Below are positions 1 to 34,063 of a DNA stretch of 34,063 nt, in pieces. The stretch's first letter is position 1. Every line of letters starts with the position of its first letter. The notes below the pieces were generated by a model, which ran no database searches, was not told the origin of the DNA, and was given only the letters and a program-made list of their open reading frames with translations. The DNA comes from Gemmatimonadota bacterium (GTDB lineage: Bacteria > Gemmatimonadota > Gemmatimonadetes > Longimicrobiales > Gaopeijiaceae), in NCBI GenBank assembly GCA_027623325.1, contig JAQBXY010000032.1, positions 1-34,063 on the forward strand, given 5' to 3'. The position numbers were made by a program, and so were the translations under genes.

Positions 1-1
1 G

Positions 2-832
2 GACCTGCGAGACTACGTCTCGATTCAGCACGCCGTCGAAGTAGCCCGGCCGGACTACGTATTCCACCTTGCGGCCCAAAGTTATCCCCACACCTCCTTC
101 ACTTCGCCCCTCGACACGCTCGAAACGAACGTTCAGGGGACGGCACACATTCTGGAGGCGATCCGACACGACTCGGCCGTGGACCCGATCATTCACGTGT
201 GCGCGTCGTCCGAGGTGTTCGGGCGGGTCCCGAAGGACAAGGTGCCGATCGGAGAGGACACGACGTTCCATCCGGCGTCTCCTTACGCGATTTCCAAAGT
301 GGGGACGGATCTGCTCGGGAGGTACTACGCTGAGGCGTACGGCATGCGGGTGATGACGACCCGAATGTTCACGCATACCGGTCCGCGCCGCGGGGACGTG
401 TTCGCGGAATCGACCTTCGCCAAACAGATCGCGTTGATCGAAGCGGAGCAGATTCCGCCTGTGGTCAGCGTTGGGAATCTCGAGTCATTGCGAACGTTTG
501 CCGACGTACGGGACGCGGTTCGCGCGTACCACATGCTCGTCACCGTGGATCCGGTTGGGGGCGAGTATTACAACATCGGCGGCAGTCATAGCTGCACCGT
601 CGGTGAGATGCTGAATACGCTCCTCGGGTTCAGTGACCGCGACGATATCGAGGTCCGAGTCGATCCCGAGCGCTTGAGGCCGATCGACGCTGACCTGCAG
701 ATCCCCGACACGAGCAAGTTTCGCAGTCACACGGGCTGGGTGCCGGAGATTCCCTTTGAGACGACGATGCGTGATCTCCTCGACTACTGGCGCGGTCGCA
801 TCGCCCGCGGCGAGAGGTTCCTGACGCGGTGA
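2..832 (+). CDS. GDP-mannose 4,6-dehydratase-like SDR (5' partial)
   Basis: The reading frame is open from base 2, so the N-terminus with the Rossmann GxxGxxG lies before the window. What remains is an extended short-chain dehydrogenase. It has the HLAAQS stretch, a long SPLDTLETNVQGT-type segment, the SSEVFG motif and the catalytic YxxxK in SPYAISK. AAQS, SSE.FG and the following THTGPRRGD are typical of the GDP-mannose 4,6-dehydratase branch, which makes a 4-keto-6-deoxy sugar nucleotide in the cytoplasm. The next three genes are an HddA-like kinase, a GDP-fucose-synthase-like SDR and an HddC-like guanylyltransferase. The substrate may therefore be GDP-mannoheptose (as for DmhA/WcbK) rather than GDP-mannose. 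A heptose C4 dehydrogenase is another possibility. The family is secure; the substrate is inferred from neighbours. Confidence 0.85.
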   Translation, partial: DLRDYVSIQHAVEVARPDYVFHLAAQSYPHTSFTSPLDTLETNVQGTAHILEAIRHDSAVDPIIHVCASSEVFGRVPKDKVPIGEDTTFHPASPYAISKVGTDLLGRYYAEAYGMRVMTTRMFTHTGPRRGDVFAESTFAKQIALIEAEQIPPVVSVGNLESLRTFADVRDAVRAYHMLVTVDPVGGEYYNIGGSHSCTVGEMLNTLLGFSDRDDIEVRVDPERLRPIDADLQIPDTSKFRSHTGWVPEIPFETTMRDLLDYWRGRIARGERFLTR

Positions 833-842
833 CGATTTCTCG

Positions 843-1829
843 ATGATCATCACACGTGTCCCATTCCGAGTGTCGCTCTTTGGGGGAGGAACGGATCTCC
901 CGGTCTGGTTCGAGCGAAACGCCGGTGCGGTTCTCTCAACAACGATCGACAAGTACTGCTATGTAACGGCTCGTCCGCTGCCACCATTCTTTGACCATCG
1001 CGTACGGCTTGCCTATTCACGGATCGAACTGGCTCGCGAGTTGGAGGAAATTGAGCACCCGCTCATTCGGGCCGCGTTGCAGCGCTTCGACCGCAGCGAC
1101 ATCGAGATCCATTACGACGCCGATCTGCCCGCGTGGAGTGGGCTGGGCACGAGTTCCGCGTTCGGCGTTGGCCTCGTGGGTGCGTTGGCGGGTCTGGAGG
1201 GTCGGCTCCTCTCGAGGAAGGATTTGGCGATCGAGGCGATCCGGCTCGAACGACACGTGCTCAATGAGCCCGGTGGCTACCAGGACCAGGTCGCCGCGGC
1301 GTTCGGCGGATTCAACCACATCAAGTTCCATCCGACCGGAGATTTCGAGGTCCATCCGATCGTGCTGCCGCCGGACCGCATGCTGACTCTGCAGCGGTCC
1401 CTCATGCTCTGCTACATACCGATGACCCGGAAGAGCGGAGACGTCTCCGTCGCCGGTAACTATGATGCCGACGCCAACGATCCATTGATGGCGTTTCTCT
1501 ATGAATCGGTCAACACGGCGCTGCGGATCATGGCGAATGGCGAAATCAGCGATTTGGGCGAACTGATGCATCAAACCTGGTTCCGGAAGCGCCAGCTCCC
1601 GGGAACTACGAACTCTAGGATCGATGACGCCTATCAGGCCGCGAGGGACGCCGGCGCGACCGGTGGAAAGATCCTCGGTGCGGGTGCCGGCGGCTTCATG
1701 CTTCTCTTTTGCCCCGAAGAGAAGCAGCGTGCCGTGCGCGAGCGGTTGTCGGACCTGCTGTTCGTACCGTTCTCGTTCGATCGCTCCGGCATGCAGGTCA
1801 TCCATTATCAACCCTCGGCGCGGCATTGA
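843..1829 (+). CDS. hddA: GHMP kinase, D-glycero-alpha-D-manno-heptose 7-phosphate kinase-like
   Basis: The 328-residue protein opens with a sugar-kinase N-terminus (PFRVSLFGGGTDLP, residues 7-20), the usual start of HddA-type kinases. The GHMP ATP-binding motif WSGLGTSSAF lies at about residues 98-107. A third glycine-rich motif, GGKILGAGAGGF, lies near the C-terminus. HddA phosphorylates heptose 7-phosphate at C1 to give the 1,7-bisphosphate in the GDP-heptose route. The gene starts 10 bases after the preceding dehydratase and ends 6 bases before the next SDR, so these are almost certainly co-transcribed. Fucokinase-like GHMP enzymes are related, but the HddC-like gene downstream favours heptose. 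gmhA and gmhB are not in the window and may lie upstream. Confidence 0.85.
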   Translation: MIITRVPFRVSLFGGGTDLPVWFERNAGAVLSTTIDKYCYVTARPLPPFFDHRVRLAYSRIELARELEEIEHPLIRAALQRFDRSDIEIHYDADLPAWSGLGTSSAFGVGLVGALAGLEGRLLSRKDLAIEAIRLERHVLNEPGGYQDQVAAAFGGFNHIKFHPTGDFEVHPIVLPPDRMLTLQRSLMLCYIPMTRKSGDVSVAGNYDADANDPLMAFLYESVNTALRIMANGEISDLGELMHQTWFRKRQLPGTTNSRIDDAYQAARDAGATGGKILGAGAGGFMLLFCPEEKQRAVRERLSDLLFVPFSFDRSGMQVIHYQPSARH

Positions 1830-1835
1830 GGCGCG

Positions 1836-2768
1836 ATGTCTGACACGATCCTCGTGACGGGCGGGACCGGCCTCGTTGGCCGGAATCTGGTCGCGGGCCT
1901 CGAGGGGCTCGGACACTCGGTCGTGTCGGTGGGCAGCGAGAGGGATCTGCGCGACAGTGATGTCGCCCATCGACTCTTGGCCGAGGTCCGTCCCAAGGTC
2001 GTGTTCCATCTAGCCGCGCGCGTCGGCGGCATCTACGCGAACAGCACGCAGAAGCCGGGTTTCTACCGCGACAACGTGCTGATCAACACGCACGTCATCG
2101 ATGCCGCAGTCGAGACGGGTGTCGAGTACGTCTTCGCGATGGGTACGGGGTGCGCGTATCCCAAGCGCCTCGAAGGCGCGGTGCTGCACGAGGACGACTA
2201 TCTCGATGGTGTGCCTGAGCCGACCAACGATGCCTACGCCTACGCGAAGCGGGGCATGCTCGTCCACCTCGAGGCTCTGCGCGCTGACGGGGCGCTGGAC
2301 TATTGCTTCTGTTTGCCGGCCAACGTGTACGGCCCTCACGACAATTTCCACCCTGAGCATTCGCATGTCGTGGCGGCGCTGGTGCGACGCTTCGTGGAGG
2401 CGCGGGACGAGGGCGCGCCCGAGGTCGCCATCTGGGGAGATGGGAGTGCACGCCGCGACTTCCTCTATATATCCGATTGCATCGACGCCATGCTTCTCCT
2501 CCTCGAGCGACGCTTCTCGGGGGTCGTAAACGTCGCGACGGGTGAGCAGACGTCGATCGGTGAGTTGGCCGAGGCAGTTTCTCGCGGAGCGGGGTACCGA
2601 GGCGAGATCCGTTTCGATCCTGCGATGCCCGCGGGCCAGTCGGGCCGCCGCTTCGATATTGAGCGGATTCGTTCGACCGGATGGGACCCTGCGCACACCT
2701 TGGCCGACGGACTGGCCGAGACGATCTCCTGGTTCGAGACACATCGGTCCGAGATCCGGGAACGTTGA
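1836..2768 (+). CDS. GDP-L-fucose synthase-family SDR (epimerase/reductase)
   Basis: This 310-residue SDR has the Rossmann motif GGTGLVG at residues 9-15 and family marks of GDP-L-fucose synthase: RVGGIYAN, the MGTGCAYP loop, EPTNDAYAYAK with catalytic Tyr134 and Lys138, and a GPHDNFHPEHSHV block. Cys106 and His177 align by motif with the acid/base pair that does the C3/C5 epimerisation in GDP-fucose synthase. The usual catalytic Ser appears as Thr104. The likely job is to convert the 4-keto-6-deoxy product of the first gene to its final GDP-sugar, either GDP-L-fucose or a 6-deoxyheptose (DmhB-like). Some heptose-pathway relatives only reduce C4, so conserved residues alone do not settle whether epimerisation occurs. 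The start ATG follows the kinase stop by 6 bases. Confidence 0.82.
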   Translation: MSDTILVTGGTGLVGRNLVAGLEGLGHSVVSVGSERDLRDSDVAHRLLAEVRPKVVFHLAARVGGIYANSTQKPGFYRDNVLINTHVIDAAVETGVEYVFAMGTGCAYPKRLEGAVLHEDDYLDGVPEPTNDAYAYAKRGMLVHLEALRADGALDYCFCLPANVYGPHDNFHPEHSHVVAALVRRFVEARDEGAPEVAIWGDGSARRDFLYISDCIDAMLLLLERRFSGVVNVATGEQTSIGELAEAVSRGAGYRGEIRFDPAMPAGQSGRRFDIERIRSTGWDPAHTLADGLAETISWFETHRSEIRER

Positions 2769-3490
2769 GCAGGGTGCAACCGGCGATCCATCAGGCGGTC
2801 GTCCTGGCTGGTGGGATGGGAAGCCGTCTCGGTGCACTCACCGCCGAGACCCCCAAGCCGCTTCTTCCGGTCGGGGGGCGCCCTTTCGCCGAGTGGTTGG
2901 TCGCGAACCTGGAACGTCGAGGGATCGGCGACATCATCTTCACGGTGGGATATCGGGCTGATGCGTTCGAGTCGTGGGTGCGCGGTCGGACAGGAGGACC
3001 GGCGATTTCCTCATTTGTGGAGGAGACCCCACTCGATACCGGGGGCGCACTCTCACTTCTGGCCGATCGACTCGACGAACACTTCTTCGTTCTCAATGGG
3101 GACACACTGTTCGACGCACCCTTCGCAGAGTTGGCCGCATTACTCTCCGACAGTGGGGCGGCGGCAGCGATGGCTTTGCTGGATGTTCCAGATGCGGGAC
3201 GTTATGGGAGGGTCCGCCTCGAGGGCTCCCGAGTCACCTCCTTCCACGAGAAGGGTGGCGATGGCGCGGGCCTCATCAACGGGGGGGTCTACGCGCTCAC
3301 TCGTGAGGCGGTGATCGGGCGAAATGGGCCGTTCTCGCTCGAGCGAGAACTCTTGCCGGAGCTCACAGCGGAGGGGCGTTTGGCGGGTATGGTGTCCCGA
3401 GGCTTCTTTATCGACATCGGCGTCCCGGAGTCGTTCCAAGACGCACAGCGCAGTGTGCCGTCGTGGTGGGCCGCGGCAGTCAAGCCATGA
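2765..3490 (+). CDS. hddC: Sugar-1-phosphate nucleotidyltransferase, HddC-like
   Basis: This is a cytoplasmic nucleotidyltransferase of about 241 residues. The N-terminal nucleotide-binding signature is LAGGMGSRL, followed by [17 protein letters not shown] is the metal-binding Asp region, and [12 protein letters not shown] near the C-terminus is typical of HddC. HddC transfers GMP to D-glycero-D-manno-heptose 1-phosphate to give GDP-heptose. The start is uncertain. TTG at 2765 overlaps the preceding stop as TTGA; GTG at 2774 is three codons in. An ATG at 2681 would overlap the upstream gene by 88 bases and adds unrelated sequence. The stop overlaps the uvrB ATG by 4 bases. Mannose-1-phosphate guanylyltransferase is an alternative assignment. 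Confidence 0.82.
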
Positions 3491-5469
3491 GTGGATTCGA
3501 GATCGTCTCGCCTCACCAGCCGGCGGGGGATCAGCCCAACGCGATCCGGGAATTGCGCGAAGGCCTCGACCGGGGCGATAGCCACCAGGTACTTCTAGGG
3601 GCGACAGGGACCGGCAAGACATTTACGGTTGCCCACGTGATTGCCGACTACGGTCGACCCACCTTGGTGATGTCACACAACAAGACGTTGGCCGCGCAGC
3701 TGTACGGGGAGCTCAAGTCGCTCTTCCCGCACAACGCGGTCGAGTACTTCATCTCGTACTACGACTACTACCAGCCCGAGGCGTACGTCGCGGCGACGGA
3801 CACTTATATCGAGAAGGACGCCTCGATCAATGAGGACATCGAGCGGCTTCGGTTGCGAGCCACGTCCTCCTTGATGGAGCGGGAGGACGTGATCGTCGTC
3901 GCTTCTGTGTCGTGCATCTTCGGCCTCGGTAATCCCATCGACTACCGAAGTCTGATGCTTCACGTGGAGGTCGGGGGCCTGAGTCCTCGGCGTGACATTC
4001 TCCAGGGCCTCGTGAACATTCAGTATAAGCGCAACGACTATCTCTTCGAACGGGGCACGTTCCGCGTCCGCGGAGACACCGTCGAGGTCTTCCCGGCCTA
4101 CGACGAACAAGCGATCCGCATCGAGCTTTGGGGAGACGACGTCGAGCGGATCAGCCGTTTCGATCCGCTCACGGGTGAAGTCATCGCCTCGCTCGACCGG
4201 ACCGCGATCTACCCGGCTAGTCACTACGTGACCCGTCGGTCGACCATCGACGCGATGGTGCCCGCGATCCGCAGCGAACTCGCCGAGCAGCTCGCGAAGT
4301 TTCGAGCGGAGGGGCGCCTTCTTGAGGCGCAGCGTTTGGAGCAACGTACCCACTTCGACATCGAGATGATGCTCGAGATTGGCACATGCCCGGGGATCGA
4401 GAACTATTCACTCTACACGAGCGGGCGGCGGACCGGTGAACGACCCGCCTGTCTCCTGGACTACTTTCCGGCCGACTTTCTGACCATCGTCGACGAGTCT
4501 CATGCGTCCATCCCTCAGATTACAGGGATGTACAACGGGGACCGTTCGCGGAAGACGACGCTGATCGACCACGGATTCAGGCTTCCCTCCGCGCTCGATA
4601 ATCGCCCGCTTCAGTTCGAGGAGTGGGTCGACATCGTACCCAGGGCCGTCTTCCTCTCCGCGACTCCGGGTGAGTGGGAGGTGGCGAAAGCGGGTGGGGT
4701 AGTCGTCGAGCAGATCATTCGCCCCACCGGACTCATCGACCCGGAGATCTACGTCCGCCCCGTGAAGGGGCAGGTCGATGATTTGCTCGCCGAGATTCGA
4801 GACCGAGAGAAGCGGAAAGAACGAGTCCTCGTCACGACCCTGACCAAACGGATGGCCGAGGATCTGTCGGAATATCTTCAGTCCGTCGGGGTGCGTGTTC
4901 GGTACATGCACTCCGAGGTCGACACGATCGAGCGCATGGTGATTCTGCGCTCGCTCCGGCTCGGCAAGATCGACGTCTTGGTGGGGATCAACTTGCTGAG
5001 GGAGGGGCTGGACCTTCCGGAGGTCTCACTCGTCGCGATTCTCGATGCCGACAAGGAAGGCTTCCTCAGGAACGCTCGGTCCCTGATCCAGACGATTGGC
5101 CGCGCGGCCCGGAACGAGCGGGGCTGTGCCATCATGTACGCGGATCGAATCACGGCGTCGATGCAGCAATGCATCGATGAAACCGGCCGCCGCCGCGAGA
5201 TCCAGGTGGAGCACAACCGGGTCCACGGGATCACTCCGGAAACGATTCGAAAGACTGCGGGGGAAATCGAGTTCGCCACCCGGCTCGCGGATGCGCGCCT
5301 GGCGCCGACCAGGGTGGCCGAACCGAAGGAGTCCTATGCGGACGAGGTCAATCGCGAGGAGTACGTGAAGATCCTGGAGCAGGAGATGGCGGAAGCTGCA
5401 GAGGCGCTCGACTTCGAACGTGCGGCGCTCCTCCGCGATCAACTGTTCGAATTGAAGGTCGTCCGGTGA
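3487..5469 (+). CDS. uvrB: Excinuclease ABC subunit B
   Basis: UvrB is the damage-verifying helicase-like subunit of nucleotide excision repair; it is loaded by UvrA and recruits UvrC. The 660-residue length is normal. The Walker A GATGTGKT is at residues 38-45, and the DNA-damage beta-hairpin with [11 protein letters not shown] is at about 91-101. The Walker B-like DESH follows, then helicase motifs ([21 protein letters not shown]) and a C-terminal UVR domain (about 620-655) that contacts UvrC. I chose the ATG at 3487 because [17 protein letters not shown] matches the family N-terminus and overlaps the hddC stop as ATGA. Placement at the end of a sugar-nucleotide operon is unusual. No uvrA or uvrC is nearby. 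Confidence 0.97.
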
Positions 5470-5476
5470 GAGGTCG

Positions 5477-5505
5477 TCGACACCCCGCAGGGTTCCGGAC
5501 ATCTT
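5477..5505 (+). promoter_or_regulatory. Possible promoter upstream of ugd
   Basis: TCGACA, a 17-base spacer and CATCTT lie in the only sizeable gap between uvrB and ugd. Each box differs by one base from the TTGACA and TATCTT boxes seen before the gene at 33140. This is a suggestion from pattern only; read-through from uvrB is equally possible. Confidence 0.3.
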
Positions 5506-5545
5506 CCGGTCGTAACGAGGTCTCCTCTCACGAGAGTGCTGCGGA

Positions 5546-6895
5546 ATGAAGGTTGGTATCATTGGATCCGGTTACGTCGGCCTCGTGGCCGGCGCTTGCC
5601 TCGCGGAGTCGGGAAACGACGTCGTTTGTGCGGACATCGATGCGGACAAGGTCGCCCGTCTCAATGCAGGCGAAATCCCGATCTATGAGCCGGGACTCGA
5701 GCCACTCATCGGGCGGAATCTTGCGGCTGGCCGCTTGAGCTTCACAACGGATGTCGCGGCGACGGTGAGGGCCTCGCATGTGATCTTCATCGCCGTGGGC
5801 ACCCCCCCCGATGAGGATGGGTCGGCCGACCTCAAGCACGTGCTCGATGTGGCTCGCACGATCGGTACGTCCATGGAGGGCGAGAAGGTCGTCATTACCA
5901 AGAGCACGGTTCCCGTTGGAACCGCGAGACTGGTGCGTGAGGCCATCGAGGCAGAAACCAAACATCCCGTCCACGTATGCTCCAACCCCGAGTTTCTCAA
6001 GGAGGGGGCGGCCGTCGACGACTTCATGAGCCCGGATCGGGTCGTGCTCGGCGTCGACTCGGAGTATGCGGCTGATGTTCTACGTGAGCTCTATTCGCCC
6101 TTCCTCAGAAAGGGTCAGGGGGTCGGCCGACTCATGATCATGGACGTTCCCGCCGCGGAGATCACCAAGTACGCGGCCAACGCCATGCTCGCGACTCGAA
6201 TCAGCTTCATGAATTCGATCGCCCGGCTGTGTGAGGAGACAGGTGCGGATGTCGATGCGGTTCGCAGAGGGGTGGGGTCGGATGGACGAATCGGCGCCAG
6301 CTTCTTGTTCCCGGGCGTGGGGTACGGCGGCTCCTGTTTTCCGAAGGATGTAAAAGCGCTGGCTAAGACCATGCGGGATTTCGGGGTGGACGCCTCGATC
6401 ATCCAGGCGGTCGACGACGTGAACGAATTTCAGAAGACCACATTGCTCCGGCGCCTCGATGAGCGGTTAGGAGATGACCTTTCCGGCAAGACGATCGCAG
6501 TCTGGGGGCTCGCGTTCAAACCCAACACCGACGACATGCGCGAGGCGCCGAGCCTCGTGACGATCGAGGGGCTGCTTGCGAGAGGTGCGCGTGTGGTGGC
6601 TCACGATCCGGTAGCGATCGAAGAGGCGAAGAAGAATTTCGGAGAGCGGATCGAATACGCCGGACGGAACTACGACGCGCTTCAGGACGCATCGGCCCTC
6701 GTCATCCACACGGAGTGGCATCCCTACCGCAGTCCAGATTTCCCGAGGATGAGGGAGGCCATGCTGCGACCACTCATCGTTGACGGCCGAAACTTGTACG
6801 AGCCGTCGGACATGGCGGCTCACGGATTCGAGTACGTCTCCATTGGTCGTGCTCCGGTAGGCGCAGTGCCCGAGACTTCCGTCGCCGAGAAGTAG
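5546..6895 (+). CDS. ugd: UDP-glucose 6-dehydrogenase
   Basis: The enzyme oxidises UDP-glucose to UDP-glucuronate with two NAD+. The 449-residue protein has the N-terminal GSGYVGL dinucleotide motif (residues 7-13), GTPPDEDGSADL, STVPVGT, and NPEFLKEG with the catalytic Glu. ITKYAANA contributes Lys208 and Asn212. GYGGSCFPKD has the catalytic Cys264. The C-terminal domain has the GLAFKPNTDDMREAPS block. All key residues are present. The next gene begins at the base after the stop and converts the product to UDP-xylose, so the pair forms a pathway unit. UDP-xylose and UDP-glucuronate feed LPS or exopolysaccharide synthesis. Confidence 0.96.
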   Translation: MKVGIIGSGYVGLVAGACLAESGNDVVCADIDADKVARLNAGEIPIYEPGLEPLIGRNLAAGRLSFTTDVAATVRASHVIFIAVGTPPDEDGSADLKHVLDVARTIGTSMEGEKVVITKSTVPVGTARLVREAIEAETKHPVHVCSNPEFLKEGAAVDDFMSPDRVVLGVDSEYAADVLRELYSPFLRKGQGVGRLMIMDVPAAEITKYAANAMLATRISFMNSIARLCEETGADVDAVRRGVGSDGRIGASFLFPGVGYGGSCFPKDVKALAKTMRDFGVDASIIQAVDDVNEFQKTTLLRRLDERLGDDLSGKTIAVWGLAFKPNTDDMREAPSLVTIEGLLARGARVVAHDPVAIEEAKKNFGERIEYAGRNYDALQDASALVIHTEWHPYRSPDFPRMREAMLRPLIVDGRNLYEPSDMAAHGFEYVSIGRAPVGAVPETSVAEK

Positions 6896-7855
6896 GTGCG
6901 GGTCATCGTCACCGGCGTCGCCGGCTTCCTAGGCTCCCACCTCGCGGAGCGGTTCCTCTCCGACGACCACGAGGTCATCGGCGTCGACAATTTCGTAACG
7001 GGGTCCCGCCAAAACACCGAACATCTTTCTGGCTTTACGGGCTTTCGGCTCCTCGAGCACGACATCTCCAAGCCCCTGTTCGTCGATGAGCAGATCGACG
7101 GTGTGTTTCACTTCGCATCCCCCGCGAGCCCAGTCGACTACCTCGAGTTACCCATACAGACGCTCAAGGTCGGGAGTCTGGGGACGCACAATGCCTTGGG
7201 GCTGGCCAAGGCCAAGGGAGCCCGCTTCCTACTGGCCTCGACGTCGGAGGTGTATGGGGATCCCCTGGTCCACCCTCAGCCGGAGACCTACTGGGGAAAT
7301 GTGAACCCCATCGGGGTCCGTGGGGTTTACGACGAGGCCAAGCGGTTCTCGGAGGCGATGACGATGGCGTACCACCGGTATCACGGTGTCGCCACCCGCA
7401 TCGTGCGAATTTTCAACACCTATGGCCCGCGAATGAGACCGGGTGACGGACGCGTGGTGTCGAACTTCATCGTGCAAGCACTTCGGGGCGACCCGCTCAC
7501 GATCTACGGTGATGGGAGCCAGACCCGGTCGTTCTGTTTCGTCGCGGATGAGGTCGAGGGGATCTACCGACTGTTCGCCTCGGATCGTGTGGAGCCGGTG
7601 AACATCGGGAACCCGGTCGAGTTCACGGTGCGTGAGCTCGCGGACATCGTCCTCGAAGAGACCCGAAGTCGATCGACGATCGATAGTCTCCCGCTTCCGG
7701 CGGATGATCCGAAGGTCCGCCAACCAGACATCACGTTGGCCCGAGAGCTTCTCGGCTGGGAGCCCCAGGTGGACCTCCGAGAGGGAATTCGGCAGACTCT
7801 GCCCTACTTCCGCGACGAACTCGCGCGCCACGACGCGCGGGCGCGAACGATCTAG
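6896..7855 (+). CDS. uxs: UDP-glucuronate decarboxylase (UDP-xylose synthase)
   Basis: This 319-residue SDR decarboxylates UDP-glucuronate to UDP-xylose. It has the Rossmann GVAGFLGSH at residues 7-15, [44 protein letters not shown], and the catalytic Tyr145/Lys149 in YDEAK. The ASPASP and YWG.VNPIGVR blocks separate UXS from dTDP-glucose dehydratases. The start is GTG at 6896, directly after the ugd stop with no gap; [12 protein letters not shown] begins right after it, as in homologues. Translational coupling with ugd is likely. No bifunctional ArnA features (no formyltransferase domain) are present. Confidence 0.93.
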
Positions 7856-7920
7856 GGGGCGGGGACCGCCAGGCCGGATCCGACCCTTTACCGATTGCTT
7901 ACGAGGCCCAAGCTTTCCGC

Positions 7921-8652
7921 ATGCACAGTGACCATAAGCAGGCCAGACAGATCGTCGCTCGGGGCGTCAGCGCCTGGGAGCGAGACGATTTCGAATCCGC
8001 GCTCGAGACATTCCAGGGGGTGTTAGAGGATTTCCCGCAGTTCGCGGACGTCCAGAACAAGGCCGGTTTGTGCCTTGCCATGCTCAATCGTCTCGAAGAG
8101 TCCCTGGTGCGTTTCGAGGCCGCAGTGCAGTACAACCCCACCTATGCCGAAGCCCACCTCAACCGGGGCATCATTCTCAATGATCTGGGCCGGCACGAGG
8201 AGGCACAGGTCGCGTTCAGCAAGGCAGGGGAGCTCGATTCGCTCGATTCTCCGGTGTTCCCTTCGGAGGTAGGCAACCGGATTGCGGTGACGCACGCCCA
8301 ACTGGGTGATCTCTATCTGGTGGCGAACCACCCCTCGGACGCGATCGAGCACTATCGGTCGGCGCTGCAGATTCGGCCGCGCTTCATGGACATTCGAAGC
8401 AAGTTCGCCGAGACGCTCATCGAGTTGGGGGAACTCGATCAGGCCAAGGATGAATTGACGCTGATACTCGAGGCTCGTCCCTCGTTCGTGGGTGCGCGAG
8501 TCCGGATGGGCGTCGTGTTGCACCGTCTCGGCGATGACGAGCGCGCGGTCCTCGAATGGCAGCGGTGCTTGCAGGACGACCCGCGCGACATGCGGGCACG
8601 CGCCTACCTGGCTTCGGTGCAGGCCTCCGGAGCGGAGGGAGGGGAAGCGTAG
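7921..8652 (+). CDS. Cytoplasmic TPR-repeat protein
   Basis: The protein has 243 residues and no signal peptide or membrane segment. It consists almost entirely of tetratricopeptide repeats, with typical helix pairs at about residues 17-50, 51-84, 85-118, 126-160, 161-194 and 195-230 (for example AEAHLNRGIILNDLGRHEEA). TPR arrays bind partner proteins; no enzymatic motif is visible. It lies 65 bases after the UDP-xylose gene and 52 bases before a TPR lipoprotein that precedes bamD, so an envelope-related scaffold role is possible but unproven. No clear SD precedes the ATG, and the start is taken because the TPR begins soon after it. Confidence 0.85.
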   Translation: MHSDHKQARQIVARGVSAWERDDFESALETFQGVLEDFPQFADVQNKAGLCLAMLNRLEESLVRFEAAVQYNPTYAEAHLNRGIILNDLGRHEEAQVAFSKAGELDSLDSPVFPSEVGNRIAVTHAQLGDLYLVANHPSDAIEHYRSALQIRPRFMDIRSKFAETLIELGELDQAKDELTLILEARPSFVGARVRMGVVLHRLGDDERAVLEWQRCLQDDPRDMRARAYLASVQASGAEGGEA

Positions 8653-8657
8653 TGGGC

Positions 8658-8685
8658 GGATCGGACGCGTGGGGCGGTCCGATCC
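8658..8685 (+). terminator. Hairpin between two TPR genes
   Basis: GGATCGGAC at 8658-8666 pairs perfectly with GTCCGATCC at 8677-8685 around a 10-base loop, directly after the TPR stop codon. The next bases are TTGCTG, not a U-tract, so it may be a weak terminator, a processing site or a 3'-end stabiliser within a longer transcript. Confidence 0.45.
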
Positions 8686-8704
8686 TTGCTGACTGGGTGG
8701 CGCA

Positions 8705-9646
8705 ATGAACACGTACCGACTGAAACACACGCTATTTCTCGTCGTTGCCTTCGCGGCATGCTCGCCGCGAGCGACGGAGGTGAGTGCCGTCCACCGAGGT
8801 GATGAGGCCTTCGCCCAGGGGAATTTCCTGGAGGCCCTTGCTGAGTATCGACTCGCCATACGGCAGGGAGCCGACGACCCGGAGATCACCGCTCGCGTCG
8901 CACACACATATGCGCTCATGGGTCGGGTCGATGACGCCGGCGCGTATTATGTGGACGCCACCGCTCGCGACCCGGACCTCGCTGACCAGGCCGTCTCCGA
9001 CCTCATGCGTCTCGCTCGCGACGCTCAAGCGAGTCAGGACCGATTCGCCATGGCCACGGCGGTGGAGACCGCCCTTCGACTTCGGCCCGGCGTCGGAGTG
9101 GGGACGATGTCACTCCCGCTCGCTCGGCACTATTTCCAGAACGGGCAGTACGGCCGCGCGCTTCCCTTCTATCAGAAGGCGATGGCGGAGGCGACGGACT
9201 CGGTTCCGGAGATCGTGTTCGAAGTCGGGCAGGCCCATGAGGAGATCGGGGACTGCCAGCATGCCTTGATTTTCTTCGAGAGATTCCGGGAGATGGTCCG
9301 CCCGTGGGAGCGGGGCGAAGTCGACTGGTATATCGGAACGTGTGCATTCAACATCGCTCGCGACCTCCGGGGCCGGTCGGTAGACACCGCCGAACTCGCA
9401 GAGGCCCTTCGCCTCATCAACCGTACCGTCGAGGTCGGCGAACCCCGCAATATCCAGGCACAAGCCTGGTACGAGAAGGGTGAGATCTTGGCCGAGATGG
9501 GTGACTGCGAGGCCGCCATGGAGGCGTACGCGCAGGTGCGGTACGCCGACCAGGCCGGTTCCCTGATCGATCGCGCACAGGATCGGTTCGACCAGATCCG
9601 CTTCGGGCGAGGGCTCGAACACCTACGTGATGGACGCTGTCGATAG
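8705..9646 (+). CDS. TPR-repeat lipoprotein
   Basis: The 313-residue protein has a lipoprotein signal: a short basic N-terminus, the hydrophobic stretch LFLVVAFAA, and Cys19 as the lipidation site. Phe at the -3 position is less usual than Leu or Val. The mature part is alpha-helical with TPR-like repeats (AVHRGDEAFAQGNFLEALAEY; LPLARHYFQNGQYGRALPFY; AWYEKGEILAEMGDCEAAMEAY). Four further cysteines appear in the second half, including GDCQHA, GTCAFN and GDCEAA. No enzyme motif is visible. The gene precedes a BamD-like lipoprotein by 32 bases, and both are TPR lipoproteins, so it may be an accessory factor of outer-membrane assembly. That is inference from position. Confidence 0.8.
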   Translation: MNTYRLKHTLFLVVAFAACSPRATEVSAVHRGDEAFAQGNFLEALAEYRLAIRQGADDPEITARVAHTYALMGRVDDAGAYYVDATARDPDLADQAVSDLMRLARDAQASQDRFAMATAVETALRLRPGVGVGTMSLPLARHYFQNGQYGRALPFYQKAMAEATDSVPEIVFEVGQAHEEIGDCQHALIFFERFREMVRPWERGEVDWYIGTCAFNIARDLRGRSVDTAELAEALRLINRTVEVGEPRNIQAQAWYEKGEILAEMGDCEAAMEAYAQVRYADQAGSLIDRAQDRFDQIRFGRGLEHLRDGRCR

Positions 9647-9678
9647 CTCCTTTCGAACCCTCAGGAAACCAGATCGCC

Positions 9679-10452
9679 ATGGCAGTGTATCCACCGCCGA
9701 TGCTCACTACTTCGATCCGTAAACGACACTTGGTACTCCTGACTCCGCTCGTGCTGGTTGCGTGCGGTGGCGGAGTCAGCAAGTACCAGGGCATGGAGCC
9801 CGACGTCCTCTTCCAGCTCGCGACGACCGAATTTGAAGAGGGGGAGCACGACAACGCGATTGAAGCGCTCGATCGACTCCTCGTGGCCCACGGAGACTGG
9901 GACCGAATTCCGGACGCCCGCATGCTACTCGGTCACGTGTATTTCGCCCGGGGCGACTATCTCACCGCGCGCTCTGAGTACACCCGTTTTCTCGACCGAT
10001 ACTCTGGCCGTCCGGGGTCTGCCGATGCGGCCTTGGGCGTGTGTCGCGCGCTCGCAGCCCTGGCGCCCACGCCTCAGAGAGATCAGGGGTACACGCAGGA
10101 GGCGATCACCAGTTGCCGAAACGTCGTCATCGACTACTCGGGGTTGCCGCAGGCGGCGGAGGCGGCAGAGACCTCGAACCGACTCCGCTTCACGCTCGCG
10201 GAGAAGGACTACCTCAACGCGGACTTCTACTTCCGCCGGAAGTTCTACGATTCGGCGATCAAGTATTTCGAGTTCGTGGCCAACCTGTACCCGGAGTCCG
10301 AGTTTGCACCGAAGGCCCTTCTGGGCCTCTACCATGCGAACCAGGCAATCGGGTATGACGATATAGCCGATCAAGCCCGGGAACGGCTGCTTGCCGACTA
10401 TCCGGATTCGGAGGAAGCGGGCATGGTCCGGACGGATGGGTCGGGCTCCTGA
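9679..10452 (+). CDS. bamD: BamD-like outer-membrane assembly lipoprotein (YfiO family)
   Basis: BamD is the TPR lipoprotein of the BAM complex that inserts beta-barrel proteins into the outer membrane. The 257-residue protein has a lipoprotein signal ending LVLVAC with Cys29. Five TPR-like repeats follow, with the family pattern of a repeat near the N-terminus (LFQLATTEFEEGEHDNAIEALDRLL) and YYxRRKFYDSAIKYFE-type repeats later (NADFYFRRKFYDSAIKYFE). The family usually has about 240-260 residues. The start could also be the ATG at 9700, which still leaves a complete signal. An AGGA sits about 12 bases before 9679. bamA is not in the window. The last 17 bases overlap nadD. Confidence 0.85.
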   Translation: MAVYPPPMLTTSIRKRHLVLLTPLVLVACGGGVSKYQGMEPDVLFQLATTEFEEGEHDNAIEALDRLLVAHGDWDRIPDARMLLGHVYFARGDYLTARSEYTRFLDRYSGRPGSADAALGVCRALAALAPTPQRDQGYTQEAITSCRNVVIDYSGLPQAAEAAETSNRLRFTLAEKDYLNADFYFRRKFYDSAIKYFEFVANLYPESEFAPKALLGLYHANQAIGYDDIADQARERLLADYPDSEEAGMVRTDGSGS

Positions 10453-11047
10453 ATTTGGTGTAAGTGGCCGGCGTCGCGTCGGAATCTTCGGCGGTACGTT
10501 CGACCCACCCCATCTTGGCCACGTCGCAGTCGCTCGTGACGTGGCTGATGCGCTCGCCCTGGATCAGGTCGTGTGGATGCCGGCGGGGATCCCACCTCAC
10601 AAAGCTGCGGACGAGATCACATCGGCCGGCGTGCGACTGGCCATGGTTCGAGCGGCTATCGAGGGACACGAGGACTTCGTTGTGAGCGACCTCGAAATCT
10701 CGAGACCGGGGCTCTCCTATACGGTGGACACGTTGCGCGAGCTACAGGGAGCGGGTGAGGATACCGATCATGTTCTGATCCTGGGTGTCGACCAGTATCG
10801 GAGCCTCGACTCCTGGCGCCTTCCCGAGGAGATCCGAACGCGTGCCCGGATCGCGGTGATGGATCGAGGCGGAGAGTCCATGCCGCCCGACGAGAACTCG
10901 CAGCGGGTGCTGTCCGTCGCGGTCCGACGGGTGGATGTTTCCTCAACAGATGTGCGAAGGCGTGTCCGCGATGGTGACGACGTGTCCGGGCTCGTCCCGG
11001 ATGGAGTCGCTTCGCTGATCCATTCGCAGGGGCTTTACTCGACATGA
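10436..11047 (+). CDS. nadD: Nicotinate-nucleotide adenylyltransferase
   Basis: NadD adenylates nicotinate mononucleotide in NAD synthesis. The enzyme has the nucleotidyltransferase signature GIFGGTFDPPHLGH, with HxGH at about residues 26-29, and VSSTDVRRRV (the ISSTxxR motif) near the C-terminus. The frame is open from an ATG at 10391, but that would overlap bamD by 62 bases. The ATG at 10436 gives 203 residues, a normal length, and leaves a 17-base overlap. The overlap suggests translational coupling to bamD. The tsaE gene follows after 7 bases. Confidence 0.93.
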   Translation: MGRAPEFGVSGRRRVGIFGGTFDPPHLGHVAVARDVADALALDQVVWMPAGIPPHKAADEITSAGVRLAMVRAAIEGHEDFVVSDLEISRPGLSYTVDTLRELQGAGEDTDHVLILGVDQYRSLDSWRLPEEIRTRARIAVMDRGGESMPPDENSQRVLSVAVRRVDVSSTDVRRRVRDGDDVSGLVPDGVASLIHSQGLYST

Positions 11048-11054
11048 CGCTGGC

Positions 11055-11525
11055 ATGAGGCTGGACGAGATCGAGCTGGCGGGATGGGGTGAGCGGATCG
11101 GCGAAACCGTCGGCACGCCGACCGTGATCGCGCTCCAGGGTCCGCTCGGAGCCGGCAAATCCGTGCTCGCTCGTGCCATCGGCCGGGGTGCCGGGGTCCG
11201 CGAGACGATGCCCTCGCCCTCCTACAACCTGCTCTTTCGGTACGTAACGGACTCCCGGACCGAGGTCGTGCACCTGGATCTGTATCGTATCGAGTCGTCA
11301 GAAGAGCTGTGGGAGTTGGGGTGGGCGCAGATCCCGGGCGAGGCCGATCTCGTGCTCGTCGAATGGCCCGAGCGAGCCAAGGGCGCCCTCCCCGTGGATC
11401 ATTGGGTGATCGAACTGTCGGCGCCTGGCGATCAGCCCCTCCTGAGAGACGTCGAGGTGCGACGCGTCGGGTCCCCGTCGGAACTCGCCGCGTTCCCTAT
11501 GTCCGTTTCTGGATCTCGCAGGTGA
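11055..11525 (+). CDS. tsaE: tRNA threonylcarbamoyladenosine biosynthesis ATPase TsaE
   Basis: TsaE is the P-loop ATPase that works with TsaB and TsaD to place threonylcarbamoyl on A37 of ANN-reading tRNAs. The 156-residue protein has Walker A GPLGAGKS at residues 29-36, SPSYNLL (usually SPTF.L), VHLDLYR and LVEWPER, all family marks. It has a C-terminal extension of about 25 residues beyond the core. The stop overlaps a possible GTG start of tsaB as GTGA (11522-11525). tsaD is not in the window. Confidence 0.94.
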   Translation: MRLDEIELAGWGERIGETVGTPTVIALQGPLGAGKSVLARAIGRGAGVRETMPSPSYNLLFRYVTDSRTEVVHLDLYRIESSEELWELGWAQIPGEADLVLVEWPERAKGALPVDHWVIELSAPGDQPLLRDVEVRRVGSPSELAAFPMSVSGSRR

Positions 11526-11554
11526 GCCTTGTTCCGGAGTTCGATGCGGGCGCC

Positions 11555-12226
11555 ATGTACCTCGCTCTGGATACTTCGGGCCCGGTCGGCTCGGTTGCGG
11601 TCAGCTCGGGCGCGGAGGTGCTCGCTCGCGGTGTCCTTCGGCGTCCGGCGGAACATGCGTCTGGACTCGTGCCGGCGATCGCCGCCGTTCTGGATGACTG
11701 TGGCGTGGACCGGTCTGAGCTGTGTGGGTTGGTCGTCGGCGAAGGGCCGGGGTCCTTTACGGGAGTCCGTGTTGCCGCCGCGACTGCGAAGGGGTTGAGC
11801 CTGGCGTTGGATCTTCCGCTTTGGGCGATCTCTAGCCTCGGAGCGGCTGCGCTCGCGATCGACTCCGGGGCGCTTCGGTATGCCCTTTTCGATGCCCGTG
11901 CCGAACGGATTTACGGGGCCTGTTACCGCGTGGGCCCGGCCGGCGTTGAAACGCTGCGGCCTCCGCACGCCGGCGAGTTGCGCGAGGTCCTGGCTGGCGA
12001 CGTACCTGCTGGATCCGTGTTCGTCGGGGAGGCAGCCGAGAAGCACCGAGTCGTCATCGAGGGATTCGGGTTCGAGGTCGTCACGACGGGAATGGACACC
12101 TCCCTGGCCGATGGCCTGGTGCGCTATTTGGGATTGCACCCGGATACCCCTCCGATCCAAGACGTCGGAGGGTGGGAACCACGTTATGTGCGCGCCTCCA
12201 GCGCCGAGCGACTGTGGCCGACGTAG
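11555..12226 (+). CDS. tsaB: tRNA threonylcarbamoyladenosine biosynthesis protein TsaB
   Basis: TsaB is the ASKHA-fold partner of TsaD in t6A synthesis. The protein begins with MYLALDTSG, the family N-terminus, and has the signature GEGPGSFTGVRVA, followed by AKGLSLALDLPLWAISSL. With the ATG at 11555 it has 223 residues, a normal length. A GTG at 11522 overlapping the tsaE stop would add 11 residues and cannot be excluded. It sits in the common tsaE-tsaB-rimI order. Its last 13 bases overlap the chosen rimI start. Confidence 0.92.
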   Translation: MYLALDTSGPVGSVAVSSGAEVLARGVLRRPAEHASGLVPAIAAVLDDCGVDRSELCGLVVGEGPGSFTGVRVAAATAKGLSLALDLPLWAISSLGAAALAIDSGALRYALFDARAERIYGACYRVGPAGVETLRPPHAGELREVLAGDVPAGSVFVGEAAEKHRVVIEGFGFEVVTTGMDTSLADGLVRYLGLHPDTPPIQDVGGWEPRYVRASSAERLWPT

Positions 12227-12696
12227 GAGAGTCGGGGGGTTTCGAGATCCGTCGTCTCCGATCCGAAGATCTCGACGCCGTCGTTGCCATCGAGGCGGAC
12301 GCCTTCACGAGTCCCTGGGACCGAGAGACGTTCGCAGGTCTCCTGGAGCGGGATTCTGTCGAGCTTCTGGTCATGGATGCCGCGGAGGAGGGGATCGTCG
12401 GTTACGCCGTCCTCTGGTGCATTCTCGATCAGGGGGAGCTGGCCAACATCGCCTTGCTCCCGACCTGGAGAGGGCGGGGGCTCGGTTCACATATGCTGCG
12501 CCACGTCATGAGCGTGGCCTCGGAGCGAGGAGTGGAGAAGCTCTTCCTGGAAGTCCGGATGTCGAATCATGCGGCGCTCGAACTCTATCGTAGCTTCGGT
12601 TTTTCCGAGGTGGGTGTGCGGCGGGGCTACTACCAGGACCCCAAGGAGGACGCTTCCGTGATGGTCGCGACCCTTGATCGGACCTCCGAGGGATAG
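12214..12696 (+). CDS. rimI: Ribosomal protein S18-alanine N-acetyltransferase (GNAT)
   Basis: RimI acetylates the N-terminus of ribosomal protein S18. The 160-residue GNAT protein has the RLRSEDLDAVVAIE start of the domain, the SPWD segment seen in RimI, the acetyl-CoA binding loop WRGRGLGSHML, and the C-terminal SNHAALELYRSFGF followed by GVRRGYY. I chose GTG at 12214 because the domain begins about 14 residues later. An in-frame GTG at 12172 would add 14 unrelated residues and a 55-base overlap. Its place after tsaB matches the usual operon. Confidence 0.9.
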   Translation: MADVGESGGFEIRRLRSEDLDAVVAIEADAFTSPWDRETFAGLLERDSVELLVMDAAEEGIVGYAVLWCILDQGELANIALLPTWRGRGLGSHMLRHVMSVASERGVEKLFLEVRMSNHAALELYRSFGFSEVGVRRGYYQDPKEDASVMVATLDRTSEG

Positions 12697-12774
12697 ATCA
12701 CGCGCTCGGTCGCGGAGTGCATCGCACGCCCGGCCCGACATGTTCTCGCCCACTTCGGCATCCCATCGTCGAAG

Positions 12775-13455
12775 ATGCCCCGACCCCGCCCCTCTGGCCA
12801 CCTGGACCGACCGCGAGAGCGTCTGCGCGCCGTAGGTGTCCGGAACCTCTCCGTCACTGAACTCCTTGCCCTGATCATCGGGTCGGGCACGTCCTCCGCA
12901 TCGGCTCCGGCGATCGCGGCCAGCATACACAGCCATTTTGGCGGCTCTCTTCAGCGCCTCGCCGGACTGGATGTGTCCGCCTTCGAGTCCGTGCGAGGCG
13001 TCGGCCGCGCGACCGCTGCGAGATTGGCCGCCGCTCTCGAACTAGGCCGGCGGGCGGCGATCGACGAGGAGGTTCTCGAGGACCCGGTGCGCGGACCCGC
13101 CGACGTATTCAGTCGGATGGGCTACCGGCTCCGAGACGTGGCTCAGGAGGAATTCCACGCCCTCCTCCTCAACACGCGGCACCGAGTCATCCGGGAGGTC
13201 CTCATCACACGGGGAATCCTGGATGCCTCACTCATTCATCCTCGGGAGGTCTTCCGGATTGCGGTCACCGAGGGGGCAGCGGGCATCATTTTAGTGCACA
13301 ATCATCCCTCGGGAGACCCCACCCCGTCGTCCGAGGATCGGGCTGTCACACGGCAACTTGCAGCGGCGGGCCGGGCGGTCGGGATCCCGGTCCTCGACCA
13401 TGTCGTGATCGGACGAGGCCGCTATGTGGCGCTCGGCGTGGAAGGGTCGCCGTAA
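12775..13455 (+). CDS. radC: RadC family JAB-domain protein
   Basis: The 226-residue protein has an N-terminal UPF0758 segment (SVTELLALIIGSGT), a helix-hairpin-helix with RGVGRATAARL at about 74-84, and a C-terminal JAMM metal-binding motif HNHPSGDPTPSSED, with His175, His177 and Asp188 as ligands. The domain order and length match RadC. Despite its name its role is not settled; a DNA-repair function has not been firmly shown. It lies 78 bases after rimI with no clear promoter between, so it may end that operon. Confidence 0.93.
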   Translation: MPRPRPSGHLDRPRERLRAVGVRNLSVTELLALIIGSGTSSASAPAIAASIHSHFGGSLQRLAGLDVSAFESVRGVGRATAARLAAALELGRRAAIDEEVLEDPVRGPADVFSRMGYRLRDVAQEEFHALLLNTRHRVIREVLITRGILDASLIHPREVFRIAVTEGAAGIILVHNHPSGDPTPSSEDRAVTRQLAAAGRAVGIPVLDHVVIGRGRYVALGVEGSP

Positions 13456-13483
13456 ACATTTGAAGTCAATTTGAAAAAATGCG

Positions 13484-13513
13484 TTGACGTTTCGATGGCA
13501 ACGCGGATATCTT
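13484..13513 (+). promoter_or_regulatory. Sigma-70-type promoter of the LysM gene
   Basis: TTGACG (13484-13489), an 18-base spacer and TATCTT (13508-13513) lie 54 bases before the start codon. An A/T-rich stretch at about 13454-13480, rare in this GC-rich window, sits just upstream and could act as an UP element. The same TTGAC-18-TATCTT form recurs at 33058. Confidence 0.7.
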
Positions 13514-13567
13514 CGGTCAGCATTCACCGGGCTAAAAGCCCCGTCCCTACTTGCCGAAGGAGCCCAG

Positions 13568-14668
13568 ATGGTTCGCTCGGCCGCGGCCGTACTCGCCGTC
13601 CTGATAATTCCGAGTTTTGCCCTCGCTCAAGAGCCGCAGGGGACTCACGCCGTCGTCAAGGAAGACACGTTGTGGGACCTCGCTCAGCGCTACTACTCGA
13701 ATCCGTTCGAGTGGCGCGTGATTTGGGAGGCGAACCGAGGCGTCGTGGAGGATCCGAATTGGATCTACCCCGCCGAGGTACTCGTCATTCCCGGTCTCCC
13801 GGGTGTTGTGGCTCCCTTTGTCGATCCGATGGTCGATGATCCGGGGGATCCGACTTCCGACGAGCCCGAGACTGAGGAGGAGGTGGGTGGGGTACCGATC
13901 GACCTCGTCCCGTTCGGCCTTCGACAGGCCCGTCCCACGGACCAGACCCGGACGATGTTCTACAACGACACCGCCAGCGCGCGGATCACGCTGGAGGAGA
14001 GGCGCGTGATCCTCTACGTGCCGGTCTCGGCGGATCTTGTGTACTCGGCACCCTCGCTGATTGGCCTTGAAGGAGATCCGATCAGTAGCGGATCTGTGTC
14101 CGGCTTCGCGGATCGCGGGGCGCGGGCGTCCTCGATACGGGCCTTCGATCAGGTGCTCATCACAATGCCGTCGCCGGCGCGGGTGGGAGCTCAGCTCCAA
14201 CTCTACCGCGTCGAGCGTACGATCGAGGACGTGGGACAGGTCGTGGTCCCCACGGGGGTTGTGACCGTCTCCACGATCGGCAACGGCTCGGTCGTCGGCA
14301 TCGTGACCAAGGAGTACGATCGGATCCAACCGGGTGATCTGGTCCGGCCGCTTCCGACGTACGCTGGTGAAGCGGGTGTGTACGCCGAGGACGTCGCCGG
14401 TGGGTCTGAGGCGATGCTCATGGGGTTCGCCGGAAATCAGGTGATCGCCGATGTCGGGCACATCGCGTTTCTGGACTTGGGTAGCGACGACGGCATCAAG
14501 ATTGGTGATGAGTTCGTGCTTTACGGAGACGCGATCCCGACGGCCCGGGATGGTGCACTTCAGGTCGTCGGAGTGACGGAGACGACAGCCTCTGCGCGCG
14601 TCCTTTCCATGGCGGACAATGTGTTCCACCAGGGAGTGGTCGTGCGACTCGTCAAGAAGATGCGTTGA
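13568..14668 (+). CDS. Secreted LysM-domain protein
   Basis: The 366-residue protein has a Sec signal peptide (about residues 1-20, cleavage after SFALA) and then a LysM peptidoglycan-binding domain (about 28-76: VKEDTLWDLAQRYYSNP to IYPAEVLVIPG). An acidic linker follows, and a beta-rich C-terminal half with two similar segments: TIGNGSVVGIVTKEYDRIQPGDLVRP and FLDLGSDDGIKIGDEFVLYG. Such paired segments occur in FlgT-like and other envelope LysM proteins; I cannot assign a function. The ATG at 13568 is chosen because AAGGAG lies 5 bases upstream and the signal peptide begins there; an earlier in-frame ATG at 13484 lies inside the promoter. With its own promoter and a strong terminator after it, it is probably monocistronic. 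Confidence 0.88.
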   Translation: MVRSAAAVLAVLIIPSFALAQEPQGTHAVVKEDTLWDLAQRYYSNPFEWRVIWEANRGVVEDPNWIYPAEVLVIPGLPGVVAPFVDPMVDDPGDPTSDEPETEEEVGGVPIDLVPFGLRQARPTDQTRTMFYNDTASARITLEERRVILYVPVSADLVYSAPSLIGLEGDPISSGSVSGFADRGARASSIRAFDQVLITMPSPARVGAQLQLYRVERTIEDVGQVVVPTGVVTVSTIGNGSVVGIVTKEYDRIQPGDLVRPLPTYAGEAGVYAEDVAGGSEAMLMGFAGNQVIADVGHIAFLDLGSDDGIKIGDEFVLYGDAIPTARDGALQVVGVTETTASARVLSMADNVFHQGVVVRLVKKMR

Positions 14669-14714
14669 TGACGCGGGCGAGGATGAACTGTCTCCTCGCC
14701 GCTTCGCCGCCTCC

Positions 14715-14757
14715 AGAGTCCTCGTCGGTTTCGGCCGACGGGGACTCTGTTTTTGTT
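14715..14757 (+). terminator. Rho-independent terminator after the LysM gene
   Basis: The 14-base arm AGAGTCCTCGTCGG (14715-14728) pairs with CCGACGGGGACTCT (14735-14748) with a single G-U wobble and a 6-base loop. GTTTTTGTT follows. This is the most classical intrinsic terminator of the window. It ends 29 bases before the start codon of the next gene. Confidence 0.92.
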
Positions 14758-14786
14758 CCGTGCTCCTCCGACAACACGAATCGAGA

Positions 14787-15755
14787 ATGACCCAGTCGAA
14801 GCGAAGAGTCCTCGTGACCGGCGGTGCCGGTTTCATCGGTAGCCATGTCGCGGATGCGTATCTGGCCGCTGGGGCCGACGTGTGGATCGTCGACAACCTA
14901 TCGTCCGGTCGTAGGTCGAACCTCCCGAGCGGGGCTCACTTCGTCGAGATGGATATCCGCGATGATGGAGTCCGTGACCTGTTTCGCGAGGTGCGTTTCG
15001 ACACGGTGAACCATCACGCGGCCCAGATCGATGTGCGCGTGTCGGTGATGGATCCCGCGAAGGATGCCGGCATCAACCTCCTCGGCCTGCTCAATCTTAC
15101 GGAAGCCGCCATCGAGGTCGGGAGCCGGAGGATCGTATTCGTCAGTAGCGGGGGAGTGGTCTATGGTGAGCCCGATCAGATCCCCACCCCCGAGACCGCG
15201 CCGAAGCTGCCGCTCTCCCCCTACGGCGTCACGAAGCTTGGTGGTGAGTTCTATCTCAACTACTACCGCTACGTCCGCGGGCTGGAGTACGTCGCGCTGC
15301 GATACTCCAACGTCTTCGGCCCGCGCCAGGATCCGCATGGTGAGGCCGGTGTAGTAGCGATCTTCTGCAACCGACTACTGAGTGGTGAGCCGCTGACGAT
15401 TTTCGGCGATGGTGAGCAGACTCGGGATTACGTGTTCGTGAGGGATGTCGTCGCTGCCAACATGCTGGCAACGGATGTGGATATGGGAGAGGGCTACGGC
15501 CTCGACGCCCGCGCCTTCAATGTCGGGACGGGAGTCGGCACGAGCGTGCTGCAACTCGCTGCGGCTCTCGAGGGAATCGCCGGACAGGCTCAACCCCGGC
15601 GGCACGAGAGCGAGCGACCGGGTGAGCTTCGGCACAGCACGCTCGATTCAGGGCTGATCCGCTCCCGGGGCTGGACCCCGAGCTTCACCCTGGAACAGGG
15701 CTTGCGGGAGACGTACACACACATCGCGAAACAACGGGCCGGAAACGCCGAATGA
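14787..15755 (+). CDS. UDP-glucose 4-epimerase-like SDR
   Basis: The 322-residue extended SDR has GGAGFIGSH (Rossmann), DNLSSGRRSNL, NHHAAQIDV, SSGGVVYGE and the catalytic SPYGVTK (YxxxK), followed by RYSNVFGPRQDP and FGDGEQTRDYVFVRDV. These are marks of the GalE/NAD-dependent epimerase group. The substrate is probably a UDP-hexose or N-acetylhexosamine, but the sequence does not fix which. The ATG at 14787 follows the terminator and matches the family start. The stop overlaps the tolQ ATG by 4 bases, so the epimerase seems to be transcribed as the first gene of the tol-pal operon, which is an unusual companion. Confidence 0.87.
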   Translation: MTQSKRRVLVTGGAGFIGSHVADAYLAAGADVWIVDNLSSGRRSNLPSGAHFVEMDIRDDGVRDLFREVRFDTVNHHAAQIDVRVSVMDPAKDAGINLLGLLNLTEAAIEVGSRRIVFVSSGGVVYGEPDQIPTPETAPKLPLSPYGVTKLGGEFYLNYYRYVRGLEYVALRYSNVFGPRQDPHGEAGVVAIFCNRLLSGEPLTIFGDGEQTRDYVFVRDVVAANMLATDVDMGEGYGLDARAFNVGTGVGTSVLQLAAALEGIAGQAQPRRHESERPGELRHSTLDSGLIRSRGWTPSFTLEQGLRETYTHIAKQRAGNAE

Positions 15756-16471
15756 GTCCTTCTTTGCTCCTGCTTCAAGCTCAGCCACCGACGACCGCTT
15801 TCGAGATGGTCATCGGGGGTACGATGCCTACGATCATCGTCCTGTCGATTCTCGCGGTGGGCTCACTTTCATCGTGGTGGCTGATCTTCAAGAAGACGCG
15901 TCAGTTCAGGGAGGTACGGCGGCAAGGTGACCAGTTCCTCGACTACATGGAACGCGCGCAACGGCTCGAGGACGCCTACAAGGCAATTCTGGCATTGCCC
16001 GATTCGCCCTATGGCAGGGTCTTTCGTCAGGGCGTGAACTTTTTTAGTGAACTCCGGCCGGGAGCACTACGAGATGGCGCTCCGACATCCCCCGGTCTGT
16101 CCCTCACGCAACTGGAGGCGCTTCGCCTCGTTCTGGAGAAGGAAGAGGCGGAGGAGCGGGACGAACTGGCGCACGGGCTTGGCTGGCTCGCGGTCATCGG
16201 TTCTGTCTCGCCGCTGATGGGGCTCATGGGGACCGTCATCGGGGTGATGAACGCCTTCCTCGGGATCACGTCGTCCGGGTCGAGCAGTATCATGGCGGTC
16301 GCCCCGGGCGTAGCGGAGGCCCTGATCACGACCGTGGCGGGCCTCGCGGTCGCGATCCCCGCAGTCATTGCCTACAACCACTTCGTCGGAAAGCTCAACC
16401 TCGTGAGTGGAGAGCTGCAGGGCTTCTCGAGCGAGTTCATCGGTACCCTTGCACGAGAAGGTCGCGTCTAG
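15752..16471 (+). CDS. tolQ: TolQ/ExbB-type proton channel protein
   Basis: TolQ is the inner-membrane subunit that, with TolR, uses the proton gradient to energise TolA and the Tol-Pal bridge during cell constriction. The 239-residue protein has three membrane segments (about 22-44, 141-166 and 180-203) and a cytoplasmic loop between the first two. The conserved GLGWLAVIGSVSPLMGLMGTVIGVM and the ALITTVAGLAVAIPAVIAYN stretch are MotA/TolQ/ExbB signatures. The ATG overlaps the SDR stop as ATGA. tolR starts at the base after the stop. ExbB is the alternative, but tolB and pal downstream favour TolQ. Confidence 0.94.
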   Translation: MSPSLLLLQAQPPTTAFEMVIGGTMPTIIVLSILAVGSLSSWWLIFKKTRQFREVRRQGDQFLDYMERAQRLEDAYKAILALPDSPYGRVFRQGVNFFSELRPGALRDGAPTSPGLSLTQLEALRLVLEKEEAEERDELAHGLGWLAVIGSVSPLMGLMGTVIGVMNAFLGITSSGSSSIMAVAPGVAEALITTVAGLAVAIPAVIAYNHFVGKLNLVSGELQGFSSEFIGTLAREGRV

Positions 16472-16909
16472 ATGAGTTCCCTAGGCTCAACCCGGCGGGG
16501 CGGACGCAGCCGAGCCGATCTGCCTCTTAACGCCGAGATCAACGTCACGAGCCTGGTCGATGTCGCGTTCACCTTGTTGGTGATCTTCATCATCACCGCG
16601 CCGATCCTCCAGGGTGGAATCGAAGTCTCCATTCCGAGGGCGGATGTCCGTCCTTTGACCTCTCAGGAGCGGCCCTTCTTCGTCACTATCGAGCGGAGCG
16701 GGCAGATCTTCATGGAGGAGACGGCTGTCACGCTAGCCGAGCTCGAATCGGGGCTGCCCCAGCTGTTGGCCGGGGGGAGCGTGGAACGAATTTTCATTCG
16801 GGCGGACTCGATGGCGCCCTACGGTCCGGTCCTCAAGACGATGGCGATCGCCGTGAACAGTGGAATCAACTGGTCGGTGGTCGCGGAACCCTACGTCCCG
16901 AGACGCTAG
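16472..16909 (+). CDS. tolR: TolR/ExbD-type membrane protein
   Basis: The 145-residue protein has a short cytoplasmic N-terminus, one membrane segment (about 27-46) and a periplasmic domain. Asp30 in SLVDVAFTLLVIF matches the conserved proton-path Asp of TolR/ExbD, and NVTSLVDV is the family start of the helix. It follows tolQ with no gap and precedes the TolA-like gene by 3 bases, so the three subunits should be made together. Confidence 0.93.
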   Translation: MSSLGSTRRGGRSRADLPLNAEINVTSLVDVAFTLLVIFIITAPILQGGIEVSIPRADVRPLTSQERPFFVTIERSGQIFMEETAVTLAELESGLPQLLAGGSVERIFIRADSMAPYGPVLKTMAIAVNSGINWSVVAEPYVPRR

Positions 16910-16912
16910 CTC

Positions 16913-17683
16913 ATGTCTCGTCGCGTGGTGGACCCCTTCGATCGCCGGTCCATGCTGCTGTCTATCATCGCCCATTTCATGCTGTTCGCCCTTGGGTGGG
17001 CAAGCACGACGTACGACCCGCCGCAGATGGAGTTCATCACGTACGAGATCGAGCTGGTCTCGCCGCCGCCAGCGCGCCAGGCGGAGGTGCCCGTTCGGGC
17101 CACCGAACGCCTCGTGGTCGAGCGGCCGGAACCCGAGCCGACCCCGCCGGAGCCAGAAGTCGAAGAGATCATTCCGGTTCAGGCCCCTGACCCCGTGCCC
17201 GACCCGCCTCCCGTGGAGCGCGACAAACCGACCGAGGAGCAACCTCCCGAGGTCGCGGAGGAAGTCATGGTCGCCGCCGCTCCCGATCCACCGAGGGAGG
17301 AGCCTGAAGCGACGGGTGAGGGCCTCAACATTCGCATCAAAGGACTCCGCCGGGACTATCCGGAGTATTACAACAACATCATCCGTCAGATTCAACGGTG
17401 CTTCCGGTGGCAGGGTGGAGGAGGCTGGGAGACGACTGTTCGCTTCTCCATCAGTCGCAGTGGAAACGCGGAAGGGATCGAGTTCGAACGCCGGTCGGGC
17501 AACACCGCGTTCGACTTCGAAGCGATGGGCGCCGTCGACTGCGCCGGACAGGGGCGCTTTGGGGAACTTCCCGAGAACCTCCCGTACGATCTTTTTCCCG
17601 TTCGCTTCAGCTTCAGGCCCGTGGGTGATCCGGTCGAACAACCAACAACAGGTGACCCGAGCGAGGTGAGTTCCAAGCGATGA
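16913..17683 (+). CDS. tolA: TolA/TonB-like energy-transducing protein
   Basis: The 256-residue protein has an N-terminal membrane anchor (about 13-30), a Pro/Glu-rich periplasmic spacer (about 48-135, many PEP and PPP units) and a C-terminal TonB/TolA-type domain (about 145-240, from YPEYYNNIIRQIQRCFRW). Position between tolR and tolB gives it the TolA role: linking the inner-membrane motor to Pal/TolB. It is shorter than E. coli TolA and its spacer is TonB-like rather than a long Ala/Lys helix. Cys163 and Cys210 in the C-terminal domain could form a disulfide, as the TolA C-terminal domain does in E. coli; the pairing here is inferred. The stop overlaps tolB by 4 bases. Confidence 0.83.
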   Translation: MSRRVVDPFDRRSMLLSIIAHFMLFALGWASTTYDPPQMEFITYEIELVSPPPARQAEVPVRATERLVVERPEPEPTPPEPEVEEIIPVQAPDPVPDPPPVERDKPTEEQPPEVAEEVMVAAAPDPPREEPEATGEGLNIRIKGLRRDYPEYYNNIIRQIQRCFRWQGGGGWETTVRFSISRSGNAEGIEFERRSGNTAFDFEAMGAVDCAGQGRFGELPENLPYDLFPVRFSFRPVGDPVEQPTTGDPSEVSSKR

Positions 17684-19050
17684 GAGTCGGACGATGTGTG
17701 CGGGGGATCGCATGTGCAGGCGTGGGACTAGCGGTTGGACTTCTGCCGCTCGGAGGCGTGTCCGCTCAAGAGGCACTGCCTGGGGTAAGCCTTGGCCTGC
17801 AGTACGCGGATGCTTATCTGCCTGCCTTGGCCTTGAAGCCCTTCACCGGAAGCTTCGGTGGAGCCGGTGTCGCCCCTCAGGTGGAGGCGATCGTCGGCCG
17901 CGATCTGCGGAATTCGGATCGGTTCGAGGTCATGGACTCGCTGCCAGTCGGGCTCGTGGGTGATGATGTGGTGGACTACTCGCTCTGGGACCGCCTCGGG
18001 GCGGTCTGGCTCGTCAGCGGGCAGGTTGAAGGTGCGGGCGAAGGCTTCGTGCTCATTCTCGAACTCCACGACGTGGTATACGGCGAGGTGCGCGAGCGGG
18101 GGCGGTTCCGGCTCCCTCAACCGAGCGATGAGGACTTCCGGATGTCGGTCCACCGGACGTCCGATGAGATCGTGCGCTGGGCCACCGGAGACCCAGGGAT
18201 GGCAGCGAGCCGTATCGCCTTTACCATGACGGATAACGAGGGCAACAAGGACGTCTATGTCATCGATTCCGACGGGGAGAACCTGGACCGGGTGACCCGC
18301 TACAACAACCTCGTGGAGTCACCGGCGTGGTCCATGGACGGCGAACGACTGGCTCTGACGTCGTGGAAGACCGGTGTGCCCAGGATTTATGAGGTCGATC
18401 GCTTCGGCGGGAACGAGAAGATGGTGCCCCCGGTCCGCGGGGCAGGCGACTATATCACGCCTACCTACCATCCGGACGGGAAGACGCTCGCATTTTCGGT
18501 CCTGGGGAGCGATTCGCGGAGCGGGATCTTCACGTACGACGTCGAACAGGGATGTTGTCTGTCCTATCTGTCGGGAGGCCCGTGGTACGACATCTCGCCC
18601 ACGTACTCACCCGATGGGCGTTGGATGGCGTTCAATACCCTGCGCTTCGGGGACCAGGTACCTCAGGTCATGCTCATGCCTGGAGAGGGAGGGTCCGCAG
18701 AGACGCTCTCGCCCTACGAATACGGAAACGGAGGGTACTACACCTCCCCGGACTGGTCCCCGAATGGAGATCTCGTTGCGTTTCACGGCCGGATCGACTT
18801 CCGGGGTCGCTATCACATCCTGGTCGCCAATCTCGAGGACAACGGCAGGGTCCTCCGTCAGCTCACATCGGAGGGCAACAATGAGGACCCGAGCTGGGCA
18901 CCGGATGGGAGGCATCTGGTCTTTGTGGGTGAGCGTAGCTGGGGCTTCGGCTTGATGATCGTCGATGTGACCAACGGGAGGGTGCGCTCGCTCCTGGGTG
19001 GGCGTCGGGTCGGCGTGCCTGATTGGTCTCCCGCGCTCGCGCCGAGGTAG
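17680..19050 (+). CDS. tolB: Tol-Pal system periplasmic beta-propeller TolB
   Basis: TolB is the periplasmic partner of Pal. The 456-residue protein has a signal peptide (cleavage near residue 29 after GGVSA), an N-terminal alpha/beta domain (about 40-170), and a C-terminal six-bladed propeller of PD40 repeats. Repeat examples are RIAFTMTDNEGNKDVYVID, SPAWSMDGERLALTSW, TPTYHPDGKTLAFSV, SPTYSPDGRWMAFNT, SPDWSPNGDLVAFHG and DPSWAPDGRHLVFVG. Order and length match TolB. The ATG overlaps the tolA-like stop as ATGA. Confidence 0.95.
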   Translation: MRVGRCVRGIACAGVGLAVGLLPLGGVSAQEALPGVSLGLQYADAYLPALALKPFTGSFGGAGVAPQVEAIVGRDLRNSDRFEVMDSLPVGLVGDDVVDYSLWDRLGAVWLVSGQVEGAGEGFVLILELHDVVYGEVRERGRFRLPQPSDEDFRMSVHRTSDEIVRWATGDPGMAASRIAFTMTDNEGNKDVYVIDSDGENLDRVTRYNNLVESPAWSMDGERLALTSWKTGVPRIYEVDRFGGNEKMVPPVRGAGDYITPTYHPDGKTLAFSVLGSDSRSGIFTYDVEQGCCLSYLSGGPWYDISPTYSPDGRWMAFNTLRFGDQVPQVMLMPGEGGSAETLSPYEYGNGGYYTSPDWSPNGDLVAFHGRIDFRGRYHILVANLEDNGRVLRQLTSEGNNEDPSWAPDGRHLVFVGERSWGFGLMIVDVTNGRVRSLLGGRRVGVPDWSPALAPR

Positions 19051-19106
19051 CGGAATGCTTCCGGGCGAGCGAGTCGTCGTCCCTCGACGCAGACCCGTGG
19101 TAATCG

Positions 19107-19135
19107 TTGCGCCCGCAGGGATTCCAACCTATATG
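19107..19135 (+). promoter_or_regulatory. Weak candidate promoter before pal
   Basis: TTGCGC, a 17-base spacer and TATATG lie in the 195-base gap between tolB and pal, the largest gap in the operon. The -35 match is poor. An internal promoter for the abundant lipoprotein Pal would make sense, but the evidence is only this pattern. Confidence 0.3.
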
Positions 19136-19245
19136 TGTCGGGGACTTTCGCCCGGCGGAAAGGGCGTTAGCTTCGTTGTATCGTGCGGGCGCCGTCCGCG
19201 CGCGTGAAGGGATTTCATCTGTTCGTTCAACCCGGGAGAGTTGGG

Positions 19246-19842
19246 ATGATCGTCCGTCGTTTTGTGGTTGCCGTTTTCGCTGCCACGCTCCTAGTGGGCG
19301 CCTGTGGTGGTGACCCGCCGCCGCCACCGCCGCCTCCGGCAGGTCCGGACATGGACTCCCTGCGCGCGTACAATGACTCGGTGGCTCGTGCGGAGGCCGC
19401 GCGTCGGGCCGACGCTGAGCGCCTGGCTGCAGAGCGTGCCGCAGAAGCGGAGCGTCAGCGCCTGATGCGCGAGGCTCGGACGACGCTCGAAGAGATGGTC
19501 TTCTTCGATTATGACATGTCTGAGATTCGTGAGGACGCCGCAGCTCGTCTCCGTGCCAAGGTCGCGATTCTACGTGCCAGCCCGACGGTGCAGATCCGCG
19601 TTGAAGGTCACGCGGATGACCGTGGTTCCACGGAGTACAACCTCGCACTCGGCAACCGCCGTGCAGAGGCCATCCGGCAGTTCATCACCGGATTCGGACT
19701 CGCGGAGAACCGCTTCGAGATCGTTTCGTTCGGCGAGGGCCGTCCGCTGCAGCAGGGCTCGACTGAGGCTGATTGGGCGCGCAACCGGCGTGGCCAGTTT
19801 GTGATCACAGCTGGCGCCAACGCGATCAATCCGGGCAATTGA
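19246..19842 (+). CDS. pal: Peptidoglycan-associated lipoprotein Pal
   Basis: Pal tethers the outer membrane to peptidoglycan. The 198-residue protein has a lipoprotein signal ending LLVGAC (Cys20), a poly-proline tract (about 24-33), an Ala/Arg/Glu-rich helical spacer (about 40-78) and an OmpA-like peptidoglycan-binding domain (about 80-190). That domain shows VFFDYDMSEI and the binding motif EGHADDRGSTEYNLALGNRRA, with the Asp and Arg that hold diaminopimelate. The ATG at 19246 is chosen because GGGAGAG lies about 7 bases upstream and the signal starts there; the frame is open further upstream. The proline tract and long helical spacer are additions to the minimal Pal layout. Confidence 0.95.
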   Translation: MIVRRFVVAVFAATLLVGACGGDPPPPPPPPAGPDMDSLRAYNDSVARAEAARRADAERLAAERAAEAERQRLMREARTTLEEMVFFDYDMSEIREDAAARLRAKVAILRASPTVQIRVEGHADDRGSTEYNLALGNRRAEAIRQFITGFGLAENRFEIVSFGEGRPLQQGSTEADWARNRRGQFVITAGANAINPGN

Positions 19843-19860
19843 CGGATGACCCTAGTGGGA

Positions 19861-19898
19861 CCCCTCCCCCGGTTCGCCGGGGGAGGGGTTCGCCTTAT
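19861..19898 (+). promoter_or_regulatory. Perfect hairpin sequestering the cpoB Shine-Dalgarno
   Basis: CCCCTCCCCCGG (19861-19872) pairs without mismatch with CCGGGGGAGGGG (19877-19888) around a UUCG loop closed by a G-C pair. The 3' arm holds the only good SD for cpoB (GGAGGGG), and the cpoB ATG begins 10 bases after the stem. TTCGCCTTAT follows, which is not a proper U-tract. The element can lower cpoB translation, partly terminate after pal, or protect the pal mRNA 3' end. Confidence 0.75.
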
Positions 19899-20705
19899 AT
19901 GATCAAACGTAACCGGAACAGGACCACGGCTCGCCTCGTCGGGGCGGTCATCCTCGCGGTGACTTCAGCCGGCTGCGCCATGAAGGGCGACATCCGGCTG
20001 CTCCAGGAAGAGCTTCGCGCAATCGCGGCTCGACAGGACTCGCTGGTCGCGGACTTGCGCGTCGAGGCGCAGTCGACTCAGGACACACTGCGAACGCAGG
20101 GTGATCAGATGTTCGACTTCCGCGGGGATATCAACCAACAGCTCCAGTCGATCAACCAGAGTCTCGTCAGGCTCGAGGCGATGGCAGGTGAGAGTCAGCG
20201 TGGCCTGGTGAGCGTGCGCGACCAGCTCGCCAACATTCGCGGGGCTCCGGGTTCGACCGGTCAGCAGGTGGCCACTCAGGACTCGGCGGGCACCGTGCGT
20301 GGGAGTGAAAGCCTGGGAGTTGGTGGATCGGGAAACCCCGATCAGCTCTGGCAGGTGGCCCAGGAGCAGTTGGATCGGGGCTCGTTGACCTCGGCATCCC
20401 GAGCGTTTCAACAGTTCGTGGCTGAGCACCCGAACGACCCGAGAAGGCCGGACGCGCACTTCTTTCTTGCAGACATCCTGACTCAGCAGAATCGTCCGGA
20501 GGATGCACTCCAGGCCTTTCAGGCGATCCAGCAGTTGTTTCCTACGGCACCTCGAGTTCCGGACGCCCTCTATCGAGTTGCAGTGCTTCAGGAGCAGATG
20601 GGTGACGTCGCAGCGGCCAAGGCGACGTTGGAGAGGATCGTGAACACCTATCCCGGTGAGATGATATCCATGCTCGCCCGCGAAAAGCTCCGCGAGATCG
20701 GGTAG
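19899..20705 (+). CDS. cpoB: Tol-Pal coordinator CpoB (YbgF family)
   Basis: CpoB/YbgF is a periplasmic factor that links Tol-Pal activity with peptidoglycan synthesis in Proteobacteria. The 268-residue protein has a signal sequence with Cys26 in TSAGC. The Ser at -3 is atypical for a lipobox, so lipidation is likely but not certain. A coiled-coil segment (about 30-95, with regular RLLQEEL, QQLQSINQSLVRLE heptads) is followed by a Gly/Ser-rich linker and three TPRs at about 145-265 (QLWQVAQEQLDRGSLTSASRAF; AHFFLADILTQQNRPEDALQAF). This is the YbgF layout. The ATG at 19899 is chosen for the signal sequence; an upstream in-frame ATG overlaps pal and the hairpin. Confidence 0.88.
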   Translation: MIKRNRNRTTARLVGAVILAVTSAGCAMKGDIRLLQEELRAIAARQDSLVADLRVEAQSTQDTLRTQGDQMFDFRGDINQQLQSINQSLVRLEAMAGESQRGLVSVRDQLANIRGAPGSTGQQVATQDSAGTVRGSESLGVGGSGNPDQLWQVAQEQLDRGSLTSASRAFQQFVAEHPNDPRRPDAHFFLADILTQQNRPEDALQAFQAIQQLFPTAPRVPDALYRVAVLQEQMGDVAAAKATLERIVNTYPGEMISMLAREKLREIG

Positions 20706-20710
20706 TGGCG

Positions 20711-20758
20711 ACGCCGACGAAGCCAGGCCGCGGATGGACGCGTCCGGCCCGTCGGCGT
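20711..20758 (+). terminator. Hairpin after cpoB
   Basis: ACGCCGACG (20711-20719) pairs perfectly with CGTCGGCGT (20750-20758). Inside, GGCC at about 20726 can pair with GGCC at about 20746, and GGACGCGTCC is self-complementary. There is no U-tract. It could end the tol-pal transcript or be a structured 5' leader of nrdR. Confidence 0.4.
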
Positions 20759-20808
20759 AGTCGCGGGACCTATCGATGGGAGCGACGCGGAAGGTGAGGC
20801 GATAGTCG

Positions 20809-21306
20809 ATGCGCTGCCCTGGGTGCGACGCTACTGAGAACCGCGTGGTGGACACGCGGGCGAGCCGTGGCGGGCGGGCCGTGCGGCGTCGGCGAGAGTG
20901 CACCGTCTGCGACACCCGATTCACGACGTACGAATACGTCGAGGAACGACCCATCCAGGTGCTCAAGCGGTCGGGCGCCATCGAGGACTTCGACCGCGGC
21001 AAGCTCTTACGGAGCGTGAAGGTCGCGTGCGCGAAGCGACCCGTATCTGCCTCGGACATGGAGGCCCTCGTGGATGACATCGAGGACGAGTTTTCCAGAG
21101 AGGCCGGGGTGGAAGTCCCCAGCTTGCGGCTGGGGGCTCTCGTGATGGAACGGCTCAGTCCCATCGATCGGGTCGCGTACGTCCGATTCGCGTCGGTGTA
21201 CCGGAACTTCCAGGACGCGGGTGAGTTCCAAGAGTTCGTCGACGAGATGGCCGTGGCGCAGGAGAGAGAGGAGCAACGCCGAAACCAGGTCGAGCTTCCG
21301 ATCTGA
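20809..21306 (+). CDS. nrdR: Transcriptional repressor NrdR
   Basis: NrdR represses ribonucleotide reductase genes in response to ATP/dATP. The 165-residue protein has the N-terminal zinc ribbon with Cys3, Cys6, Cys31 and Cys34, a basic RRRREC stretch, FTTYEYVE, and an ATP-cone (about 46-136, from VLKRSGAIEDFDRGKL to YVRFASVYRNF). All four zinc ligands are present. A GGAAGGTGAGG stretch lies upstream of the ATG. No ribonucleotide reductase gene is in the window, so its targets are elsewhere. Confidence 0.96.
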   Translation: MRCPGCDATENRVVDTRASRGGRAVRRRRECTVCDTRFTTYEYVEERPIQVLKRSGAIEDFDRGKLLRSVKVACAKRPVSASDMEALVDDIEDEFSREAGVEVPSLRLGALVMERLSPIDRVAYVRFASVYRNFQDAGEFQEFVDEMAVAQEREEQRRNQVELPI

Positions 21307-21391
21307 GACCGAGTCGGGCGACTCTCCGCGGGCCGCGAGGCCTGGGTGACTGAACCGACCCCGTCATCGATTCATCAGTCCCACAGAGCAC

Positions 21392-22198
21392 ATGCGACAT
21401 CGCAAGATCAAGGGTGAAATGCCCTTTCTGGACCATTTGGAGGAACTCCGCTGGAGGATCCTCTGGTCGATCATTGCTGTCGTCGTCGGTAGCATCATCG
21501 GCTTTGCGCTCGTCTACTACTTCAACGTACTCGAGCTGCTCGTGATGCCGATCCGGGAGGCGTACGACGACCCCGATCTCAAGCTGATCTTCTTGTCGCC
21601 GGCCGATCCCTTCTTCGTCACGCTGCGCCTGGCGATCTACGGCGGCTTTCTGATGGCGTTTCCGATTCTCGTCTATCATACCTGGTCGTTTCTTTCGCCA
21701 GCGCTGGAGCAAACCGAGAAGCGGGCCATCGTTCCAGCGCTCTATCTTGGCCTGCTCCTCTTCATCGCGGGTGTCGCGCTTGCGTACTTCGCGGCGCTGC
21801 CGGTCACGCTCGAGTTCTTCAAGGCCTTTCTGACCGACTCGCTTGAAGGGACGCTGGAAATCAACGCGACCCTCGGCTTCATCGTGAAGATGCTGTTCGC
21901 GTTTGGCGCGGTCTTCGAGTTGCCCATCGTGATTCTGGCTCTCAGCCTCATGGGCCTCGTGACGCCGAGCTTCCTGCGCACCAAGCGACGGCATGCGGTT
22001 GTGCTGATCACGGTGCTGGCCAGCTTCATCACCCCGGGTGATGCGATCACGCTCACCATCATGATGATGTTCCCGCTCGTTCTGCTCTACGAGTTCGGGA
22101 TCTTCTTGTCGGCCGGTGTCTACCGTCGACGCGAGAAGGCCGAACGCGAACTCGAGGCCAATCCGGAACCGCCGGCCGGAGCCGTGGAGAGGCAGTGA
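21392..22198 (+). CDS. tatC: Twin-arginine translocase subunit TatC
   Basis: TatC is the inner-membrane receptor for twin-arginine signal peptides. The 268-residue protein starts with the family motif MPFLDHLEELRWRI, including the Glu near the N-terminus used in signal binding, and has six membrane segments at about 22-45, 75-97, 110-134, 155-180, 190-210 and 215-235. SPADPFFV and FPILVYHTWSFLSPAL.. are TatC signatures. A charged C-terminal tail follows. The stop overlaps the GTG of the LptD-like gene. tatA is about 8.4 kb downstream with DUF4321. Confidence 0.95.
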   Translation: MRHRKIKGEMPFLDHLEELRWRILWSIIAVVVGSIIGFALVYYFNVLELLVMPIREAYDDPDLKLIFLSPADPFFVTLRLAIYGGFLMAFPILVYHTWSFLSPALEQTEKRAIVPALYLGLLLFIAGVALAYFAALPVTLEFFKAFLTDSLEGTLEINATLGFIVKMLFAFGAVFELPIVILALSLMGLVTPSFLRTKRRHAVVLITVLASFITPGDAITLTIMMMFPLVLLYEFGIFLSAGVYRRREKAERELEANPEPPAGAVERQ

Positions 22199-25077
22199 TC
22201 CGAGTCGGGCTTCGTCGAGCGGTCCGGTGTATCCCGGTGATCGCCCTGGTAGCCGGGTCCGAACACGTGATGGCTCAGGTCAGCCCTCCGGTTGCAGCCC
22301 AACAGGAGGTTGACTCCGCTCGCCTCGCGGTCCTGCAGCGACTCGAACGGCTCGCCCGCCCTCCGGGCTACGATAGCATCCTCTACGTCCAGGACTCCGT
22401 GCGCCTCGCCGACGCCGCGGGCGGCGTACGAGTGGGGGGCTCAAGAGCGGATTCCGTTCTCAACGCGCTCTTCGCGATGCCCGGGTACACGCTAACGGAG
22501 TACGAGGCCGAGACCGCTGACTTCCGGGCCCAGGCCCGAGTCCTCGTGCTCCGCGCGCCGGAAGGCGGGCGAGCCCGAGTCAATCAGGAAGGACTGGTGA
22601 TCGAGGCCGATACCTCGATCACCTTCGACGAGGCAGCCGGTTCCATGCGTACCGTGGGTGACGCGACGTTCACCCCTCCGGAAGGTGAGGCGATCGACGC
22701 TGCCAACATGGTCTACGACCTGAACCAGGCACGCGGGACGGCGCTGGATGCTCAGACGTCATTCAACCAGGACGGTGCTCGGTGGATCGTTCGGGGCGAC
22801 ATGCCCTATGCCGCTCAGGATTCGACGTTCATGTCTCACGCGCGCTTTACGTCGTGTGACAACGACGAGCCCCATTATCACTTCGAGACCGATGAAATCA
22901 AGATCGTCGGTGGCAACGTCCTGGTCGCTCGGGGCGTCCGCCTCTATTTCGCGGATGTCCCGGTCGCCTGGCTTCCGTTTCTTGCGCAGAGTTTGTCCCG
23001 GGGACGAGCCTCCGGGCTTCTGACACCTCGCTTCAGCGTAAACGACATCGTCCGGACCTCGGGCGGATATCGCCGGCGTGTGAGTAACATCGGCTTCTAC
23101 TGGGCGATGAGCGACTACTCCGACGCACTCGTGGCCATGGACTGGTTCAGCGAGACGTTCTTCAGTCTGACGGGGTCCTTCCGTTACCGCTTCAGCCGGC
23201 AATTCCTGGACGGTGACTTGAGCTTCCGTGAGTTCTGGCGTGAGGACGGCAGTCGCGAGATCGCCCTCGACACGCGTCATTCGTGGGAAATCGATGAGCG
23301 CACCCAGCTTCGAGCTTCTGGTCGCTTCGTGACGAATACGGACTTCGTACGGGAGAATTCGTTCAATCCCCAGGAAGTCACGCAGTCGATCGACTCCGAG
23401 GCCGGCATCAATCGACGCTTTGATTGGGGGAGCCTGTCCCTTTCCGCGAATCGCAAGCAGTACCTGTCGGACGACCGTACCGAATGGCTGCTTCCCTCCG
23501 CGAACCTCTCGCTTTCGCCCATTACGTTGTTCCGGGCGCCCTCGAGCGAGGCACGTGTCTGGAATAACATGACCTGGTCGGGCTCCGGCGGAGTGCGACG
23601 AAACACCCTGGACCGCCTCCAGCCGGACACGTTCGCGATCGCGCAGGCGAATACCCTCAAGTCGGCGGGATTCGCGCGTAGCAATCTGAGCATGGGCAGC
23701 CTGACCTTCTCCCAGTCCGTCGACCTCACCGAGGCCCAGACGCTCGGCGTGCCCGAAGCCCTGCTCCTGCTCGGAGACAGCGTGGATCGGGCTGACCTCG
23801 TGGTGGTGAGCGGCACACCGGTGCGGGACGTTGCCGAGTCGACGCTGGGGTGGGCCGCATCTCTCAGCTATCAGCAGCAATTGATCGGGTCGACGACCAT
23901 TACGCCGCGACTTGGCTTCTCCGGAAACATGTTTCGGTCCGACACCGACCCGCTCGCACCGAGCTTCGTGGCGGCCCCGGCGAGGGTCGCCTTCGGCGCG
24001 CAGTTGAAGACCGATATCTATGGCTTCTTCGGCGGCGTGGGGCCGTTCGAGGCGATCCGCCACAAATTCTCTCCGTCCTTCGATTACGCATGGAGTCCGG
24101 AATCGACACCGAACGATCTGCAGCGCCAGGTGTTCGGCTCGCGGGCACTCCAGCCGAAGAACACCATTTCGGTCTCCCTGACCCAGACGTTCGAGGCCAA
24201 GAGGCGGACGGATGACGAAGGCGAGGGCAACGCGGCGCCGTCGGCAACGCCGGCGGCGACGGCGGGTGATGCCGAGGACGGCCCGCGGCGCATGGAACAG
24301 ACCCCGAGCGTCAACCTGCTCGCCATTCGCACGAGTGTGGTGCAATACGACTTCGTGGAGGCGGACTCCGTAGGGCTGTTCTTGTCGGGCTTCGAAACCA
24401 CCCGCCTGTCGAACCAGATTTCGTCGGATTACCTGCGGGGACTGTCGGTCTCGATGGATCATGAGCTCTTCGACGATGAGATCGACGCCACGGGGTCGCT
24501 CGCTGACCGCCGCTTCGCGCCGCATCTGAGTCAGGTCAACCTGTCTTTCTCCCTCGGGTCGAACTCGGCGATCTTCAAATGGTTGAGCCGTCGAGGGGAC
24601 GAAGAGGGCGACGCTCCGGCAGAGGAGCCCCAAGACCTCGATCCGCTCGAGTTCGAGGGACCGACCGACGAGACGACGATGGTTCCGGTCGCGGGTCGCG
24701 ACCGTGTGATTCCGCAACGGCAGGGAGGAGGGGCGACGGGCGGTTGGACCGCCAACCTCACGTATTCGCTCCAGCGACCGCGGGACCCGACCCGCCTTGC
24801 GAGCCAGATGCTCAGTGGGTCGGTCCGGCTACAGCCGACTCCCAACTGGAGCGTCAGCTGGCGCACCGCGTATGATCTCGAGGTGAGCGCGTTCAATGAC
24901 CACTCCATCCGTCTTTCCCGCGACCTTCATCGCTGGCAGGCGAACTTCGATTTCCTCCAGACGGCTACGGGGAACTGGACCTTCCGTTTCGAGGTGTCGC
25001 TCCTCGACAATCGCGATCTGAAGTTCGACTACAAGCAGCGGAACCTCGACTTGGGATTGCCGACGTCCCAGCGCTGA
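22195..25077 (+). CDS. lptD: LptD/OstA-like LPS-assembly outer-membrane protein
   Basis: LptD, with LptE, inserts LPS into the outer leaflet of the outer membrane. The 960-residue protein has a probable signal peptide (about 1-28, ending HVMAQ) and a periplasmic OstA-like domain (about 90-270, repeated beta strands such as ITFDEAAGSMRTVGDATF). The boundary HYHFETDEIKIVGGNVLVARGVRLYFADVPVAWLPFL type block is the classical LptD mark. A long beta-barrel of alternating strands follows to the C-terminus. The cysteines of the Proteobacterial disulfide pairs are not apparent; only single Cys residues are seen near the junction (TSCD). The family call is strong; the insertion-rich length is like the Bacteroidota-type members. 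GTG at 22195 overlaps the tatC stop by 4 bases. Confidence 0.86.
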   Translation: MIRVGLRRAVRCIPVIALVAGSEHVMAQVSPPVAAQQEVDSARLAVLQRLERLARPPGYDSILYVQDSVRLADAAGGVRVGGSRADSVLNALFAMPGYTLTEYEAETADFRAQARVLVLRAPEGGRARVNQEGLVIEADTSITFDEAAGSMRTVGDATFTPPEGEAIDAANMVYDLNQARGTALDAQTSFNQDGARWIVRGDMPYAAQDSTFMSHARFTSCDNDEPHYHFETDEIKIVGGNVLVARGVRLYFADVPVAWLPFLAQSLSRGRASGLLTPRFSVNDIVRTSGGYRRRVSNIGFYWAMSDYSDALVAMDWFSETFFSLTGSFRYRFSRQFLDGDLSFREFWREDGSREIALDTRHSWEIDERTQLRASGRFVTNTDFVRENSFNPQEVTQSIDSEAGINRRFDWGSLSLSANRKQYLSDDRTEWLLPSANLSLSPITLFRAPSSEARVWNNMTWSGSGGVRRNTLDRLQPDTFAIAQANTLKSAGFARSNLSMGSLTFSQSVDLTEAQTLGVPEALLLLGDSVDRADLVVVSGTPVRDVAESTLGWAASLSYQQQLIGSTTITPRLGFSGNMFRSDTDPLAPSFVAAPARVAFGAQLKTDIYGFFGGVGPFEAIRHKFSPSFDYAWSPESTPNDLQRQVFGSRALQPKNTISVSLTQTFEAKRRTDDEGEGNAAPSATPAATAGDAEDGPRRMEQTPSVNLLAIRTSVVQYDFVEADSVGLFLSGFETTRLSNQISSDYLRGLSVSMDHELFDDEIDATGSLADRRFAPHLSQVNLSFSLGSNSAIFKWLSRRGDEEGDAPAEEPQDLDPLEFEGPTDETTMVPVAGRDRVIPQRQGGGATGGWTANLTYSLQRPRDPTRLASQMLSGSVRLQPTPNWSVSWRTAYDLEVSAFNDHSIRLSRDLHRWQANFDFLQTATGNWTFRFEVSLLDNRDLKFDYKQRNLDLGLPTSQR

Positions 25078-25263
25078 AGCGCCCTCCCGATGACGGGTAG
25101 TGTCACCCAGGGAGGACGATTGTCGAAAACGTGATATAGACAAGTCGTTGCAGCAAAACGTGTTAGGGTATGGTATGAGGTCTGCACTAGGTAAAGTGCG
25201 AGGTAGGCATTCTGAGGTCCGACCCGAGAAGGCGACACGGTCCGGATCCGATCCGATGGAGGA

Positions 25264-26391
25264 ATGATGAGACGTGCGGCGATGGTCCTTCCGATTCTGA
25301 TCGCGGCGCTTGGTGCGTGCAGCGACGAGGTTCTTGTGGTAGACACCACGGTTCCCGCGGCCCCGCGAGCGCTGGCTGCGAGCTACTACGCCGGCGTGGT
25401 CACGGTGACCTGGGAACTGGCCCCGGCGTGGGATGGCGAGGTGTTTCGGGTGTACTCCCGCCGAGTCACAGATGCGGACTTCTTCTTCATCGCTGAGGTC
25501 ACCAGCTGCATTCAGGATTTCTGCTCCTATCAGGACCTGAACGTCACGGCGGGCCAGACCTACGAGTACAGTGTTTCGGCCGTGAGCGCGTCGGGTGTCG
25601 AGGCACAGAGCGACTTCACGGTTGAAGTCTTCGTACCCCAACCCGTCGCTCCCCCGGTTCCAGACGCGACGGCGGTGATCGCGCTCGATGACGCGAACTA
25701 TTTGACGTGGGGCGTGGGATCACGCGTCGCGTCCGATTTTTCGCACTACAAGGTGTACTTCGACGATGGCTCCGAAGCGTTCCTCCTCGGTGAGACGGAT
25801 TCAGAGGGCTTTCTCGATCTCCTGGCTGTGAAAGGAGTTACCTATGCCTACTTCGTTACGGCGGTCGATTCCGACGGACACGAGAGCGATGGCAGCGTGC
25901 TCGGTGAGGGTACGCCCCGACCCGACTTCACCGGTGAGTGGCTCTACGACTTCTTCGATGTGCCCGCGAGCTCCGGGTTCCGCTTCGCTGAAGAAGAGAC
26001 AACGCTCCCCATCGTCGACGGCTCGTCCGCAACCCGGCACTTCCGCTTCGAGACGGATGTGAATGGCTGGTGGTTGGTCCCCGGCGCTCAGACGACCATC
26101 TACCCCACGGGTTTCTTGACGACGGCGCTGAAGTGCGGTGTGGCTGCCGACGCCCTATGCACGGACCTCGCTACTGCGCCTCTGTCCGGGTATCTCGCTC
26201 AGGATGTGGCCGTGACGACGCAGGAGAGTTACGTGATGCGGGTGATCGGAAACGACGGCCAGTTCCACTACGGGGTGATTCGGATCGGCCACCTGGGGTT
26301 CGACCAGAACGGGGACGCGATCATGATCTTCGACTGGGCGTATCAGCTGCAGCCGGGCAATCCCAACCTCGCCGAGTCGATCGGCGGCTGA
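25264..26391 (+). CDS. Fibronectin type III-like lipoprotein
   Basis: The 375-residue protein has a lipoprotein signal ending AALGAC (Cys19). Two fibronectin type III-like domains follow at about 30-125 (PAAPRALAASYYAGVVTVTW to YEYSVSAVSASG) and 130-220 (PDATAVIALDDANYLTW to YAYFVTAVDSDGHES). The C-terminal domain of about 145 residues begins at FTGEWLYDFFDV and matches nothing I recognise. It contains one Cys pair (LKCGVAADALCTD). It is probably a surface or periplasmic lipoprotein involved in binding. GGAGGA lies 1-4 bases before the two adjacent ATGs at 25264 and 25267, so the second may be used. A terminator follows, so it is probably a single-gene unit. Confidence 0.8.
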   Translation: MMRRAAMVLPILIAALGACSDEVLVVDTTVPAAPRALAASYYAGVVTVTWELAPAWDGEVFRVYSRRVTDADFFFIAEVTSCIQDFCSYQDLNVTAGQTYEYSVSAVSASGVEAQSDFTVEVFVPQPVAPPVPDATAVIALDDANYLTWGVGSRVASDFSHYKVYFDDGSEAFLLGETDSEGFLDLLAVKGVTYAYFVTAVDSDGHESDGSVLGEGTPRPDFTGEWLYDFFDVPASSGFRFAEEETTLPIVDGSSATRHFRFETDVNGWWLVPGAQTTIYPTGFLTTALKCGVAADALCTDLATAPLSGYLAQDVAVTTQESYVMRVIGNDGQFHYGVIRIGHLGFDQNGDAIMIFDWAYQLQPGNPNLAESIGG

Positions 26392-26409
26392 GTCGAGCGA
26401 CAACGTGAC

Positions 26410-26456
26410 GAGCCAGAGGGCCGGGCGCACCGAGCGCCCGGCCCTCGCTCGTTTGG
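26410..26456 (+). terminator. Strong terminator after the FN3 lipoprotein gene
   Basis: GAGGGCCGGGCGC (26416-26428) pairs perfectly with GCGCCCGGCCCTC (26434-26446) around ACCGA. A further GAGC/GCTC pair extends the stem across a 2-base bulge. GTTTGG follows. It lies 18 bases after the stop codon. Confidence 0.85.
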
Positions 26457-26477
26457 ACCGTCCGCGTAGTTTTCAAC

Positions 26478-27416
26478 ATGATCAAGGTGCTTGAGGCGGT
26501 ACCGAATTTCTCCGAAGGGCGGGACCTCGCCATGGTTGGCGCGCTCGTGGACCGCATTGCGTCCTTTGATGTCGAGGTCTTGGACTGGTCGGCCGACCCG
26601 GATCACCATCGCTCCGTCGTGACCTACATCGGCGATCCAAAGGACGTTGAAGCAGCTTCGGTTGCCGGGGCGCGTTTCGCGATGGAGCACATCGACCTGC
26701 GAGGACACGCAGGCGTACACCCTCGCGTTGGGGCGCTCGATGTCATGCCCTTCGTGCCGCTTCATGGGCTGACGATGAGCGAGGCCGTAGCTTCCGCGAA
26801 ACGAGTCGGCGAAGGGATCGCGGCGCTCGGGGTTCCCGTGTTCTTCTACGGAAATGCGTCGAGCCCCGCGGGGCGTGGGCTGGCCGAGTTGCGACGCGGT
26901 GGCGTCGAGGCGCTCCGAGACGGTTGGCCCGCCGCCCGCCGCCCGGATCTGCCACTCAGTTCTCTGCGCCCCCACCCGACGGCCGGCGCGACGTGTGTTG
27001 GCGCCCGCCCGATTCTTCTGGCGTGGAATGTTTTCGTCACCGACATCGACGAGGTTAAGGCACGTGACATCGCGTCGAGAATTCGTGAACGGGGAGGTGG
27101 ATTCTCGGGGCTCCGGGCGTTGGGTCTCAGGCTGAAAGGGCAGAACCGGGTTCAGATTTCCATGAATCTCGAGGACCCACAGCGGACATCGCCGTTGGTG
27201 GTTTTCGAGGCAATCGAGTCCGAAGTTCACGCGGCCGGGGGCGCGATCGTGGAAACCCAGGTCATCGGCATGATCCCCGATGCCCTTGTGCATCCGAAAA
27301 CGGCGGACAGATTAATGCTTCCTGACCTGGGGCCCGCCCGGGTTCTTTCTCATCGCGTTGCAGAATATGTGTCGTCGCGACGTGGTGGGGTGCACGGAGA
27401 TCTCGGACATCACTGA
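26478..27416 (+). CDS. ftcD: Glutamate formimidoyltransferase (FtcD, single-domain)
   Basis: The enzyme transfers a formimino group from formiminoglutamate to tetrahydrofolate. The 312-residue protein starts with KVLEAVPNFSEGRD, the family N-terminus. It then has the active-site region HIDLRGHAGVHPRVGALDVMPFVP, a C-terminal domain with HPTAGATCVGARPILLAWNV, and MNLEDPQRTSP. Only the formyltransferase half is present; the cyclodeaminase half found in animal FTCD is absent, as in many bacteria. No other histidine-degradation gene is nearby, so a role in folate formyl metabolism is also possible. The next gene starts at the base after the stop. Confidence 0.93.
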   Translation: MIKVLEAVPNFSEGRDLAMVGALVDRIASFDVEVLDWSADPDHHRSVVTYIGDPKDVEAASVAGARFAMEHIDLRGHAGVHPRVGALDVMPFVPLHGLTMSEAVASAKRVGEGIAALGVPVFFYGNASSPAGRGLAELRRGGVEALRDGWPAARRPDLPLSSLRPHPTAGATCVGARPILLAWNVFVTDIDEVKARDIASRIRERGGGFSGLRALGLRLKGQNRVQISMNLEDPQRTSPLVVFEAIESEVHAAGGAIVETQVIGMIPDALVHPKTADRLMLPDLGPARVLSHRVAEYVSSRRGGVHGDLGHH

Positions 27417-29219
27417 ATGAGCATCGAATCGCTCAAGCAGCAGGCGCGCAAGCACGAACAGAGCGAGGACTGGCACAAGGCCCTCGAATCGTACAACAAA
27501 GCGCTCGCTGAACTGGCCCGTGACGAACAGGTCGATATCGGGCTATACAATCGCGTCGGGGACCTTTGCGTCCGCGTCGGAGAGTTGGCCAAGGCCGTAG
27601 TCCATTATGAGAAGGCGGTCGACCTCTATCGAGAGGCGTACCTTCCCAACAATGCGATCGCGGTCTGTAAGAAGGTCATCCGCAACGTTCCCGATCGTCA
27701 CAAAGCCTACCTCCAGATCGGGCAGATCCGTGCCGAGCAGGGATTTCTGTCCGACGCTCGCACGAACTTCCTGACCTATGCAGAGCGAATGCAGGCGGCA
27801 GGGGACCTCGACGAGTCGTTTCGGGCCCTGATCGAATTCTGCGACCGCGCCCCTGAAGATGTAGGGGTCCGAATCACGGTTGCGGACCAGATGGCGGCCA
27901 AGGGGATGGGTGAACAGGCGATCGAGCAACTGTTGATCGCGCGGCGTCACCTGAATCAACTCGGTGAGACCCGGCAGGTGGAAGAGCTGGAAACGAAGGT
28001 GTTGGCGATCAACCCCGAAGCTGACCTGAGCTCGTTGACCGCAGTTGATTCGTTCGGCGGCGGTAGTTCGGTCGGCCAGGACGGCGAGATCATGGCCGAC
28101 TTCGGCGAGATCTCGCTCGGTGGGGATGCGTTCGGCGAGTCAAAGGACGAAGAGGTCGGCATTTCCTTCGGCGCGATGGAGGAGGCGGCCGGCGATTCCA
28201 CCGAGGCCGGAGCCGAGCTGGCTGGCTTCGAGATTTCGCACGCGGCCGCCGAAGAAGAGGACGACTCGAGTGGCGACTTCGAGCTACCCACCATGAACTT
28301 CGGTGACGACGAAGGGGAGGCTGCGGTCGAGCTGCCCACCATGGATTTCGAAGATGATGAGGGGGAGGTCGCCGTCGAGCTGCCCATCATGGACTTCGCG
28401 GATGAGGAAGACGAGGTAGCGGTTGAGCTCCCGACGATGGACTTCGAAGACGAGGGCGAAGCGGCACCACTGCCTGCGATAGACTTCGCGCTCCCCTCGG
28501 ATGACGACGCCGGTGAGGCTGCGGGTGACGTCGCTCCTCTCCCGGTGATGGAGGAGTACTCGGAGACTGCCGACGCCCTAGAGGATGCGGTTGTCGATGC
28601 GGCCGCTGATTCGCGGGCTGAGATCCCGTTCAAGGAAGCGCCGAAGGCAGTTACGGAACCGCCTGCTGCGCGACAGGAGGCCCCGGCCGCGCCTGCGAAC
28701 GAGGGGTATGTGGATTTCGGCGCGATGATCCTCGGTGGTGGTGAGGAGAAGACGACCCGATTCACGGTCGCCTACGAAGAGCCGTCGGGGGACGAAGCGG
28801 CGGACTTCGCCAAGATGTTGTCACAGTTCAAGGAGAAGGTCTCCGAGAACATGGACTCGAACGACGTCCGAGCTCATTCGGACCTCGGTACCGCTTACAA
28901 GGAAATGGGGCTTCTCGACGAGGCCATCAGCTCCTTCCAGGCGGCGCTGCGCGCCTCTCCCGACCATTTGCCCACCTACGAGCTGATGGGCCAGACGTTC
29001 ATGGAGATGGGCAAGCCTGAGGCCGCTGTGAAATCATTGGAGCGTGCGCTCGAATCGAGGACCGCGGTCGAGGACGAGTTGGTCGGTATCTACTACTACC
29101 TCGGCCGGGCGTACGAGTCGCTGGACCGGAAGGATTCCGCTATCGAGTTCTACGACCAGGTGTTCTCGCTCGACATCAACTTCGCAGATGTGACCGAGCG
29201 GCTTCGAGAGCTTCGATAG
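27417..29219 (+). CDS. TPR protein with long acidic repeat linker
   Basis: The 600-residue protein has no signal peptide. The N-terminal TPR region (about 1-185) begins with MSIESLKQQARKHEQ. A low-complexity acidic linker of about 240 residues (about 195-440, rich in Glu, Asp and Ala) carries the motif ELPTMDFEDDEGE in tandem. The C-terminal TPR region (about 465-600) begins with AKMLSQFKEKVSENMDSNDVRAHSDLGTAYKEMG, a block seen in TPR proteins of several lineages. There is no catalytic motif. The layout of two TPR modules joined by a flexible acidic tether suggests a cytoplasmic scaffold. A second gene of the same style starts at 33140. It begins right after the ftcD stop, but the two products have no evident functional link. 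Confidence 0.85.
   Translation: MSIESLKQQARKHEQSEDWHKALESYNKALAELARDEQVDIGLYNRVGDLCVRVGELAKAVVHYEKAVDLYREAYLPNNAIAVCKKVIRNVPDRHKAYLQIGQIRAEQGFLSDARTNFLTYAERMQAAGDLDESFRALIEFCDRAPEDVGVRITVADQMAAKGMGEQAIEQLLIARRHLNQLGETRQVEELETKVLAINPEADLSSLTAVDSFGGGSSVGQDGEIMADFGEISLGGDAFGESKDEEVGISFGAMEEAAGDSTEAGAELAGFEISHAAAEEEDDSSGDFELPTMNFGDDEGEAAVELPTMDFEDDEGEVAVELPIMDFADEEDEVAVELPTMDFEDEGEAAPLPAIDFALPSDDDAGEAAGDVAPLPVMEEYSETADALEDAVVDAAADSRAEIPFKEAPKAVTEPPAARQEAPAAPANEGYVDFGAMILGGGEEKTTRFTVAYEEPSGDEAADFAKMLSQFKEKVSENMDSNDVRAHSDLGTAYKEMGLLDEAISSFQAALRASPDHLPTYELMGQTFMEMGKPEAAVKSLERALESRTAVEDELVGIYYYLGRAYESLDRKDSAIEFYDQVFSLDINFADVTERLRELR
28281..28490 (+). repeat. 48-base in-frame tandem repeat in the TPR linker
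   Basis: Four copies of a 16-residue unit (consensus ELPTMDFEDDEGEVAV) begin at 28281, 28329, 28377 and 28425, followed by a partial copy (LPAIDF). The period is 48 bases and the reading frame is kept. Third-position differences between copies show it is not a very recent duplication. Confidence 0.9.
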
Positions 29220-29271
29220 GGCGTCGTCACGTGTGCGATGCCGGCCAGTTCAGTCCTCTTTGGAGGTGTAG

Positions 29272-30267
29272 GTGACGCGGGTGCTCCGGGGCGTACCGCC
29301 CAAACTCTCGGCGATTCAAGCGCCGGTTCGGGAGCCTCTCGCCCGAGTAGGGGATGAGATCCGGCGGATCGTGATCTCGGACTTCGAAAACATCGAAGAG
29401 GTCAGCGAGCACCTCCTGTTCATGCGGGGCAAACTGTTTCGGCCCACGCTTCTGTTGCTGTCGAGCGGCGTCGGTGGGCAGGAGCATGAAGACTCGCTCA
29501 CTCTCGCCGCAGTCGTGGAACTGGTCCATCTCGCAACGCTGGTTCACGACGACGCCGTGGATCATTCGGCACTTCGCCGCGGGCTTCCCACCGTGAATGC
29601 CCTCTGGACACACCAGGTGGCCATCATCATGGGTGACTACCTCTACTCGCGGGGGGTGTCGGAGCTGGCTCGTATCGGCAACCTCGAAGCACTGGCGGTG
29701 CTCGCCAACGCCGCGAACGAGATGTCCGTGGGCGAAATGCGACAGCTGACGTCCTACGACGCGCTCGACTTCTCCGAGCAGGATTATTATCGCCTGATCG
29801 CAGCCAAGACCGCGTCCCTTATGTCTGCGGCGTGTGAGATGGGGGCGATCGCCGGAGCTCCGGAACAGCGAAGGCAGCTTGCTCAATACGGGCACAATCT
29901 CGGGATGGCGTTTCAAATCGCGGATGATCTCCTCGACTATACCGGTACCGAGGCGGTCACGGGCAAGCCCACGGGGCACGATCTGCGTGAGCGGAAGGTG
30001 ACTCTGCCGCTGGTGGAGGCGCTGGCGCGGGCCACCCCGGGTGAGGCGCAGGAGATCCGGGCTTTCTTTACGCGGGTTGATCCCACCGACGACGAGATCG
30101 CTCGGATCGTGGAAATCGTGGTCGCGAGAGGTGGACTCGAATACGCTGGGGCCGCTGCCGCACGGTATGCCGATCTAGCGCGCGAGGCGTTGACGGATGT
30201 CCCCCAGGGCCCTGCCTGCGAGGCCCTGATGGATGCGGTCAGCTATGCGGTCGACCGACTCCATTGA
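29272..30267 (+). CDS. Polyprenyl diphosphate synthase (trans-type)
   Basis: The enzyme extends allylic diphosphates with isopentenyl diphosphate, probably to make the quinone side chain. The 331-residue protein has the first Asp-rich motif VHDDAVD (Asp93, Asp94, Asp97), the second ADDLLDY (Asp218, Asp219, Asp222), MRGKLFRP near the N-terminus, and GKPTGHDLRERKVTLPL. The fifth residue before the first motif is Ala88, a small residue, which favours a long-chain product (octaprenyl-like). The GTG start is supported by GGAGG 5 bases upstream. No menaquinone gene lies beside it, so the exact chain length and use are inferred. Confidence 0.93.
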   Translation: MTRVLRGVPPKLSAIQAPVREPLARVGDEIRRIVISDFENIEEVSEHLLFMRGKLFRPTLLLLSSGVGGQEHEDSLTLAAVVELVHLATLVHDDAVDHSALRRGLPTVNALWTHQVAIIMGDYLYSRGVSELARIGNLEALAVLANAANEMSVGEMRQLTSYDALDFSEQDYYRLIAAKTASLMSAACEMGAIAGAPEQRRQLAQYGHNLGMAFQIADDLLDYTGTEAVTGKPTGHDLRERKVTLPLVEALARATPGEAQEIRAFFTRVDPTDDEIARIVEIVVARGGLEYAGAAAARYADLAREALTDVPQGPACEALMDAVSYAVDRLH

Positions 30268-30326
30268 CGGGGTACCGATGATCCAGACGTCCGGCTTCCG
30301 TGGAACCCGCCAGCACATGGTCCAGT

Positions 30327-30608
30327 ATGCTAGTTGATACCGGTCGACGAAGTGTCATCCGGTTCGTCTGGACTCTGGTTCTCGGACTGTTCCTGGGTGG
30401 CCTGCTGACGAAGCTGGTCGAGTTGATTCTCCCGGATGGAACGGCGACACGCGATTTCCTCCTGACCTCGGTCGATGCCTCGGTGGGTCCCCTGGCGGTC
30501 GATCTAGTGGCTGTCGCGTTTGAGCTGGGACCCGTTACACTGACGCTCAACTCCCTGACCTTGGTGGGCATTGCCATCGTGGCGATGATCGTACGCGCCT
30601 GGATCTAA
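30327..30608 (+). CDS. DUF4321 small membrane protein
   Basis: The 93-residue protein has two membrane segments: one near the N-terminus (IRFVWTLVLGLFLGGLLTKLVELIL) and one at the C-terminus (LTLVGIAIVAMIVRAWI). Between them is a conserved-looking pair of hydrophobic strands (GPLAVDLVAVAFELGPVTLTL). The pattern and place directly before tatA match DUF4321 proteins. The function is unknown; the linkage to tatA suggests an envelope or Tat-related role. The ATG at 30327 is chosen over a GTG at 30300 because it places the basic residues just before the membrane segment. Neither has a good SD. Confidence 0.72.
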   Translation: MLVDTGRRSVIRFVWTLVLGLFLGGLLTKLVELILPDGTATRDFLLTSVDASVGPLAVDLVAVAFELGPVTLTLNSLTLVGIAIVAMIVRAWI

Positions 30609-30651
30609 CGAGCATTGGCGAGGCCGATGGGCCTCATGGAGGGTTAGAAGA

Positions 30652-30930
30652 ATGGGTTTAGGTGGATTTGGCATGGGCGAGATGATCTTCATCTTCCTCA
30701 TCGTTTTGCTCCTTTTCGGAGCCAAGCGCTTGCCGGAGATCGGATCTTCGCTCGGGAAGGGAATCCGCGAGTTCAAGAGTTCTGTCCGGGAGATCGAGCA
30801 CGAGTTGAAGGTGCCGAACGACAAACAGATCCATCGGACCTCGCCGCCTCCCGAGCCTGCGGTCGCAGCGAACAAGGGTGACGGTGAGCCGCGGAAGTTG
30901 AGCGACAACGTCCCGACTGCGGACGGTTGA
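30652..30930 (+). CDS. tatA: Twin-arginine translocase subunit TatA
   Basis: TatA forms the translocation pore with TatC. The 92-residue protein has a membrane helix (about 9-24), then the hinge FGAKRLPEIGSSLGKGI, where the conserved FGxKxLPE and G follow, an amphipathic helix, and a charged C-terminal tail. A GGAGG lies about 9 bases before the ATG. The single copy suggests that TatA, or a TatB-like role, is carried by this protein; no tatB is present in the window. Confidence 0.95.
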   Translation: MGLGGFGMGEMIFIFLIVLLLFGAKRLPEIGSSLGKGIREFKSSVREIEHELKVPNDKQIHRTSPPPEPAVAANKGDGEPRKLSDNVPTADG

Positions 30931-30971
30931 TTCCGGCAAGTCAGCGGAACGGGTGGCATCGAGTCGAAACA

Positions 30972-31011
30972 AGAGAGGCCGGGCACTTCCCAGTGCCCGG
31001 CCTCTCTCTTT
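30972..31011. terminator. Bidirectional terminator between tatA and the PpiD-like gene
   Basis: AGAGAGGCCGGGCACT (30972-30987) pairs perfectly over 16 bases with AGTGCCCGGCCTCTCT (30992-31007) around TCCC. A CTTT follows on the + strand and TTGTTTC follows on the - strand. It lies between convergent genes and serves both. Confidence 0.9.
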
Positions 31012-31030
31012 GCCTGGTGGCCGTCTTCGC

Positions 31031-32860
31031 CTAGAAGACCATCGGCATCTGGATCTGGTCCTCGTCCACCGGCGCCAGGACAATGTCGCGGCGATCAACG
31101 ATACGAGCTGCCGACCGGAGTGCGGCGATCCACTCCTGTAATCGTTGCTGCTGGAGTCGAAGGACTGCGGCTTCGCGCTGCTGTGGAATCTGTGCCAGCC
31201 ACGCGGTCGAGTCGGCTGCGGTCCGATCCAACAACTCGAGCACATAGGCGTTCGCGGGTGTCACCACGACCCCGCTCACCTCACCCGGACGTAGGCCGAA
31301 GGCTGCCCCGATCGCCGCGTTCTGCCTCCCAACGCCCGGGACGAAGTCGTTTCGGCTCAGCGGCCCGGCATTGCGGGCTTCGAGTCCGAGATCCGCGGCC
31401 ACGTTGGCCAGCGCAGCGCCCCCCCGCACTCGTGTAACGACGTCCTGAGCGTCGAGAGCCGCCCGCTCCATCTTGCGATCGAAGAGTAGAGTGGAGCGGA
31501 TGGAGGGCGTGGCATCAACCAATGACAGCACACCGTCAGGCTCCGAACTCACGACCTCAAGCGCGTAAAAGGCGGTTGACGTCTCGAAGACCGGACTGAC
31601 GTCCCCGGGTGATGCCTCTTCGAAGATCCAGTCGGCGCCCTCCGAAACCTGACCGGCACCGGCGACGAAGGGGAAGTTCTGGGCGATTTCGATGGTCGTG
31701 GCCGAGAGGCCTGCGGTCGCCGCGGCCTGATCGAGCGGCATCGCCTCGCCGAGGTCCTCGATAGAATCGGCCATCGTGAGCAACGCGATCTCACTGTCCT
31801 CCGTCCGAACGACCGGGATCAGGACGTGCCGGGCCTGGACGCTGTCCGTAGCCCATCGATTCTGCACCTCGATCAAATGGTAGCCAAAGGAGGTCTTCAA
31901 AGGACCCACGAGTCGCCCAATCGGCGCCGCGAAAACCGCCGAATCGAACGGCGGGGTCATGTAGTTCTTCGGGAAGACGCCGAGGTCACCGCCGACCGCA
32001 GCAGAGGACGCGTCGGAGGACTCTCGGCCCGCCACTTCAGCGAAATCCACACCGCCGGCGATTTCTTGGCGCAAACCAGCGGCGCGCTCCTGAGCCGCGA
32101 CCGTATCGGCGGCCGTCGGCGTTTTGTCGAGGACGACCACCTTCACCGTCGCACGTGCCGAGATTTCGAACTCGTCCTGGTTCGCTCCGTAGTACGCCGC
32201 AATGTCGGCGTCGGAAATGGTGAACATGTCGTCTTGGTATCGGCTGGCCGGGTTCATCGGCACATACCGAATCTCAACCTGTTCATTCTGGTCCCGGTAC
32301 TGCTGCCACAACTGACTGTCCGAGAGGTAGATACCCGAGGAGACTTGCCTCAGCAGCTTTCCGCGGGGGATTACGTCCCGGTAGTACGCTTCCAGGATCA
32401 GGAGTTGTTCTGGCGGCAGGGAATACAGAAACGACTGGTAGGCCGCCAGATCGACACCGCCGGCCTCGTTCGCGAACTGCGGGCGGAGATAGTCCGGTGG
32501 ATTAAACTGAGCAGCCTCGCTGATTTCTCGGTTCGTCACGGTGATGCCGCGTCGATCCAGTTCCTGCATGATCAGAAGCTGATTGACGACCTCATCGAAC
32601 GCCGCGTCCTCGATCTCGGTGTTCTGCTGGGAGCTGATGAGCTCTTCCTGGCCCCGCTGCACCTGGTCGTAGAGCTGGCGGTAGGCAGCCATGTACGACT
32701 CGTACATGACCGCGTCGCCGTTGACGGATCCGATCTCCCCTAGGCCACCCCCCGACTGCCCGGTAATGTCCATACCCCACTGAAAGACCATGAGAGCGAC
32801 GAAGGCAATCGCCGTAAACAGCATGATCGGCTTCGTCGCTTCTCGCATTTGACGCATCAT
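31031..32860 (-). CDS. ppiD: PpiD/SurA-like periplasmic folding factor
   Basis: The 609-residue protein has an N-terminal membrane anchor (about 11-27) and is predicted to lie mainly in the periplasm. The SurA-N-like helical region (about 40-200) is followed by a parvulin-type domain (about 235-345), with VDFAEVAGRESSDASSAAVGGDLGVFP and FGYHLIEVQNR. The C-terminal region ends with further helices. The residue that is normally the first parvulin His (in a RASHIL-type strand) is absent from the domain start here, which reads ARATVKVVVL. A later segment, QARHVLIPV, has such a His but no full domain after it. This suggests a chaperone with doubtful isomerase activity, as reported for E. coli PpiD. 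Two ATGs lie side by side at the start; GGGAGA on the - strand lies upstream. Confidence 0.87.
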   Translation of the reverse strand: MMRQMREATKPIMLFTAIAFVALMVFQWGMDITGQSGGGLGEIGSVNGDAVMYESYMAAYRQLYDQVQRGQEELISSQQNTEIEDAAFDEVVNQLLIMQELDRRGITVTNREISEAAQFNPPDYLRPQFANEAGGVDLAAYQSFLYSLPPEQLLILEAYYRDVIPRGKLLRQVSSGIYLSDSQLWQQYRDQNEQVEIRYVPMNPASRYQDDMFTISDADIAAYYGANQDEFEISARATVKVVVLDKTPTAADTVAAQERAAGLRQEIAGGVDFAEVAGRESSDASSAAVGGDLGVFPKNYMTPPFDSAVFAAPIGRLVGPLKTSFGYHLIEVQNRWATDSVQARHVLIPVVRTEDSEIALLTMADSIEDLGEAMPLDQAAATAGLSATTIEIAQNFPFVAGAGQVSEGADWIFEEASPGDVSPVFETSTAFYALEVVSSEPDGVLSLVDATPSIRSTLLFDRKMERAALDAQDVVTRVRGGAALANVAADLGLEARNAGPLSRNDFVPGVGRQNAAIGAAFGLRPGEVSGVVVTPANAYVLELLDRTAADSTAWLAQIPQQREAAVLRLQQQRLQEWIAALRSAARIVDRRDIVLAPVDEDQIQMPMVF

Positions 32861-32919
32861 AACGCATCGTCTCCCACGACCACTTCTCGATTGAAGTACC
32901 GCTAGAAATCAAGCCAGAA

Positions 32920-32948
32920 ACGATAACTGCAATACAACTGGCCCTCAA
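32920..32948 (-). promoter_or_regulatory. Candidate promoter of the PpiD-like gene
   Basis: On the - strand, TTGAGG (32943-32948), a 17-base spacer and TATCGT (32920-32925) lie 59 bases before the start codon. Both boxes match the sigma-70 consensus at four of six positions. It is divergent from the promoter at 33058. Confidence 0.5.
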
Positions 32949-33057
32949 CGGACCCGGCACGGACGGCGTCGGGCTAGGAGTGCGATACGCGCCTCGGAGC
33001 CCCGGGTTCCCGCTGCCAGAGTACGGCCACCATGGAGTGAAGGGGAGGGCATCTTCG

Positions 33058-33087
33058 TTGACACGTTTTCCGCGCGATCCGTATCTT
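33058..33087 (+). promoter_or_regulatory. Sigma-70-type promoter of the terminal TPR gene
   Basis: TTGACA (33058-33063), an 18-base spacer and TATCTT (33082-33087) lie 52 bases before the GTG start. The -35 is a perfect consensus. The arrangement is nearly the same as the promoter at 13484. The 109 bases between this and the divergent candidate at 32920-32948 hold nothing else that I can recognise. Confidence 0.72.
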
Positions 33088-33139
33088 CCGCGCTGGCCGC
33101 TGATTCCAGCCCCTGCCCCCTGAAGCCGTCGGAGTACGC

Positions 33140-34063
33140 GTGTCCGAATCATTGGACCAGGAGATCCGGACCCTGCAGTCGCTCTTTTGGTCGGAGCGCG
33201 ATCCGGAGGGGTTGGCCTTCGCTCCGTTGGCAGACGCCTTTCTCCGAAAGGGAAACGTCAAAGAGGCACTAGACCTGCTGACCGACGGAACGTCGCGCCA
33301 TCCGGGCTACGCCACCGGGCACGTCGTCGCGACGCGACTCTACTTCGCCAACGGGATGCATAGCGAGGCAGAGTTCGCCGCCCGTCGGTCGATTGAGCTC
33401 GACGCCGAGAACATCGTGGCGCTGTCGACCTTGGCCGCGGTCCTCACCGATCGAGGCGAGGCGGAGCAGGCTGCACGCTTCTGCGACGCGCTGGTTGGCG
33501 CCGACCCAGAGTCCGAGGAGGCGAAACTGGCGACGAGCGCCGTTGCGGCGGCGCCTGAAGCCGCGACATCCCCCGCCGTCGACGCCACTTCGGCTGCTGG
33601 CGATCTTGGCATGGGGTTGGATGTGGCCGATGACTGGGCCGAATCGGCCGTTCCGCCTGAAGCTGAAGTATTGCCGGCCGCTGAGATGGAGGTCGACGAC
33701 TTCCTACTCGCGGTGCCCGACGTCGACATGAGCCCACTGGATGGTCTGGCTCCGGTCGAAATGGACCTCGGCTCGCTCGAGGCTGTGCCCGAGCTCGAAG
33801 CGATGGACCTGAGCGCCTTCGCGCCGGACCCGGAGCCCGAGCCCGAACCGGAAGCGATGGACCTGAGCGCCTTCGCGCCGGACCCGGAGCTCGAACCGGA
33901 ACCGGAGGCAATGGACCTGAGTGCCCTCGCGCCGGAGCCCGAGCCCGAACCGGAAGTGATGGACCTGAGCGCCTTCGCGCCGGACCCGGAGCCCCAACCG
34001 GAAGTGATGGACCTGAGCGCCTTCGCGCCGGACCCGGAGCCCGAACCGGAAGTGATGGACCTG
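33140..34063 (+). CDS. TPR protein with Met-Asp-Leu repeat linker (3' partial)
   Basis: The frame is open from GTG at 33140 to the window end (308 residues, no stop). GGAG lies 5 bases before the GTG. There is no signal peptide. The N-terminal TPR-like region (about 1-120) has [51 protein letters not shown] and [10 protein letters not shown]-like helices. An Ala-rich acidic linker follows, then, from residue 222, repeats of [15 protein letters not shown]. It resembles the linker of the gene at 27417, where TPRs flank an acidic repeat linker, so a C-terminal domain may lie beyond the window. The function is unknown; a cytoplasmic scaffold is the simplest guess. It has its own promoter. Confidence 0.85.
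33803..34063 (+). repeat. In-frame MDLSAFAP repeats, cut by the window end
   Basis: Copies begin at 33803, 33857, 33911, 33959, 34007 and 34055, giving spacings of 54, 54, 48, 48 and 48 bases. Each encodes MDLSAFAP (once MDLSALAP) followed by a Pro/Glu-rich segment. The spacing change removes whole Pro-Glu codon pairs and keeps the frame. DNA identity between the last copies is very high, which points to recent expansion. Confidence 0.93.

Follow-up and report, generated by a model that had tools for sequence, protein, structure and literature searches.

Several operons carry a stable stem, without a U-tract, at the boundary between two genes. In malE-malF, in puf and in the E. coli operons with differential mRNA decay, the stem is kept in relatives, lies in the gap or in the downstream coding region, and accompanies a product of the upstream gene that is expected in excess; 17 of 26 protective stems in E. 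coli are embedded in the coding sequence of the following gene (Dar and Sorek 2018, PMC5927463). In the cip-cel operon, the strength and position of the stems set the stoichiometry of the products (PMC4423207). Other stems between genes of an operon hide a Shine-Dalgarno (SD) sequence, as in cutF-cutO of Rhodobacter capsulatus, where the masking is relieved by a nascent-chain stall (PMC9973294), and ahead of mgtB in Salmonella, where the short mgtQ leader ORF accompanies the stem (PMC8092293). No mention of tol-pal-cpoB by name was found in the body text of Dar and Sorek 2018 (PMC5927463). Unequal output is expected from this operon, because E. coli contains approximately 1e5 copies of Pal (PMC7391070) and 4550 copies of CpoB (PMC4458516). 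We found no description, for Gemmatimonadota, of how a single operon gives rise to unequal amounts of Pal and CpoB.

The window, meaning the whole stretch of 34,063 nucleotides that was analyzed, carries on its plus strand the gene order tolQ-tolR-tolA-tolB-pal-cpoB, followed by nrdR and tatC. The tolQ, tolR, tolA-like and tolB genes (15752-19050) were assigned by best matches that fall below the curated cut-offs, with tolA weak. The pal gene, encoding the peptidoglycan-associated lipoprotein, extends from 19246 to 19842 and ends in a TGA at 19840-19842 (TIGR02802, 1.1e-34; its 118.7 bits fall short of the curated cut-off, 125.35). The cpoB gene (ybgF; 19899-20705) encodes a lipoprotein signal peptide with the lipobox TSAGC and a TPR domain, and matches TIGR02795 above the curated cut-off. 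Outer-membrane constriction and peptidoglycan synthesis are the processes in which Pal and CpoB take part.

Located 17 nt beyond the pal stop codon on the same strand is a perfect hairpin at 19860-19889, composed of a 5' arm at 19860-19872 (ACCCCTCCCCCGG), a TTCG loop at 19873-19876 and a 3' arm at 19877-19889 (CCGGGGGAGGGGT). The initial annotation described a perfect 12-bp hairpin; the pairing is indeed perfect, and the stem is 13 bp long. It also placed the only SD-like sequence of cpoB in the 3' arm, with the ATG 10 bases further. Both statements agree with our measurements, as the sole candidate, GGAGG at 19882-19886 (plus strand), lies within that arm, 12 nt from the cpoB ATG at 19899, and the distance from the 12-bp arm to the ATG is 10 nt. 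We considered and rejected an extra-stable UUCG tetraloop, since the loop is G(UUCG)C and not C(UUCG)G and its sequence changes among relatives, which have TGCG, CTCG, CCTG, GACAG and others. With a G-C closing pair, and a loop that is not kept in relatives, the UUCG sequence is on this comparison incidental.

The hairpin is exceptional within its own genome. In 100 dinucleotide shuffles of the gap in which it lies, no stem was as strong, and perfect stems of at least 12 bp occur 7 times in 380 kb of the source genome. By helix score it ranks third strongest among 295 gene ends, and a score of 30 was reached by none of 295 windows inside genes, both figures being based on rough ORF calls. A single copy was found in the 3.35-Mb genome when allowing up to 3 mismatches, and Rfam gave no family match at the gathering score within the window. 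Two other perfect stems were seen in the window. One of 13 bp at 26416-26446 (GAGGGCCGGGCGC-ACCGA-GCGCCCGGCCCTC) has no GGAGG in its arm, and lies between an ORF at 25264-26391, whose stop is 24 nt before it, and a formiminotransferase-domain gene in the same orientation, 31 nt further on. The other, of 16 bp at 30972-31007, lies 23 nt past the end of a minus-strand gene for a SurA/PPIase-like protein (31031-32860) and has a weak U-rich tail; it is of the terminator-like or protective type.

In order to assess conservation, we collected cpoB relatives from 121 genomes belonging to the source genome's own family of uncultured Gemmatimonadota and read their pal-cpoB gaps. A search with the stem pattern matched 21 of the 121 genomes, once each, compared to one match for the reversed control. 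Twenty of the 21 matches are located at pal-cpoB, the exception being a U-tract terminator elsewhere in genome G006 (AAAAGCCCC...GGGGCTTTTC). A repeat or mobile palindrome was rejected on this basis, given one copy per genome and the near-exclusive location of the copies. Beyond the pattern itself, the junction of pal and cpoB carries an unusually strong stem in 27 of 35 genera (dinucleotide shuffles, p<=0.02 in at least one genome), and in 23 of the 35 the majority of genomes pass the shuffle test at this junction. Helix scores of at least 30 were obtained for 30 of 40 gaps following pal, but for none of 40 after cpoB and none of 36 before pal. Whole genera lack the stem (g11, most of g41, g15, g22, g42). 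So do the f3 relatives, which belong to the same order and whose pal and cpoB genes overlap or almost abut; f2 is mixed. Judged across these genomes, the hairpin is a conserved, locus-specific element, and its conservation is wider than could be known when the initial annotation was made.

Three stem anatomies can be distinguished. Type A, found in 30 genomes of 10 genera including the source genome, has its stem between the two genes, usually at a distance of 12-22 nt from the pal stop codon; the 3' arm contains GGAGG in 27 of the 30, and in 11 an in-frame ATG follows that GGAGG at 5-6 nt. The CCCCTCC/GGAGGGG pairing recurs in type B (18 genomes, 8 genera), but there the stem lies mostly within the first ~25 codons of cpoB and encloses a loop that can reach ~49 nt. 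Most of the type B cpoB start codons, which like all gene starts here are predictions, are a few to ~20 nt 5' of the 5' arm. Unrelated strong stems, mostly without GGAGG, make up type C (22 genomes, 13 genera); examples are CCCCACCCCCGGG/CCCGGGGGTGGGG in G100 and the canonical terminator of G024. The remaining 34 genomes, mainly of g11 and g41, are stemless. Stem types cluster on a Pal tree, which has few columns and many open forks. Two variants are informative as to what is retained. Relatives in genus g5 keep a stem and have mostly lost the GGAGG, and in G003 a C-G pair is flipped to G-C (CCCCTGCCCCGG/CCGGGGCAGGGG), leaving the stem intact and the GGAGG broken. Separately, G138 and G140 (L087 and L086; genus g57) have a perfect 13-17 bp palindrome in the signal-peptide stretch of cpoB (GCAGGGCGGCGGC/GCCGCCGCCCTGC), which possibly serves the same role through a different sequence.

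The initial annotation called for an alignment of the gap across related genomes, and within the family such an alignment shows the stem kept with compensatory changes. For 29 type A stems, 91.5% of cells are paired, with two-sided changes in 7 pairs (21 cells). The covariation score is 0.194, compared to at most 0.102 when the partners are slid, and 0 of 500 shuffles reach 0.194. For 17 type B stems, 92.8% of cells are paired, with two-sided changes in 8 pairs (17 cells), and the score is 0.327, against at most 0.189 with slid partners and 0 of 500 shuffles reaching 0.327; here the outer ACCCC/GGGGT letters served to anchor the rows, two of which were moved manually, so that the outer register is fixed but the inner pairs are not. 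Stem sequences are related by descent, such that the shuffle counts are not probabilities and the slid control is the stronger of the two. As far as these alignments inform, two independent sets of stems, of 29 and 17 sequences, are maintained by compensatory mutation.

Given the location of the GGAGG, one explanation is that the stem was selected mainly to mask the SD, with cpoB off unless a ribosome or protein opens the stem, coupling CpoB to translation of pal. The folding model is in favor: the isolated stem has a predicted energy of -30.5 kcal/mol, compared to approximately -11.8 kcal/mol for SD:anti-SD pairing with an assumed anti-SD sequence (no 16S gene was found in the source metagenome-assembled genome), and the bases of the SD are unpaired with a probability of only ~1e-5. 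The GGAGG is kept in 27 of the 30 type A stems, in 11 of which the ATG follows at 5-6 nt, and there is precedent in cutF-cutO of Rhodobacter (PMC9973294) and mgtC-mgtB of Salmonella (PMC8092293). However, masking does not accompany the stem wherever the stem is kept, since type B pairing sits in coding sequence 3' of the cpoB start codon and cannot hide a start-site SD, and g5 (mostly) and G003 retain the stem without an intact GGAGG. These observations argue that the stem, and not masking of the SD, is the feature common to the lineages, and we consider masking doubtful as the main selected function. The initially proposed masking fits type A and is not supported as a general account, in keeping with the fate of the GGAGG itself, which is retained in the 3' arm of most type A relatives, mostly lost in g5 and broken in G003. 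In type A, the position of the SD within the stem and the frequent 5-nt spacing to the ATG indicate that masking very probably has a real effect in addition, and the near-invariant GGAGG together with that spacing suggests selection on the SD too.

The means by which such a stem might be opened also bear on masking. A terminating ribosome has a footprint that reaches ~10 nt past the stop codon, and the stem begins 17 nt past the stop, presumably beyond its reach; a ribosome terminating on pal should by this model halt ~7 nt short of the stem. Opening by a ribosome finishing pal, as initially suggested, is therefore unlikely, and when the footprint, its size taken from general knowledge, was placed on the pal stop in the folding model, the SD remained equally hidden.

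A ribosome could come closer by restarting. A possible leader ORF of 18 codons at 19846-19902 (plus strand) has its ATG 3 nt past the pal stop, traverses the stem, and its TGA overlaps the cpoB ATG (ATGA). Ribosomes leaving pal might restart 3-5 nt on at an ATG or GTG, translate across and melt the stem, and terminate at the cpoB start or inside it. A start 3-5 nt past the pal stop is found in most type A genomes, the type A leader frames traverse the stem to cpoB, either fused to it or ending near its start, and in type B it is the cpoB start itself that lies just 5' of the stem. However, the frame relative to cpoB varies, with ~9, 7 and 4 cases across the three frames, which is near chance, the leader has no SD, and it is absent in g5. 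We regard such a relay as extremely unlikely. A broader version would be that one ancestral stem shifted between the gap and the cpoB coding sequence, its arms kept by paired mutations, and became in the source lineage a ribosome-gated lock, in which ribosomes restarting 3 nt past pal would traverse the stem and thereby free or hand on ribosomes for cpoB, tying CpoB dose to Pal synthesis; this we consider very unlikely.

The C-terminus of Pal, encoded at 19806-19839, is a conserved tail. It has the form TAGxxxINP(G/A/P) in most genomes with a stem, among them 28 of 30 of type A, compared to 4 of 34 stemless genomes; across genera, the association of tail and stem is not significant (Fisher p = 0.14). 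SecM/CutF-like stalling on the tail INP(P/G/A) was rejected given this lack of a significant genus-level association and the wrong geometry.

Another possibility is that the hairpin acts as a partial terminator or attenuator, such that some RNA polymerases stop at the stem and fewer transcripts reach cpoB. In support, at least 5 T are found in the 8 nt after six type B stems, Rho is encoded in the source genome, and G024 (L039, genus g12) has a canonical terminator in its pal-cpoB gap (GGGTGCCGG...CCGGCACCCTTTTTT, ending TTTTTT), by which cpoB of that genome is probably severed from the tol-pal transcript. In the source genome, however, the GC-rich stem is not followed at once by a U-tract, as it would be in an intrinsic terminator, and its tail is TCGCCTTATA. 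The mean number of T per 8-nt tail is 2.3 for type A, 3.2 for type B and 1.7 for type C, and of the 30 type A tails a single one has at least 5. Moreover, the source genome has U-tract terminators elsewhere (CTTTTTTTCA, TTCTTTTT and TCTTCTTTTT), and the off-site copy of the stem sequence in G006 does carry a U-tract. The view that simple termination is insufficient for want of a proper U-tract is borne out by these tails, and attenuation is in our estimation distinctly unlikely.

The reading that we favor, at roughly even odds and by analogy, is that the hairpin is an intercistronic protective stem that ends a stable tolQRAB-pal mRNA and holds Pal above CpoB, with an SD lock in addition in type A. 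The stem would cap the tolQRAB-pal portion of the transcript at its 3' end, and once the RNA downstream is cut or lost it would block 3'-to-5' exonucleases, leaving the pal mRNA stable. The cpoB part would decay faster, and Pal would stay well above CpoB. In the source lineage, where the 3' arm holds the cpoB SD, the folded stem would also lower de novo translation of cpoB. We infer exonuclease protection, unequal mRNA levels and reduced cpoB translation, the decay step by analogy with described operons. A high Pal:CpoB ratio set through the hairpin, as initially put forward, is plausible.

Consistent with protection, a stem that is stable beyond chance lies at the 3' boundary of pal, has no U-tract and is kept in relatives, being strong at the junction in 27 of 35 genera while its position varies between the gap and the early cpoB codons. 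The g5 stems persist mostly without GGAGG, and PNPase and RNase E/G are encoded. Against protection, the stem is absent in whole genera and in the f3 relatives. Against protection alone, the near-invariant GGAGG of type A and its 5-nt spacing to the ATG, which protection does not need, suggest a further constraint. With regard to the processing machinery, RNase E/G, PNPase and Rho genes are present in the source genome (G000). It has two rho-like genes (C54:17878-19122 and C53:65308-66411), the second just under the curated cut-off at 496 against 509 bits. For RNase III, TIGR02191 matched none of 30 genomes (G000 plus 29 relatives drawn from its genus, family and order; 20 of high quality), in a search whose control was positive in 9 of 14 known genomes, and Pfam model PF14622 gave no match in G000. 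A stem kept by compensation in both noncoding and coding positions provides a natural series with which to separate mRNA protection from SD masking.

Comparison to the systems described above places the pal-cpoB stem among known kinds. Like the stems of malE-malF, puf and the E. coli differential-decay operons (Dar and Sorek 2018, PMC5927463), it is stable, sits at a two-gene boundary without a U-tract, is kept in relatives in either the gap or the downstream coding region, and follows a gene whose product is expected in excess. Unlike those stems, its 3' arm holds the SD of the next gene in one lineage, and what we know of it comes from sequence. As with cutF-cutO (PMC9973294), the first gene encodes an exported protein and the SD of its downstream neighbor is hidden in a stem between the two; the pal-cpoB stem, however, probably lies out of reach of a ribosome terminating on pal, and relatives retain it without masking of the SD. 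Like mgtQ and the stem before mgtB (PMC8092293), a short ORF and an SD-hiding stem lie between genes of an operon, but the pal-cpoB leader frame is not conserved. Its orthologous stems in relatives parallel those of selective RNA processing and stabilisation in the cip-cel operon (PMC4423207), a likeness drawn for pal-cpoB at the level of sequence. The best reading by these analogies is that the mechanism is ordinary in kind, belonging to the class of intercistronic stems, and that the overlap with the SD is peculiar to one lineage.
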